NCBI GenBank assembly: GCA_022560615.1
Contig: JADFSR010000029.1
Location: 1-54,408, forward strand
Origin: Gemmatimonadota bacterium
Lineage (GTDB): Bacteria; Gemmatimonadota; Gemmatimonadetes; Longimicrobiales; Gaopeijiaceae
DNA: 54,408 bases
Direction: 5' to 3'
Shown: positions 1 through 54,408 of the stretch, one piece after another
Numbering within the stretch: the stretch's first letter is position 1
How the letters are laid out: each line of letters starts with the position of its first letter
Made by a program: the position numbers and the translations under genes
The notes under the pieces: generated by a model
Seen by the model: only the letters and a program-made list of their open reading frames with translations
What the model was told of the DNA's origin: nothing
The model's database searches: none

Positions 1-2
1 TT

Positions 3-287
3 GTGAGGGCGGCCCAAGCGGTGCCTGAGACAATCGGGCCGGAAGGCTTCGACAAGTTCCTCTTCATGCTGCGCCAGACCACAATCGCGCCTCTCTTTTC
101 ATGGTACGGGCCGGAAGGCTTCGATCCGAAAGAAGAGCACCAGCGGGACACCATTCGGGCGATGCTCAGCGCCTACATTTCGTCCATCCCAGGGCGGCTA
201 ACCCGCGCCCCCAGCCATTTCCATGTGGAGCTATCATGGCTCCCCGAAACACCTGAACCCGAAACGACCGGAGGCGACCATGGGTAA
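3..287 (+). CDS. Hypothetical protein, probably 5'-partial, coupled to the integrase
   Basis: Open from the window edge (GTG at 3) to a TAA at 285-287, 94 residues. No family is recognised. The fragment carries GPEGFD twice, 24 residues apart, encoded by an exact 18-bp direct repeat at 35-52 and 107-124. The C-terminal half is charged (EEHQRD) and ends in a Pro/Glu/Thr-rich tail. Its last eight bases overlap the integrase start (ATGGGTAA, 280-287), so the two genes are probably co-transcribed and translationally coupled. That suggests it belongs to the same integrated element. The true start may lie outside the window. Confidence 0.5.
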   Translation: MRAAQAVPETIGPEGFDKFLFMLRQTTIAPLFSWYGPEGFDPKEEHQRDTIRAMLSAYISSIPGRLTRAPSHFHVELSWLPETPEPETTGGDHG

Positions 288-1440
288 GACCCGAGCCACC
301 AAGAACCACCCGGGCCACATCGAGAAGCGCGGCGAGGACTCGTGGCGCGTGACGCTCTGTGTGGACGGCCAGTACTCGAAGTACACCGTCCGCGGGGACC
401 GAGAGGCCGCCGAGACGAGGGCGCGCACGGAGTACGACACGCTCAAGAGCCGGAGTACGATAGGGCTACCTGGCCCGATGTCGTTCTCCGCCCTCCTGGC
501 ACGCTTCGAGGACGCGAAACTGCCTGGGCTCGCGCCGAACACGCAGGCGGGGTACACGAACAGCCTGGCGGCGTTTCGCACGTACTTCGTGAGCGAGGGC
601 CGGGACCCGCAGCTCCATGCGATCCGCCCCGGCCACGTCGAGGGCTTCCTGGCGTGGCGCCGGATGCGCCAACCGGACGGCACGCGGCGGAAAGAGGCGT
701 TGTCGGCCCGGAGTCTACGCAAGGACCGGGCGACGCTGCACTTGCTCTTCGCCTTCGCGCTCACCCTCGAGGTCGTGGACTCCAACCCCGTGAGCAGGAC
801 GAAGGCCCCGAAGGGTGACCAGCGCGAGCCGATCATCATCACCGCCGATCAGTACGAGGCGCTCCTGACCGCGTGCGAGGGTCAGCCCATGCTCTACCTG
901 TACGTGCTCATGCTCGCGGAGACGGGTATGAGGTGCGAGTCGGAGGCGCTCTGGGTCCGGTGGGAGGACATGGACCTCGAGACGGGCCTCCTCAACGTCG
1001 AGAGCGTCCGAAAGGGCCGTAGGACGAAGAGCGGCAAGTCCCGGCGCGTTCCCATAACGCCGCGCCTCCGCACAGCGATCAGGGCCCACATGGCGCTCTA
1101 TCGGTTCGCCCGGTACGGCTCACACGCTGACCCTACCCCGTGGGTCTTTCACCACGACGTGAAGCGCCGCCACGCGAAGGCCGGGGACCGTATCCGGTCG
1201 CTACGCCGTTCCTTCGCCGGGGCCGTGAAGCGTGCGGAGCTCCCTGCCGACCTCAACCAGCATGACCTTCGCCACCGGCGCGTGACGGTGTGGTTAGCGG
1301 AGGGGAAGCCCGCCCACATCGTGCAAAAAGCGATGGGGCACTCTGACCTGCGCACGACGCTGGACTACGCGCACCTCGTGGACGATGACCTGCTCCAGCT
1401 CGTGGCTGGACCTACCGAAAACGTCCAAAGCACGGGGTGA
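280..1440 (+). CDS. Site-specific tyrosine recombinase / integrase
   Basis: A 386-aa phage-type integrase that would cut and rejoin DNA through a 3'-phosphotyrosine intermediate. The start is ATG 280, eight to ten bases after GGAGG and overlapping the upstream gene's stop. An in-frame ATG at 223 lies inside that gene and is less likely. An N-terminal arm and SAM-like core-binding domain cover about residues 60-160. The catalytic domain then shows R218 (ETGMRCE), a Lys-rich beta hairpin (TKSGKSRR), H328-x-x-R331 in HDLRH, H354 in GHSDLRTT and nucleophile Y363. All the key residues are present, so it looks active. It points at a tRNA-Cys whose 3' end is 84 bp beyond its stop, as in tRNA-targeted integrative elements. 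Family confident; element type unknown. Confidence 0.92.
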   Translation: MGKTRATKNHPGHIEKRGEDSWRVTLCVDGQYSKYTVRGDREAAETRARTEYDTLKSRSTIGLPGPMSFSALLARFEDAKLPGLAPNTQAGYTNSLAAFRTYFVSEGRDPQLHAIRPGHVEGFLAWRRMRQPDGTRRKEALSARSLRKDRATLHLLFAFALTLEVVDSNPVSRTKAPKGDQREPIIITADQYEALLTACEGQPMLYLYVLMLAETGMRCESEALWVRWEDMDLETGLLNVESVRKGRRTKSGKSRRVPITPRLRTAIRAHMALYRFARYGSHADPTPWVFHHDVKRRHAKAGDRIRSLRRSFAGAVKRAELPADLNQHDLRHRRVTVWLAEGKPAHIVQKAMGHSDLRTTLDYAHLVDDDLLQLVAGPTENVQSTG

Positions 1441-1453
1441 CGGCCCGGCTCTT

Positions 1454-1475
1454 TATTCCCAAATCTATTCCCAAA
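1454..1475. repeat. Direct repeat TATTCCCAAA x2 between integrase and tRNA-Cys
   Basis: TATTCCCAAA occurs at 1454-1463 and again at 1466-1475, 12 bp apart, just downstream of the integrase stop. Short spaced repeats here could be recombinase arm-type sites or part of an attachment region. That is inference from position only. Confidence 0.4.
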
Positions 1476-1480
1476 CACCG

Positions 1481-1512
1481 AAGGGCTCCTGGGGAAAACC
1501 CCTGGGAGCCCT
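1481..1512 (-). terminator. Strong hairpin, probable terminator of the tRNA transcript or integrase
   Basis: AAGGGCTCC-TGGGG, loop AAAA, CCCC-T-GGGAGCCCTT: a long GC-rich stem with a one-base bulge between integrase and tRNA-Cys. Neither side has a convincing T tract (CTTCTCC on the plus side), so the direction is uncertain and it may serve both converging transcripts. Confidence 0.5.
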
Positions 1513-1524
1513 TCTCCTACCTAG

Positions 1525-1595
1525 AGGCGCCGCCCGGATTCGAACCGGGGATAAAGGATTTGCAGTCCTCTGCCTTACCACTTGGCCACGGCGCC
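1525..1595 (-). tRNA. tRNA-Cys (GCA)
   Basis: The reverse complement folds as a full cloverleaf: acceptor GGCGCCG/CGGCGCC, D-arm with AAGTGGTAA, anticodon loop CTGCAAA (anticodon GCA), T-arm GGTTCGAATCC and discriminator U73, which is usual for tRNA-Cys. The CCA is not encoded. Its 3' end faces the integrase gene, making it a plausible integration target. Confidence 0.95.
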
Positions 1596-1644
1596 ATACA
1601 CGACGGGGAGCGGACAGCTTTGGCTGCCGCCCCCCCGATGCCAG

Positions 1645-1717
1645 AGCGGGAAACCGGACTCGAACCGGCGACCCCAACCTTGGCAAGGTTGTGCTCTACC
1701 AACTGAGCTATTCCCGC
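1645..1717 (-). tRNA. tRNA-Gly (GCC)
   Basis: Complete cloverleaf on the minus strand: acceptor GCGGGAA/TTCCCGC, D-loop AGTTGGTAGA, anticodon loop TTGCCAA (anticodon GCC), T-loop GGTTCGAGTCC, discriminator U73, no encoded CCA. It lies 49 bp upstream of tRNA-Cys in the same direction, so one transcript probably carries both. Confidence 0.95.
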
Positions 1718-1874
1718 ACGTTTACGGTACCGAACCTAGAAGAAACATTTGGGGTGGTCAATGGCTCCAAACGGGGAGGGAACCAAGTTCCTCGATAGCC
1801 CGTAAACCCTTATGTTACGCGGTCAATCGGCCCCATGGGTCTCGGACTGGACCCACCCCCACTACCCGATCCTC

Positions 1875-3473
1875 ATGCGCCGAACGCTGGCTCTCGCCCT
1901 CGTGATCCTGGCCCTCTCGAAGGGCGACACGGTCGCCCAGGTCTCCGACGAGACCCTGGTGCCTCAAGGTCGTCTGAGACTCCAGTTCAACCCCTCGTTC
2001 ACGGCCTGGAACAGTCGGTTCGGCGAGCGCACCGAGGGTGGCGCGCTCGTTTCTGGTAAGGAGGCACTGGGATCGGATCTCACCGACGAATCTGGAGCCG
2101 CGCTCTTCCCCGCTGTCGCCGATCTGGAGAGCCATCTGCGGGCACTCTCGGGGAACGACACGTACTCCGGAGTGCTCGGCGCCACGAGTGGCCTGGTGAG
2201 TCAGGACGTGACGCGCATCGACCTCGGTGCCCACCTGGGCGTCTTCGATTGGCTCACGGTCGGTGTCGTGGTTCCTCTGGTGAAGACACACACGTCCGTG
2301 GACGTCGCGGTGCGGCAGAACGGCGTGGGCAGCGACCTCGGCATCAACCCGACGGTCTCGGAGGCGGACGCGGTACAGCGCTTCCTCGACGCGCTCTCTG
2401 GCGCGCACGCGTCATCGCTGGCTCAGGCCGAGACGCTGTGCTCGGCGGACCCGGCGAGCGGCGCCTGTTCCGCGGCGCAGTCACTCGCCAGTCGGGTAGG
2501 CTCCTTCTTCGCCTCCTCTGAAGGAGCCTACTTCGCCTCGGCGTTCTTTCCCCTGCAGGGCAGCTCGATCGCTCAGTCGCTGGCCGACCGGGCGACCGCG
2601 CTCGATGGCGAGCTCGTCGATGCTGGGCTGGGCGGGATCGGCGCCACGATGGCGTTCGCGACTGAGCTGCTCACGCAGGCGTCGCTCGCCGACGCCCCCT
2701 CGGTGGGCGCTTTCGGTATTCAGGGCTCCCGCCTGCAAGGGCTCAACTCCCTGTGGGTGCTCGGAGATGTGGAGCTGTCCGCGCTCGGGCGTATTCTGGA
2801 AGGCGAAGTGCGCGACTCGAGCTCGGTCACGCCGCGCGTGAGCTATTCACTCGCCGCTGGCGTGCTCGCCCGGCTCGGCACGGGCTCCGTCGATGCGCAC
2901 GACATCTTCCTCGATGTCGGGACCGGCGATGGCCAAATGGACATCGAAGCGCGCGTGCTCGCCTTCCTCGGTCTCGGCAGCCGGGTCGGCATCCACCTCG
3001 GGCTGCGCTACGGCGTGCAACAGTCCCTGAGTCTGCTGCGGAGAGTCGCGCCAAGGGAGCTCGTGATGCCGCCAGCCAACACGCTCCGGGCGGTACGTTG
3101 GACGCCGGCCTCGTACATCGGTGTCGATCTCGAGCCGGTGTGGCGGTTGTCGCCCGAGCTCTCTGCGTTGGCGAGCTATCGGCTCTACTCGAAGGGCATC
3201 GATTCCTATGCGATCCTGGGCGACGAACCGGAAGGGAGCGCCCCGGTCGACATCACCGACCTCGAACGCGAGAGCGGCGTCACGGTCCACCGCGCGGGAC
3301 TCGGCCTGCGGTACTCGACCCTCGAGCCATGGAGCGCGGGCGAAGCGTCGCGACCGCTCGAGCTACACCTCCGCATCATGTCTTCGATCGCCGGCAGCGG
3401 AGGCCATACGCCTGTGGCGACGACGGTCGAGTTCGGAATCCGACTTTTCCGTGGAATATGGGGCGGAAGCTAG
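1875..3473 (+). CDS. Exported outer-membrane beta-barrel-like protein, function unknown
   Basis: 532 aa if started at ATG 1875, which gives a clean signal peptide (MRRTLALALVILALSKGDTVAQ). An in-frame ATG at 1812 would put 21 polar residues in front of it. The mature protein opens with LRLQFNPSFTAWNSRFGE and ends in alternating polar/hydrophobic strands (VEFGIRLFRGIW), typical of a transporter-like outer-membrane barrel. The middle (about residues 110-280) is Ala/Ser-rich and probably helical. No enzyme motif is visible. Its TAG stop (3471-3473) shares the palindrome CTAG with the recN stop on the other strand, so the two genes converge with a 4-bp overlap. Barrel assignment is inference from strand pattern; role unknown. 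Confidence 0.7.
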   Translation: MRRTLALALVILALSKGDTVAQVSDETLVPQGRLRLQFNPSFTAWNSRFGERTEGGALVSGKEALGSDLTDESGAALFPAVADLESHLRALSGNDTYSGVLGATSGLVSQDVTRIDLGAHLGVFDWLTVGVVVPLVKTHTSVDVAVRQNGVGSDLGINPTVSEADAVQRFLDALSGAHASSLAQAETLCSADPASGACSAAQSLASRVGSFFASSEGAYFASAFFPLQGSSIAQSLADRATALDGELVDAGLGGIGATMAFATELLTQASLADAPSVGAFGIQGSRLQGLNSLWVLGDVELSALGRILEGEVRDSSSVTPRVSYSLAAGVLARLGTGSVDAHDIFLDVGTGDGQMDIEARVLAFLGLGSRVGIHLGLRYGVQQSLSLLRRVAPRELVMPPANTLRAVRWTPASYIGVDLEPVWRLSPELSALASYRLYSKGIDSYAILGDEPEGSAPVDITDLERESGVTVHRAGLGLRYSTLEPWSAGEASRPLELHLRIMSSIAGSGGHTPVATTVEFGIRLFRGIWGGS

Positions 3474-5128
3474 GCTCCAAGCAGCTCCCGGGCGTGCTCG
3501 CGGGAGGTCGGCGACTCCGGGTCCCCCCCCAGCATGCGTGCGATCTCTTGCACTCGAGCCTCCCCCTCCAGCAGGGTCACGGTCGTGGTGGTGCTGAGTG
3601 GGTCCTGCGCCTTCTCCACCAGCATGTGTCCGCGGGCCCGAGACGCCACCTGCGCGAGATGCGTGACGACGAACACCTGATGCCGCTCGGCGATGTCTAC
3701 CAGCTTCTTGGCCACGGCCGACGCCACGACACCGCCGATGCCGGCGTCGATCTCGTCGAAGACGAGTACCGGCACACGATCCACGTCTGCCAAGATCGAC
3801 TTCAAGGCGAGCATCACCCTCGAGAGCTCCCCGCCGCTCGCGATGCGAGCAAGCGGCATCGCGTCGAAACCCGGATTTGGCGAGACGAGGAATTCGACGC
3901 TCTCGGAGCCGCCGCTGCCGGTCGCCCCATGCGCGCGTAGCGCGACCTCGAAGGTGGCGGACACGAGCCCGAGCTCGGGAAGAGTCTCACATACCGAGGC
4001 CGCGAGCCGCGTCGAGCCCTTCTGCCTCATAGCACTGAGCCGAGCGGCTTCCTCTTCGAGCTCGCGTCCCGTGACCTCGATCCGCTGACGCAGGAGCTCC
4101 AGGTCGTGATCGGAGTCGCCCAGCTCCGCCAACTCGGTCCTCACCCCCTGAGCCACCGCCAGTACGTCCGCCAACTCCGGGCCGTACTTCCGCTTCAGAC
4201 GAAAGATCAGATCGAGCCGCGCCCGTACCTCCGCAAGCCGATGCGGATCGTGGTCGATGCCCTGAGCGTAGTCGCCCACGTGCCGTCCGACGTCGGAGAC
4301 CGCATGCGCGGCATTCTGCAGCTCGGTGAGTTGGTCCTGCAGTGAAGGATCGTAGCTCGCAAGCTGCTCCAGGAGCTTAAGCATGGCTGCCATGCGGTCG
4401 GCGACCGAGTCATCGGCGCCGTAGAGCGTCTCGTAGATCGAGCCAGCCCCTCGGGCCAGCTCCTCGGCATGCTCGTGCCGTCCAGCTTCCGCCGCGAGCT
4501 CCGCGTCCTCGCCCGGTCTTAACGCGGCCTCGTCGATCTCGTCGAGCTGGAAGTGCAGAAAGTCTGAGCGGGTCTCGATCTCGCGCAGACGTTCCTCTCG
4601 GTCTTCGAGCTCGCGCTTCAGCGCCTGTCGCGTGCCGTAGAGCGTGGCCACTTTCTCGGCCGACTCTTCTGCGCCGGCATACGCGTCGAGGAGCGCGCGC
4701 TGATCTCGCGGCCGCAGCAGGGTCTGATGTTCATGTTGACCGTGTAGATCCACGAGCGCGGAGCCGAGGCTGCCCACAGCACCGGCGGTCGCCGGCGAGC
4801 CGTTCACCCAGGCGCGATTGCGCCCTTCGGCCGCGACTTCGCGGCGGAGGATCATCAGACCGTCCTCGAGCCGGAATCCGCTTTCCTCGAGCTCAGCCTC
4901 TATCTCCGGCCGATCGCTGACGTCGAAGACCGCTTCCACCGTGGCGCGGTCGGCACCCTTCCTGACCACGCTCGAAGAGGCTCGCTCGCCGAGCAGGAGC
5001 GACAGCGCCCCGACGATGATCGACTTGCCCGCACCGGTCTCTCCGGTGAGGGCGTTCAGGCCGTCCGAGAGCTCCAGGGTGAGATCCTCTACGACGGCGT
5101 AGTCACGGATGCGCAGCTCTACCAACAC
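3470..5128 (-). CDS. recN: DNA repair protein RecN (SMC-like ATPase)
   Basis: Cohesin-like ATPase that acts at double-strand breaks in recombinational repair. The open frame extends to 5407, but that extension overlaps nadK and is low-complexity. RecN homology begins at VLVELRIRDYAVVEDL, so the start is GTG 5128 (or TTG 5125), giving 552 aa, the usual RecN length. Visible motifs: Walker A GETGAGKS at residues 29-36, a long coiled-coil centre, ABC signature ASGGELSR, and Walker B VPVLVFDEIDAGIGG near the C-terminus. The start lies 2 bp after the nadK stop, so it is last in the folD-to-recN run and probably depends on translation of nadK. Confidence 0.95.
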   Translation of the reverse strand: MLVELRIRDYAVVEDLTLELSDGLNALTGETGAGKSIIVGALSLLLGERASSSVVRKGADRATVEAVFDVSDRPEIEAELEESGFRLEDGLMILRREVAAEGRNRAWVNGSPATAGAVGSLGSALVDLHGQHEHQTLLRPRDQRALLDAYAGAEESAEKVATLYGTRQALKRELEDREERLREIETRSDFLHFQLDEIDEAALRPGEDAELAAEAGRHEHAEELARGAGSIYETLYGADDSVADRMAAMLKLLEQLASYDPSLQDQLTELQNAAHAVSDVGRHVGDYAQGIDHDPHRLAEVRARLDLIFRLKRKYGPELADVLAVAQGVRTELAELGDSDHDLELLRQRIEVTGRELEEEAARLSAMRQKGSTRLAASVCETLPELGLVSATFEVALRAHGATGSGGSESVEFLVSPNPGFDAMPLARIASGGELSRVMLALKSILADVDRVPVLVFDEIDAGIGGVVASAVAKKLVDIAERHQVFVVTHLAQVASRARGHMLVEKAQDPLSTTTTVTLLEGEARVQEIARMLGGDPESPTSREHARELLGA

Positions 5129-5130
5129 TC

Positions 5131-6045
5131 CTATGCCCGCTCCGGCGGACGCGCCGCCCAGTTCAGCTTGGTTCGCATCGTTCGGAAGAACGTTTGCCCG
5201 GGTAGACGGACGAGCGAGACCGTGTGCGGCCCGCGCCGCACCACGACTGATTCGTCCACACCCACGGCTCGCTCTACTTGTCCGTCGACCGTGAGCTGAA
5301 GCTCGTGGGAATGGTCGATCGCCTGGACGGTGATCTCCTCGTGCGCGGGAACGACCAGCGGACGTACGGCGAGCGAGTGCGGGCAGATTGCCGTGATCAC
5401 GATGCACTCGACTTCGGGCACGATGATCGGGCCCCCGGCAGACAGAGAGTAGGCGGTCGATCCCGTAGGACTGGTCAGGATCACGCCATCCGCTGAAATG
5501 CTGCCGATGTCCTCCCGGCCTTCCGTGCGACCGACCGAAAGGTTCAACGGTGTCACACGAGCCGCGCCCGAAGTGTGGACCACAATGTCGTTGAGCGCGT
5601 GAAACGGCCCAGCCTCCTCACCGTCCGCACTCTGGACCGTCGCCTGGAGCGTGAAGCGACGATCGAGCACAGCCGCCCCATCCAGGACCTCGGTGAGGCA
5701 CTTCTCGAGATTCTCTTCGGGGGTCGCGGTCAAGAAGCCCAGACGCCCGAGGTTGACCCCGAACACGGGCACGTCGGCGCCCATCGCGAGGCGTGCCGCG
5801 CGCAGCATCGTGCCGTCCCCGCCGAGCGCGAGCAGGAGGTCGACCGGTGCGTGCTGCTGATCCAACAGCTCCGCTCCAGTCGGCGCATACGGGTCGCCTT
5901 CCTCGAACATCAACTCGAGGCCGCGTGCTTCCGCGAACGTGCGCAAGCGCTCGACGACCGCGGGGGCCTCCGGGCTTCGACGCCGCAGGACGACGCCGAT
6001 GCGGCGAATGGGTCCTGTCAGCGCCTGCCCTCCTGAGCCTTTCAC
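5131..6045 (-). CDS. nadK: NAD kinase
   Basis: Phosphorylates NAD to NADP in the cytoplasm. 304 aa from GTG 6045. The NAD-kinase fingerprints are present: LALGGDGTMLRAAR (GGDG), NLGRLGFLT, and ISADGVILTSPTGSTAYSLSAGGP. The GTG overlaps the dxs stop as GTGA (6042-6045). An alternative start is CTG 6021: a strong AGGAGGG lies just upstream of it and the conserved region (IRRIGVVLRRR) begins soon after, so the first eight residues are uncertain. It sits between dxs and recN, a frequent neighbourhood for nadK. Confidence 0.95.
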   Translation of the reverse strand: MKGSGGQALTGPIRRIGVVLRRRSPEAPAVVERLRTFAEARGLELMFEEGDPYAPTGAELLDQQHAPVDLLLALGGDGTMLRAARLAMGADVPVFGVNLGRLGFLTATPEENLEKCLTEVLDGAAVLDRRFTLQATVQSADGEEAGPFHALNDIVVHTSGAARVTPLNLSVGRTEGREDIGSISADGVILTSPTGSTAYSLSAGGPIIVPEVECIVITAICPHSLAVRPLVVPAHEEITVQAIDHSHELQLTVDGQVERAVGVDESVVVRRGPHTVSLVRLPGQTFFRTMRTKLNWAARPPERA

Positions 6046-8012
6046 ACTCCCGCGGTGCCTTGGGAGGCCACGGTGCCTTGGGAGGCCACGGTGCCGTGGG
6101 AGGCCACGGTGCCGTGGGAGGCCACGGTGCTGCGGGAGGCGGAGCCGACGAGCTCCTTCACTCGAGCCACAATGCCATCCACGTCCAAAGCGATAGTGGC
6201 GAGCAGCCCATCGCGTGCGCCGTGTTCGATGAACTCGTCCGGCATTCCCATCGACGCCATGCGCGGTGTCGTCGCCAAGTCCAGATCATGCATCTCGCGC
6301 GCCATGAACGCGCCAAAACCGTTGGAGATCTGCGCTTCCTCGACAGTCAGCACCGCCGGGTGCCCACGCACCATCTGCTCGAACACCGTTCGGTCGTACG
6401 GCTTCAAGAAGCGGCAATTCACGACCGAACAGCGAATACTCTCGGCGTCCAACGCCTCTGCAGCGGCCACCGACGGCAGCACCATCGTGCCTGTCGCGAG
6501 GATAACGCAGTCGCCGCCGCTGCGGAGAACTTCCCACGTGTAGGGCTCGATGCGCTCGATGTCAGCGAGGTCCGGTACCTCCTCCGGCACCGCTGCCCGG
6601 GGCCAGCGCACACTCCACGGGCCGTCGTTCTTTTCCGTGGCCAGACGGAGCAGAGCGAGCATCTCGCTGCCGTCCTTCGGAGCCGTCACGGTCATGCCAG
6701 GGACGCACAGCATGTACGCGATGTCGAGCCCTCCGTGGTGAGTCGGGCCATCCTCGCCCGCGATGCCGGCTCGGTCCATGCCGAATACCACGGGCAGACT
6801 CTGAAGCGCCACGTCGTGCACGATGTTGTCGAAGGCGCGCTGGAGAAACGTGGAGTAGATCGCGACGATGGGCTTCACACCCTGTGTCGCCAGGCCGGCG
6901 GCGAACGTCACCGCATGGCCCTCGGCGATGCCCACGTCGAAGTAGCGATCTGGGTGCGCTTCCGAGAACATGTCCGTCGACGTGCCATCGGGCATGGCCG
7001 CAGTGATCGCCACGATCTGCGGGTCGCCGTTGGCCAGTTCGATGAGCCCCTTGCCGAACACCTTCTGGTAACGCGGGAGGCCCCCGCCCTTCTTGGTGCC
7101 CCGGCCAGTGACCTTGTCGAACGGAGCCGCCGCGTGCCACGTCCACGGATCGTCTTCGGCCTTCGCATAGCCCTTCCCCTTCTTGGTGATCACGTGCACG
7201 AGGATGGTGCGCTTCATGTCCTTCACGCGGGAGAAGGTGTCGACCAGCGCGTTGACGTTGTGGCCGTCGATCGGACCCACGTACCGGAAGCCGAGCTCCT
7301 CGAAGATCAGCCCTGGGGTGAGCAGGTGCTTTGCGCTCTCCTCCAAGCGGGCCACCATCGTCTCCATGACGTTCGGCGTCCTGTTCAGGATCTCCTTCAC
7401 GAGGTTGCGCGCCTTGTTGTAGGCCGGGTTCGTGATCATCCCCGTCAGGTACTTGCTCATGGCACCGACGGCAGGCCCGATCGACATGTCGTTGTCATTG
7501 AGCACGACCACGAAGTCGCGCTTGGTGTGGCCCGCGTTGTTGAGCGCCTCATACGCGAGCCCACATGTCATCGCTCCGTCGCCGATCACGGCCAGGACGT
7601 TGAAGTCCTCACCCCTGAGGTCGCGCCCCACGGCCATCCCCCACGCGGCCGAGATCGAAGTCGCGGCGTGGCCAGCTCCGAATGCGTCGTACTCCGACTC
7701 GTCGCGGCGCAGGAACGGTGCGAGACCACCGCGTGTGCGGATCGTCGGCAGGGACTCGTTGCGACCCGTCAGCATTTTGTGGATGTACGCCTGATGTCCG
7801 GTGTCCCAGACGATCTTATCGCGCGGAGTATCGTAGACGTAGTGCAACGCGACGGTGAGCTCCGCGACGCCCAGGCTGGCCCCGAAGTGCCCCCCCTTCT
7901 CCGACACCACGTCTATGTGCCGGGCACGCACCTCGTCGACGAGCTGGTCGAGCTCATCTCGCCCAAGGCGCCGGATGTCCTCCGGGTATTTGACATGATC
8001 CAGCAGCGGCAC
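6042..8012 (-). CDS. dxs: 1-deoxy-D-xylulose-5-phosphate synthase with a repeat-encoded C-terminal tail
   Basis: First enzyme of the MEP isoprenoid pathway: a thiamine-diphosphate enzyme that condenses pyruvate with glyceraldehyde-3-phosphate. 656 aa from GTG 8012, preceded by AGAAGGAG at good spacing. Motifs: HFGASLGVAELTVALH near the N-terminus, TPP-binding GDGAMTCGLAYEALNNAG...NDNDMSI, the transketolase pyrimidine domain (GMDRAGIAGEDGPTHHGGLDIAY) and the C-terminal domain. After the normal end (about VKELVGSASRS) the protein carries an extra tail of TVASHG/TVASQG units encoded by an 18-bp tandem repeat. It shares the run with ispA, so precursor synthesis and prenyl condensation are co-expressed. 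Confidence 0.96.
   Translation of the reverse strand: MPLLDHVKYPEDIRRLGRDELDQLVDEVRARHIDVVSEKGGHFGASLGVAELTVALHYVYDTPRDKIVWDTGHQAYIHKMLTGRNESLPTIRTRGGLAPFLRRDESEYDAFGAGHAATSISAAWGMAVGRDLRGEDFNVLAVIGDGAMTCGLAYEALNNAGHTKRDFVVVLNDNDMSIGPAVGAMSKYLTGMITNPAYNKARNLVKEILNRTPNVMETMVARLEESAKHLLTPGLIFEELGFRYVGPIDGHNVNALVDTFSRVKDMKRTILVHVITKKGKGYAKAEDDPWTWHAAAPFDKVTGRGTKKGGGLPRYQKVFGKGLIELANGDPQIVAITAAMPDGTSTDMFSEAHPDRYFDVGIAEGHAVTFAAGLATQGVKPIVAIYSTFLQRAFDNIVHDVALQSLPVVFGMDRAGIAGEDGPTHHGGLDIAYMLCVPGMTVTAPKDGSEMLALLRLATEKNDGPWSVRWPRAAVPEEVPDLADIERIEPYTWEVLRSGGDCVILATGTMVLPSVAAAEALDAESIRCSVVNCRFLKPYDRTVFEQMVRGHPAVLTVEEAQISNGFGAFMAREMHDLDLATTPRMASMGMPDEFIEHGARDGLLATIALDVDGIVARVKELVGSASRSTVASHGTVASHGTVASQGTVASQGTAGV
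6053..6142 (-). repeat. 18-bp tandem repeat, five units, at the 3' end of dxs
   Basis: Five head-to-tail units of CGGTGCCTTGGGAGGCCA (plus-strand sense) start at 6053, 6071, 6089, 6107 and 6125. Units 1-2 are identical, units 3-4 are identical and differ by one base (CCTTGG to CCGTGG), and unit 5 has diverged. Because 18 is a multiple of three, copy-number changes keep the frame and only lengthen or shorten the Dxs tail. It has the form of a minisatellite. Confidence 0.9.
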
Positions 8013-8093
8013 CGGACCCGCTCCTTCTCAGATGTTCGGCGGTGACGAAAAGAAGATACCCGCACGGACCGTGCCGAACAGGCTATTTGGGGA

Positions 8094-8996
8094 CTAGTTG
8101 TCCCGCTCCACGACATAGAGCGCCAGCGAGCTCAGAGCCGGCGCGTCGATGCCTCCGGAGCTGAGCGCCTCCAGCGCATCGTCCACGTGCGCTCGGGCCC
8201 GGTTTCTCGCTTCCTCCAGCCCGTAGAGGCCTACGTAGGTCGACTTGTCGAGCTCGGCGTCGCTGGGCCGCTTGCCCAGCGTCTCAGCCGATTGCGTGGC
8301 ATCGAGCAAGTCGTCCGCGATCTGGAACGCGAGCCCGATCGAAGCGCCGTACCGTCTCAGCGCCTCGACGACATGATCGGCCCCTCGCGCGGCTCTAGCG
8401 CCGAGCACGAGGGACGCCATGAGCAGAGCGCCGGTCTTACGGCGGTACAGTCCATTCAGCTCGTCGGGCCCCAGGGCCTCACCCTCGCCCTCCAGGTCGA
8501 GCCACTGCCCACCGACCATCCCACCTGCGCCGGCAGCCTCCATCAGCTCACGGGCGACGGCGATGGCACCCTCTGGTCCGCACTCCAACTGCTCTGCCGA
8601 AGAAAGCGCCTGTAGTGCTGCCGCGGGAATCAGCGCGGCTCCGGCTCTGGAGGTTACGTCTTCGCCATGATCGACGTGCGTCGTCGGGCGTCCCCTCCTG
8701 AACTCCGCGTCATCCATGCACGGAAGGTCATCGTGCATCAGCGAGTAGGCGTGGATCAGCTCCACGGAGACAGCCAGCGGATAGATCAATTCGTTCGCCG
8801 CGCCCCCACTGGCTCGATACGCGGTAGAGCAGAGAATTGGTCGGAGTCGTTTGCCCCCGCTCATGACACCATGCCGGATCGCCGCCGCGACATCCGCGTC
8901 CGTCTCCGACTCCAACCGGGAGACGACGCGTTCCAGTGTGGCCTCCACCTTCAGCCTCTCCGCGGCGAGGTAGCTCGAGAGACCGAAGCCGCTCAC
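8094..8996 (-). CDS. ispA: Polyprenyl synthetase (farnesyl/geranylgeranyl diphosphate synthase)
   Basis: Condenses isopentenyl diphosphate with allylic diphosphates to C15-C20 chains. 300 aa from GTG 8996, which overlaps the xseB stop as GTGA. It carries GGKRLRP, the first Asp-rich motif HDDLPCMDDAEFRRGRPTTH (DDxxxxD) and the second, FQIADDLLD (DDxxD), with a conserved Lys before it. The xseB-ispA-dxs order is widespread and supports FPP synthase, though chain length cannot be read with certainty. The 81-bp gap before dxs contains the inverted repeat TGTTCGGC/GCCGAACA (8033-8040 and 8083-8090). Confidence 0.93.
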   Translation of the reverse strand: MSGFGLSSYLAAERLKVEATLERVVSRLESETDADVAAAIRHGVMSGGKRLRPILCSTAYRASGGAANELIYPLAVSVELIHAYSLMHDDLPCMDDAEFRRGRPTTHVDHGEDVTSRAGAALIPAAALQALSSAEQLECGPEGAIAVARELMEAAGAGGMVGGQWLDLEGEGEALGPDELNGLYRRKTGALLMASLVLGARAARGADHVVEALRRYGASIGLAFQIADDLLDATQSAETLGKRPSDAELDKSTYVGLYGLEEARNRARAHVDDALEALSSGGIDAPALSSLALYVVERDN

Positions 8997-9244
8997 GGCT
9001 CGTCTACATCCAGTTCCCGGGTCTTGCCCCCGGCCAGTAGCTCCTCCACGCGTAGCTGCGTTTCGGAGAGCACCCGCTCGGCTTCACGCACGTGCCCGAT
9101 CCCCTCCTCGAAGAGTTCGAGGGCCTCCTCGAGGGAGACCTCATCGGACTCGAGTCGCGTCAGGATCAGTTCCAGGCGCGAAATCCGCTCCTCCAGCGAG
9201 ACCGCATCGCTGCTTCCGGCGTCGCGTTCGGTTTCGTCGCTCAC
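8993..9244 (-). CDS. xseB: Exodeoxyribonuclease VII small subunit
   Basis: Small regulatory subunit of ExoVII, which degrades single-stranded DNA. 83 aa, typical length. The diagnostic core LEERISRLELILTRLESDEV..SLEEALELFEEGI is a helical pair, with a charged, disordered C-terminus. GTG start 9244 overlaps the xseA stop (GTGA, 9241-9244) and its own stop overlaps the ispA start (GTGA, 8993-8996), so three consecutive genes are linked by 4-bp overlaps that favour fixed stoichiometry. Confidence 0.94.
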   Translation of the reverse strand: MSDETERDAGSSDAVSLEERISRLELILTRLESDEVSLEEALELFEEGIGHVREAERVLSETQLRVEELLAGGKTRELDVDEP

Positions 9245-10533
9245 GATGGATCGAGCTCCCTGGTTTCCAGCGCCTCGCAGGACACTTCACCGTCGCGAAC
9301 ACGTAGCTCGAACGGTTGGCCCGGCGTGAAGTCCTGCACCGAGCGAAGGACCGACCCGGTTTCAGAACGCGCGACCGAGTAGCCCCGCCGCAAAGTAGCG
9401 AGCGGCGAGAGTGCGTCGAGCTTGCCCGCGGCCGCCGCGATGCTCAGGCGCCGCCGTCCCAACGCGGAGAGCATGCCGCGTTCGATCCGGCCCGTGGCGC
9501 GGTCGATGGTCTGCTGGACCGGCATGATCCTGCGCTCCATCCGGACTCCCAAGCCCACCAGGTCCTCCCGCAACGCAGATCGACGTCTTTGCATGGTGCC
9601 CTGCAGCCCCTGCGCCAGGCGCGAAGGCATCTCTCGGAGTCCGTCGATGAGAACGGCGGCGTCGGGGACGACCGCTTCCGCAGCGGCCGACGGGGTGGGA
9701 GCCCTGAGGTCCGCTACGAGGTCCGCGATGGTCACGTCGATCTCGTGGCCCACGCCTGAAACTACAGGCATCGGACAGGCGGCAATCGCCCGAGCCACCG
9801 GCTCCTCGTTGAACGCCCACAGATCCTCCACGGAGCCGCCGCCGCGACTCACGATGATGACGTCGGGTTTGCCCGTGGCGGCGAGGGCCTGAAGCGCGCG
9901 CGCGATGTCGACCGAGGCGCCTTCCCCCTGAACGCGCGTGGCGCCGAGCAGCACCCGAACCCAGGGCGCACGTCGGCGCAACACCGACACGATGTCGCGC
10001 AGCGCCGCACCGGTCGACGACGTGACGACTCCCACTACCGCCGGATAGCGCGGTAATGCCCTCTTCCGCGTCGCTTCCAGGAGGCCCTCGGCCTCGAGGG
10101 TGGCGCGCAACTTCTGAAAGGCCAGCCTCCACAGCCCCTCGGCACCCTCTGCCTCGATGCGAGAAGCCACCAATTGGTACTCGCCGCGAGCTTCGTACAG
10201 GGTCAGCGATCCGAGTGCTCGGATCTTCATGCCCTCTTCGGGATCGGTCGGTAGATGTTGGGCTTCGCGATTGAACATCACGCAGCGCATCTGTGCACGA
10301 TCGTCCTTCAGGGTGAAGTAGCAGTGCCCCGGACGCGACCGTGTCCAGCTCCCCACTTCACCGCCGATCCAGAGGGGATCGACGCTGTCCTCGAGCAGTG
10401 AGCGCACCGCGCGATTGACCTGCGAGACGGACCAGACCTTCGGTTCGCCAGCAGTTTCGTCCACGGGTGGCGGGGCCTCGACGTGCTCCGGCTTCGGCTC
10501 TGGGAAGAGGTCGAGGCTCAGGTCGTTCGACAT
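9241..10533 (-). CDS. xseA: Exodeoxyribonuclease VII large subunit
   Basis: Catalytic subunit of ExoVII. 430 aa from ATG 10533, preceded by AGGA. An N-terminal OB-fold (KVWSVSQVNRAVRSLLE...GEVGSWTRSRPGHCYFTLKDD) binds ssDNA. The catalytic region follows with VGVVTSSTGAALRDI, IIVSRGGGSVEDLWAFNEE and SGVGHEIDVTIADLVADLRAPTP, then a coiled-coil segment and a C-terminal strand domain (LRRGYSVAR). It lies 10 bp after folD and overlaps xseB. Confidence 0.96.
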   Translation of the reverse strand: MSNDLSLDLFPEPKPEHVEAPPPVDETAGEPKVWSVSQVNRAVRSLLEDSVDPLWIGGEVGSWTRSRPGHCYFTLKDDRAQMRCVMFNREAQHLPTDPEEGMKIRALGSLTLYEARGEYQLVASRIEAEGAEGLWRLAFQKLRATLEAEGLLEATRKRALPRYPAVVGVVTSSTGAALRDIVSVLRRRAPWVRVLLGATRVQGEGASVDIARALQALAATGKPDVIIVSRGGGSVEDLWAFNEEPVARAIAACPMPVVSGVGHEIDVTIADLVADLRAPTPSAAAEAVVPDAAVLIDGLREMPSRLAQGLQGTMQRRRSALREDLVGLGVRMERRIMPVQQTIDRATGRIERGMLSALGRRRLSIAAAAGKLDALSPLATLRRGYSVARSETGSVLRSVQDFTPGQPFELRVRDGEVSCEALETRELDPS

Positions 10534-10543
10534 GGCGCGATTC

Positions 10544-11431
10544 CTAGCCGGCTGTGAGCCGAGCCGACCTCACGGTATTGCTGAGCAGCATGGTGATCGT
10601 CATCGGTCCAACGCCTCCCGGCACTGGGGATATCGCTGCTGCGATCTGGGCGACTTCATCGAACAGGACGTCGCCACACACCCGGTAGCCCTTCTCGCGC
10701 GTGTCGTCTTCCACGCGGTTGGTGCCGACGTCGATTACGACGGCACCAGGAGCGACCATGTCGGCCGTGATCATCTCCGGTTGGCCCGTCGCGACGACCA
10801 GGATGTCCGCGGTGCGCGTCACTGCTCCGAGATCGGGCGTCCTCGAGTGGCACACCGTCACGGTAGCGTTCCCGCCGGGCGCCTTGCGCATGAGGAGCGA
10901 GGCGAGCGGGCGACCGACGATGTTCGAGCGTCCCACGACGACCACGTGCTTCCCGGCTGGATCGTGCCCGCTACGCGTCAGCATCTCGATGACACCGGCC
11001 GGCGTGCACGGCGCGAAGAAGTCCCCGGAACCCGTCGCCAGACGTCCCACACTCATCGGGTGGAAGCCGTCCACGTCCTTCGAGGGGTCGACCGCCTCGA
11101 TCACTCGTCCCTCATCGATGTGCTCCGGAAGCGGGAGCTGCACGAGGATGCCGTGGATCTCGGGGTCGGCGTTCAGGCCCGCCACGACGCCCAGAAGCTC
11201 ATCCTCCGGCGTGTCCACGGGAAGCGTGATCTGTCGCGAGTGGATCCCCATCGCGGCGGCGGCCTTGTTCTTCATGCCGACGTACATCTGGGATGCGGGG
11301 TCGTCCCCGAGCAATACCGTCGCCAAACCCGGTGTCACACCCGCCTCATCCTTCAGGCGAGCGACCTCGGTAGTGAGCTCGCCACGGATCTCGTTCGCGA
11401 TGTCCTTGCCGGAAATGATCTGTGCGCTCAT
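10544..11431 (-). CDS. folD: Bifunctional methylenetetrahydrofolate dehydrogenase / cyclohydrolase
   Basis: Interconverts 5,10-methylene-, methenyl- and 10-formyl-THF using NADP. 295 aa from ATG 11431. Motifs: YVGMKNKAAAAMGI with the catalytic Lys, GILVQLPLPEHID, the substrate loop DPSKDVDGFHP, and the Rossmann segment GRSNIVGRPLASLL...VIDVGTNRV. First gene of the minus-strand run that ends at recN. The 168-bp gap to the divergent DUF3179 gene must hold its promoter, but no clear -35/-10 pair is visible. Confidence 0.96.
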   Translation of the reverse strand: MSAQIISGKDIANEIRGELTTEVARLKDEAGVTPGLATVLLGDDPASQMYVGMKNKAAAAMGIHSRQITLPVDTPEDELLGVVAGLNADPEIHGILVQLPLPEHIDEGRVIEAVDPSKDVDGFHPMSVGRLATGSGDFFAPCTPAGVIEMLTRSGHDPAGKHVVVVGRSNIVGRPLASLLMRKAPGGNATVTVCHSRTPDLGAVTRTADILVVATGQPEMITADMVAPGAVVIDVGTNRVEDDTREKGYRVCGDVLFDEVAQIAAAISPVPGGVGPMTITMLLSNTVRSARLTAG

Positions 11432-11599
11432 GCGGCCTAGGCGTGGTTGGTGTCGTCGCGGGCAGAGGAAGGCAGAAAAGTAACACCTCGAGATGCCCCC
11501 TACGGCCGCTGTCGGGGGAACTCCACGACAGCTCTCCGCGTTCCTCAGAAGGCTGGAGGGGGCGGTAAGGGGCCGCGATTTCTCGAGAGCGGACAGCGG

Positions 11600-12706
11600 G
11601 TGACTTCAAAGCATCGGTGGCTTCTTCTCGCCACGCTCGTCGCAGCGTGCCAGCAGGAAGCCGGGAGCCCGCTGGGGCCGACGGGCGGACGCACCGGTCA
11701 GCAGGATAATCCTCAATGCACCGGCCTGGCGCTCCCGCTCAACGCGACCAACGTCGCCAAGGATGGCATCCCGGCTCTCTCCGATCCCACCTTCGTGGCA
11801 CCGGACGCGCCCGGGGCTGCCTACGTGAACGGAGAGACGCGCGTGGTCGGCATCGTCATCGCTGGTGAAGCTCTCGCGATTCCCCTGAACATCCTCTGGT
11901 GGCACGAGATCGTGAACCTCAGGCGGGGATCACAGGATGTGGCCGTCACCTATTGCCCATTGACCGGGTCTTCGATCTCGTTCGATCGCTCGGTGATCGG
12001 CGGCCAGGAGCTACGGGTCTCCGGCCTGCTCTCCGGCAACAACCTCGTGATGTTCGATCGCTCGAGCAATGAGTCGCTGTGGGGCCAAATGGCGGCGCTG
12101 GCGCTCTGTGGTCCCGCTCGGGGGCAGGCGCTACCCTCGGTACAGAGCATCGAGACCAGCTTTGCCGAGTGGCAGTCGATGCACCCGGACACGAGGGTCG
12201 TCTCGAGTGAGACCGGTCATGACCGCAACTACGGGATCAATCCGTACGAGGATTACTGGATGCTGGACGCTCCCCCCGCGTTCGGCTCCGAGCGTCTTCC
12301 GGATCCTCGCCTCCTTCCCAAAGAGCTCGTCCTCGCGATCCCGAGCGGCGAGAGCGCTGGGCTGGCGATCCCCTTCAAGCACCGCGACCCGCAGGCCCGC
12401 GAGGCGTTGAACCTCGAGTTCGACGACTCCTTCATGGTGGCGTTCTGGGACGGGCCGAGCCGGACCGCGGCAGCGTACTTCGCGTTCGCCGAGTGGCCGA
12501 AAGGCTTCGACGCGGCTGTGGGTCTGTTGACCTTCGACGCGGTAGAGACCGGCTACGTGGACCGCGAAACCGGGACCCTGTGGAATCTGGAAGGCGTCGC
12601 GATCGACGGGCCCGGAGTAGGAGGGCGCCTCATGCGGCATGCGCGCTCGTACGTGGCGTTTTGGTTCGCTTGGGCGGAGCTGAGGCCGGACACCGAGATC
12701 TACTAG
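11600..12706 (+). CDS. DUF3179 family lipoprotein
   Basis: 368 aa if started at GTG 11600, which yields a lipoprotein signal (MTSKHRWLLLATLVAAC, lipobox LVAAC). The frame continues upstream to ATG 11447, but that would bury the signal behind 51 residues. The mature protein matches DUF3179 hallmarks: KDGIPALSDPTF, GIVIAGEALAIPLNILWWHEIVN, VTYCPLTGSSISFDRS and the closing ARSYVAFWFAW. The biochemical role of the family is unknown. The conserved Cys of YCPLTG and several His/Asp suggest a redox or metal function, but that is speculation. Convergent with rny, 25 bp apart. Confidence 0.85.
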   Translation: MTSKHRWLLLATLVAACQQEAGSPLGPTGGRTGQQDNPQCTGLALPLNATNVAKDGIPALSDPTFVAPDAPGAAYVNGETRVVGIVIAGEALAIPLNILWWHEIVNLRRGSQDVAVTYCPLTGSSISFDRSVIGGQELRVSGLLSGNNLVMFDRSSNESLWGQMAALALCGPARGQALPSVQSIETSFAEWQSMHPDTRVVSSETGHDRNYGINPYEDYWMLDAPPAFGSERLPDPRLLPKELVLAIPSGESAGLAIPFKHRDPQAREALNLEFDDSFMVAFWDGPSRTAAAYFAFAEWPKGFDAAVGLLTFDAVETGYVDRETGTLWNLEGVAIDGPGVGGRLMRHARSYVAFWFAWAELRPDTEIY

Positions 12707-12731
12707 GCTCAACTCTCACGACCGCCGGCGA

Positions 12732-14306
12732 CTACCTCGCGAAATCGATCGCTCTCGTCTCGCGTACGACGACGACCTTGATCTGGCCGGGGTACTGCAA
12801 CTCGCTCTCGATCTTCCTGGCGACGGCCTCTGAGATCTGCGCCATTTCCCCGTCCGTCACCCGGGAGGGCTCGACCATGACACGCAACTCGCGACCCGCC
12901 TGGATCGCGAAGCAGCGCTCCACTCCCGGATGCTCCATTGCGAGCTCTTCGAGCTTCTCGAGGCGTTTCACATAGCCCTCGAACATCTCGCGACGAGCGC
13001 CCGGCCTCGATCCACTGATCGCGTCAGCGGCGGAGACCAGGAACGTCTCCGCGAAATGGTGCGGCTCTTCGTCGTGGTGCGCCTTGATCGCGTTCAGGAC
13101 GATGGCGCTCTCTTCGTGTTTCTTGCACAGCCGGTACCCGAGCTCCACGTGGGTGCCCTCGTGCTCATGCGTCATGCCCTTCCCGACGTCGTGCAATACG
13201 CCGGCGCGCTTCGTCTCTGAGACGTCGAGCCCCATTTCCGCCGCCATGTTGCCCGCGAGCAGCGCGACTTCCCTGGCATGCTGGAGCTGATTCTGACCGT
13301 ATGAGGTGCGGAAGCGGAGTCGACCGAGCGTCTTCACGATCTCTGGGTGAACGTTGTGGATCCCGAGCTCGTAGAGGACCTCCTCCGCGCCCTCGAGCAT
13401 CGTCCGCTCGACCTCCTTCTGGGCCTTCTCCACGGTCTCCTCGATACGACCAGGGTGAATGCGACCATCCTCGACCAGTTCAGTGAGGGCCATGCGGGCG
13501 ATTTCCCGCCGCACGGGGTCGAACGCCGACAGCACGACGGCCTCAGGTGTATCATCGATGATCACGTCGACGCCGGTCGCTTGCTCGAACGAGCGGATGT
13601 TGCGTCCTTCGCGACCGATGATGCGACCCTTCATTTCATCCGATGGGAGCTGAACGACGGAGACCGTGGTCCGTGCGGTCAGGTCGGCTGCCATTCGTTG
13701 GATCGACAGCGCTACGATCTTCCGAGCCTCGCGCTCGGCGTCGCCTTGCGCCTGCTCCTTGACCTCGCGCAGCATGTTGGATGCGTCTGCGCGAGCCTCG
13801 TCCTCGAGCGTCTCGATGAGCTCCTTCTTGGCCTCCTCGGCGCTCAGACCCGCGAGCTGCTCCAGCCGCGCACGGGCTGTGCCCTCGGCCTCTCGGGCAG
13901 CTGCGTCCCTCCGTGCGACCTCGGCATGGCGGTTGTCGAGCCCCGCGACGCGCTCGTCCAGCTCGGCCTCGCGGGCGTCGAGACGATCTACCTGACGGTC
14001 AAAGGCTACCGAGCGCTCCTCATTGCGGCGCTCTGCGCGCTCGACGTCCGCACGGCGCCGTGACTCTTCCTTCTCCCACGCCTCACGAAGGCGGAAGCCC
14101 TCCTCTCGCCCGGCGAGTTCGCCGGCTCTGAGCGCGGTGTCCGCATCGTCACTTGCCCGCTTCAGGATGCGGGAGGCCTCGTCCCTCGCCTCGGCTTTTT
14201 CCAACTCCCGGTGGGCCCGTTCACGGCTCCGCACGACGAAGAACGCAACGATACCACCTAGGACGAGGCCGACCGCCGCCGCCAGCATTAGCTGCGGGGT
14301 GACCAT
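12732..14306 (-). CDS. rny: Ribonuclease Y
   Basis: Membrane-anchored endoribonuclease that initiates mRNA decay. 524 aa from ATG 14306, chosen because GGAG lies 7 nt upstream; a GTG at 14327 would add seven residues. Order: one N-terminal membrane helix (MLAAAVGLVLGGIVAFFVV), a long Glu/Arg coiled coil to about residue 200, a KH domain with GRIIGREGRNIRSFEQATGVD, then the HD domain with HDVGKGMTHEHEGTH and KAHHDEEPH. Full length for the family. The inverted-repeat element 14435-14738 sits in its upstream region, between it and zapA. Confidence 0.96.
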   Translation of the reverse strand: MVTPQLMLAAAVGLVLGGIVAFFVVRSRERAHRELEKAEARDEASRILKRASDDADTALRAGELAGREEGFRLREAWEKEESRRRADVERAERRNEERSVAFDRQVDRLDAREAELDERVAGLDNRHAEVARRDAAAREAEGTARARLEQLAGLSAEEAKKELIETLEDEARADASNMLREVKEQAQGDAEREARKIVALSIQRMAADLTARTTVSVVQLPSDEMKGRIIGREGRNIRSFEQATGVDVIIDDTPEAVVLSAFDPVRREIARMALTELVEDGRIHPGRIEETVEKAQKEVERTMLEGAEEVLYELGIHNVHPEIVKTLGRLRFRTSYGQNQLQHAREVALLAGNMAAEMGLDVSETKRAGVLHDVGKGMTHEHEGTHVELGYRLCKKHEESAIVLNAIKAHHDEEPHHFAETFLVSAADAISGSRPGARREMFEGYVKRLEKLEELAMEHPGVERCFAIQAGRELRVMVEPSRVTDGEMAQISEAVARKIESELQYPGQIKVVVVRETRAIDFAR

Positions 14307-14434
14307 GTATTTACTCCAAATCGGCACCGTGAAGCGCCGAAGGTGAGCGATATGCGACCCTACGGGCTCATGTCAAGAACCGCAGAATCCGACGTGCATC
14401 GGGAAATAGGAGGCGGTGGACTCTCTCACGCAAG

Positions 14435-14738
14435 CTAGCAGCCCGTGGTAGAAGTACAGTGGGCCGCGTTACGGTGCCACGGCTCCAGATCCTAGGCGGT
14501 GCGACGACGCCATAGCCGTCGCTACGGCTAGGAGCTCCAACGACGGAGATGGGGCCGTGCCACCGTAACCCACGAACCGGTAGTATTGTCACACCTGGTG
14601 GCGGGCGCAGGGGGGTCGCGGCCCAATAGGTCGTCTCTCCTCCTCGCCGTAGAACAACTACGACTCGTCGTCCTTCCTACTCTTGAACTCGCGAGACCCC
14701 TGCGCGCGGCCCACTGTACTTCTACCACGGGCTGCTAG
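14435..14738. mobile_element. Non-coding 304-bp element with perfect 34-bp terminal inverted repeats (MITE-like)
   Basis: The arms 14435-14468 and 14705-14738 are exact reverse complements over 34 bp, each ending in CTAGCAGCCCG. The outermost CTAG may be a 4-bp target duplication, which would leave a 296-bp element. Two further internal hairpins exist. Arm 1 pairs 14469-14486 with 14551-14568 (two non-Watson-Crick positions) and contains TAGCCGT-CGCT-ACGGCTA. Arm 2 pairs 14606-14620 with 14690-14704 and contains CGTAG-AACAA-CTACG. RNA or single-stranded DNA from it would fold into a three-way, Y-shaped structure. No transposase or credible ORF is inside. MITE is the preferred reading; a structured non-coding RNA is the alternative. 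Confidence 0.65.
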
Positions 14739-14771
14739 AGTTTCTAGTGAGAGCGTGGCACGCCGCGGGCT

Positions 14772-15080
14772 TCAGTTGTTTTTGTCGCTCGCCGGCGCTT
14801 CCGCCTCGATCCGGCGGGTCAGATTCGTCGCCCGCGAGGCGACCTCCTTGCGAAGCTGCTCCAGTTCGTCGATCGCCTGGAAGCACTGGTCCGCGATCGA
14901 GAGCGCTGCCAAGATCGCCGCCTTGTGACCTTCGATGAGCCCCGCCTGCATGCGGATCTCATGGATGCGGTCGTCGACCAGTTTTGCGCACCGTTTCGTG
15001 TGCTCGGGCGCGACGTTCGCACGAATGGTGTGTTCTTCACCCGCGATGCGGACCGTGACCGACGCTTTCTCGGGACTCAT
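14772..15080 (-). CDS. zapA: Cell division protein ZapA
   Basis: Cytoplasmic FtsZ-ring stabiliser. 102 aa. The N-terminal beta-hairpin (VTVRIAGEEHTIRA) followed by a long helix (KLVDDRIHEIRM...ALSIADQCFQAIDELEQLRKEV) is the ZapA pattern. ATG 15080 follows GGAGGAG and overlaps the preceding coiled-coil gene's stop as ATGA (15077-15080). The order pheT-(coiled coil)-zapA-rny is widely conserved and supports the call. The non-coding element begins 33 bp after its stop. Confidence 0.9.
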   Translation of the reverse strand: MSPEKASVTVRIAGEEHTIRANVAPEHTKRCAKLVDDRIHEIRMQAGLIEGHKAAILAALSIADQCFQAIDELEQLRKEVASRATNLTRRIEAEAPASDKNN

Positions 15081-15388
15081 CGCTGCTCCTCCAAGAAGCG
15101 GATCTTGGCCAACAGTTTGTCTACGCCGGCCCTGCCCCTCTTCAACCGACCCCGGAGATCCTGGTTTTCCTCTTCCAGCCCGTCGAGTCGGGTCAGCATG
15201 CGGCCCGCCTCGGCATCATCGCCGGTAAACCGCTTGACGAGCTCCTCGAGCTCCTCGCTCTTGCCCTCCGCCTCTTCGGCGCGAGTGCTGACATCCGCGA
15301 GTCGATCGAGCAGCCCGCCCACCGCGCTCTCGAGCTCAGTGAGCGCAGCGCGGTCGGAGCGTTCACCGCTACCCCCGGTGTTCGACAC
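15077..15388 (-). CDS. Small coiled-coil protein, ZapB-like
   Basis: 103 aa from GTG 15388, with GGAGGAG six bases upstream. Almost wholly heptad-like and acidic (LTELESAVGGLLDRLADV, LEELVKRF, LDGLEEENQDLRGRLKR, LLAKIRFLEEQR). Its start lies 20 bp inside the pheT 3' end and its stop overlaps the zapA start. Coiled-coil partners of ZapA are often found here, so a division-ring role is inferred from context. No sequence motif proves ZapB identity. Confidence 0.75.
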   Translation of the reverse strand: MSNTGGSGERSDRAALTELESAVGGLLDRLADVSTRAEEAEGKSEELEELVKRFTGDDAEAGRMLTRLDGLEEENQDLRGRLKRGRAGVDKLLAKIRFLEEQR

Positions 15389-17780
15389 TCAGCTCCTCCG
15401 TGAGCCGTGCCAGTATTCCGTTTACAGCCTCGTCCACTTGCCTGTCCTTCAGGGTCCGGTCCGGCGAGCGGAAACGCAAACGATACGCCAACGACCGTGT
15501 CCCTTGCTTAACACCTTCGCCTCGATAGAGGTCGAACAACTCGACCCCCTCCAGAAGCGCGCCACCGTGCACCCGGATCAGCGCCTCCACATCGTACGCC
15601 GAAACGCGGTCGGGCACGAGCAGCGCGAGATCCCGTTCCACCGCGGGAAACTGCGGGAGCGGCTGGAAGGTGACGGCCGCGGCCGGGCGCGGATCGGAGG
15701 GCAGCTTCACTTCGAGGCCCCAGATCTCTCCGGCCCAGGCAGGCGCGTCGACCGCCTCCGCTCTCAGAAGCCCTCCACGACCCGCGATGGACCCATCCGC
15801 AAGGGCGACGTCGAACGCCACGCCCTCCACGAAGGTCCCGTCTTCCGCGGCGGCCGTTGGAGCGACCACGGCGCCCCTGCGGTAGATGGTGGAAGCGACA
15901 CGCTCGAGGAGCGCCTTGAGGTCCCAGACGGCGATCGCTGCGTCTTCGCTGGACCAGTGAGGCGGTTCCCGACGACCGTGCAGAACCGCGGCCACATGCG
16001 TTTCCTCGTGCGGTGCCTCGCCAGAGCCCGCCGACCGGAACGACGTCCCGATCTCGAACAAGCGCACGTCGTGGTTTCCGTGTTTAAAATTGTGCTCGAG
16101 CCTGCGGATCAGCGACGGGAGAATCGCACGTCGAATGAACGGCTCGGTCGTCGCGAGCGGATTCGCAACGCGGACGTCGCCCTCACCCTCGGGCACGAAC
16201 GCCGGGGTCTGGGCTTCGAAGAGGCCGCCGGCAGCCAGCGATCGCCTGAGCTCGTCTTCGAGGGCGAACATCGGGTGGTCGGCAACCGTACCCGGCCGAT
16301 ACGGACCGAGATCGGACGGGAAGTTGTCGTAGCCGTGGGCGCGGGCGACCTCCTCGATGAGGTCGACCTCGCGTCTGACGTCATAGCTGCGGAATCCGGG
16401 CACCCGCACGTGCAGCGTGCCATCGGACTCGCCCACGATGTCGAAACCCAGCGGCGTCAGCAGCTCTCGGACGCGGTCGGCCGCGAAGGCGACGCCCAAG
16501 AGGTGCTCGATACGTGAGAGCCTGAGATCCACGGTCTCGGCCTCGAAAGCAACGGGACAACAGTCCAGGACCGGCCCGTCGACCTCTCCACCCGCGGTAG
16601 CGAGAATCAACGCCACGGCACGAGAAACGGCGAGATCCATACCCTCGGGATCGACGCCGCGCTCGAAGCGATACGACGCGTCCGTGGACATGACCAGCGC
16701 CTTGCGCGTCGCGCGAATGGACTTGGCGTCGAAGAGTGCGCATTCCAGCAGGACGTCGACCGTGTCGTCTTCCACCTCCGAGTCGAGACCACCCATGACG
16801 CCGCCGATGGCAACCGGACGCTCGGCGTCGCAGATCATGAGCATGTCGGTGGTGAGGGTCCGCATCTCGCCGTCGAGCGTGGTGAAGCTCTTCTCGTCCG
16901 CCCGCACCCGCCGCACCACGATGGACGTACCAGCCAGTCCGTTCAGGTCGAACGCGTGCATTGGCTGACCGAGCTCGAGCATCACGTAGCTGGTCGCGTC
17001 GACCACGTTGTTGATGGGACGGGCACCTGCGCCGCGGAGCCGTTGCTGAAGCCACGCGGGCGATGGACCTATCTTCACGCCACGAATGACCGTGCCCAGA
17101 TAACGCAGGCACAAGTCCGCATCATCGATCCGAATCCCCACTCGCCCACGCCGGACCTCAGGAGCGTCCCGCTCGAACGACAGCTCGACGCCGGGATCTC
17201 CCTCGATCTCGGGCAGCTCGACCCGCCCCTCGCCCTCCGAAGCGAGCTCGCGCGCGACACCGGCGTGAGAGAGCAGATCGCCGCGGTTCGCCGAGATCTC
17301 GACATCGAGCGTCACATCATGCAAAGCGATCGCCTCGACGAACGATTCACCAGCTGTGAAATCACCGTGGATCTCGAGAATACCCTCGTGCTCAGATCCC
17401 AATCCTAACTCCTTGGAGGAACACAACATACCCTCAGACACTTCACCTCGGATCTTGGACTTCTCGATCTTGAAGTTCCCGGGTAGTACCGCGCCCACCG
17501 GTGCGAACGGATACCACGATCCCGCCTTCACGTTCGGTGCACCGCAAACGACCTTCACCGCCCCCGCGCCGCCGTCGACGGTGCAGAGCGAGAGGCGGTC
17601 TGCATTGGGGTGCTGGATGGTCTCGAGTACCATGCCGACCACGATGTCGCCCAACTCGGCTCCGGGAGAGCTGATTTCCTCGACCGGAGCGCCTCGTAGC
17701 ACGAGGTGCTCCGCGAGCTTCTCCGGGGTCAACTCGAGGCCGGGCACCATGTCCCTGAGCCAACGGTAGGAGACCTTCAT
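15369..17780 (-). CDS. pheT: Phenylalanyl-tRNA synthetase beta subunit
   Basis: Forms the alpha2-beta2 enzyme that charges tRNA-Phe. 803 aa from ATG 17780 (MKVSYRWLRDMVPG). The open frame upstream to 18386 is a shadow of pheS. Order: N-terminal region, tRNA-binding OB-fold (VVGMVLETIQHPNADRLSLCTVD...VVCGAPNV, about 40-145), B3/B4 editing module, B5 domain, catalytic-like core, and C-terminal anticodon-binding domain (LFDLYRGEGVKQGTRSLAYRLRFRSPDRTLKD). Overlaps pheS as ATGA (17777-17780), coupling the two subunits. Confidence 0.96.
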   Translation of the reverse strand: MKVSYRWLRDMVPGLELTPEKLAEHLVLRGAPVEEISSPGAELGDIVVGMVLETIQHPNADRLSLCTVDGGAGAVKVVCGAPNVKAGSWYPFAPVGAVLPGNFKIEKSKIRGEVSEGMLCSSKELGLGSEHEGILEIHGDFTAGESFVEAIALHDVTLDVEISANRGDLLSHAGVARELASEGEGRVELPEIEGDPGVELSFERDAPEVRRGRVGIRIDDADLCLRYLGTVIRGVKIGPSPAWLQQRLRGAGARPINNVVDATSYVMLELGQPMHAFDLNGLAGTSIVVRRVRADEKSFTTLDGEMRTLTTDMLMICDAERPVAIGGVMGGLDSEVEDDTVDVLLECALFDAKSIRATRKALVMSTDASYRFERGVDPEGMDLAVSRAVALILATAGGEVDGPVLDCCPVAFEAETVDLRLSRIEHLLGVAFAADRVRELLTPLGFDIVGESDGTLHVRVPGFRSYDVRREVDLIEEVARAHGYDNFPSDLGPYRPGTVADHPMFALEDELRRSLAAGGLFEAQTPAFVPEGEGDVRVANPLATTEPFIRRAILPSLIRRLEHNFKHGNHDVRLFEIGTSFRSAGSGEAPHEETHVAAVLHGRREPPHWSSEDAAIAVWDLKALLERVASTIYRRGAVVAPTAAAEDGTFVEGVAFDVALADGSIAGRGGLLRAEAVDAPAWAGEIWGLEVKLPSDPRPAAAVTFQPLPQFPAVERDLALLVPDRVSAYDVEALIRVHGGALLEGVELFDLYRGEGVKQGTRSLAYRLRFRSPDRTLKDRQVDEAVNGILARLTEELSVEHRG

Positions 17781-18799
17781 GGAGTGAATTGCTCGAGGAA
17801 GCGCATGTCGTTCTCGAAGAAGGTGCGCAGGTCGTCCACGCCGTGCTTCAGCTTCGCAATACGTGCGGGTCCCATCCCGAAGGCGAAGCCCGTGTAGCGC
17901 TCGGAGTCGTAGCCCGCGTTCTCGAGCACGGCCGGATCGACCATGCCCGCGCCCATGATCTCGAGCCAGTCGGTTTCTTCCTTGGTCCCGTCCGAGCGGG
18001 TTACGAAGCGTTTCACGTCGACTTCGGCGCTCGGTTCGGTGAAGGGGAAAAACGACGGTCGGAACCGGGTCTGAGTATCCGAGCCCCAATAGCGCCGGGC
18101 GAATTCGGCCAACGTGGCCTTGAGGTCGACAAAGGTCACACCCTCGTCGATCACGAGGCCTTCGACTTGCATGAACGCAGGCGTGTGCGTCGCGTCGTAG
18201 CTGTCGCGGCGGTACACCCAACCCGGCGCGATGATGCGAATGGGCGGCTCGTGCGTCTCCATGGTACGCATCTGCACCGGAGACGTATGGCTGCGAAGCA
18301 GCACCGAGTCCACCAGATAGAGCGTGTCCTGCTCGTCTGCCGCCGGGTGGTCGAGCGGTGTATTGAGTGCCTCGAAGTTGTACCACTCGGTTTCTGCTTC
18401 AGGCCCCCGCGCCCTCGTGAAGCCCAAGTCCCGGAAGATGTGCCAGATCTCGTCTACGGCCTGCGTCACCGGGTGGAGACCACCCTTCCACGGCCCGCGA
18501 CCCGGCAGCGTGAGGTCTTCGCTGCCGGCCGCGGCCGGAGCTGCGAGCGAGCGCTCTCGTTCCTGCAAGGCGTCGGACACGACCGCCTTGATTCGGTTGG
18601 CTTCCTGGCCGACCGAGGGCCTCACTTCCGCCGACATGCCGCCCAGACCGCGTAGAATCACCGAAATCCGTCCTTCTTTGCGCCCGAGGTAGGTGATCCT
18701 CGCCACCTCCAGCGCGTCCGAGTTCTGGACGCGTTCGATCGCCGCCAACGCTTCGACCTCCAACGCTCTCAGCGCGTCCCTCGGGTCCTGATCAATCAT
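17777..18799 (-). CDS. pheS: Phenylalanyl-tRNA synthetase alpha subunit
   Basis: Class II catalytic subunit. 340 aa from ATG 18799, with GGAGGA 11 nt upstream. N-terminal coiled coil (about 1-95), motif 1 region (HPVTQAVDEIWHIFRDLGF), motif 2 (APGWVYRRDSYDATHTPAFMQVEG) and motif 3 (FAFGMGPARIAKLKHGVDDLRTFFEND). A strong terminator hairpin ends 27 nt before its start (18827-18860). That leaves no room for a promoter in between, so expression must come by read-through of rplT transcription. Confidence 0.96.
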   Translation of the reverse strand: MIDQDPRDALRALEVEALAAIERVQNSDALEVARITYLGRKEGRISVILRGLGGMSAEVRPSVGQEANRIKAVVSDALQERERSLAAPAAAGSEDLTLPGRGPWKGGLHPVTQAVDEIWHIFRDLGFTRARGPEAETEWYNFEALNTPLDHPAADEQDTLYLVDSVLLRSHTSPVQMRTMETHEPPIRIIAPGWVYRRDSYDATHTPAFMQVEGLVIDEGVTFVDLKATLAEFARRYWGSDTQTRFRPSFFPFTEPSAEVDVKRFVTRSDGTKEETDWLEIMGAGMVDPAVLENAGYDSERYTGFAFGMGPARIAKLKHGVDDLRTFFENDMRFLEQFTP

Positions 18800-18826
18800 G
18801 CTCTACAGCTTCCTCCGATGGCTCGG

Positions 18827-18860
18827 AAAAAGGGCCCCACGGCCAAGCCGCGGAGCCCTT
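18827..18860 (-). terminator. Intrinsic terminator between rplT and pheS
   Basis: On the minus strand AAGGGCTCCGCGG, loop CTTGG, CCGTGGGGCCCTT form a 13-bp stem with two wobble pairs, followed by TTT (five T in all). It ends the infC-rpmI-rplT unit, but pheS begins 27 nt later, so it probably acts as a partial terminator or attenuator for pheST. Confidence 0.8.
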
Positions 18861-18884
18861 CGTACCCGAGCGAAACTGAGGTGC

Positions 18885-19253
18885 TCAGCCAGCTTTCGCG
18901 GCGAGGCCCTCTTTCGCCAGGTCCACGATCGCCACAAACGCCTCGGGGTTGTGAACCGCCAGATCCGCAAGCGCCTTTCGGTCCAACTCGACCCCGGCCT
19001 CTTTCAGCCCGTTGATGAAGCGGGAATAGGTCAGGTCGTGTTGACGAACTGCAGCGTTGATGCGGGCGATCCACAGCTGCCGGAAGGTCCGCTTCTTCTT
19101 CTTGCGGTCCCGGTAGGCGTGCTCCCAACCCTTCTCGACGGCGTCCTTCGCGGTACGGTAGAGGTTCTTGCGCCCGCCGAAGTAACCCTTGGCGACCTTG
19201 AATATCTTCTTCTTACGCTTGTTCCGCGGTACGGCGGAGGTTGCTCTAGGCAT
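18885..19253 (-). CDS. rplT: 50S ribosomal protein L20
   Basis: Early-assembly 23S rRNA-binding protein. 122 aa, normal length. Typical N-terminus [33 protein letters not shown] and core [44 protein letters not shown] (each split here only by description). ATG 19253 follows GGAGGGA and lies 12 bp after rpmI. In Bacillus and E. coli L20 represses its own operon, relevant to the terminator in the infC leader. Confidence 0.97.
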
Positions 19254-19265
19254 GGATCTCCCTCC

Positions 19266-19466
19266 TCAGGAGCCGTAGGGGAGCATGCGATTGACACGCT
19301 TCTTGTCGGCGGCCGACACGAGGGTGGAGCTTCGCAGCCGGCGCTTACGCTTCCGGTCCTTCTTGGTGAGGATGTGGCTCTTGAACGCGCGCATGCGTTT
19401 GAGCTTTCCCGTACTGGTCCTCTTAACCCGTTTAGCCGCACCGCGGTGCGTCTTCATCTTCGGCAT
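19266..19466 (-). CDS. rpmI: 50S ribosomal protein L35
   Basis: 66 aa, very basic. [17 protein letters not shown] and [15 protein letters not shown] are diagnostic of L35. ATG 19466 follows GGAG. It sits between infC and rplT in the universal order. Confidence 0.97.
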
Positions 19467-19518
19467 CGATCTATCTCCGTTCTCCCTGGGGTCCAGGCCC
19501 AGGGCCCGGTCTTCACTC

Positions 19519-20037
19519 TTACTTCGTACTCAGCGGGGCCACGACCATCGACATGACCCGACCTTCCATGTTCGGTTGCGACTCCACCTTGCCGAGTTCT
19601 TCGAGATCCTCCATCACGCGCGAAAGCACCTGAAGGCCAATCTCCGGGTGGGTAACCTGCCGTCCCCGGAACATCATGGTCAGCTTGACCTTGTTCCCTT
19701 CCTCGAGGAATCGGCGGGCGTGCCCCACCTTGAACTCGTAATCATGATCTTCGATCCCGGGGCGGAACTTCACCTCCTTGACTTTGATCGTGTGCTGCTT
19801 TTTCCGCGCTTCGCGGGCGGCCCTGGCGGCTTCGTACTTGTACTTTCCGTAGTCCATCATCTTGACCACGGGCGGCCGGGCCTCCGCGGCAACCTCTACC
19901 AGATCCATCCCCCGCTCCGTCGCCCGTTCCCGGGCCTCGTCGATGGAGACGATGCCGATCTGCTCGCCATCGTCCTGGATGAGCCGCACAGGGCTGATCC
20001 GAATCTGATCGTTAACGCGGACGCGGTCTCTGCTGAT
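19519..20037 (-). CDS. infC: Translation initiation factor IF-3, starting at an ATC codon
   Basis: Binds the 30S subunit and discriminates against non-AUG starts. No ATG or GTG gives a full N-terminus: the first standard start (GTG 19989) would cut off the conserved [13 protein letters not shown]. Going upstream, an in-frame TAA stands at 20046-20044, and between it and VNDQIR the codon ATC at 20037-20035 lies eight bases after a perfect GGAGGT (20051-20046). That gives 172 aa. E. coli infC uses AUU and is self-repressed through it, so a rare start is expected. The C-terminal domain ends normally ([15 protein letters not shown]). Identity is certain; the start is strongly supported by sequence. 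Confidence 0.93.
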
Positions 20038-20065
20038 TTGTGCTTACCTCCAATCGAATCGTGAC

Positions 20066-20094
20066 AAAAAAAGGCCCGAGACAGGTCTCGGGCC
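20066..20094 (-). terminator. Intrinsic terminator in the infC leader
   Basis: Minus-strand GGCCCGAGA, loop CCTG, TCTCGGGCC (9-bp perfect stem) followed by seven T. Its T tract ends 15 nt before the infC Shine-Dalgarno, too close for a promoter in between, so infC transcripts must pass through it. This arrangement resembles the L20-controlled leader of Bacillus infC. Confidence 0.85.
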
Positions 20095-20381
20095 GCGACC
20101 AGGGAAGATGCCAGGAGCAGCCAGAGCACCGACCCCCGCGACCCTCATGTCAGCCTGTTAGAAGCCCTGAGGGTGGGACCGGCGGTCAGCACGGCCCACT
20201 TCTCAATTGTGACCCGCCATGAAGACGGACGCAGAATTTGCCGGAACTCTCGTGACACGTCAACTGTGTTGTTTCCATGCCTAAACAGATGGCGCTCAAT
20301 AGCACGGTTTTCTCGATTTCGGGACGACCCACGGTCGCCAGTGGCGGCGAATCAGGCGTGAGCATCACCCTTTCGGAGCGC
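20095..20381 (-). promoter_or_regulatory. infC leader region (candidate promoter and regulatory RNA)
   Basis: 287 bp with no gene between the thrS stop and the terminator. A hairpin GCGCTC-GGTT-GAGCGC (20378-20393) spans the thrS stop codon without a T tract. A weak promoter candidate is TTGACG (20263-20258), 17-bp spacer, CAAATT (20240-20235). Downstream, ACCCTC and GAGGGT (plus strand 20141-20146 and 20169-20174) can pair. These would form a leader of about 160 nt before the terminator. Function as an L20-responsive attenuator is inferred from position and operon content. Confidence 0.4.
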
Positions 20382-22304
20382 TCAACCGAGCGCCCTCGTC
20401 TCGACCTCACCGACCACTAGGGCGATGAACTGCTCGCGGCCCATGACCTCCTGCTTCTTTCCCGCGCCCCGCCGGCGGACCGCGACCGTGCCGTCCGCGG
20501 CCTCCCGCTCCCCGACCACGCCCATGTATGGGATCTTGAGGGTCTCGGCTTCCCGAATTCGGTAGCCGAGCGTCTCCCGCCCCTCCACCGACGCCCGAAT
20601 CCCGGCCGACTTTAAGTCGGCCACTAGGGAGCGGGCGCTCTCGTCCCAGTGCTCGCCGACCGGGAGAACTCGCACCTGTTCCGGTGCTATCCAGGTCGGA
20701 AACGCGCCGGCGTAGTGTTCGATCAGGCCACCCACGAAGCGCTCCATCGAGCCGAGCAACGTGCGGTGGATGACGACCGCCTTGTGCGGCGTATTGTCGG
20801 ACCCGATGTACTCCAGGCCGAAGCGTTCCGGCATCTGGAAGTCGAGCTGGAACGTACCTCCTTGCCACTCACGCCCGATCGCGTCCACGACGTTGACGTC
20901 GATCTTGGGACCGTAGAAGGCGCCACCGCCCTCGTCGACCTGGTACTCCACACCGCGCCCGTCGAGCACGCCACGCAGCGTCTCCGTGGCCTCGTCGTAG
21001 ACCGCCGGGTCCCCGATCGCCTTCTCCGGCCGGGTCGCGAGCGCCAGACGGTATTCGTAGCCGAAGATCTTCAGCAAATAGTCCGCCAAGTCCAGCAAGC
21101 TGTCGTACTCGTCCGCGATCTGGTCCGGTCGAACGAAGATGTGGGCATCGTCCTGAGTGAAGCAGCGCACGCGAAACATGCCGTGCAATGTGCCGGACCG
21201 CTCATAGCGGTAGCACGTGCCGAGCTCTGCGAATCGGAGCGGCAGGTCGCGGTACGAGCGCGTCTGGGTCTTGTAGATCATGAAGTGATGCGGGCAGTTC
21301 ATCGGCTTCATGCGGAAGCGCGTGCCCTCATCGTCCATCGCCGGGAACATGTTCTCCTCGAAGACCTCGAGGTGCCCGCTGATCTTGTACAACTCCTCGC
21401 TCGCGATCTGCGGCGTATACACGAGGTCGTACCCGTGCCGCAGAAGCGTCGTCTTGAGGAACTCCTCGATGGTGTGCCGGATGATCGCGCCCTTGGGGTG
21501 CCAGAGCACCAAGCCCTGCCCCACCACCTCCTGGATGGAGAACAGGTCGAGCTCTTTGCCAAGCACACGGTGATCCCGCTTCTTCGCCTCTTCGAGACGC
21601 TGCAAGTGCTCTTCGAGGGCGGCCTTCTTGTGGAACGCGGTGCCGTAGATGCGCTGCAGCATCTGGCGCTTCTCGTCGCCTCTCCAATACGCGCCCGCGC
21701 CCGAAAGCAGCTTGAAGTGCTCCAGCTTCCCCGTGGTCGGCACGTGCGGACCCTTGCACAGGTCGAGGAACGGACCGTTCTCGTAGACCGTGATCACTTC
21801 GTCGGCGTCGAACTCCTCGAGACGCTCGAGCTTGAGCGGGTCGTCGCTGAACAGCTCGCGCGCCTCGTCTTTGGAGACACGTCTGCGCGAAAAGGGCTGA
21901 TCTGCCGCTGTGATCTCCCCCATCTTCTTCTCGAATTCCTCGAGATCTTCGGGCGTAAACGGCGCATCGACCTCGAAGTCGTAGTAGAAACCGTCGTCGA
22001 TCGCCGGGCCGAATCCGATGCCCGCTCCGGGACGCAGCTCGCGCACCGCCGTAGCGAGGATGTGCGCCGCCGAGTGCCTCAGGACGGCCAGGGACTCTGG
22101 GCTCTTCTCGGTGAGGATCGATATCTCAGCATCCTCTTCGATGGGCTCCGCGAGCCCGACGGTCTCGCCGTTGACGACCGCCGCGAGCGCCGCCGTGGCG
22201 AGACCTGGACCGATGGACGCCGCTACGTCGCCGGCCGTGGAACCGCGATCCATTTCGAGGACGTCGCCGTTGGGAAGCGTGATCCGGATCTGTTCGCTGG
22301 ACAT
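20382..22304 (-). CDS. thrS: Threonyl-tRNA synthetase
   Basis: Charges tRNA-Thr and edits mischarged Ser. 640 aa from ATG 22304, preceded by GAAGGA. Order: TGS domain (1-62), editing domain with HSAAHILATA (HxxxH) and DLCKGPH (Cys/His ligands), class II core with the zinc-site MNCPHH, motif 2 RYERSGTLHGMFRVRCFTQD and the HRTLLGSMERFVG motif, then the anticodon-binding domain from about 540 (VRVLPVGEH). Full length, all key residues present. Its 200-nt leader encodes a Thr-rich peptide followed by a terminator, implying repression when charged tRNA-Thr is plentiful. Confidence 0.97.
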   Translation of the reverse strand: MSSEQIRITLPNGDVLEMDRGSTAGDVAASIGPGLATAALAAVVNGETVGLAEPIEEDAEISILTEKSPESLAVLRHSAAHILATAVRELRPGAGIGFGPAIDDGFYYDFEVDAPFTPEDLEEFEKKMGEITAADQPFSRRRVSKDEARELFSDDPLKLERLEEFDADEVITVYENGPFLDLCKGPHVPTTGKLEHFKLLSGAGAYWRGDEKRQMLQRIYGTAFHKKAALEEHLQRLEEAKKRDHRVLGKELDLFSIQEVVGQGLVLWHPKGAIIRHTIEEFLKTTLLRHGYDLVYTPQIASEELYKISGHLEVFEENMFPAMDDEGTRFRMKPMNCPHHFMIYKTQTRSYRDLPLRFAELGTCYRYERSGTLHGMFRVRCFTQDDAHIFVRPDQIADEYDSLLDLADYLLKIFGYEYRLALATRPEKAIGDPAVYDEATETLRGVLDGRGVEYQVDEGGGAFYGPKIDVNVVDAIGREWQGGTFQLDFQMPERFGLEYIGSDNTPHKAVVIHRTLLGSMERFVGGLIEHYAGAFPTWIAPEQVRVLPVGEHWDESARSLVADLKSAGIRASVEGRETLGYRIREAETLKIPYMGVVGEREAADGTVAVRRRGAGKKQEVMGREQFIALVVGEVETRALG

Positions 22305-22361
22305 TAGGTTCCTTCTTTGCTTGTGGTTCCGAGTTACGAATCTCGGGCGCCAGCAAGAAAG

Positions 22362-22396
22362 AAAAAAGCGCGGCGCCCGTTGGTCGGGGCCGCGCT
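22362..22396 (-). terminator. Intrinsic terminator (attenuator) in the thrS leader
   Basis: Minus-strand AGCGCGGC-CCCG, loop ACCAA, CGGG-C-GCCGCGCT: a 12-bp stem with one bulged C, followed by six T (22367-22362). It lies 22 nt after the leader-peptide stop and 57 nt before the thrS ATG. Its left arm also belongs to the antiterminator pairing described separately. Confidence 0.9.
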
Positions 22397-22440
22397 CTGC
22401 GTCTGGATTCGATTCAGGTCAATCGACGCACGCCGCCCCG
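22385..22440 (-). promoter_or_regulatory. Antiterminator pairing of the thrS attenuator
   Basis: Minus 22440-22425 (CGGGGC...TGCGTC) is complementary to minus 22403-22385 (GACGCA...GCCCCG): two 6-bp helices around an internal loop. The 3' strand contains the left arm of the terminator (22396-22385), so the two structures exclude each other. A third hairpin, GGGCCGG-ATTGT-CGGCCC (22458-22441), directly follows the Thr codons and could disrupt the antiterminator when the ribosome has moved on. The three-state model is inference; the complementarities are read directly. Confidence 0.7.
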
Positions 22441-22496
22441 GGGCCGACAATCCGGCCCGTAGTAGTGGTCGTGGTGGCCGTACTCCGTGCGTGCAT
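22419..22496 (-). CDS. Threonine-rich leader peptide of thrS
   Basis: ATG 22496 to TGA 22419 encodes 25 residues: MHARSTATTTTTTG followed by RIVGPGAACVD. Seven of residues 6-13 are Thr (ACG, then ACC ACG ACC ACT ACT ACG after one Ala), a run at 22481-22458. AGGAG stands 11 nt upstream of the ATG. A stalled ribosome on the Thr codons would cover the hairpin that follows and let the antiterminator form. This is the same logic as the thr, his and pheM leaders of enterobacteria. The peptide itself probably has no other role. Confidence 0.85.
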   Translation of the reverse strand: MHARSTATTTTTTGRIVGPGAACVD

Positions 22497-22531
22497 GGAC
22501 GCCGCGTCTCCTGATCAATCGAGGTGGCCGA

Positions 22532-22560
22532 ACGATGGTGGGAGGGGGCTGGGACGTCAA
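22532..22560 (-). promoter_or_regulatory. Candidate thrS leader promoter
   Basis: TTGACG (22560-22555), a 17-bp spacer and CATCGT (22537-22532) on the minus strand. The -35 matches at five of six bases, the -10 at only three. It would start RNA about 10-15 nt before the leader-peptide Shine-Dalgarno. The position is right, the -10 is weak. Confidence 0.4.
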
Positions 22561-22564
22561 CCAG

Positions 22565-23809
22565 TCACACCCCACCCGGACCGCTCCGGAGCCGATAGCG
22601 CACAATGTAGCTGACGTCCAATTCGTCAGTGATGACACCCCACATATCTTCGCCCACGATGGCGCGCACTGCCAGGTCCGCCGGGGTAACCGCTCGGCCA
22701 ACCGGCTCGAGCCCCGAGTCGAAGATCCACCACTCCCGGTCCCCGCTTCCGAGCGAGTTGCGCCGGAGCCAGATGTCGCCGTTGTTCGCGATCACCATCT
22801 GGTCGACCGGGGGAAGGAACTGGGGGGCGTACGTCGCTTCACGCACGCGCGCCTGGATCGCCCCCAGCGCCAGGCCCGGGTCTCGCCGGCTCATGAAGCT
22901 GTGCATGCCCGCGGCTCGTGCGTCCGCGGTACTGTCGACGACCGAGGGCGGAAGACGCTCGGTCTCGTATCGGGTGGCATGGTCGATCAACGTGTCACCC
23001 CCCAGCCCGATGAGTGTGAGCCGCAACGTGCCCGGACCCTGCCCTTCGTGAGCGCGCCTGTCTACGACGAGGTAGCCGTGCTCCGTCATGGCGCTCAGTG
23101 GCCCGTCCCCGAATGGCTGCGGACCGAACGAGCCTCCTGGGCGGTCCTCGTTGAGCAGCGCGAGAACGTCCGTAGTGCGGTGCGGGCGCATCCAAACGCG
23201 GGCCAACGTCACCCCCGACGCGTCCGTATGGACCACCGGTGTGCCCGTGAGCTCCCCGGTCGCCATCTCTTGGGACCACGCCGGAGACTGCCCCAGCATG
23301 GTACCATCGCGAAGCGGCCTCTCGGGCCGTGGCGGGGCTACGGGATGGTCTTCCGCGCTGCCCAGGTCCACGCGAGGCGTGACGGACCCCAGGAAAGCGC
23401 CGTCGAGGTCGAAGTAACTCACGCGGTACGCCCGCCCGTCCATCACCCAGAGCGAGTCACCGAAGAAGCCCACGGCGCGGGGCGAGATGAACTCCCCCGG
23501 GCCCTCACCCTCGCGGCCTACGCTACCTGCAGCGTCGCCGTCGCGCGTCCAACGACGAATCGGGACTTCGCCAAAGTGCCTCGAGTAGACCAGGCCGTCC
23601 GGACCGACGTCGAGTCCTTGCACGACGCCGAACGCATACACCGAGTCATCGACGGAGCCGATGGTCACGAGGGGGCCTTCAACAGTCCAGAGCGCGACAT
23701 CGAACGGATCGTCGGAGACGTCTTCAGTGTCCGTCCCAACGCAGCTGCCCAGTGACAGGGGAAGCCAAGTGAGTAGCGCCACCCGGACCCTCCTCCCGGG
23801 CCCCTTCAT
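22565..23809 (-). CDS. Six-bladed beta-propeller lipoprotein-like protein
   Basis: 414 aa. N-terminus MKGPGRRVRVALLTWLPLSLGSC reads as a lipoprotein signal with lipobox LGSC. The mature part has the 6-bladed/NHL propeller signature common in Bacteroidota and Gemmatimonadota: VVQGLDVGPDGLVYSRHFGE, IRRWTRDGDAAGSVGREGEGPGEFISP, SLWVMDGRAYRVSYFDLDGAFLG, and a late blade DQMVIANNGDIWLRR. The substrate is unknown. Its ATG overlaps the upstream serine-hydrolase stop (ATGA, 23806-23809), so the two are probably co-translated. Confidence 0.8.
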   Translation of the reverse strand: MKGPGRRVRVALLTWLPLSLGSCVGTDTEDVSDDPFDVALWTVEGPLVTIGSVDDSVYAFGVVQGLDVGPDGLVYSRHFGEVPIRRWTRDGDAAGSVGREGEGPGEFISPRAVGFFGDSLWVMDGRAYRVSYFDLDGAFLGSVTPRVDLGSAEDHPVAPPRPERPLRDGTMLGQSPAWSQEMATGELTGTPVVHTDASGVTLARVWMRPHRTTDVLALLNEDRPGGSFGPQPFGDGPLSAMTEHGYLVVDRRAHEGQGPGTLRLTLIGLGGDTLIDHATRYETERLPPSVVDSTADARAAGMHSFMSRRDPGLALGAIQARVREATYAPQFLPPVDQMVIANNGDIWLRRNSLGSGDREWWIFDSGLEPVGRAVTPADLAVRAIVGEDMWGVITDELDVSYIVRYRLRSGPGGV

Positions 23810-25245
23810 CGTCCGGGCCCCGCATCCTCTCGGGCGCCCACCGAGTCGAGTATGTCCCCCACCACCTTGTTCAGGTACGTACCGAACCCACCACCCGGGC
23901 TCGGACCCAGCCGCACGATGATCATGTCCCGGGACGGGATGATCATGGTCGTCTGGCCCATGAAGCCCGACGGCCAGTAGGCGTCCTGGGGAATGCGGTC
24001 GTAGCGACTCCCGGCGTTCAGCCAGAACATCCCCCCGTACCCGAGGTTCGCGCTGGCCGGAGCTGGCGTGCTCACGAAATCACTCCACCAGTCCGGTAAG
24101 ATCCGTTCTTCGCCCCACAAGCCGTCCTGGAGATGCAGCAGTCCGAACCGCGCCCAGTCGCGGGCGGACATGTAGTCGTAGCCGGTCATGATGAAATTGC
24201 CCCACGCGTCCGTTTCCAGGACCGCGGTCTTGATCCCGATCTTGTCGAACAGGTCCGTCCACGGGAACGCGTGGTAGTCCTGACCGCGCGCCTCCACGGT
24301 CTCGCGCACGATCTTGCCCAAGGTGAGCGGGTCGGAGTTCAGGTACTCCCAGCGCTCGCCCGGCTTGGCTTCGAGCGGGAAGCTCACCGCGTGATCGAAG
24401 ACGTTGATGCCGTCGAAGTAGATCCTGAAGTGATGGTTTTGAGTTGAGAGGGAGCCCGGTCGCCCGAGGCCATAGTTATTGAAGTCGAGCCCACTGCTCA
24501 TGTTCAGGAGATCCCTGATCGTGATCTTGGAGCGGGGGTCATCGGGGGCCTCGTTCCATTCGGCGATCGGCGCGGCTTGATCCACGCTCAGCTCGCCCTG
24601 TTGGACGAGCACCCCGACGAGCGCCGCGGTGATGCTCTTTCCCTGGGACCAGGACAGGTGCGGCATGTCCCTCGGGATGCCAGGGGCGTACCGCTCGCCG
24701 ATGATCCGGCCCTTGTAGACCGCCACGACCGCGCGGGTGTTCTGACCGTGTTCGTGGTTCGCGATCGCGTAATCGAGGGCCCGGTCGAGGGCTTCGGCAT
24801 CGACTTCCCTAGGCCGCGGTTGGTCCAGCAGACGCTCACCGGTAGGCCACAGATTCCAGTTCTTGAGGGGCCACTCCGCGCCGACCTCGGAGGCTTCGAA
24901 GTAAACGTCATCCGCGCCCCGGGGGAGCAAGGCACAGCCTTGGTCGAGGTTGTACTGCGCCACCCGAGAGGGGACGCCAGGCGCAGTCAACGTGACCCGC
25001 TTCCGCTCATCATCGACCTCGTAGGTGAAGTCGTCACCCCAGCCGAAGTGCTCGAAACGCCTCAGGTCGGCCTGAACGTGCAGCTCGGGGTCCCTACCCT
25101 GCACCCAGATGCCCGAGCACAGGAGCTTCGCGTTGATGCCTAGACTGAATTCCGCTGGCTCGGCGTCGTCGGACGGCCACTGGGCTCGCACCGGCGGGGC
25201 GCACAAGGCGGCGGCTAGGGACAGCAAGATGAGCACACGCGCCAT
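23806..25245 (-). CDS. Exported serine hydrolase of the class C beta-lactamase fold
   Basis: 479 aa with signal peptide MARVLILLSLAAALCAPPVRAQ. ATG 25245 has GGAG eight bases upstream. The active-site S200-x-x-K203 is in HLSWSQGKSIT, YLNSD supplies the Tyr-x-Asn motif, and a late GFMGQTT replaces the KTG triad strand. LLNMSSGLDFN and YDYMSARDWARFGLLHLQDG are typical of 6-aminohexanoate-dimer-hydrolase/EstB-like esterases rather than true beta-lactamases. An N-terminal insert (about 25-135) precedes the hydrolase fold. Substrate not deducible. Confidence 0.88.
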   Translation of the reverse strand: MARVLILLSLAAALCAPPVRAQWPSDDAEPAEFSLGINAKLLCSGIWVQGRDPELHVQADLRRFEHFGWGDDFTYEVDDERKRVTLTAPGVPSRVAQYNLDQGCALLPRGADDVYFEASEVGAEWPLKNWNLWPTGERLLDQPRPREVDAEALDRALDYAIANHEHGQNTRAVVAVYKGRIIGERYAPGIPRDMPHLSWSQGKSITAALVGVLVQQGELSVDQAAPIAEWNEAPDDPRSKITIRDLLNMSSGLDFNNYGLGRPGSLSTQNHHFRIYFDGINVFDHAVSFPLEAKPGERWEYLNSDPLTLGKIVRETVEARGQDYHAFPWTDLFDKIGIKTAVLETDAWGNFIMTGYDYMSARDWARFGLLHLQDGLWGEERILPDWWSDFVSTPAPASANLGYGGMFWLNAGSRYDRIPQDAYWPSGFMGQTTMIIPSRDMIIVRLGPSPGGGFGTYLNKVVGDILDSVGAREDAGPGR

Positions 25246-25277
25246 GGTCGCCGCTCCAAGAGTTCAGAGTGTCGCTA

Positions 25278-25766
25278 CTACCGCTGGTCCCACCCCCATA
25301 TGCCGTACACGACATCCTTCGAGGGCATGTGACCGCACTGCTTCAGCGTCAGCAAGATGCCACCTCTGTGATGGCCCTCGTGAGCCACGAAGTACGCGAG
25401 GGTGGTGAAAACACCTTTCTTGAAGCCGCGCCGCTTCGCTTTTCCCTCCCAGACGTCTCCGAGGAAGACAGAAATGGCTTCGGCCGACGCCGTCAACGCT
25501 TCCACCAGCTCCTGCTTGTTCGGTGAGTACTTCGACTCGAACTTCTCCAGCCCCTGGGCGAGATCCTTCGCCCTCCTCTCCAGGTGCCAGATCCGCGTGT
25601 TGTGCAAGTGAGCGAACTGCCGGGCCACATCTCTGCCGCCCCGGGTCGAAAGCGAGCTACGCAGCCCCTCCACGCTGATGCCCTCGATGAGGTAGAGGTT
25701 GATGCGGTGATTGGTCTGCCACGCCTCGATCAGCTCGTCGCGCATGCGTTCCTCGAACTCCGCCAC
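25278..25766 (-). CDS. DinB family protein
   Basis: 162 aa, four-helix bundle of the DinB/YfiT superfamily, many of which are metal-dependent thiol transferases. The metal triad is visible as H53 (FAHLHNTR) with H129 and H133 (AHEGHHRGG). GTG 25766 follows the VPS10-like gene's TAG by one base, so expression depends on that gene. No signal peptide: cytosolic, unlike its neighbours. Substrate unknown. Confidence 0.88.
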   Translation of the reverse strand: MAEFEERMRDELIEAWQTNHRINLYLIEGISVEGLRSSLSTRGGRDVARQFAHLHNTRIWHLERRAKDLAQGLEKFESKYSPNKQELVEALTASAEAISVFLGDVWEGKAKRRGFKKGVFTTLAYFVAHEGHHRGGILLTLKQCGHMPSKDVVYGIWGWDQR

Positions 25767-25767
25767 G

Positions 25768-28700
25768 CTAGCGCCTAGGCATCTGGATCGGTTGAGCCAC
25801 CTCGGGGCGCACGCTAGCCTGGTACACTTGCTCGAGCACCGCGGACGTCCGGGTGGTGGTCAGGCCGTTCACGCGATCGATCACCGAGGGCAGCTCCCGC
25901 CACGAACGATCGATCTGATACAACTGATCGGCGGTCGGTGGCCCACTCACCGACTGGATGGCATTCATCTGGCCGGCACCGCCGTCGGCGTCCCCCAGTT
26001 CGTCGCCCACGTCGTCGAGCTCGTCGAGTAGCGCCGTGACCTCTTCGGCGAGCGCCTCGGTCCCGTTCTCTCCTTCATCCAACAGATCCTGCACAGCCTC
26101 GAGCTGATCTTCAGCTTCGCTGAGCGCCCGCCTCGCAAGCTGTACGACCCCGGAGAGGCGGTACGACGACATCATCGCCTCGTGCCGCTCGGCCATGACG
26201 GCCCGGCTCAATCCGACGCGGGGATCCAGCCGCACCCTCACCTCGCCCTCGATGACCGCGTCCCCGGCGGAAAGCTGCACCAGGTACGTGCCCGGGAGCA
26301 CGCGCGGTCCCGGATCCATCGGCTCACCGTCCGTGCCGTCCTCGACCAGGCGTAGATCCCAGATGACTTCGTTGAGACCGGCCTCGCCCACGGCTTCTAG
26401 CTCGCGGATGGTGCGGCCCATCGCGTCGGTCACCGTGAGGGAGACATCGTCCATCTCGGAGCCGAGATAGTACCTGATGCGCGCGCCTATCGGCGGGTTG
26501 GGATCCTCGTGGATGCCGGGCGTCCAACCCTGCGGACGATACACGTTGTACGAAGTGGCACGCCGCACCGAGAACAGATGCGCCGTGGAAGCCACCACCT
26601 GCGGCGTCAGCTCTTCGAGCGGCGCGATGTCGTCCATGATCCAGATGCCCCGTCCGTGGGTCCCGATCACGAGATCGTTGTCGCGCGGGTGGATCTTGAT
26701 GTCATCGACGGGCACCGTCGGCAGACCGTTCTCGAGTCGTACCCACTGCTCTCCCCCGTCGAGGGACGTATACACGCCGATCTCGTTTCCGACAAAGAGC
26801 AGGTTCGAGTTTCGAGGATGCAGCGCCAGCGCGCTCACGGAACTCTCCGGAAGTCCGTACGTGATCAGCCGCCAGTCCTCGCCAAAGTTATTGCTCACGT
26901 ATACGTACGCCGAAAAGTCGTCGGAGCGGTGCCCGTCGAAAGCCACGTAGACCGTGCCGACGTCCGCGTGCGACGCGACGATGCGCGTTACATACGTGTT
27001 GGCTGGCAGTCCCTCGACTCGGTCGGTGATGTCGGTCCAGGTGGCGCCGCCATCAAGCGTCACGTGCAATCTCCCGTCGTCGCCGCCCGTGTACAGCACA
27101 TTCGCATCGATCGGGGACTCGCCGAGCGCGGTCAGGTTGCCGTACGAGGACTGACCGTCGTTGAGCGACATCTGAGGCTCGGAGCCGAGCACACCCATGA
27201 GCTCGAGCGTTTCTCGGTCGATCGCATACGTCAGGTCGCCGCTGATCGCCTGCCAGTTCTGGCCGAGATCGGTCGACTTGAAGAGGACATTCGAGCCGAA
27301 GTAGATCGTGTTGCCGTCGTGCGCCGACTGCAGGATCGGCGTATTCCAGTTCCATCGCAGATCGGGATCCTCGTCATCGTCTCCCGGTCGCCCGATGGGA
27401 CGGAGGCGGGAGCGCTCCATCGTCGTAAGATCGACCCGTGTCAGGTTGCCGCCCTGGGACTGCGCAAACATGACGTTGAGGTCCGACGGGTGCGGGACGG
27501 TGAAGAAGCCGTCTCCGCTCCCGACGTTGTACCAGTCCCGCGTGCGGATGCCCTTATTCGACCACGTGTCGGACGGCGCGCACCACGAGCCGTTGTCCTG
27601 GAGCCCACCGCAGACGTGGTACGGGTCACGCATGTCGACGCTGATCTCGTAGAACTGTGAGATCGAGAGATTGCGGAACTGGAACCAGTTGTCGGACCGG
27701 TCCCAGCTCACGGACACACCACCGTCGCCACCGAGCAACAGATGATCCGAGTCGCTCGGATCGATCCAGAGCGCGTGGTGGTCGCTGTGCACGCCCGCCG
27801 CGGCGTCGTTCGTGAAGGTTCGCCCGCCGTCTGACGATCGGTACAGGTTCGAACCGCTCAGGTAGATCCGCTCCGGGTCGTTGGGGTCGATGCGAATCTG
27901 CGAGTAGTACATCGGGCGGTTGTTCGTCGTGGATAGCTGCTGCCAGCTGTTGCCGCGGTCCGTCGAGCAGTACACGCCGCTGCGGGAACGCCGCCCACTA
28001 GGTCCCCCACCGCGGCCCTGTCCCGGGGTGCGCGCCTCGGCCTCCACCAAGGCGCACACGCGGTTGCCATCCCCCCGGTAGATATCGAGTCCGATGCGGC
28101 CCTTGTCGCCCTCAGGTAGTCCCTCGGTCAGCTCTGTCCACGTGGCTCCGCCGTCGGTCGTGCGGTAAATGCCGCTGCCGGGTCCTCCACCGTTGAAGCC
28201 CCACGCACGCCGCTGGCGCTGGTACATCGCGGCGAACAGCGTCTGCGGATCGTTCGGATCCATCGCGAGGTCGATCGCGCCCGTGTTCTCGTCGATGAAG
28301 AGCACGAGCTGCCACGTCTGGCCCCCATCGCTCGTCTTGTAGACGCCACGCTCGGGGTTCGCGCCCCAGAGGTGGCCTACGGCGGCGACGTACGCCACGT
28401 CGGGGTCTCGCGAGTGCACCTGAATGCGGGAGATGTGATGCGTGTTCTCGAGCCCCAGGTGGGTCCACGACCCGCCCGCGTCGGTGGAGCGGTATACGCC
28501 ATTGCCCCACGGCGAAGACTGCCGATTCTGCGGCTCCCCAGTTCCGACCCACACTACGTTCGCATTCGACGGAGCTAGGGTGACATCGCCGATCGATGAG
28601 GTCTGCTCGTGATCGAAGATCGGCTCGAACGTCGTTCCCGCGTTTTCGGTCTTCCAGACCCCGCCGGTGGCGGTCCCGACGTAAAAGATGCGCGGGTCGG

Positions 28701-28890
28701 ACTCCACCACGGCCAGATCCGATACGCGACCGCCCATGATGGTGGGACCGATGGGGCGCCACTCGAGCACACGGGTGGCATCCGCGATCTGATCGGGGGT
28801 CTGTGCAGCAGCGGGGAGTGCGACCGCCCCAACCGCGAGAACGAAGAAGGCAAACTTATGAACGCACGAAGGGGAACGCATCAGAATCAT
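25768..28890 (-). CDS. Secreted sortilin/VPS10-like BNR-repeat protein
   Basis: 1040 aa with a signal peptide ending near LPAAAQ. At least nine Asp-box turns (S/T-x-D-x-G-x-x-W: STDAGGSW, TSDGGQTW, TTDGGATW, STDRGNSW, SSDGGRTF, STDLGQNW, TLDGGATW, SLDGGEQW and a variant SNNFGEDW) form a large propeller covering residues 40-750. GTHGRGIWIMDDIAPLEELT then leads into a beta domain (YYLGSEMDDVSLTVTD) and a C-terminal helical, acidic region. Proteins of this type are often annotated as glycosyl hydrolases, but no catalytic residues can be assigned. ATG 28890 used; ATG 28881 is equally possible. Confidence 0.88.
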   Translation of the reverse strand: MILMRSPSCVHKFAFFVLAVGAVALPAAAQTPDQIADATRVLEWRPIGPTIMGGRVSDLAVVESDPRIFYVGTATGGVWKTENAGTTFEPIFDHEQTSSIGDVTLAPSNANVVWVGTGEPQNRQSSPWGNGVYRSTDAGGSWTHLGLENTHHISRIQVHSRDPDVAYVAAVGHLWGANPERGVYKTSDGGQTWQLVLFIDENTGAIDLAMDPNDPQTLFAAMYQRQRRAWGFNGGGPGSGIYRTTDGGATWTELTEGLPEGDKGRIGLDIYRGDGNRVCALVEAEARTPGQGRGGGPSGRRSRSGVYCSTDRGNSWQQLSTTNNRPMYYSQIRIDPNDPERIYLSGSNLYRSSDGGRTFTNDAAAGVHSDHHALWIDPSDSDHLLLGGDGGVSVSWDRSDNWFQFRNLSISQFYEISVDMRDPYHVCGGLQDNGSWCAPSDTWSNKGIRTRDWYNVGSGDGFFTVPHPSDLNVMFAQSQGGNLTRVDLTTMERSRLRPIGRPGDDDEDPDLRWNWNTPILQSAHDGNTIYFGSNVLFKSTDLGQNWQAISGDLTYAIDRETLELMGVLGSEPQMSLNDGQSSYGNLTALGESPIDANVLYTGGDDGRLHVTLDGGATWTDITDRVEGLPANTYVTRIVASHADVGTVYVAFDGHRSDDFSAYVYVSNNFGEDWRLITYGLPESSVSALALHPRNSNLLFVGNEIGVYTSLDGGEQWVRLENGLPTVPVDDIKIHPRDNDLVIGTHGRGIWIMDDIAPLEELTPQVVASTAHLFSVRRATSYNVYRPQGWTPGIHEDPNPPIGARIRYYLGSEMDDVSLTVTDAMGRTIRELEAVGEAGLNEVIWDLRLVEDGTDGEPMDPGPRVLPGTYLVQLSAGDAVIEGEVRVRLDPRVGLSRAVMAERHEAMMSSYRLSGVVQLARRALSEAEDQLEAVQDLLDEGENGTEALAEEVTALLDELDDVGDELGDADGGAGQMNAIQSVSGPPTADQLYQIDRSWRELPSVIDRVNGLTTTRTSAVLEQVYQASVRPEVAQPIQMPRR

Positions 28891-28930
28891 CTCTCGATCG
28901 AACCACCGCTGTGGGAGCAGCCGGACCTAT

Positions 28931-30778
28931 CTACTGACAGGACGCACAGCGGTGGCTGTTGTTGGCGCCCAGGCTCTCGAGCAACTCGATCGCCTCTGGG
29001 TACGGCTGGGTCCGTTGCTGTGGTCCGTTGGCCATGTCCACCGTGGTCTGGCCGCGCCGGCTGACCACCATGACGTCGGCCCCGTGGTCGACGAGGTATC
29101 GGATCATCTCGGTATCGCCGCGAGCGGCTGCATTGTGTAGCGGAGCGTATGCATTCGCATCCCGCATGTTGACGTCGGCGCCCAGTTCTTCGACGAGATA
29201 TTTCAACGTCGGAAGCCACGCGTCCGGGACATGCCGGTGTGAGTTGCCCGCATACCCTATGCCGTATCCGTGACCCGTCGCAGCGTGGATCGGGTAGACG
29301 CCCGGGCCCCCGGGCGGTACGGGGTCCAACCCCGACTCATCGGCACGGGCTCCACGCCCGCCACGCCGACCCCGAGGCACGTTCACCGTCGGAATACTCG
29401 TATCCGCGCCATACGCCACCAGCAGCTTCATGGCCTCGATATCCAGAGCGTGGGCGGCACGCCAGAACGGCGTCGCGCCCGTCATGTTGATGCCGAGGTG
29501 CGTGAAGGTGTACTCCATGAACCAGACGTGTTTCGTGAGCCGCTGGTTGGGATCCGCGCCCGCCTCGAGCAGCGCGCCCATGACGTCCAGGTACGTCGCC
29601 TGTTGTTGCCGATAGGCCTGCTGTTGCGGGTATCGAGCCTTCGGTGCCCACTGCGTGTTGAGTGTCGCGAAGAGGGGGCCGGTGCCGGCTTCACTCACCA
29701 CATTCGGGTCGGCACCGCGTTCGAGAAGCTGCAACGCGAGGTCGAAGTGCCCATTGATGACCGCGCCGGCGATCGCACTCGTATGGTCGCCCGAGTTCAC
29801 CCGGTTAATGTCCGCGCCACCTTCCAGCAGCGCGAAAGCAGCCTCGGCGTGGCCCTCTCGGACAGCATATAACAGCGCGGTCATTCCGCCTGTCGTGCCA
29901 ACGAGGTCGACGAAGGAAAGTGAAGTCACCTCCGTTGGCGGGGCCTGCTGCGGAGCCTCCTCCGCTTGCTCCCGACCGAGCTCTTGCCGGAGCGCATCGG
30001 CAGCCTGATCCAGACTTGCGGTTTGATCTCGTTCCGATTCCGGCGTCTGTATCGCGGCGCGCACGGCCGCCTCCACCTGACTGGGGCTCGGGCGCCACAC
30101 CTCGTTCCCCGGTCCTGCCTCCGCTCGGAACTCTTCGAGCGCTTGACTACGTCGCTGTCGCGCGGCTCGGTCCTCCACCAACCTCTGAGGAAGGTCCACG
30201 ACCAGCGAAGCGAGAGCGGGATCGGCTCCATGCGCCAGCAAGGCCCGAATCACGCCGGAACGTCCCTTGGCCGCAGCGAACATCAGTGGAGTCTGGCCCC
30301 GACTCGACTCGCGTGCGCTAACGCGTGCCCCGTGCTGGAGCAACGCCGTGACCGCCTCAACGCTGCCGGATCCCGCAGCGAAGTGCAGCGCGGTGGAGCC
30401 ACCGGCCGTCGTGGTTGCGTTGACATCCGCACCAGCTTCCAAGAGCACATGGACAAACGATGCGTTCCCTTGGCGACCCGCTAGATGCAGCGGCGTGTAG
30501 TCACCGAGGCGCGTCGCGGCGTCGACGTTCGCGCCCCCCTGGATCAGAATCTCGGCGATGTCGACGTGGCCGGCTTCCGCCGCCCAGTGCAACGCCGTCA
30601 TGCCGTCGCCTTCGGACGCGTTCACGTCCGCACCGGCGCGCAGCAACGAGCGCACTGCGTCCGCATCGCCGCGCCTTGCCGCCTCCGTGATTGGTTGATC
30701 GGCCAGCGCCCAGCCCGAGAGCGCCATCGCCATGCAAAGCACGCCGACTGATCGGGAGGGAATGCCAACAGATCTCAT
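28931..30778 (-). CDS. Secreted ankyrin-repeat protein ending in CxxC (cassette copy 2)
   Basis: 615 aa. ATG 30778 is preferred because AAGGAG stands six bases before it; ATG 30796 would add six residues. The signal peptide ends near GWALADQ. About ten ankyrin repeats (GDGMTALHWAAEAGHVDIAEIL, GDYTPLHLAGRQGN, GGSTALHFAAGSGS, GQTPLMFAAAKGR) are interrupted by a Glu/Gln/Ala-rich segment (about 210-290). A conserved block HRHVPDAWLPTLKYLVEELG follows. The C-terminus is ANNSHRCASCQ, a terminal CxxC shared with the paralogue at 35234. It starts 24 bp after the DUF1552 gene and is presumably in the same operon. Function unknown; protein-protein scaffold is the general expectation. Confidence 0.85.
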   Translation of the reverse strand: MRSVGIPSRSVGVLCMAMALSGWALADQPITEAARRGDADAVRSLLRAGADVNASEGDGMTALHWAAEAGHVDIAEILIQGGANVDAATRLGDYTPLHLAGRQGNASFVHVLLEAGADVNATTTAGGSTALHFAAGSGSVEAVTALLQHGARVSARESSRGQTPLMFAAAKGRSGVIRALLAHGADPALASLVVDLPQRLVEDRAARQRRSQALEEFRAEAGPGNEVWRPSPSQVEAAVRAAIQTPESERDQTASLDQAADALRQELGREQAEEAPQQAPPTEVTSLSFVDLVGTTGGMTALLYAVREGHAEAAFALLEGGADINRVNSGDHTSAIAGAVINGHFDLALQLLERGADPNVVSEAGTGPLFATLNTQWAPKARYPQQQAYRQQQATYLDVMGALLEAGADPNQRLTKHVWFMEYTFTHLGINMTGATPFWRAAHALDIEAMKLLVAYGADTSIPTVNVPRGRRGGRGARADESGLDPVPPGGPGVYPIHAATGHGYGIGYAGNSHRHVPDAWLPTLKYLVEELGADVNMRDANAYAPLHNAAARGDTEMIRYLVDHGADVMVVSRRGQTTVDMANGPQQRTQPYPEAIELLESLGANNSHRCASCQ

Positions 30779-30802
30779 CGTCCTCTCCTTCATCATTCCG
30801 CG

Positions 30803-32215
30803 TCAGCCCTGGCTCGAGAGCGAAGGCATCGAGAGAGCGAATTCGCCCGTGCTGTCGCCGAAATTGGTCATGTCGTCCAGACCCAGCCCATGCAGCATGC
30901 TGAGCATCGCGTTCGCCATCGGGGTCCCGTCCGGTGCCTTCAAATGGAGTCCACCCTCCAGGGCCCCGTTTGCGCCGCCGAGCGCGATCAGCGGTGCGCG
31001 ACGATGGTTGTGCAAGTTGGAGTCGGCCATCGGCGAGCCGTAAAGAATCATGGTCTTGTCGAGCAGCGAGGTGCCGCCTTCATCAACGTCCTGCAACTTC
31101 TCCAGCAGATATGGCAGCATGCTGACGTGGTATCGGTTGATCTTGGCGAACTCCAGAACCGACTCGTCCCGACCCCCGTGGTGCGACGCCGGGTGGAACG
31201 GGCGATCGGACCCACTCTCAGGAAAGACTCGCGCAGAGGAGTCGCGGCCCATCTTGAGAGAGAAGACGCGCGTTACGTCTGAGGAGAAGGCCAGCACCTG
31301 GACGTCGAACATCAAGTGCATGTGCTCTTCGAAGGAATCCGGGACACCGGCCGGCGCCTCGGGCAGCTCTCTGGGCTCCCCGCTCGAGTTGTGCGCCTCG
31401 ATGCCCTGGATGCGCCGCTCGATCTCACGGATGTTCTCCAGGTACCGGTCGAGGCGCTCGAGATCGTTCGGCCCGAGCTCGCGCTTGAGCGCGGCGACAC
31501 GGTCCCCGATCCAGTCCAGTATGCTCGAGTTGGTGCGACGACGCGTGAGGCGCTCTTCAGCAGTGCCACCCGCTCCGAAGAGCTGGTCGAAGGCGACGCG
31601 CGGATCCCGGATCACGGGAAGCGGTTCGGTCGGAGACGCCCAACTGATGGAGTCGGTATACACGCAGGTGTACCCATACGCGCAGCCCCCCGACTGATTG
31701 ATGTTCTCGATGCACAGCTGCATGGAGGGAATCGGCGTATCCTGGCCGAAGCGGTGCGCGTAGAGCTGATCGATCGACGTGCCGACGAAGACATCGGAGC
31801 CCTCCGTCTGCTTCGGATGCGCCTGGGTCAAGAAGACGGCACTCGAGCGGAAGTGGTCGCCGCCGATTTCGTGCGGCTTGTACGCCTCCGCCATGCGCAC
31901 GTCGGTATTGCTGATGATCGTGAGTTTGTCCTGGAACGGTTCCAGCGGGCTCAGCGCGGTGGGAGAGAGGTCGAAGTCCCGCCCTGTTGCGGCCGGCGCC
32001 CACAGGTTTTGGCTCGCACCCCATTCGTTGCAGCCCGCGGCTCCGTGCACCATCTCGATCGCGACGAGACGCGTGGGATCGGCGGCCTGGCGCGCTGCCC
32101 CAGACCACACACGGCCTGCGGGCACCATCGCGTCCATGAAGGGCAGCGCCACCGCCGCTCCCATACCACGAAGGAATGTGCGCCGGGGAAGATGCCTGCC
32201 GGTGATGAACTCCAT
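30803..32215 (-). CDS. Tat-exported DUF1552 protein (cassette copy 2)
   Basis: 470 aa. The N-terminus HLPRRTFLRGMGAAVALPFMDA is a twin-arginine signal, so the protein is folded before export and may carry a cofactor. The body matches DUF1552: VAIEMVHGAAGCNEWGASQNLW, IISNTDVRMAEAY, SIDQLYAHRFGQDTPIPSMQL, FHPASHHGGRDESVLEFAKINRYH, TMILYGSPMADSNLHNHRRAPLIALGG. Such proteins occur beside DUF1592-group proteins in Planctomycetota, Acidobacteriota and Gemmatimonadota; the biochemistry is not established. The alkaline-phosphatase-like closing block suggests a hydrolase or binding fold. It is 31 bp after the DUF1592-group gene. Confidence 0.9.
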   Translation of the reverse strand: MEFITGRHLPRRTFLRGMGAAVALPFMDAMVPAGRVWSGAARQAADPTRLVAIEMVHGAAGCNEWGASQNLWAPAATGRDFDLSPTALSPLEPFQDKLTIISNTDVRMAEAYKPHEIGGDHFRSSAVFLTQAHPKQTEGSDVFVGTSIDQLYAHRFGQDTPIPSMQLCIENINQSGGCAYGYTCVYTDSISWASPTEPLPVIRDPRVAFDQLFGAGGTAEERLTRRRTNSSILDWIGDRVAALKRELGPNDLERLDRYLENIREIERRIQGIEAHNSSGEPRELPEAPAGVPDSFEEHMHLMFDVQVLAFSSDVTRVFSLKMGRDSSARVFPESGSDRPFHPASHHGGRDESVLEFAKINRYHVSMLPYLLEKLQDVDEGGTSLLDKTMILYGSPMADSNLHNHRRAPLIALGGANGALEGGLHLKAPDGTPMANAMLSMLHGLGLDDMTNFGDSTGEFALSMPSLSSQG

Positions 32216-32246
32216 CTCTGATTCTCCCTCGGGGGGTCAGCCCCTG

Positions 32247-34691
32247 CTACCGATCGCTCCCGGACGGCTGCTCGACCGCAACCGCCGTCTGCTGCATCTG
32301 AAATGCGTCGCTCGTGGCCACACCCAGAATGAACGCCGACATCCTGTACCCCTCGGACGCGGCTTTCTTCGTGATCGCCCGGACGGTGGGCTGATCGTAG
32401 TACTCGACGCGCCGCCCAAGCGCGTACGTCATCAGATTCTCGGTGAAGGTGCGGATGAGCGGGATCGGCCGCCGCACCAGCGCCTGCTGTAGCTCCATCG
32501 GGCTCGTCACGGGCGTTCCGTCATACAGCTCGCCCTGCGTGTCGAGCAGCACGCCGTTTTCGCGGATCCGCCACCGGCCCGTCACGTCGAAGTTGTCGAG
32601 CGCCAGGCCGATGGGGTCCATGAAGCGATGGCACGAGTTGCACGAGGGGCTGGCCCGGTGCAAGGCCATGCGCTCGCGCGTCGTGAGCATACGGCCATCC
32701 TCCGACCCCTCGGTCTCATCGAGATCCGGGATGCCCGGAGGCGGTGGAGGCGGCGGGATGCCGAGCAGCACCTCCATGACCCACTTGCCGCGCAGGACCG
32801 GTGACGTCCGGCCGGCGTGCGACGTCAGGGTCAGGATACTGCCATGGCCCAACAAGCCTCGCCGCGTCTCGTCCGGATACGTGACCCGACGAAACCGCTC
32901 CCCGACTACGCCTTCGATACCGTAGTGCTTGGCCAGCCGCTCGTTCACATACGTGTAGTCTGCGGTGTAGAGATCGAGCAGGCTGCGATCATCGCGAACG
33001 AGGCTGTTGAAAAAGAGTTCGGTTTCCCGGCGCATGGCGTCGGCCAACTGCTGATGGTAGTCGGGGTACAACAGCCGGTCGGGGTGCACCTTGTCGAGGT
33101 CGTCGAGCCGCAGCCACTGGGCGGCGAAGCGGGTACCGAGCGCGTCGGCGCGCGGATCCGCGAGCATGCGGCGTACCTGGCGCTCGAACTCGGCCGCGTC
33201 GGAGAGCTCGTGCCGGGCAGCGCGCTCGATGAGCTCCTCGTCCGGTGGTGTGCCCCAGAGAAAGAACGAAAGGCGTGAAGCGAGCGCGATGTCGCTGATC
33301 CGGTAGCTCTCCCCCGGCGTTACGTCACCCGCGGGCTCCTCGAAGCGGAAGACAAAATCAGGACTCGCGAGCATGGCCTCCAGCGCGGTGCGCACGCCCC
33401 GCTCGAAGCCGGAGTCCGCCGCCCCCAGGTCATAGAAACTCATCAAGCCCCCGATGTCTTCCGGCGTGAGAGGGCGGCGGAAGGCCCGTGTGCCCAGGCG
33501 GGTGACGATCCGTTCGGCGCACGGTCGAGCCTCGGCGGGCGACGCCGGACGGCAGGTGAAGATCCTCTGCCGTGCCGGGGTCTCCGAGACGCCTGTGGCG
33601 CCGTACGGTCCGACGATGGCCAGGTCCTTCAAATGAGCGAGAGCGGTCACTCCGTACCCGTTCACGCCGATCTGCCGGTCTGTGAGCGACCAATCGTGAG
33701 GCGAGACGAGATCCTCCATGGGACCCTCGCTCTGGCGTAGGAACACGGCGGAGACCCGGTGCGGACCAGCGCGCACGAAGATGGACTCGGACCGCATGTT
33801 CACACCGTTCGGATCTGAGACGCTCATCCAACGGTCGACTTCGAGGAGCTGCACCCGCTCCCCGTCGATGGACAGCTCGATCTGCTCTCCTCGGGCGGTG
33901 CCTCCGAAGAAGCCACCGGTCGTGGTATGCTCGAACGCCATGTTGAACACGTACTCGGCGTCGGCGGGGAACGTGTGGGTAGTGGAGATGCCCCCTCGGG
34001 TCCCGAAAGGCGCGCCCTCGGCACGGTCCCATTGGGAGACGTATCCGGGGTTCGTATACGTCGTAGTGCTTGGCAACGCGTCCGGATCGCCCACGGCGAG
34101 ACGAGCGATCTCGCTCGCGGCGTTCATGTACGCGTCCAACAGCATCGGGGACAGCAACTGCACGTCCGCGATGTTGTCGAAGTTCGCACTCTTCGTATCG
34201 AGCGGCAGGTACCGGCCCGCGTCCACGTCGAGCGCCAAGAGCTCACGGATCGAACGCTCGTACTCGGCCCGGTTCAGACGCTGGAACGTCCGGCCGCCGG
34301 GCATCGGGTGCGCGGCCGCAGCCGCATCCAGAACGTCCTCGAGGGCCTCTGCCAGAGCCACCAACGTGTCCCCGGCGGGACGCCTCGCGCCCGGCGGTGG
34401 CATCATCGCCGCGCGCAGCTTGCGGATCATCTTCTCCGCGACTTCCGCGTTCTCGCTTGCCGCCTCGGCGTCGAACTCCTCCAGCGACATGTTACCGCGC
34501 AGCATGCGGTCGTTGTGGCAACGAACGCAGTACGTCTGAATCACCTCGTTGTGGGAGGCGGGCTGGGATACGGCGAGAACCGCACCCGAGGGGAGAGCGG
34601 GCGCGCGATCCCAGGGAGCGACACCGGTCTCAGGCTCGCCCACCAAGACGATCAGGATGCCGAGCGCGGACATCGTGGTGAGCGTTTTCAT
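32247..34691 (-). CDS. DUF1587/DUF1592/DUF1588/DUF1585 cytochrome-like protein (cassette copy 2)
   Basis: 814 aa with an N-terminal signal. Two haem-type CxxCH motifs are visible: CVRCH at residues 55-59 in an N-terminal cytochrome-c-like domain (VIQTYCVRCHNDRMLRG) and CNSCH about 120 residues from the end in the DUF1588-type block (CNSCHRFMDPIGLALDNF). Between them come DUF1587 (FQRLNRAEYERSIRELLALDV), carbohydrate-binding-like beta regions and DUF1592 (LASRLSFFLWGTPPDEEL). A proline run precedes PGIPDLDE. This suggests a periplasmic di-haem protein acting with DUF1552, but haem binding is inferred from motifs only. The neighbouring plus-strand DUF4168 gene diverges from it. Confidence 0.9.
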   Translation of the reverse strand: MKTLTTMSALGILIVLVGEPETGVAPWDRAPALPSGAVLAVSQPASHNEVIQTYCVRCHNDRMLRGNMSLEEFDAEAASENAEVAEKMIRKLRAAMMPPPGARRPAGDTLVALAEALEDVLDAAAAAHPMPGGRTFQRLNRAEYERSIRELLALDVDAGRYLPLDTKSANFDNIADVQLLSPMLLDAYMNAASEIARLAVGDPDALPSTTTYTNPGYVSQWDRAEGAPFGTRGGISTTHTFPADAEYVFNMAFEHTTTGGFFGGTARGEQIELSIDGERVQLLEVDRWMSVSDPNGVNMRSESIFVRAGPHRVSAVFLRQSEGPMEDLVSPHDWSLTDRQIGVNGYGVTALAHLKDLAIVGPYGATGVSETPARQRIFTCRPASPAEARPCAERIVTRLGTRAFRRPLTPEDIGGLMSFYDLGAADSGFERGVRTALEAMLASPDFVFRFEEPAGDVTPGESYRISDIALASRLSFFLWGTPPDEELIERAARHELSDAAEFERQVRRMLADPRADALGTRFAAQWLRLDDLDKVHPDRLLYPDYHQQLADAMRRETELFFNSLVRDDRSLLDLYTADYTYVNERLAKHYGIEGVVGERFRRVTYPDETRRGLLGHGSILTLTSHAGRTSPVLRGKWVMEVLLGIPPPPPPPGIPDLDETEGSEDGRMLTTRERMALHRASPSCNSCHRFMDPIGLALDNFDVTGRWRIRENGVLLDTQGELYDGTPVTSPMELQQALVRRPIPLIRTFTENLMTYALGRRVEYYDQPTVRAITKKAASEGYRMSAFILGVATSDAFQMQQTAVAVEQPSGSDR

Positions 34692-34871
34692 TCGGGTCTC
34701 TTCATTGGCGTCCTAATCACGACCCCGGGGGCGAGCCTCGTGTTGACGGTCACAGCGCCCAGCGGACTCCGTCGAGGATGCGATTTCATAATGTACAGGG
34801 GGACTCTCCGCGCCGCCACGAAAGTCTTGGCGACGCCTGGCAAGGGACCAGACAAAGGAGTAGAATGGCTG

Positions 34872-35237
34872 ATGATGAAACACGCCCTCGTCACCACACT
34901 GTTTGCTCTCTCCGCAATTACCGGGCACCTCTCCGCCCAGCAGGCGCCTCCGGCGGAGCTCACCGAGGAGGCGCTCAGCACGTACACGAAGGCGCACGTC
35001 GTGCTGGACTCGGCGCGTGACGCATTCCAACGCGAATTCGGCCGTACCCACGACGTTCAGGGGCAGGCGCGGCTGAGGACCGAGCTGGCCGAACGGATCG
35101 AGACGATCCTGTCCGAGCACGGAATCCCCCAGGAGGAGTACGACCGGATCACGGCTGTGATCAGCGTTGACCAAGCTCTCCGCGAACGCTTCGAGGAGCT
35201 CCTGGCACTGTTGCTAGCCGGCGCTGGGGCCGGCTAG
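34872..35237 (+). CDS. DUF4168-like exported small protein
   Basis: 121 aa from ATG 34872 (ATG 34875 also possible), with AAAGGAG about 11 nt upstream. A signal peptide (MMKHALVTTLFALSAITGHLSAQQ) is followed by one helical domain (ELTEEALSTYTKAHVVLDSARDAF...QEEYDRITAVISVDQALRERFEELL), the DUF4168 pattern. Function unknown. The frame stays open upstream over the DUF1592-group gene, but that part is antisense shadow. It stands alone on the plus strand between the two cassette copies, and its TAG shares CTAG (35234-35237) with the ankyrin gene's stop. A -10-like CATAAT at 34787-34792 lacks a clear -35. Confidence 0.8.
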   Translation: MMKHALVTTLFALSAITGHLSAQQAPPAELTEEALSTYTKAHVVLDSARDAFQREFGRTHDVQGQARLRTELAERIETILSEHGIPQEEYDRITAVISVDQALRERFEELLALLLAGAGAG

Positions 35238-37048
35238 CAGCCTACACAGTTGTGGTTATTCTTGGCTCCGAGCCCCTCGAGCAGCGCGATCGTGCGGGGG
35301 AATGGCGTGATGCGCTGCACGGGACCATTCGCCATGTCCACCGTGGTCTGACCGCGTCGACTCACCGTGTTAACATCCGCGCCACGCTCGACCAGATACA
35401 GAATCAGCGCGTCGTCGCCGCGTGAGGCGGCGTGGTGAAGTGCACTGTATGCGTTGAGGTCCCGCAGGTTCACGTCCGCGCCTAGCTCATCGACGAGGTA
35501 GCGCACCGCGGGGAGCCATCCATCCGGCACATGTCGGTGGATGTTCGCCGCGTAGCCCTCCCCGTAGCCGACACCAGACGCTGCGTGGATCGGCCACACA
35601 CCCGGCCCGCCGACCGGAATCGGCGGCAGCCCTGACGGATCGTCGCCGGCCGTGCTCTCGCCCCTACTCCCGCCCCTGGCGAAGCGGCGGCCAGGTGTCT
35701 TCAAGGTCGGTACATTCGGATCGGCGCCGTACGCTACCAGGAGCTTCATCGCCGCGACGTCCAGAGCATACGCCGCGCGCCAAAACGGTGTCGCACCGGT
35801 ACGGTCGACCCTCAGGTAGTCGTCCCCGAACGTGGTGAACCAGAGCTGCTTGGTGAGTCGCACGTTGGGGTCTACTCCTCCGTCCAGGAAGGCTCGCATC
35901 AGGTCGAGGTACGTGACCTCCTGCTGCAGCCGGTGCGTCGGCTGCGGGTGCCGAGACTTCGGGATCCACTGTGTGTTGAGCGCGATGTAGAGTGGGGTCG
36001 CGCCCGCGTCGCTCGCGAGCTGTGCGTCGGCGCCGCGCGCGAAGAGCTCCATGGCCAGATCGAAGTGGCCGTTGAGGATCGCCATCAGCAGTGGACTCGT
36101 GCGGTCCCCCGCGCTCACCTGATCGATCTCGGCCCCGCCGTCGAGCAACGCCATCGCAGCGCCGGAATACCCCTCACGAACCGCGAGCAAGAGCGCACTC
36201 AGACCACCGTACCCTCCCACGAGCTGCGCGTGCGACAGCCGCTGCGCCACGCGGTCCCGCTGAGCTTCGTTGACATCTATGCCCCCGGCGCCACCGCTCC
36301 CGCCCGGAGCGGTGCCCGGAGCGGGGGGAGGCGCGCCCGCACGTTCGACTACACCCGCCCCTCGCGCCGATACCGGCTCGCCGCGCTCGACAGCCGCGCG
36401 TCGTCGCTGCTCGGCCTGGTCGTCTCGGTCCTCGGCGTCTCTCGTGGGCATGTCCAACACGTGGGCTGCCAAATCGATCGCCGCGCCACCGTCCAGCAGC
36501 GCGCCGATCGCTTGCACCCGGCCCGCCGCTGCGGCGAACATCAGCGGCGTTTGCCCCCAGGCCGTCTCCCGCCGATCGACCTCGGCACCGTACTCGATCA
36601 GTGCCGCCACCGCGGAGGCGCTTCCGGACGCCGCCGCGAGGTGGAGCGGCGCTACGTGTCCGGTCGTGGTCTCCGGATCGGCCGTGGCCCCGGCCTGGAG
36701 CAGATCGCGCACGACCGACGCGTGACCGCCCCTAGCCGCGAGGTGCAGCGGACGGTACGCCCCGAGGCGTGTCATCGATTCCACCTGAGCTCCAGCCGAC
36801 AATAACAGCGAGGCGAGCTCGCTGTCTCCGCGCTCGGCGGCCCAGTGCAGAGCGGTCATGCCGTCTCCGAGCGCCGCGTTCACGTCCGCGCCCTGCTCGA
36901 TCAACGCGCGAACCTCGGCGGCGTCCCCCCGCATCGCGGCCTCCGCGACCGGTGCATCGGGCGGGGTAGCGGCCCACGTCAGCAGCGCGCATGCCAACAC
37001 GCATAACACCTTGTGGTGGAGTCGCTTGGAGCCCTGTACCTTATGCAT
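35234..37048 (-). CDS. Secreted ankyrin-repeat protein ending in CxxC (cassette copy 1)
   Basis: 604 aa from ATG 37048, six bases after GAGGGG. In-frame ATGs at 37051 and 37075 are possible, the latter overlapping the DUF1552 stop as ATGA. Paralogue of 28931-30778 with the same architecture: signal peptide, ankyrin repeats (GDGMTALHWAAERGD, GAYRPLHLAARGGH, GQTPLMFAAAAGR), a Pro/Gly-rich low-complexity insert (about 225-265), RTGATPFWRAAYALDVAAMKLL, HRHVPDGWLPAVRYLVDELG, and C-terminus AKNNHNCVGC. Both copies keep RRGQTTVDMANGP near the end. The terminal CxxC could bind metal, form a disulfide or receive a thioether-linked group; nothing proves which. Confidence 0.85.
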   Translation of the reverse strand: MHKVQGSKRLHHKVLCVLACALLTWAATPPDAPVAEAAMRGDAAEVRALIEQGADVNAALGDGMTALHWAAERGDSELASLLLSAGAQVESMTRLGAYRPLHLAARGGHASVVRDLLQAGATADPETTTGHVAPLHLAAASGSASAVAALIEYGAEVDRRETAWGQTPLMFAAAAGRVQAIGALLDGGAAIDLAAHVLDMPTRDAEDRDDQAEQRRRAAVERGEPVSARGAGVVERAGAPPPAPGTAPGGSGGAGGIDVNEAQRDRVAQRLSHAQLVGGYGGLSALLLAVREGYSGAAMALLDGGAEIDQVSAGDRTSPLLMAILNGHFDLAMELFARGADAQLASDAGATPLYIALNTQWIPKSRHPQPTHRLQQEVTYLDLMRAFLDGGVDPNVRLTKQLWFTTFGDDYLRVDRTGATPFWRAAYALDVAAMKLLVAYGADPNVPTLKTPGRRFARGGSRGESTAGDDPSGLPPIPVGGPGVWPIHAASGVGYGEGYAANIHRHVPDGWLPAVRYLVDELGADVNLRDLNAYSALHHAASRGDDALILYLVERGADVNTVSRRGQTTVDMANGPVQRITPFPRTIALLEGLGAKNNHNCVGC

Positions 37049-37071
37049 CATCGACCCCTCATCCGGACGCT

Positions 37072-38466
37072 TCATGCCGACGCCGTGAGTGCGAGCGCCC
37101 CGGTGTTGTCCCCGAACCGGGTGACGTCCTCGAGCCCCAGCTTGTGCAGCAGGGTGAGCATCGCGTCAGCCATCGGTGTTCCATCGGCAGCCTTGACGTG
37201 CAGGTTCCCCTCGAGTTGCCCGTTCGCGCCGCCGAGCACGATCAACGGGCAGCGGCGGTGATTGTGCAGGTTGGAGTCGGCCATCGGGGAGCCATAGAGG
37301 ATCATCGTCTTGTCCAGCAGGTGGGTATCGCCTTCCTCGATCTCCCTCAGCCGGTCCATGAGGTACGGCAGGAGACCGACGTGGTACTCGTTTATCTGGG
37401 CAAAGTTGAGCACCGGCTCTTCACGGCCACCGTGGTGCGACGCGGGGTGGAACGGAGTGTCCGTCCCGCTCTCCGGATAGACCCGTGACGACGCGTCGCG
37501 CCCCAGCTTCAACGAGAACACGCGCGTCATGTCGGACGCGAACGCGAGCGCCTGCAGGTCGAACATCAGCTTCACGTGCTCGCTGAAGGAGTCCGGCACA
37601 CCCGCCGGTGCCCCCGGCAACTCACGAACCTCCCCCGTTCGGTTCTGCGCCTCGACGCTCTGGATGCGTCGCTCGAGCTCCCGCACGTTGTCCAGATACC
37701 GATCGAGGCGCACCGTGTCGTTCGGTCCGAGTGACCGTTTGAGCACCGCGAGGTCCTCGGCGATCCAGTCGAGGATGCTCCGGCTCGTCTGCCTACGCGC
37801 GGCGCGCTCTTCCGGGCTGCCGCCTGCGCCGAACAGCTGATCGAACGCGACCCGGGGGTCGCGGATCATCGGGAGCGGCTCGGTGGGCGAGGCCCAGCTG
37901 ATCGTATCGGTGTAGACGCACGCGTAGCCATACGCGCAGCCACCCGCTTGATCGACGTTCTCGATGCACAGCTGCATGGACGGGATCGGTGTGTCCTGCC
38001 CAAAACGCTGCGCGTAGATCTGGTCCAGCGAGATGCCGACGGAGACGTCCGAGCTCTCGGTCTGCTTCGGGTGCGCCTGGGTCAGGTAGACCGCGCTGGA
38101 CCGAAAGTGATCGCCCCCGATCTCCTTGGCCTGTGCCGCCTCGGCGTTGCGCACATCGGTATTGCTGATGATCGTCAGGTAGTCCCGGTACGGCTCCAGC
38201 GGCCGCAGCGCGCTCGGCGAGAGATCGAAGTCTCGACCCACCGCGACCGGCGACCACAGGTTTTGCGTGGCACCCCACTCGTTGCAACCGGCCGCGCCGT
38301 GCACGATCTCGATCGCGATCAGACGGGTGGGGTCATCCACCCGGGGAGCCTTGGACCACACGCGCCCGGCCGGCACCATCGCATCGAGAAACGGCAACGC
38401 GACCGACGCGCCCACACCCCGGATGAACGTGCGTCGCGGAATCTGCTTGCCGGTGATAAATTGCAT
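37072..38466 (-). CDS. Tat-exported DUF1552 protein (cassette copy 1)
   Basis: 464 aa. Twin-arginine signal IPRRTFIRGVGASVALPFLDA; ATG 38466 follows GGAGGGAGA. Close paralogue of 30803-32215 over its length: HGAAGCNEWGATQNLW, SMQLCIENVDQAGGCAYGYACVYTDTISWASPTEPL, FHPASHHGGREEPVLNFAQINEYH and HNHRRCPLIVLGG (blocks quoted separately). Like copy 2 it keeps several Cys (CIEN, GGCAYGYAC). It follows the DUF1592-group gene by 21 bp and is expected to work with it in the periplasm. Reaction unknown. Confidence 0.9.
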   Translation of the reverse strand: MQFITGKQIPRRTFIRGVGASVALPFLDAMVPAGRVWSKAPRVDDPTRLIAIEIVHGAAGCNEWGATQNLWSPVAVGRDFDLSPSALRPLEPYRDYLTIISNTDVRNAEAAQAKEIGGDHFRSSAVYLTQAHPKQTESSDVSVGISLDQIYAQRFGQDTPIPSMQLCIENVDQAGGCAYGYACVYTDTISWASPTEPLPMIRDPRVAFDQLFGAGGSPEERAARRQTSRSILDWIAEDLAVLKRSLGPNDTVRLDRYLDNVRELERRIQSVEAQNRTGEVRELPGAPAGVPDSFSEHVKLMFDLQALAFASDMTRVFSLKLGRDASSRVYPESGTDTPFHPASHHGGREEPVLNFAQINEYHVGLLPYLMDRLREIEEGDTHLLDKTMILYGSPMADSNLHNHRRCPLIVLGGANGQLEGNLHVKAADGTPMADAMLTLLHKLGLEDVTRFGDNTGALALTASA

Positions 38467-38487
38467 GTTATCCGTCTCCCTCCGCGT

Positions 38488-40971
38488 TCACGGCTGCTGG
38501 CCCTGTGTGCCCTGCTGCACGACTGCGTTGGCGCGCTGCATCCGGAAAGCATCGCTCTTCACGACGCCCAGGATGAACGCCGAGATGCGATAGCCGTCCG
38601 CTTCCGCGGCCCGCGCGATCGCTCGCACGGTCGGCTGATCGAAGTACTCGACTCGCCGCCCGATCGCGTAGGCGAGAAGGTTCTCCGTGAAGGTCCGGAT
38701 GAGCGGGACCGGACGGTTCAGCAGCGCCCGCCTGAGGTCGGCTGGGCCCGCAATCGGCGTACCGTCATACAGTTCCCCGCGTGTGTCCAGCGGGCTGCCG
38801 TTCTCGCGGGTCCGCCACTTGCCCGTGACTCCGAAGTTGTCGAGCGCGAGGCCGATGGGATCCATGAAACGATGGCAGGAATTGCACGTCGGGCTGGCGC
38901 GGTGCTGCTCCATGCGCTCGCGGGTCGTAAGCACGCGACCATCCACTACGTCGTCAGTCTGTTCGAGATCCGGAATGCCCGGCGGCGGCGGCGGCGGCGG
39001 GCTCCCGAGCAAGACCTCCATCACCCATTTCCCCCTCAGCACCGGCGAGGTGCGCCCGGCATGGGAGGTCAGGGTGAGGATGCTGGCGTGCCCGAGCACG
39101 CCCCGACGTGTGTCGTCGGGGTACGTGACGCGCCGGAACCGCTCGCCACTGACGCCGGGGATCCCGTAGTGCCGGGCCAACCGCTCGTTCACGAAGGTGT
39201 AGTCCGCAGCGTACAGGTCGAGCACGCTGCGATCCTCACGCACCAGGCTGTTGAAGAAGAGCTCGGTCTCTCGACGCATGGCGTCCGCGAGCTGCTGATG
39301 GAAGTCCGGTTCCAGGCGGACGTCCGGGTGGATCTTGTCGAGGTCCTGGAGGCGCAGCCACTGGCCAGCGAAGCGCGGCCCGAGCGCGTCGGCCTTCGCG
39401 TCAGCGAGCATGCGCAGCGTCTGCTCTTCGAGCACGCGGTCGTCGCTGAGGGAACCGCTCGACGCCAGCTGTCGCAACTCAGCGTCCGGAGGCGACGCCC
39501 ACAGGAAGTAGGAGAGGCGCGACGCCAGTGCGAAGTCATCGATCTGGTACGTCTGTCCTGCGACGACCCGCGCGGGAGGCTGCTCGAAGCGGAAGACGAA
39601 GCGCGGGCTCGCGAGCATCGCCTCGAGCGCGGTGCGCACTCCCAACTCGAAACCACCGTCCGCGGCCGCCTCGTCATAGAACGACATCAAGCCCGCGCGA
39701 TCGTCTTCGCTGAGCGGGCGGCGGAACGCCTGCTCGCCCAGCCTCGAGATGATCTCGGCCGCGCACGGGCGAGCCTCACTCCGCGACGCAGGCGTGCACG
39801 TGAAGATGCGCCTCCGAACCGGCGTGTCGGAGACGCCTGCCGTCGTCGTGAGCGGCCCACCGACTACCAGGTCCCTCAGATGCGGCAGCGAATTCACGCC
39901 GTACGTGCCCGCGATCGCGGTGCTGGCGAGCGACCAGTCGTGTGGCGCGATCAGGTCCTGTACCGGCCCGTCCGTGCGCTTGATGAACGCCGCCGTCACA
40001 CGCCGCGCGCCGCCCGCCACCAAGATCGGTGCGCTCGTCATCTCGACGCCGTTCGCGCCAGAGACGTGCATCCAACGGTCCATCTCGAGCAGCGCGACCC
40101 GCTCGCCATCGATCGAGATCTCGATCTCCTCGAGTGCGTCGGCGGTCTGGAGCGCGGACCGTCCGTTGCCGACGACCGTGCCTGTCGTCTCGTGGTGGAA
40201 CGAGATTCGGAAGACGTACTCACCATCCGCGGGAAAGTTGTGCACGACCGACGTGCCGCCACGCGTGCCGAACGGAGCGCCCTCGACTCGCTCGGTCTGC
40301 GACACCCAACGCGGGATCCGGTACTGTGTCTCGCTCGCGGTCGCGTCCGGGTTTCCGACAGCGAGCCGACTGATTTCCGCCGCGGCGTTGAGGTACGCGT
40401 CGAGCAACGTCGGCGACACCATTTGCACGTCGGCGATGTTGTCGAAGTTGGCGCTCTTCGTATCGAGCGGAAGATACGCACCAGCCTCGATTCGCAGACC
40501 GAGCAGATCGTAGATCGAACGCTCGTATTCGGCGCGGTTCAGACGCTGGAACGTTCGTCCACCGGGATTCGGGTCCGCGGCAGCGGCTGCGTCCATGTGC
40601 GCTTCCAGCGACTCCACGAGAACCAGCAAGGAGTCACCGGACGGCCGCCGAGCACCGGGCGGCGGCATCATGCCCACGCGAAGCTTCCGGATCATCCGCT
40701 CCGTGATCTCACCGGCCTCGTCCGCCGCGTCCAGCGTGAACCCTTCCAGCGAGAGGTTACCGCGCAGCATCCGGTCGTTGTGGCAGCGCACGCAGTACTG
40801 TTGCACGACGGCGTCGGACGTGGCGGACGGGAAGCCCAACAGCGAGGCAGGCGCGGGTGAGAGAGTCGCAGGACCGCCAGGGACCGCGCCGCCGCCCCAG
40901 CGACCAGCGTCGGGGGCCAGCGTGACCATGAGCAGTCCCGCGACCAACATCGCCGTGACGACGTAGTTCAT
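38488..40971 (-). CDS. DUF1587/DUF1592/DUF1588/DUF1585 cytochrome-like protein (cassette copy 1)
   Basis: 827 aa from ATG 40971, with GAGG upstream. Paralogue of 32247-34691 with matching domain order. The N-terminal CVRCH is at residues 60-64 (VVQQYCVRCHNDRMLRGNLSL), and the second motif CNSCHRFMDPIGLALDNFGV lies near the C-terminus. FQRLNRAEYERSIYDLLGLR (DUF1587), LASRLSYFLWASPPDAEL (DUF1592) and the PPPPPPPGIPDLEQ linker are all kept. First gene of its cassette. Two CRP-like palindromes lie 23 and 66 bp upstream of its start, the best regulatory clue for this region. Confidence 0.9.
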   Translation of the reverse strand: MNYVVTAMLVAGLLMVTLAPDAGRWGGGAVPGGPATLSPAPASLLGFPSATSDAVVQQYCVRCHNDRMLRGNLSLEGFTLDAADEAGEITERMIRKLRVGMMPPPGARRPSGDSLLVLVESLEAHMDAAAAADPNPGGRTFQRLNRAEYERSIYDLLGLRIEAGAYLPLDTKSANFDNIADVQMVSPTLLDAYLNAAAEISRLAVGNPDATASETQYRIPRWVSQTERVEGAPFGTRGGTSVVHNFPADGEYVFRISFHHETTGTVVGNGRSALQTADALEEIEISIDGERVALLEMDRWMHVSGANGVEMTSAPILVAGGARRVTAAFIKRTDGPVQDLIAPHDWSLASTAIAGTYGVNSLPHLRDLVVGGPLTTTAGVSDTPVRRRIFTCTPASRSEARPCAAEIISRLGEQAFRRPLSEDDRAGLMSFYDEAAADGGFELGVRTALEAMLASPRFVFRFEQPPARVVAGQTYQIDDFALASRLSYFLWASPPDAELRQLASSGSLSDDRVLEEQTLRMLADAKADALGPRFAGQWLRLQDLDKIHPDVRLEPDFHQQLADAMRRETELFFNSLVREDRSVLDLYAADYTFVNERLARHYGIPGVSGERFRRVTYPDDTRRGVLGHASILTLTSHAGRTSPVLRGKWVMEVLLGSPPPPPPPGIPDLEQTDDVVDGRVLTTRERMEQHRASPTCNSCHRFMDPIGLALDNFGVTGKWRTRENGSPLDTRGELYDGTPIAGPADLRRALLNRPVPLIRTFTENLLAYAIGRRVEYFDQPTVRAIARAAEADGYRISAFILGVVKSDAFRMQRANAVVQQGTQGQQP

Positions 40972-40993
40972 CCGTGCCTCAAATCCGCGCCGG

Positions 40994-41009
40994 TGTGATC
41001 GTTCTCACA
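40994..41009 (-). promoter_or_regulatory. CRP/FNR-family operator candidate, proximal
   Basis: TGTGATCGTTCTCACA matches TGTGA-N6-TCACA exactly, the consensus palindrome bound by CRP-type regulators. It lies 23 bp before the start of the upstream cassette. No -35/-10 pair could be assigned, so activation versus repression is open. Confidence 0.55.
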
Positions 41010-41036
41010 GGAGACACTCAGCGTGTGCCGACCTGT

Positions 41037-41052
41037 TGTCATCTTGCTCACA
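41037..41052 (-). promoter_or_regulatory. CRP/FNR-family operator candidate, distal
   Basis: TGTCATCTTGCTCACA fits TGTGA-N6-TCACA with one mismatch. Centre-to-centre distance to the proximal site is 43 bp, about four helical turns, so two dimers could sit on the same face. The two sites also resemble each other over 13 of 16 bases. Confidence 0.45.
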
Positions 41053-41215
41053 CAGTACGCCAAAAGCCCGTGGCTGACCAGCGATTTCGCGTTGCTGGGC
41101 CGTCCCACCTGTTATTGGGCGATCGCTGGCCAGCCACCAGGTGGCGGCTTCTTTTCTGAAACAGGACTGCAACGGGAGGGCTTGAACCTCTTATACGATC
41201 ACCCTCGCATGCCGG

Positions 41216-41719
41216 TTATCGCCCGACGGAGAAGGAGAAGAGGCGGAACACCACACGGGAGTCGTCTGGTGGGTCTTCCGGGTCCGTGTTCTGACGCCCG
41301 CGGGGCTTCACGATGAAGAGCACGATGGCAGTCAACAGTCCCGCGCTCCCCCCTAGGACAAAGCCCGTCGAGATCTTATCGAACTCCCTGCGCCGAAACG
41401 ACACGATCTCGTCGGTCGGTATCCGGATCATCTGGTTGAGGTTGGTGGTGATGAATCCGTCCTGACGCCGTCCGATCGGGACCAGGAGCAGCAAGTCCTG
41501 CCCTTCCACGCCCACGAGCGTCCCGTCGATGACCGGGGCGTCCTCGCCGAGGTCCGAGATGTCGGCTAGTTCCGCCGCGCCTCGGCGCGTCGTGTGCACG
41601 CGTACGCCCTCGCCCGGTGCGGTCGTCTCGAGCTGGGCCGGTACGTATCGGAAGCATCCCGGCGACGAGAGCGCCAAGGCGATTAGGGCGAGGCCCTTCC
41701 ATCCGGGTGGTCCTTGCAC
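41216..41719 (-). CDS. Putative lipoprotein with C-terminal membrane helix, unknown function
   Basis: 167 aa if started at GTG 41719, which gives a compact lipoprotein signal MQGPPGWKGLALIALALSSPGC. ATG 41779 has a better placed GGAG but leaves a 29-residue tail before the hydrophobic core; 41821 is the longest option. The mature part is a small beta domain (VHTTRRGAAELADISDL...IDGTLVGVEGQDLLLLVP...IRIPTDEIVSFRRREF) followed by a hydrophobic segment (GFVLGGSAGLLTAIVLFIV) and a polar tail. No known family. Such proteins recur as orphans in Gemmatimonadota-like genomes, but that recollection was not checked. Confidence 0.6.
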   Translation of the reverse strand: MQGPPGWKGLALIALALSSPGCFRYVPAQLETTAPGEGVRVHTTRRGAAELADISDLGEDAPVIDGTLVGVEGQDLLLLVPIGRRQDGFITTNLNQMIRIPTDEIVSFRRREFDKISTGFVLGGSAGLLTAIVLFIVKPRGRQNTDPEDPPDDSRVVFRLFSFSVGR

Positions 41720-42045
41720 GCAGTCCACGTGGCGTTCGCATTCTCGAGGCGATGGGGTAACGAGTCGCACCGCGCGCATTAGAGAATCATCTCCACGAAA
41801 GCGCAAGCCCGGGGCTCGCACCCACTGGACGGCTCATCTCAGTTTCAGTCTCATACCAGCCACCACCGTCAAAAGGAGGAAGACCTCAACACCAACGCAC
41901 TCAGTCGCCTCTCGCACCCTCCCGCTATCGCGCGTAGAGTGTGGAAACAATCCTTTGCACGTGTCACCCGATGTTTTCCTAAGTGCAAGACCGCCCGGTC
42001 GCTCGGCGTATGATTACTGGCGACCAACGTGAAGGCTGAATCGGT
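41720..42045. other. Intergenic region between divergent genes
   Basis: 326 bp without a supported gene. It holds the upstream regions of the lipoprotein (minus) and the 42046 gene (plus). An AAAAGGAGGA at 41870-41880 is not followed by a usable start. A short inverted repeat TTGCAC/GTGCAA flanks about 25 bp near 41955-41990. No promoter pair is convincing. Confidence 0.4.
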
Positions 42046-44577
42046 ATGGATGCAGTATGGCTTGTCCTCTGGGAGCGCCCGTCGTCGACGGGCCCGAGAA
42101 CGCCCTACCGCCGCTTCCTTCACACTCTGCGGATTCCCCAGCTGATGCTGTGCCTCTTTTTGTTCGTAGTGTCCGCCGACGGCACGGAGGCTCAGCAGGT
42201 CGTATACGGCACCGTGACCGAGCGTGGCTCTGGGCAGCCTATCGAGGGGGCGATGGTCGTTCTGCTCCGTGGCGACCAAGTCGTCACGCGCGTCCTTTCT
42301 ACCGCGAACGGCTCATTCACGATGACCGTCCGTCGGCCCGGACGGTACGAGCTACGCGTCGACCGGATCGGGTATTCCAGCACCTTCTCCGAGGCGTTTG
42401 ACGTCGCGTCCGGCGCCACGGTTGAACGCAGAATCGAGACAGCTGTCCGGCCGGTAAGGCTGAGGGGTCTGGACGTGTCCGGTGACCGTCGCTGCGAGGT
42501 GCGACCTGCGGGCGGACTCGCGACCGCGACCGTATGGGAGGAGGTCCGCAAGGCATTGGCCGCGGCCACGTGGACCTCCGAGCGCGAGCTATACCGCTTC
42601 GCATGGATACACTATGTCCGCGATCTGGACGCAGAGACCCAGCAAGTCCTGGATGAGGAGCGGACGCGGAGAAGGTACTTCACGCCGCAGCCGTTCGAGA
42701 GTGTGGATCCCGACACTCTCGCGGCCTACGGCTTCGTACGAGAGCAGTCGGGTGAAGTGCTCTACTCTGCTCCCGATGCCGCCGTCCTGCTGTCGGATTC
42801 GTTTCTCGACGGTCATTGCTTCGCTCTCGATCACAAGTCAGAGGACGGACGAGGGTTCGTCGGCCTGCGTTTCGAGCCTATCCCAGCTCGGAGGCTGCCG
42901 GACGTGAGGGGTGTGCTTTGGGTGGACGAAGAGAACGGGCGTCTCGAGTCGTTGGAGTACGAGTACGTCAACCTCGGCCGTAGAGCGGCGGTCCAGGGCG
43001 ACGACGCGAGCGGGCGCATGTTCTTCCGCGAGCTGCCCAACGGCACATGGATCGTGGAAGAGTGGAGTATCCGGATGCCTCGACTCGTCGACATCCGGGA
43101 CGAGTTTGGGCGAACGCGACGCTATGACGTACGGGGATACGTCGAAGAAGGGGGTTCGGTAACGCGAATCACGACCTCGGCCGGTGTAGCCTTGAACGGA
43201 ACACGGACCGCCATCTACGGAACCGTCACGGACAGTGTGGGGGGCCCGGCCGAGGGGGCGCGCGTGTGGATCGTGGGCACTGATCTCGAGGCTCTGACCG
43301 ATGCTGAGGGAGTCTTTCGGTTCGAGGACGTCGGCGTAGGCACCTGGTCTCTACGCGCCTCACACCCTGCGCTGGCCCAGCTCGGTCACTCGGGCAGTAT
43401 CGCAAACGTCACGGTCGCGCGTGACAGGGTTCGCCAAGTGCGGCTGGGGCTCCCGTCGATCAGTTCCTTCGTCTATGACCGGTGCCGGAGTTCGGGATCT
43501 GTCGACGCCGAGAGCGTGATTCTGATCGGGAGAGTAGTCCACTCTGACGGGGCGCCCGCCCCACATGCCGCGATACGGGTGGTCTGGACCCAGGCGCAGG
43601 GCACGTACCGACGCAGCTTTGAGGGCTACGGCACGGACGCGGACAGCATCGGCGTGTTCACTGTGTGCGAAGTGCCAAGCGGTAGCAGTGTGATCGCGAC
43701 CGCATCGGCTGGAGATGAGCTGTCTGGCGCCACAGAGCTCTCGCTCCCAGACGTCGCCGGTGTAGTGCCGATCGAGATTGGTCTTGCACGCTCGATCGAT
43801 GCCCCGATCCCTACGACCCGTGAGGAGACATCTATCGACGCCGGAGAGGAGGCTGCCTGGCTGGCATCGGTAGGCTTCGATCTGCGTGAGGACCGAGCTC
43901 TACTGCACCGAACCAAGAGGGAGATGATCGACCTTGGCTACGACACTCTGCTACAGGTGTTGAGCGAGATTCCCCGACTGGAGGCCAGGCTGCTGATCAC
44001 TGGAGAGATGGTATTCCGACTCCACCCGACCACCGAGTGGTCACGGTTCTCCGATGTCGACGACAGCTGTGAACTGGACTTCTACCTGAACGGGAGCCTC
44101 GTCCGGCAACGAATTGACGACATTTGGGAAGTCCAAATCCATCGGATGTTGGAGCCCCGGGTCGTAACCGGGATTGAGGTCTTCGAGGGCTCCTCATCAC
44201 CGGTTGGGGCACCGGAAGATTGCGGCTACATCCTGCTTTGGGTGACGCGCCTTCGGCACCGCGATGATCCGGACTTCACGGGGACCGTGCGAGGTCGTGT
44301 TCTCGGCCTTGGGGATCTGATCCCAGCGGACAGCGTCGTGTTGCGAATACAGCCGGGCCTTGCGGAAGCCCGGTTGGACGATCAGGGCCGCTTCGATTTC
44401 GGCCCGTTGCCTCCTGCCGTCTATGTGATCGAGGCGAGCATTCCGGACTGGGGAACGTGGAGCACACAGATAGAGCTGCGCGCGCGCGCGGCGGTGGACG
44501 TGGTGATCGAAGTTGTGTCGCGTCTCCGTGGGCGGGACCGGAGTCGATCAGCTGATCTGGATCGCAATCCCGGATGA
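42046..44577 (+). CDS. Exported multi-domain carboxypeptidase-regulatory-like protein
   Basis: 843 aa. ATG 42046 has GAAGG upstream; the signal core is MLCLFLFVVSADGTEAQQ, so ATG 42145 is an alternative. At least three CarboxypepD_reg-like Ig folds are visible: VVYGTVTERGSGQPIEGAMVVLL (about 52-130), IYGTVTDSVGGPAEGARVWIVG (about 390) and a C-terminal GRVLGLGDLIPADSVVLRI. A unique region (about 150-370, WVDEENGRLESLEYEYVNL) resembles those of secreted Gemmatimonadota proteins. A plug-like fragment (MIDLGYDTLLQVLSEIPRLEARLL) suggests descent from a TonB-dependent receptor, but there is no beta-barrel. Function unknown. Its 3' end overlaps the next gene by 30 bp, convergently. Confidence 0.72.
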   Translation: MDAVWLVLWERPSSTGPRTPYRRFLHTLRIPQLMLCLFLFVVSADGTEAQQVVYGTVTERGSGQPIEGAMVVLLRGDQVVTRVLSTANGSFTMTVRRPGRYELRVDRIGYSSTFSEAFDVASGATVERRIETAVRPVRLRGLDVSGDRRCEVRPAGGLATATVWEEVRKALAAATWTSERELYRFAWIHYVRDLDAETQQVLDEERTRRRYFTPQPFESVDPDTLAAYGFVREQSGEVLYSAPDAAVLLSDSFLDGHCFALDHKSEDGRGFVGLRFEPIPARRLPDVRGVLWVDEENGRLESLEYEYVNLGRRAAVQGDDASGRMFFRELPNGTWIVEEWSIRMPRLVDIRDEFGRTRRYDVRGYVEEGGSVTRITTSAGVALNGTRTAIYGTVTDSVGGPAEGARVWIVGTDLEALTDAEGVFRFEDVGVGTWSLRASHPALAQLGHSGSIANVTVARDRVRQVRLGLPSISSFVYDRCRSSGSVDAESVILIGRVVHSDGAPAPHAAIRVVWTQAQGTYRRSFEGYGTDADSIGVFTVCEVPSGSSVIATASAGDELSGATELSLPDVAGVVPIEIGLARSIDAPIPTTREETSIDAGEEAAWLASVGFDLREDRALLHRTKREMIDLGYDTLLQVLSEIPRLEARLLITGEMVFRLHPTTEWSRFSDVDDSCELDFYLNGSLVRQRIDDIWEVQIHRMLEPRVVTGIEVFEGSSSPVGAPEDCGYILLWVTRLRHRDDPDFTGTVRGRVLGLGDLIPADSVVLRIQPGLAEARLDDQGRFDFGPLPPAVYVIEASIPDWGTWSTQIELRARAAVDVVIEVVSRLRGRDRSRSADLDRNPG

Positions 44578-44907
44578 CGCAGTGCCGTTCTGTGCGTTCA
44601 CTGTACCCGTGACGTCGTAACTGCCCGCGTCCGAATACGTGTGCTCAACACCACCCGCGGCCTCAACGGGCGCGCCGCCGAACGGGACCGTGTCTATCAC
44701 TCCATCTCCCCAATCCACGATCACCGAGATCAGCCCCGTGCCCGTGGCGCTATAGGTGACGGTGACCAGCTCACCGACCGCAGCGGTTTCGGACTCGGCG
44801 GCGATGCTGATGGTGACTGGTCGCGTGCCGGTGATCGAGTCGTCCAGGCAACCCGCGGCAACCGTAGCTACCACGAGGAGCCCTGCAAAGAAAATTGTTC
44901 GCCTCAT
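44548..44907 (-). CDS. PKD-like domain lipoprotein
   Basis: 119 aa. MRRTIFFAGLLVVATVAAGC is a clear lipoprotein signal (lipobox VAAGC). The rest is one PKD/Ig-like domain with VTVTYSATGTGLISVIVDWGDGVIDT and HTYSDAGSYDVTGTV, the WGDG and HTY..G.Y.V hallmarks. Its terminal 30 bp overlap the 3' end of the convergent 42046 gene. Probably a surface binding module; partner unknown. Confidence 0.8.
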   Translation of the reverse strand: MRRTIFFAGLLVVATVAAGCLDDSITGTRPVTISIAAESETAAVGELVTVTYSATGTGLISVIVDWGDGVIDTVPFGGAPVEAAGGVEHTYSDAGSYDVTGTVNAQNGTASSGIAIQIS

Positions 44908-45192
44908 GCTTCAGCGTCCGAGAGGGAGAGTGAAGAGGCCAGCTGTATATCGTGTAGTCGAATGGCCGAGGTCAAGACGTCCACGGCGCGTGGCAGCTCG
45001 GTCTCGGACCGGTCACGTTCTGATGACCATTGCTCGTTCTCGAACATAGCCGTAGTGTAGGCCCACTTAAGCGACTCTCCCGAACACGCATGGTCCCCTC
45101 GCTTCGTACACCGGATGTCTGTCGTGGGTAGTGTGCGGTTGGGAACGCGTCGCGAAGAAATACGATGCGGCATCTGGCCGAAGGAGGACTCC

Positions 45193-48144
45193 ATGGCATC
45201 GAATATCGTTCGAATCGAACTTCCATCAGCTCCACGGACGGGCCTTGTGGCTCTGCTCGTTTTTGCGTTGATGGCACTGACCGCACCTGCGGCACAAGCC
45301 CAGACCGGTCAGCTCACGGGAGCGGTGACGAGCGCTGCGTCCGGTGCTGGCCTCGCCGGGGTTCAGGTGTATCTGGAAGGTCAGGACCTCGGAGCGCTCA
45401 CGCGTCCCGACGGTCGGTTCCTGATCCTCAATGTGAGGCCAGGTACGTACGACCTCAGCGCACAGCGCATCGGCTACGGCACGGTCACGCGGTCGGTCAC
45501 GGTGACCGCCGGCGGGACGACCACGACCGACTTCGCGCTCGACATTCAGGCGCTCGGCCTCGACGAGATCGTCGTTACGGGTACCGCCGGCGCGGCGACC
45601 CGGCGCGAGATCGGGAATACGATCACCCAGATCAACATGGCGGACATACCGGACGCGCCGCTCCGCATATCTGATATGCTGCAGGCGGCGGCGCCCGGAC
45701 TCGACGTCTACGGCGGCGGGTCCCTCGGGCAGGCCAAGATCATCCGGCTCCGTGGCGCTAACAGCGCGCTGCTGAACAGCCACCCGATCATCTACATCGA
45801 CGGCGTGCGCATCAGGAGCGAACCCCTTCCGGACGCGAACCCGCCGGACCGTCGGGGTGGTCGGAGCGGCAACATCGCCGTCAGCCCTCTGGACCAGATC
45901 AACCCGGCCGACATCGAGCGGATCGAGATCATCAAGGGCTCGGCGGCCACGACGCTGTACGGCACAGAGGCGGCCGGCGGCGTGATCCAGGTCTTCACGA
46001 AGCGCGGCACCGGTGGCGCACCGGTGTGGAGCGCCGAGGTCCAGACCGGGACCGAGTGGAGCCGCGAGTTCGGCGTCGAGGGGTCCGGGATCCCGTACAA
46101 CGGCATGGAGCACTTCATGTGCACCGGGATCTTCGAGTGCGGCCAGTTCGCCAACCAGGCGTACAACCAGGACTACTCCCTCTCGGTGCGTGGCGGCTCA
46201 GGCGGGATCAACTACTTCGTATCCGGGTCATTCAGCGACGCGCAAGGCATGCTGGCGAACGACACCCAGAAAAGGTACGGGACGCGCGCGAATCTGACGT
46301 TCCAGCCGACCCCGGACCTCCAGGTCCAGTGGAACACGTCGTACGTCAACCTCGCCTTGACCACGACCAACGGGCAGAACAACGCCCAGGGCATCACGCT
46401 GAACGCCTTCCGCCAGGAGCGGAACTACTTCACTACCGGCGACCCTGAGGTGCTCAGCGAGCTGCTCGAGCAGCAGCTCGACGAGAACGTGGAGCGGTTC
46501 ACCACGGGACTGACGCTCACGTACACGCCGATCGAGAACTTGACGAACCGCTTCGTGGTGGGATACGACTGGACGGCGCGTGAGCATCGCAACCTCCGCC
46601 CGTTCGGGTGGCGTCAGGTGCCGGAAGGCTCGCTGCTCAACAACACCTTCCAGAACCGCGTGCTCTCGCTCGACTACGTCAGCACCTACCGGTACACCAT
46701 CTCCGACCAGATCTCGACCAACTTCTCGTGGGGCGGGCAGGCGACCGGTGACGACGACCGTTTGCTCGAAGGCTTCGCCGAGAACTTCCCGGGGGCCGCT
46801 GATCCGACGATCAGCTCCGGGGCGGAGAGGCTCGCGTTCGAGGAGCGCTCGAAGATCTGGAACGCCGGCTTCTTCTTCCAAAACGTGTTCGACGTGTCCA
46901 ACAAGTATTTCCTGACGCTCGGGGTGCGCGTGGACGGAAACAGCACATTCGGCTCGGACTTCGCTCTGCAGGTCTATCCGAAGGGCAGCGTGTCGTACGT
47001 GCTTTCGGACGAGGACTTCTACCCCGACTTGGGCGAGATGAGGCTGCGCTTCGCGTACGGTCAATCAGGCCGCGCGCCGGGCGCCTTCGACGCGGTGCGG
47101 ACGTGGAGCCCGGCGGGGCTGGCCGGCATTCCGGCCTTCGTGCCGCAGAACGTGGGCAACCCCGACATCGGCCCCGAGGTCACCACGGAGGTCGAGGGTG
47201 GCTTCGACGCGAGCTGGTTGAACAACCGGCTGACGACGACGTTCACGTACTACCGGCAGACCACGGACGACGCCCTCTTCAGGATCGACCAGATTCCCTC
47301 GGGCGGCTTCACCAGGAGCCAGCTTACGAACATCGGGAAGATCAAGAACAGCGGCATCGAACTCGACGTCGACGCGACGGTCTTCCAAAGCGCCAGTTGG
47401 GGCGTGGACTTGGGCGTGAACTTCAGCACGAACCATTCGGAGATTCTCGAGCTGAGGGACCCGAACCTCGAGACCACGTGCCGCAAGGTCGGCTATCCGC
47501 TTCGCGCGCGGTGTAACGAGAGGATCGCGAATCCGGACCAGCTCGTGAGTTCGTTCCGCGATGTCGAGTTCGTCCAGCCGAGTGACCCGGAGTTCCAAGG
47601 AGACGGAACCCGGGCGAGAGAGTACCTCTATGGCCCGAACCTGCCGACGACGTTCTTCAGCCCGTCGATCAGGATCCGGGCGCCCAAGGGCATCAGCCTG
47701 AGCGCGCGTGGGGACTACAAGGGCGGCTTCTACATGAACGAGCAGACGTTCGCGATCGGGCGGAGCGTCCGCTCGCCGCTCTGCTTCCCGTATTACATCG
47801 ACCCGGAGAACTCGAACGCGCTGAAGGACAACATTCCGGCGATCTGGATGTCCCGCTGCAATACGAACGATACTGAGGGCTACATGTGGGACGCGACCTT
47901 CTTCAAGCTGCGCAGCATTTCAGCGACGATTCCTGTGGACTTCGCCTTCCCGGACAGGGTCGGCTCGTCGCAGCTCACGCTCGCGCTCAACAACTCCTTC
48001 CTTTGGATGAAGGAGATGCCCTTCATGGACCCAGAGGCGAGCGCCGATCCGGGCAACAACACGGGGCCGCAGCAGGGCTACAACTTCGAGGAGACGGTGC
48101 CCGCACCGATCACGCTCCGCGTATCCCTCCGAGTCGTGTTCTAG
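45193..48144 (+). CDS. SusC/RagA family TonB-dependent outer-membrane receptor
   Basis: 983 aa from ATG 45193, with AAGGAGG at ideal spacing; the frame reaches back to 45115 without a ribosome site. Signal peptide ends ALTAPAAQAQ. Next come a CarboxypepD_reg-like domain (LTGAVTSAASGAGLAGVQVYL, about 37-120), a TonB-box-like LDEIVVTG, the plug (ISDMLQAAAPGLDV...IIYIDGVRI...IEIIKGSAATTLYGTEAAGGVIQVFTK, quoted in parts) and a 22-strand-type barrel ending in Phe (SLRVVF). It imports an oligomeric nutrient together with the adjacent SusD-like lipoprotein. The substrate is not readable; no polysaccharide enzymes flank it. A weak promoter candidate is TTGGGA (45139)-16 bp-TACGAT. Confidence 0.95.
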   Translation: MASNIVRIELPSAPRTGLVALLVFALMALTAPAAQAQTGQLTGAVTSAASGAGLAGVQVYLEGQDLGALTRPDGRFLILNVRPGTYDLSAQRIGYGTVTRSVTVTAGGTTTTDFALDIQALGLDEIVVTGTAGAATRREIGNTITQINMADIPDAPLRISDMLQAAAPGLDVYGGGSLGQAKIIRLRGANSALLNSHPIIYIDGVRIRSEPLPDANPPDRRGGRSGNIAVSPLDQINPADIERIEIIKGSAATTLYGTEAAGGVIQVFTKRGTGGAPVWSAEVQTGTEWSREFGVEGSGIPYNGMEHFMCTGIFECGQFANQAYNQDYSLSVRGGSGGINYFVSGSFSDAQGMLANDTQKRYGTRANLTFQPTPDLQVQWNTSYVNLALTTTNGQNNAQGITLNAFRQERNYFTTGDPEVLSELLEQQLDENVERFTTGLTLTYTPIENLTNRFVVGYDWTAREHRNLRPFGWRQVPEGSLLNNTFQNRVLSLDYVSTYRYTISDQISTNFSWGGQATGDDDRLLEGFAENFPGAADPTISSGAERLAFEERSKIWNAGFFFQNVFDVSNKYFLTLGVRVDGNSTFGSDFALQVYPKGSVSYVLSDEDFYPDLGEMRLRFAYGQSGRAPGAFDAVRTWSPAGLAGIPAFVPQNVGNPDIGPEVTTEVEGGFDASWLNNRLTTTFTYYRQTTDDALFRIDQIPSGGFTRSQLTNIGKIKNSGIELDVDATVFQSASWGVDLGVNFSTNHSEILELRDPNLETTCRKVGYPLRARCNERIANPDQLVSSFRDVEFVQPSDPEFQGDGTRAREYLYGPNLPTTFFSPSIRIRAPKGISLSARGDYKGGFYMNEQTFAIGRSVRSPLCFPYYIDPENSNALKDNIPAIWMSRCNTNDTEGYMWDATFFKLRSISATIPVDFAFPDRVGSSQLTLALNNSFLWMKEMPFMDPEASADPGNNTGPQQGYNFEETVPAPITLRVSLRVVF

Positions 48145-48156
48145 GGGGGACGAACA

Positions 48157-49605
48157 ATGACAACCATGACGAAGAGACATTGCATGACGGGAGTCCTCGC
48201 GGCCGCGGTGGCGTTCACCACGGGATGCGATGTGGTCAACCCAGGTCCGATCCAGGACGAGTTCCTGGTCCAGGAGGAGTCGCGCGAAGGGCTGGTGAAC
48301 GGCGCCCAGCGACAGCTCATGGTCGGGCTCGCGGGGAATGGGTCGATCGCGCGCTGGGGAGGGCTCATCGCCCGTGAGTACATGCCCGGCGGCCAGATCG
48401 GTGCGCACGGCCACAACCCGGACAATCAGGCCGGCAACCTCGAGCCAGGTGACTCGGGCCCGTTTGGAACGCTCCAGCAGGCTCGTTTCATCGCCGAGAC
48501 GGCGATCACGCTCTTCGAGGAGGCTGGGGGCGTCGGGGCCGAGCTCATCGCCCAGGCCAACATCTGGGCCGGGTACTCGAACCGCGTGCTCGGTGAGCAC
48601 TACTGCGAGGGCGTCGTCAACGGCGGTGAGCCGTTCGTCGGGACCGCGTATCTGGAGCGGGCCGAAGCTCAGTTCACCGTCGCGATGAGCGGCGGGTCGG
48701 CCGGTCAGCGGATGGCGGCGCAAGCCGGGCGCGCGCAGGTGCGTGCGTTCCTGGCGACGTACGGCCTGCGGAGTTGGGCGGAAGCGGCGTCGGATGCCGG
48801 AGCGATCACGGACAACTCGTGGAGTTACGACATCCTCACGGACGCGAGCAGCGCGACCACACGGAACTCGCTGTACTGGGCGATCGCGGGCACGCCTTAC
48901 GGGTCGTACACAATGTGGAACTCGTACTACGGGAACCAGCCGGATCTCACGCAGGCACAGCCTCACGACGAGAACGGAGGCTTCGGTTTCCCGATCGCGG
49001 GAACGGGGTACTTCGAGACGTCCGGAGATCCACGCATCGCATGGGGCCTAGGCTCCGCACCGTTCGCGGTCGGGGCGCTCGACGAGTTCGGTCAGGTGTA
49101 CTGGCAGATCCCGCTGAAGTATACCGGCCCGAGTGATCCTATCCGCCTCGCGAGCGGACGCGAGATGCGCCTCATCGAGGCCGAGGCGAAGCTCGCTGGG
49201 GGCGACTTCAGCGGCGCGATCGCGGACATCAACGCCATGAGAGCCGGGATCACCACGATCGCAACACCGAGTGGTAGCTTTGCCGGAGGTACCGCACTGG
49301 CGCCCTGGCCCGCACCGGCTGACGCAGCCGACGCGTGGAGGATGCTCAAGCGCGAGCGCGCGATCGAGCTGTTCTACGAGGGCCGGACATTGGGCGACCA
49401 GCGCCGCTGGGCACAGAACTCCGTGCCAGGCGACCTCGAGCTGCCGGACTTCGCCGCGGTGTCGTCGCTCTTCACTACCTGGGAGCGCGGTTTGGATGCC
49501 GCCGAATCCTTCCTCGGCAAATACGGGTTGACGGGCCGTCAGCTCTGCTTCGACATCCCGAACAGCGAGCGGGAGCTGAACCCGAACCTCCAGGAGGTCG
49601 GTTGA
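48157..49605 (+). CDS. SusD/RagB family substrate-binding lipoprotein
   Basis: 482 aa from ATG 48157, seven bases after GGGGGG. Signal with lipobox TTGC ([15 protein letters not shown]). The RagB/SusD pattern is clear: [14 protein letters not shown] at the N-terminus, an alpha-helical TPR-like body ([41 protein letters not shown]) and [25 protein letters not shown] plus [22 protein letters not shown] near the C-terminus. It caps the SusC pore. It lies 12 bp downstream of susC in the same operon, closed by the terminator at 49672. Confidence 0.93.
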
Positions 49606-49671
49606 TGGTGTAGGTGTGACCGGACGGGTCGCGCGACCTCTGGCCGCACGCCCGAACGGCTGAAGAGACCC

Positions 49672-49708
49672 GCCGCCCCCTGCTTCGGCAGGGGGCGGCT
49701 TCTTTGTT
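49672..49708 (+). terminator. Intrinsic terminator of the SusC/SusD operon
   Basis: GCCGCCCCCTGC, loop TTCG, GCAGGGGGCGGC: a perfect 12-bp stem with a stabilising UUCG tetraloop, then TTCTTTGTT. Placed 66 bp after the susD stop. Confidence 0.9.
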
Positions 49709-49781
49709 ATCGTCCGATGGTGAACAAGAAGAGGTGAGGATTTTCCTTGCCGTTCACCGCGCTCGGTGGCAGGGTAGTGGC

Positions 49782-50036
49782 ATGGACGGACTACCGATGA
49801 ATTGGCTCGATGAAAGCGAGCCCGAAGACGCCGCCTCGGAAGAGCTGACTCGGGCGACCTCGGTCTGGTGTCCGTATTGCGGAGTCGAGGTCGAGCTCAT
49901 CATCGACCCCACCGGTGGCCCGGTCCAAGAGTACGTCGAGGACTGCGAGGTCTGCTGTCAGCCTTGGTCCTTACGCGTGACTCTGGATCAGGACGGACAG
50001 TCGAGCGTGGAAGTCGCCACGCTCGACGAAGGCTGA
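49782..50036 (+). CDS. CPXCG-motif small cysteine-rich protein
   Basis: 84 aa from ATG 49782; ATG 49797 is also possible, and earlier in-frame starts run into the terminator. Two Cys pairs, WCPYCG and DCEVCC, separated by EVELIIDPTGGPVQEYVE, match the CPXCG family of small putative zinc-ribbon proteins. The acidic N-terminus is variable. No export signal. Function of the family is unknown. Confidence 0.85.
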   Translation: MDGLPMNWLDESEPEDAASEELTRATSVWCPYCGVEVELIIDPTGGPVQEYVEDCEVCCQPWSLRVTLDQDGQSSVEVATLDEG

Positions 50037-50052
50037 CGCCCGCACACTCGCG

Positions 50053-51192
50053 TCAATTCCCTTCGGCCCGAGCGCCCACCTCGCGTGCTTCGACAAGCTT
50101 CGCGACCGCGGCTAGCGTCGTCTGCGCCGCGTTGAAGCCCAAGCGGAAGTCGGCGTCCGAGAACGTGACGAAGAGATCCGTCGGCTGGTGCCAGTGCGGG
50201 TTCGCCCGGTTTCCCGTTTCATAGAGGCGCCGGTTTTCGCGAAGGCTCACCGAAGGCACGAGATCCATGAAGGGCGTCGAGTCCGTGTTGCTCATCGCGT
50301 TGCTCATGACCGCTGGATAGTCCGTCGCGAACATTCGGTTCGCGTTCAACAGCACGAGCGCGAGCTGGGCCGACTCGGCCGCCATCACCGAGTTGAGCTG
50401 GAACTCGATGTCCACGTCGGCATCCAGCGCTTGGTTGAACGTCACCGGGTTGCCGTGGTCCCACAGCATCATGTCGTGCTGAATCATGCCGAGCCACTTC
50501 GGCTCAGGATATCGTCCTGAACCTGCCGGGTCCTCGATGCCCTGGAGCTCCGCCCGCTGCTCCACGTAGGCACGGGCTCCGTTCAGCCCCGTCTCCTCGT
50601 TGTTCCAGAGCGCGAACCGGATGGTCCGCGCGGTCTCGATTTCGGGGCCGGACAGGGCCCTCGCGATCTCCATGACAAGCGCGGTGCCCGAGCCGTCGTC
50701 GTTGGCGGCTTCACCCCCGCCGCGACCATCCATATGCCCGCTGATGATGTACATCTCGCCCGGCACGTCACTGCCCCACTTGGTCGCGAAGACCTGCTCA
50801 CGAGGCTCGGGCGTGTCCGATCCACGCGGAGTGAACATGTAGTGTACACGCTCCGTTTCGTAGCCCCATCCCTGGAGCTGAGCCTCGATCCAATCGACTG
50901 CGGCAGCGTTACGCGGCGTGCCCTGCTCGCGATCCCCGAACTCGGTCAGTCCGCGGATCAGCTCCTTGTAACTGTCGAAGTCGAGCCGGGCAACGATCTT
51001 CTGCCGCGCACTGTCGGCCGCCGACATCGGCACGCCACCCAAAATATTCCGGGTCGAGCGAGCAGGTCGCTCGCTCTGACCTCCCCGCCCCTGCGCGGCG
51101 GCCTCACCGGACCAGCCGCTGAGCATGATGAGGGCAAACGCCGTCAGTAGGGAGCGTGAGGGGAGCTGCGCGAAATCGATGCAGTTCGGCAT
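50053..51192 (-). CDS. Exported M28 family metallopeptidase
   Basis: 379 aa from ATG 51192, giving signal peptide MPNCIDFAQLPSRSLLTAFALIML...GEAAAQ; the frame extends to 51261. M28 zinc ligands are visible in order: His and Asp in SGHMDGRGGGEAANDDGSG, the Glu pair in ALWNNEETGLNGA, Asp in MIQHDMMLW and His in NPHWHQPTD. An aminopeptidase or carboxypeptidase in the periplasm or outside the cell, probably feeding peptide uptake. It lies 17 bp from the convergent CPXCG gene. Confidence 0.92.
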   Translation of the reverse strand: MPNCIDFAQLPSRSLLTAFALIMLSGWSGEAAAQGRGGQSERPARSTRNILGGVPMSAADSARQKIVARLDFDSYKELIRGLTEFGDREQGTPRNAAAVDWIEAQLQGWGYETERVHYMFTPRGSDTPEPREQVFATKWGSDVPGEMYIISGHMDGRGGGEAANDDGSGTALVMEIARALSGPEIETARTIRFALWNNEETGLNGARAYVEQRAELQGIEDPAGSGRYPEPKWLGMIQHDMMLWDHGNPVTFNQALDADVDIEFQLNSVMAAESAQLALVLLNANRMFATDYPAVMSNAMSNTDSTPFMDLVPSVSLRENRRLYETGNRANPHWHQPTDLFVTFSDADFRLGFNAAQTTLAAVAKLVEAREVGARAEGN

Positions 51193-51379
51193 GATGGTTC
51201 CGTGGACAAGGCCGTCTGGGGCGAGAGACACAACATCCGCCCAGTGGCCAGCGTGGCGCAAGCGGGGGGGGGTACCCCCGCGGCATGAGCGTGGGTCGCG
51301 CCATTCCGCGTGGGTCGCTTGGCCACCCCAGTATGGTTATCCATGGACGCGGGACCCATGCCAACCGGAGTCGAACTAG

Positions 51380-52774
51380 TTGAAGAATCGCGCACTGATC
51401 GGGCTCGCGTTGGGCTTGGCAGCGTTGCCTCCCAACGCGGCGGCGGCGTTGCCAGTGCAAGCGAGCACCTTCGAAGCGGGCGAGGCGGCTGACCGGGCCC
51501 CAGAGCCCGGTTCTCGACTCCGTGTTTGGCTCCTCACCACCGGACCGGGAGACGCGGTCTGGGAGCGTTTCGGCCACAACGCGCTGCGCGTGCTGGACAC
51601 CGAGACAGGCCGGGACGTCGCCTACAACTGGGGCATTTTCGACTTCGACCAGGTCGATTTCGTTCCCCGGTTTCTCAAGGGCCAGATGCTATACATGATG
51701 GCGCCGTTCTCGACGGCTGCGATGGTCGACTCGTATGCGCGTGCCAATCGTGAGGTCGTGATGCAGGAGCTGGCTCTCACGCCCAGCCAGCGCCTGATGC
51801 TGCTCGAACTCGCGGAAGTGAATGCGTTGCCACGGAACCGAGACTACTCCTACGACTACTTCCTCGACAACTGCTCGACCCGCATCCGTGACTTGCTCGA
51901 CCAAGTCCTGGGCGGCGCACTCTTCGAGCAGCTCGGCACGAGGGAGACGGGCACGTCGTACCGGACCCACACGCGGCGCCTCACCCAGATCGATCCGGTC
52001 GTGTTCACGGGGATGGACGTGCTTCTCGGTAGCCCCGGTGACCGCCCGATCTCCCTTTGGGAGGAGATGTTCGTTCCCATGACGCTACGGGACGCCATCC
52101 GAGACGCGACCGTCACGAACGGAGACGGGCTCGAGGTACCGCTGGTGATGGCCGAGGAGGTGGTAGTGCCTTCGACGCGGAAAACCGAGCCGGTACGCGC
52201 GGTGTCCTGGTTCTGGCGCTATCTCGTGCTGGGAGCTCTCATGGGCGGGGGGCTCGCGTGGGTCGGGCGGCGTGCCGCGACCGGAGCCCGATCGTTCCGT
52301 GTTCTCTTGGGTGCGCTCGCTTCCACGTGGAGTTTGCTGGCGGGCGTGAGTGGCTTGATCCTCGTACTCGTGCTGCTCACCGATCATTGGTCGATGACGC
52401 GGAACGAGAGCCTATTCCTCCTCAACCCCGTGTCGTTGCCGCTCGTCGTCCTGGCACCCTTGGCGCTGGGCGGGAGGGATGCGGCTGTCCGGCACGCGCG
52501 CATCCTCGGCTTCGTCGCGGTCGGAGTCGCGGCACTCGGCCTTCTCTTCCAGCTGCTACCGGCGACCGCACAGCAGACGGGAATGCTCTTCGCGCTCTTT
52601 CTGCCGATCCACATCGGCCTCGCCACGGCGTTGAATGCCGTGGCAACGGTCAGCCGTTCAGAGCCCGGTGTACCGCCGAGGCGAGCGTTCAGCCTCCAGG
52701 GCTCGGCGCCAGATGCCCATCGAACCAGGCCACCATGGCGGCCTGTGCTTGGGCTCGGTGATCCGGATTCCTGA
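51380..52774 (+). CDS. DUF4105 (Lnb-type N-terminal periplasmic domain) membrane protein
   Basis: 464 aa starting at TTG 51380, ten bases after GGAG and directly after an in-frame TAG. Signal peptide (MKNRALIGLALGLAALPPNAAAA), then DUF4105 with VWERFGHNALRVLD (His) and DYSYDYFLDNCSTRIRDLLD (Asn-Cys), the proposed catalytic residues of the Lnb lipoprotein transacylase family. The C-terminal half has about four to five membrane helices (YLVLGALMGGGLAWV, LLAGVSGLILVLVLL, SLPLVVLAPLAL, ILGFVAVGVAALGLLFQLL, GMLFALFLPIHIGLATAL). It may remodel lipoprotein acyl chains; that is an extrapolation. The last 86 bp overlap the opposing hydrolase gene. Confidence 0.85.
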   Translation: MKNRALIGLALGLAALPPNAAAALPVQASTFEAGEAADRAPEPGSRLRVWLLTTGPGDAVWERFGHNALRVLDTETGRDVAYNWGIFDFDQVDFVPRFLKGQMLYMMAPFSTAAMVDSYARANREVVMQELALTPSQRLMLLELAEVNALPRNRDYSYDYFLDNCSTRIRDLLDQVLGGALFEQLGTRETGTSYRTHTRRLTQIDPVVFTGMDVLLGSPGDRPISLWEEMFVPMTLRDAIRDATVTNGDGLEVPLVMAEEVVVPSTRKTEPVRAVSWFWRYLVLGALMGGGLAWVGRRAATGARSFRVLLGALASTWSLLAGVSGLILVLVLLTDHWSMTRNESLFLLNPVSLPLVVLAPLALGGRDAAVRHARILGFVAVGVAALGLLFQLLPATAQQTGMLFALFLPIHIGLATALNAVATVSRSEPGVPPRRAFSLQGSAPDAHRTRPPWRPVLGLGDPDS

Positions 52775-53576
52775 AGCCGTGATCCCCACCTGCGATGGTG
52801 ATGAACTCGGACTCCACTTCTTCAGCTTGCAGCGCGGCGTACATGAGCTCGCTGGCGCTGATCGGCACGAGCGTGTCCGCATCTCCATGGATCAGGAGCG
52901 TCGGGGGGTCGTCAGGAGTTACGAAGAGGATCGGCGAGATCGAGGCAGCCTGGTCCTCGGGGAAATCGAGCGCCGGGAACCGCTCGCTCGGGCCGACGAT
53001 CGGCCGAAGGTCGACCGGAGGATAGTACGCGACCACCGCCGCCACCCGGGCGGGCGTCCGCAGCACCTCGTCCCTCGAATCCTGCTCGCCCTCGTCGGAG
53101 CCGAGGCCAAGCATCAGCGACAGATGCCCTCCGGCGCTTCCGCCGAAGACGCCCAGACGGTCCACGTCGACGCCGAGATCGGCGGCGTGCAAGCGCACGT
53201 ATCTCAAGGCACGCCTCACGTCGGCTTCGGCCTCGGGCACCTTGTAACGCGGCGCACTTCCATGCCGCACCGCAATGACCGTCAACCCCTTCTCGAGAAG
53301 CCCCGAGAAGCTCCGGCTAGCCAAACGCTGAGGCGGCCCCCAACGCGACACCCATCCGCCGCTCACCATGTACAGCACCGCGCCGCCGTGGGCGTTCGCC
53401 GGTCTGAACACGTCGAACGTCAGCGCCATGCCGTCCTTGTGGCCGTACACCACGTCCGGCGTGATTTGGAGGTCGTCGTCGCTCGCAGTGGCACTCTGCT
53501 GACCAGCGATCGGCATGGGCAGCGCAGCTGCGACTAGAAGCAAGCCGAGGGGGAGGATTCGGGCTGTCTTCAACAT
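52689..53576 (-). CDS. Exported alpha/beta hydrolase (esterase-like)
   Basis: 295 aa from ATG 53576, which has GGAG six bases upstream and gives signal MLKTARILPLGLLLVAAALPMPIAGQ; the frame extends to 53627. Catalytic triad: Ser in GVFGGSAGGHLSL (GxSxG), Asp in LLIHGDADTLVP and His in GGDHGFRNP. An oxyanion region GGAVLYMVSGGWVSRW resembles carboxylesterase/BD-FAE type enzymes. Substrate unknown. Its 3' end overlaps the DUF4105 gene tail-to-tail over 86 bp. Confidence 0.9.
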   Translation of the reverse strand: MLKTARILPLGLLLVAAALPMPIAGQQSATASDDDLQITPDVVYGHKDGMALTFDVFRPANAHGGAVLYMVSGGWVSRWGPPQRLASRSFSGLLEKGLTVIAVRHGSAPRYKVPEAEADVRRALRYVRLHAADLGVDVDRLGVFGGSAGGHLSLMLGLGSDEGEQDSRDEVLRTPARVAAVVAYYPPVDLRPIVGPSERFPALDFPEDQAASISPILFVTPDDPPTLLIHGDADTLVPISASELMYAALQAEEVESEFITIAGGDHGFRNPDHRAQAQAAMVAWFDGHLAPSPGG

Positions 53577-53674
53577 CTCAAACTCCATCGATCTCTGGGG
53601 CACCCAAACATTTCGCAGGGCCATCATAGGCGCGCAGGCCTGATGGTTCCAGCCCAGGCTTCGAGGAAGCCATC

Positions 53675-54408
53675 CTACTGGATTCGAGCTACGAAACTGA
53701 CGTTGCCTGTGTTATTCGGGCCCACATAGCTGAGGTCGTTCTGCAGGGTCCAACGAATGTGGGTGACGCACGTGTCGTAGGTCGCCGGCGCACTGCAACC
53801 GGCGGAGACCGGTACATAGGTCCACGTGCTGGCCCCGTCGTCGGAGTACTCCACCGTGACGGACACGCCGGACGGGAGGTTGTTCACCACGCTGCCCACC
53901 TTGAAGTCGACCTCGACCGCTAGCGAATCCAGGATAACTACATCCGTGGCGTCATCATCGCCGTCGTTGGTGACGGTGAGGGTGTAAGTGAGATCGGTGC
54001 CCGGCGGCGGCGTGCCGCTCGGACTGACAGCTTTCCCCGTGGTGAGGTTGGGCCGGATAACCGTGAGCTCCAGCCGACCGTCATCGGTCGTTGCGGCGTT
54101 GGCAACCGAACGGGCAAGGAAGAGGAGCGTGTCAGCCGTACCGGCCGCGACATCGGCTACGGAGTACGTCACGGTCACGATCGCCGTATCTGCGGCGGCC
54201 AGGCCTGACACCCGCGCGCTGTCGGGGTCCGCGCCCTGAGTCACGCCCGTTCCCGTTATCGACACCACGGTGATCGCCGTGCCGGGGCTCTGGGTCGTCA
54301 ACAGATCGAAATCGTCGGTGGCGTTACCGTTATTGACCACCGTGAACGCCACTGTGTAATTCGTGCCGTTGCTGGGGAGGCGACTCGCCGTCGTGGCGTC
54401 CGGCGTCA
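53675..54408 (-). CDS. DUF11-repeat surface protein, 5'-truncated by the window edge
   Basis: Open from the stop at 53675 to the edge; a GTG at 54352 is inside the frame, not a convincing start. Two repeats of the DUF11/conserved-repeat type are visible: AFTVVNNGNATDDFDLL and LTYTLTVTNDGDDDATDVVILDSLAVEVDF, with TTGKAVSPSGTPPPGTD between them. Asp/Thr/Val-rich and almost free of Lys. Probably the C-terminal end of a large secreted or surface-anchored protein. No anchor motif is visible at the end (GNVSFVARIQ). Confidence 0.82.
   Translation of the reverse strand, partial: TPDATTASRLPSNGTNYTVAFTVVNNGNATDDFDLLTTQSPGTAITVVSITGTGVTQGADPDSARVSGLAAADTAIVTVTYSVADVAAGTADTLLFLARSVANAATTDDGRLELTVIRPNLTTGKAVSPSGTPPPGTDLTYTLTVTNDGDDDATDVVILDSLAVEVDFKVGSVVNNLPSGVSVTVEYSDDGASTWTYVPVSAGCSAPATYDTCVTHIRWTLQNDLSYVGPNNTGNVSFVARIQ

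Follow-up and report, generated by a model that had tools for sequence, protein, structure and literature searches.

The 304-bp, hairpin-rich block at 14435–14738 of the window (the whole stretch of DNA analysed, 54,408 nucleotides of a Gemmatimonadota genome) is a copy, with type A ends, of a repeat family, here called the Y family, which very probably consists of non-autonomous MITEs moved by DDE transposases of the IS5/IS1182 superfamily and whose core would be inherited separately from its ends. Judged by its sequence, the element would behave like a MITE: it is non-coding with terminal inverted repeats, occurs as dispersed copies with corresponding empty sites, shows a target duplication and has candidate partner ISs, and mobilisation is predicted. 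MITEs tend to be regarded as relics that depend on a single transposase; a core common to at least five transposase specificities would show a non-autonomous element escaping the loss of its partner. Neither a MITE core shared among several transposase specificities, nor a Gemmatimonadota MITE of the Y kind or the exchange of its caps, was found described in the open-licence literature.

The window copy and its repeat family

The window copy is closed by two arms of 34 nt each, 100% complementary, within which lie two hairpins with stems 84% complementary each; the positions of all parts are given in Table 1. Its MFE as RNA was −186 kcal/mol, against −126 ± 6 in dinucleotide shuffles (z −9.8, reached by 0/100 shuffles), folding with DNA parameters gave z −9.6, and both the RNA and the DNA folds predicted a three-way junction. 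The perfect terminal repeats, paired inner hairpins and three-way fold described in the first-pass annotation were thus borne out (z about −10), as were the lack of coding capacity, the ORFs inside 14435–14738 not being gene-like, and the position between zapA and rny, both of which were identified by their domains. Among public genome records, the seven that best match the host's rny all belong to Gemmatimonadota. No Rfam match to the window copy was obtained at either of two thresholds, the gathering threshold not being reached; 6S or another known RNA at zapA was rejected as a candidate on this basis and on that of the empty sites in relatives described below. On the minus strand at 14399–14434, the element directly abuts CTTGCG, with TATTTC approximately 20 bases further on. 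A similar block, CTTGCG followed by TATTCT, is present in the rny–zapA spacers of many relatives, and the block beside the window copy may be the rny promoter.

Table 1. Parts of the window copy and its flanking genes (positions in the window).
Feature	Position	Strand	Basis
Y-shaped copy (probable MITE), end type A, both CTAG tips included	14435–14738	+	Arms, fold, repeat family, empty sites
Left CTAG, putative target duplication	14435–14438	.	Single YTAR at 4 sister-copy empty-site junctions; G001 here reads CGAA
Right CTAG, putative target duplication	14735–14738	.	As for left CTAG
Left terminal inverted repeat CAGCCCGTGGTAGAAGTACA, type A (outer cap, different in other copies)	14439–14458	+	Resembles C88 IS ends GAGCCCGTGGCAGAAA / GAGCCCGTGGTAATAA
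Right terminal inverted repeat, CAGCCCGTGGTAGAAGTACA inverted	14715–14734	−	Complementarity to left repeat, end comparison
Outer stem, inner part, left arm (..GGGCCGCG)	14459–14468	+	Common to copies of most end types
Outer stem, inner part, right arm	14705–14714	+	Arm complementarity, breakpoint comparison
Core hairpin 1, covarying stems, conserved CCAACGACGGAG inside	14468–14569	+	Alignment, covariance model R1
Junction strand	14570–14601	+	Most length-variable part; few bases only in several relatives
Core hairpin 2, related to hairpin 1, inverted orientation	14602–14708	+	Full-length matches on both strands, covariation, covariance model
34-nt arms	14435–14468 / 14705–14738		100% complementary
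Inner hairpin stem 1	14468–14492 / 14545–14569		84% complementary
Inner hairpin stem 2	14602–14620 / 14690–14708		84% complementary
zapA, one flank	14772–15080	−	PF05164
rny, other flank	12732–14327	−	PF12072/HD/KH

When the 304 bases were searched against the window's genome (105 contigs, 4.5 Mb in total), 82 matching stretches were returned, and these include no fewer than 34 distinct copies of full length (304–411 bp). Partial or miniature relatives of about 103, 189, 208 and 250 bp were also present, together with 36-bp hairpins consisting of nothing but the two ends (for example CTAGCAGCCCGTGGTGGAAGTACCACGGGCTGCCAG), such that size variants of the family range from 36 to about 410 bp. Core-less minimal hairpins of this kind, approximately 36 bp long and formed from two type A ends, were seen at L068:3932, L069:4602, L070:6747, L072:4147 and L077:4514.

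Of 59 genomes covered by a first sweep, 20 contained Y matches, a count that takes in the window's genome itself. The covariance model built on hairpin 1 matched 39/298 Gemmatimonadota genomes (24/39 from the same family as the host), a count that strict search filters make a lower bound. No Y-element match was found in plasmid and phage collections. In each of seven genomes of a genus in another family (g82: G126, G142, G199, G211, G244, G252 and G318) the hairpin 1 model had a single weak hit, with E between about 1e-4 and 7e-4, which could be a single-copy relative or chance. One genome, G021, carries approximately 146 type B ends, and several of its 278-bp copies are almost identical to one another, the mark of a recent burst. 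The two core hairpins are mutually related in inverted orientation, the family profile matching members at full length on both strands, and adjacent inverted pairs were found by the hairpin 1 model in G005.

Empty sites, end types and candidate transposases

The orthologous rny–zapA spacer of a relative in the same genus (G001) is without the element, and the window's copy was missing from this spacer in 24/25 relatives where zapA and rny could both be located. In G007 the spacer (L213) contains a Y element of its own, independent of the window's, which has type B ends, the other orientation and another position. The first-pass annotation had held that a single-copy element kept between zapA and rny in distant relatives would contradict a MITE; the opposite was seen, the element being multicopy and the site mostly empty. 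A further 13 Y copies had contiguous empty sites in G001, making 14 with the window's, and in 4/14 a single YTAR lay exactly at the junction (CTAG at L042 and L023, TTAG at L030, CTAA at L046). By our own estimate the chance of a YTAR at a junction is about 1.6% per site, so that fewer than one would be expected among 14. YTAR is the duplicated target motif of IS5 (PMC10359306). The 10/14 sites without a clean YTAR, the window's own among them, are attributed to divergence of the spacers. CTAG is present at both tips of the window copy and had been suggested at the outset to be a target duplication, a suggestion that the four sister sites uphold; at the window copy itself the diverged spacer gave no confirmation, G001 reading GCAAG-CGAA against GCAAG-CTAG in the filled copy.

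Six end types, A to F, were distinguished in the outer 20–24 bp of Y copies, nearly always with the same type at both ends. From a search for DDE transposases in the window's genome and its relatives, with a scan for YTAR-anchored inverted repeats, ISs with ends resembling Y ends and with CTAG/YTAR flanks were recovered for types A to E; type F had no partner among the DDE elements searched in these genomes. For type A the match is an IS of 1464 bp on contig C88 of the window's genome, a single copy at the contig edge. The encoded protein (470 aa) carries PF05598 and PF01609 and scores 165 bits against IS1182, the NCBIfam model nearest to it, short of that model's cut-off; the ends of the IS, CTAG|GAGCCCGTGGCAGAAA and CTAG|GAGCCCGTGGTAATAA, agree with type A Y ends at 12–13 of 16 positions. 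The remaining IS5/IS1182-type candidate partners come from other genomes of the phylum, their presence in the same cell as the matching copies being presumed only: L364 (16/16 at one end) and L365 for type B, L321 (13/16 at one end) for type C, L315 (15/16 at one end; NCBIfam IS5, 324 bits) for type D, and L366 (15/16 at one end) for type E. Shuffled left ends of these ISs matched a Y type equally well in 0 to 0.09% of trials. In profile and BLAST searches with the whole element as query, the ISs were found by their ends only. From these matches we infer that Y copies are mobilised in trans by these transposases. The original proposal of a MITE mobilised in trans, made from the window copy, gains from the multicopy family, the 14 empty sites and an IS with similar ends in the same genome.

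Proposed exchange between core and ends

The 84 distinct full-length members aligned over their whole length and constitute one homologous core family, within which copies nearly alike in the core can differ widely in their ends. L183 (type B) and L184 (type C), from G004, have cores 98% identical and ends 45% identical; the type A copies L001 and L002 of the window's genome share 95% core identity with L005 (type D) and 45–47% identity in the ends; and L008 (A) and L031 (D) are 93% identical in the core and 45% in the ends. On the core tree at least 23 changes of end type were counted, a rough figure given that the tree rests on 253 columns, that 28/81 inner branches are starred and that recombination is likely. 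Two copies have mixed ends (L034, A on the left and B on the right; L064, C on the left and B on the right), and in the pairs compared, such as A against D (L001/L002 and L005), the switch falls at a similar height of the stem on either arm.

In the mechanism we propose, DDE transposases of the IS5/IS1182 superfamily, supplied by ISs elsewhere in the cell, would bind terminal repeats of about 20–24 bp and move the element, insertion duplicating a 4-bp YTAR target, usually CTAG. The two-hairpin core would pass on independently of the ends, the same core carrying end sets A to F. Since mixed-end copies exist, we propose that copies trade end sets through recombination that affects a single arm in each event, the second arm then perhaps being matched by palindrome-templated correction or by a second conversion. 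Both the recombination that would join cores to ends and the reason for retention of the core are conjectured from these patterns, by which the core appears to persist by switching the enzymes that move it.

A variant within the MITE reading is that separate families, each served by a different transposase, had their cores made uniform, genome by genome, through ectopic recombination while the ends never moved, which we consider a substantial possibility, if somewhat short of an even chance. The B and C copies of G004 fall in one genome-specific core clade (100/100), as core conversion would produce, the mixed-end copies resemble single crossovers, and a breakpoint within the conserved base of the stem would leave no trace. 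Core conversion nevertheless still needs one homologous core for all end types from the start, and does not specifically predict, though it does not forbid, a same-level switch in both arms. The sequences would fit both routes to shared cores, end capture and core conversion between families, and do not separate them. More tentatively, and with a good deal of doubt, the Y core might be regarded as selfish in its own right, a module of structured DNA (or RNA) that survives individual transposases by changing caps, with both ends exchanged in coordination, aided by the palindromic fold, and the core retained for a putative activity of its own. With its core tree set against end type, its mixed-end intermediates and its sister-species empty sites, the Y family forms a natural data set for the joint change of transposon ends.

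Pairing, rival explanations and related systems

Pairing was clearly preserved throughout the family. Among 30 diverse members, 96.3% of cells across 73 pairs held standard pairs and changes had occurred on both sides in 58/73 pairs; the observed pairing was reached by 0/500 shuffles, and sliding the partners lowered it to 37–43%. Preservation extended to the core helices as well as the ends, the test for covarying pairs being positive. From an RNA selected on one strand one would expect tolerance of GU but not of AC; no consistent excess of G-U over A-C on one strand was found in either the 30- or the 84-member set, GT/TG against AC/CA mispairs numbering 50:30 in the former and 220:279 in the latter. 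In the 30-member set, hairpin 1 taken by itself is skewed towards GT (41:8). Two-sided changes far outnumber GT intermediates, and this rarity, together with the balance of GT and AC mispairs, favours maintenance at the DNA level over an RNA gene. Template switching during replication can generate and repair perfect stems without selection (PMC8794818), and gene conversion could likewise preserve them. Given these two processes and the mispair balance, covariation is not read here as evidence of an RNA gene; strong covariation in a palindromic mobile element is, as a warning, not such evidence by itself. As to the initial hint that the folded form is itself selected, pairing is kept family-wide, but a consistent strand-specific RNA signature was absent, and template switching or gene conversion could maintain the pairing without selection.

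A structured RNA gene or cis-acting RNA, in which the Y fold is transcribed and useful to the cell and mobility is secondary, could draw on the strong covariation in core helices and ends, on conserved unpaired motifs and on retention of the core while transposase ends change. It is nonetheless unlikely in view of mispairs that consistently favour neither strand, the negative Rfam result, the absence of the element at orthologous sites and the occurrence of copies in both orientations relative to neighbouring genes, this last resting on a crude gene caller and too rough for a firm claim. Stem-loop-replacing transposition, as in IS1272 of the IS1182 family, could swap both ends in one step by replacing a hairpin with a new element; IS1272 does replace target inverted repeats (PMC5678879) and several transposases matching Y ends are IS1182-type, but at the best-resolved empty sites a 4-bp target is duplicated and no hairpin has gone missing, and Y copies retain their interior and vary on the outside, opposite to what IS1272 does, such that this route seems very improbable. 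Still less credible is a REP/REPIN-like element moved through single-stranded hairpins by a RAYT (Y1) transposase: although the family is palindromic and multicopy and includes the 36-bp minimal hairpins, the window's genome has no Y1_Tnp (PF01797), in a search whose E. coli control was positive, and YTAR junctions with IS5/IS1182-like ends fit a DDE mechanism. Hardly any credence can be given to the Y element as a deletion derivative of an IS110/IS1111-type element, an idea raised by contig C89, on which a Y copy is split in two around an IS110-type gene; Y sequence resumes on either side (CTACGGCTAGG / IS / GGAGCTTCAACG), from which the IS110-type element is concluded to be an insertion into hairpin 1, and relatives of this IS elsewhere lack Y flanks. 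An IS110-type parent was ruled out by the C89 junctions, the element's own ends being without Y sequence. The IS1111-type element itself occupies L034:1621–3549.

The probable MITE status of the Y family invites comparison with bacterial IS-derived MITEs such as QMITE1/2, Chunjie and Correia (PMC10969869), which are likewise short and non-coding, with terminal inverted repeats, target duplication, size gradients and a stable fold; QMITE2, a Coxiella MITE, is also reported to contain an IS1111-type IS110 element (PMC10969869), as the Y family serves as a target for one. Unlike these MITEs, the Y family combines one core with several transposase-matching end types, has a covarying three-way fold, is GC-rich and is spread across a bacterial family and beyond. 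With the IS5/IS1182 superfamily (DDE, PF05598+PF01609) it shares terminal repeats and a CTAG/YTAR target, but has no transposase gene, and no interior similarity was seen in the whole-element searches. TIMEs (PMC4133298) are also non-autonomous with mosaic relatives, although they derive from Tn3-family transposons and form composites, whereas Y elements vary in their ends around a retained core. REP/REPIN elements with RAYT (PMC3116915, PMC8266576) are similarly palindromic with many copies, but the window's genome has no RAYT, and Y copies have DDE-type ends and a target duplication. IS1272 (PMC5678879) resembles the family in its IS1182-type transposases and hairpins; it makes no target duplication and removes the target hairpin, whereas the 4-bp target is duplicated at the best-resolved Y sites.

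Other sequences were associated with Y copies in the window's genome. On contig C78 (L067:336–2270) a hipBA-like operon, encoding an HTH_3 protein and HipA, is bordered by a type A end on one side and a broken Y copy on the other; that a Y element carried hipBA there seems doubtful, the copy being broken and no intact composite seen. Optional hairpin modules of 26–29 bp (GCGACC...GGTGCCC), whose stems differ yet stay paired, occur at a few positions in the element, and 31/32 matches to the module among loci fetched from this genome lay in or beside Y copies. Such modules, with a stem-loop between GCGACC and GGTGCCC, were seen in L018, L023, L026, L027, L031, L032, L039, L040, L042, L046 and L070, among others.

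Follow-up and report, generated by a model that had tools for sequence, protein, structure and literature searches.

The leader of thrS, the gene encoding threonyl-tRNA synthetase (ThrRS), in the window (the whole stretch of 54,408 nucleotides analyzed here, from a bacterium of the phylum Gemmatimonadota) very probably acts as a ribosome-mediated transcription attenuator of the his, thr and pheST type, which would raise ThrRS in response to a shortage of Thr-tRNA(Thr). The anatomy of the leader can be read directly off the minus strand, where a Shine-Dalgarno-like site, a Thr-rich ORF, a set of hairpins and thrS follow one another. The Shine-Dalgarno-like AGGAG (22512-22508), which is present in several relatives too, is followed 11 nt downstream by the ATG (22496) of a 25-codon leader-peptide ORF (22496-22419; MHARSTATTTTTTGRIVGPGAACVD and a stop codon), in which Thr occupies seven of the eight codons from 6 to 13 (22481-22458); a ribosome site and a stretch of codons cognate to the downstream gene thus come together in it. 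The Thr run overlaps at its end with the first hairpin, 1:2 (GGGCCGG-AUUG-UCGGCCC, 22458-22441), so that strand 1 coincides with regulatory codons, and the stop codon is located inside strand 2. In the computed antiterminator, 2:3 (22440-22385), positions 22440-22417 are paired with 22411-22385; its 5′ strand lies in the end of the ORF and includes the stop codon, and its 3′ strand is the 5′ arm of an intrinsic terminator, 3:4 (GCGCGGCCCCG-ACCAA-CGGG.C.GCCGCGC, 22395-22368; approximately −25 kcal/mol). Antiterminator and terminator are therefore mutually exclusive, and the latter runs into a U tract of six T (22367-22362). The gene behind it (20382..22304, minus strand, ATG at 22304) encodes a product of 640 amino acids, which NCBIfam TIGR00418 and Pfam domains identify as a genuine threonyl-tRNA synthetase. 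A preliminary description of this DNA had reported the Thr-rich ORF of 25 codons, its ribosome site and the exclusive pairings before thrS, and these are confirmed on the minus strand; a promoter-like site upstream of the leader, comprised of TTGACG (22560-22555), a 17-nt spacer and CATCGT (22537-22532), fits the attenuator reading that it had proposed.

To judge from this promoter motif, RNA polymerase would start near 22525, and a ribosome would translate the ORF while the leader is being transcribed. If Thr-tRNA(Thr) were scarce, the ribosome would stall in the Thr run and cover strand 1, whereupon strand 2 would pair with strand 3; this antiterminator would preclude the terminator, and thrS would be transcribed. 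If charging were ample, the ribosome would proceed to the stop codon in strand 2, the 3:4 helix would form and transcription would end at the U tract, at 22362. Without translation of the ORF, hairpins 1:2 and 3:4 are both predicted to form, and transcription would end as well.

Comparison with related genomes provides the main evidence for this mechanism. The order provided 154 genomes in which thrS could be located, and for most of these the sequence upstream of the gene was read. A Thr-rich leader ORF precedes the gene in 24 genomes, which belong to 14 genera and to all three families of the order, and a clear U-tract terminator, with stems of −12 to −37 kcal/mol, is present in 23 of these 24 members. 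Across 168 thrS upstream regions, a short ORF with at least five Thr in eight codons was found 22 times in the sense orientation and once in the antisense orientation. The 177 Thr codons of 23 members comprise 86 ACC, 61 ACG, 27 ACT and 3 ACA, and the third position varies freely. In addition, 22 of the 24 members have TTGAC in the 100 nt that precede the leader ORF (1.2 expected by shuffling), with 17 nt between TTGAC and CATC[GC]T in most members of one family (f1); a generic sigma-70 scan made no call at the promoter-like site. These data bear on an alternative in which the hairpin would do no more than terminate the upstream gene (22565-23809), with the ACN run as a functionless simple repeat. 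That gene is indeed encoded on the same strand and ends approximately 170 nt before the hairpin, but Thr coding has been kept despite the variable third positions, a covarying hairpin lies within the leader ORF, a conserved promoter-like site separates the upstream gene from the leader, and the ORF and hairpin recur as a unit before thrS in many genera, all of which makes this alternative extremely improbable. Runs of six Thr codons are rare, with about ten sites across the 4.5-Mb genome, and only that of the thrS leader sits within a short ORF that a terminator follows; the others were rejected as leaders, being inside larger genes, in other frames or without a terminator.

The folding z-score of the leader by itself is modest (−1.9, raw), and the evidence for the structures thus comes from comparison and not from stability. 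In hairpin 1:2, 92.9% of the cells are paired and five of the seven pairs have changed on both sides; none of 500 shuffles reached as good a covariation score, and sliding destroys the signal. In the terminator helix, 96% of the cells are paired and three pairs show double changes (18 sequences). Because a MAFFT alignment over the three families is in error downstream of the stop codon, these structural counts were taken from family f1 only, and pairing 2:3 was assessed by swapping strands among genomes. Cognate strands outperform swapped ones both in 2:3 (0 of 20000 permutations overall, 430 of 20000 within f1) and in 3:4 (0 of 20000 overall, 0 within f1); within f1 alone, the sequences suggest only weak coadaptation of strands 2 and 3. 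When a ribosome was modeled at the last Thr codon in 23 members, the RNA preceding strand 4 folded as the antiterminator in nearly all of them; in L168, no antiterminator formed in this position, but one does form when the ribosome is placed at the first Thr codon. A ribosome at the stop codon abolishes the antiterminator and leaves the terminator in place. For L001, as an example, the antiterminator before strand 4 amounts to −30.6 kcal/mol when the ribosome halts at the last Thr, as against −3.2 kcal/mol when it has reached the stop codon. A stalled ribosome does not keep the full-length fold from preferring the terminator; since thermodynamics alone favors termination, a kinetic switch is required, as is the case for known attenuators. 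Another reading takes the leader as a device for translational coupling or reinitiation at thrS instead of a transcription attenuator. A translated short ORF upstream could help initiation, as has been proposed for leader ORFs generally (PMC4833913), but the stop codon of the ORF is approximately 115 nt from the thrS start, a strong terminator intervenes, and conservation falls on the features that serve control of termination, which leaves coupling very improbable.

The attenuator is not a general property of thrS in these bacteria. The element is missing before thrS in most genomes of the order, 40 upstream regions of thrS sampled in other orders of the class contain no Thr-rich ORF, and in 48 further upstream regions, most of them from other phyla, the sole Thr-run leader (L038) belongs to a Gemmatimonadetes record. 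In several relatives without the element, thrS starts directly behind another gene, which suggests that the element has probably been gained or lost by lineage. The preliminary description had taken relatives that keep thrS without the element as a point against attenuation, and many such relatives do exist; on the other hand, this pattern probably reflects gain and loss by lineage, and the conserved form of the element where it is present is not explained by chance. The attenuator reading is likewise supported in that related leaders keep their Thr codons and their stems covary. Two small genomes, G094 (L381) and G097 (L294), have kept the terminator before thrS and lost the Thr-run ORF, and other hairpin sequences precede the terminator there. 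Several genomes of one genus (g3) have a thrS that is only about 50% identical to that of the window and is a second copy in some of them (L251-L257); the upstream regions of these divergent copies contain no Thr leader. At its own cut-offs, Rfam reports only two tRNAs in the window, and no Pfam family matched the leader peptides. The T-box covariance model (RF00230) gave no match in the window, and no T-box was found in 39 relatives, including the genome of the window, under a search that gave matches in 5 of 14 control genomes, a result that also favors the attenuator reading.

When the order and the phylum were searched with a covariance model built on the thrS leader, leaders for other amino acids emerged, each before a gene that fits its amino acid; these genes were named by NCBIfam. 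The genome of the window itself contains a His-run leader with a terminator before hisG (L306, MKNMIHVAHHHHHAALAGCGGLVRT; G000:C58:1000-1144, minus strand), and His-run leaders also precede hisG at L321-L324, L326, L328, L329, L331, L337, L340, L342-L371 and L382-L401. At E 0.01, a model built on the His leaders matched 170 of 395 genomes in the phylum; in 20 sampled matches from other orders, nearly all have His-rich ORFs and most precede hisG. Thr or Thr/Ile leaders, comparable to E. coli thrL, are found before aspartokinase genes and thrB, encoding homoserine kinase (L297, L298, L301, L327, L330, L332, L341, L295). Phe/Tyr-rich ORFs are located before aroF (DAHP synthase; L300, L325), Phe-containing ORFs before pheA (prephenate dehydratase; L333, L380), an Ile-containing ORF before cimA (citramalate synthase; L373) and a Tyr-containing ORF before phhA (phenylalanine 4-monooxygenase; L398), the last of which would be an unusual gene for a Tyr leader. 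Sixteen further leaders were tested. A terminator was identified by rule in 12 of them, nine of which have a 2:3 pairing that beats at least 98% of shuffles; the rule found no terminator in the hisG leader of G251 or the thrA leader of G132, the pheA leader of G084 and the phhA leader of G263 were not placed by the script, and the 2:3 pairing of the hisG leader of G334 was not above shuffled sequence. Some weak matches, L338, L339, L375, L376 and L378 among them, were rejected as plain terminators behind genes. Taken together, these sequences suggest that leader-peptide attenuation is used widely in the phylum, on many amino-acid operons, and the recurrence of the architecture with a fitting amino acid speaks for attenuation at thrS as well.

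A second layer of control may be added to the attenuator. Between the U tract and thrS, a candidate ThrRS operator hairpin (CCGAG-AUUCGUAA-CUCGG, 22346-22329, minus strand) occupies positions −42 to −25 of thrS, and its UUCGUA loop contains the Thr anticodon CGU; the hairpin computed for E. coli thrS spans −42 to −22 and has the loop UUCGUGU. The E. coli enzyme binds its own operator and represses translation (PMC6542539; PMC3858243), and ThrRS in the lineage of the window might similarly repress its own translation through a mimic of the anticodon arm. The position of the candidate, close to that of the E. coli operator, and a predicted outer stem that covers the thrS ribosome site in the genome of the window (G000) are in favor of such an arrangement, as is the occurrence of Thr-anticodon-type loops in seven upstream regions, where 1.25 are expected and control triplets give 0-1. 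However, four of the seven carriers are close relatives with nearly identical sequence, most attenuator-bearing genomes have no such loop, and the loop consists of eight nucleotides instead of seven. Two-layer control is thus a tentative possibility, and an unlikely one. It would also be tempting to regard the leader as two sensors stacked within 200 nt, in which the attenuator would respond to the charging of Thr-tRNA and the anticodon-mimic operator to free ThrRS, the whole forming part of a phylum-wide attenuator network, but this fuller picture is doubtful.

Downstream of thrS, infC, rpmI, rplT, pheS and pheT are encoded on the same strand. A strong terminator (GGCCCGAGACCTGTCTCGGGCC TTTTTTT; window 20190-20060, minus strand) lies between thrS and infC, and the segment upstream of it recurs before infC in relatives. 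This region is perhaps an attenuator of the infC/L20 type; it matched no Rfam family at its cut-off. The apparent start codon of infC, which encodes IF3, is an ATC behind GGAGGT (window approximately 20036, minus strand), as it also is in the relatives L006, L008, L009, L010, L013 and L030, and resembles the rare start codons that infC is known to use in other bacteria.

The mechanism proposed for the thrS leader is a classic one. The enterobacterial systems thrL-thrABC, hisL, pheL and pheM-pheST, the last of which is an example of leader-peptide attenuation for an aminoacyl-tRNA synthetase, share with it an ORF rich in the cognate codons, alternative pairings, a U-tract terminator and a downstream gene concerned with the same amino acid. 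By contrast, the leader described here would control thrS, belongs to another phylum and has no significant sequence match to them: in a permissive search, the Rfam Thr_leader model (RF00506) scored 17.6 bits at 22359-22492, against a cut-off of 55. thrS itself is otherwise known for translational autocontrol in E. coli or for T-boxes in Firmicutes. The E. coli operator resembles the present leader in belonging to the same gene and in having a UUCGU-loop hairpin equally far from the start codon, but it works by binding of ThrRS and control of translation, and contains neither a Thr leader ORF nor a terminator. The T-box before thrS in Firmicutes likewise senses the charging of Thr-tRNA and can control premature termination, whereas T-boxes have no leader ORF and were not found in the Gemmatimonadota relatives searched.

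A survey by Lopatovskaya in 2010, which lay outside the literature searched here, reportedly compared attenuators on aminoacyl-tRNA genes. Full-text searches found no paper that joins Gemmatimonadota with leader-peptide attenuation, and no solid earlier description of a comparable attenuator for this gene and phylum. The preliminary description had called the element undescribed; this stands to that extent, but a weak thrS candidate from Streptomyces has been published (PMC8079986). This thrL of Streptomyces lividans is also a short ORF with Thr codons before thrS, although it has only two such codons and no clear terminator, and the same study lists trpS, leuS and alaS leaders (PMC8079986). 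In Bacilli, hisS is preceded by His leader peptides (PMC2965389), another case of a leader on a synthetase gene outside Proteobacteria, which differs in the amino acid and the phylum, and actinobacterial trpS and leuS attenuators have been published; synthetase attenuators thus occur outside Proteobacteria. The leader described here therefore adds to a known kind of system, leader-peptide attenuation, a thrS member with comparatively good support, in a phylum that appears to employ attenuators on many amino-acid operons and whose tested genomes lack T-boxes. It would provide a clear example of how different phyla use different RNA devices for one and the same control problem.
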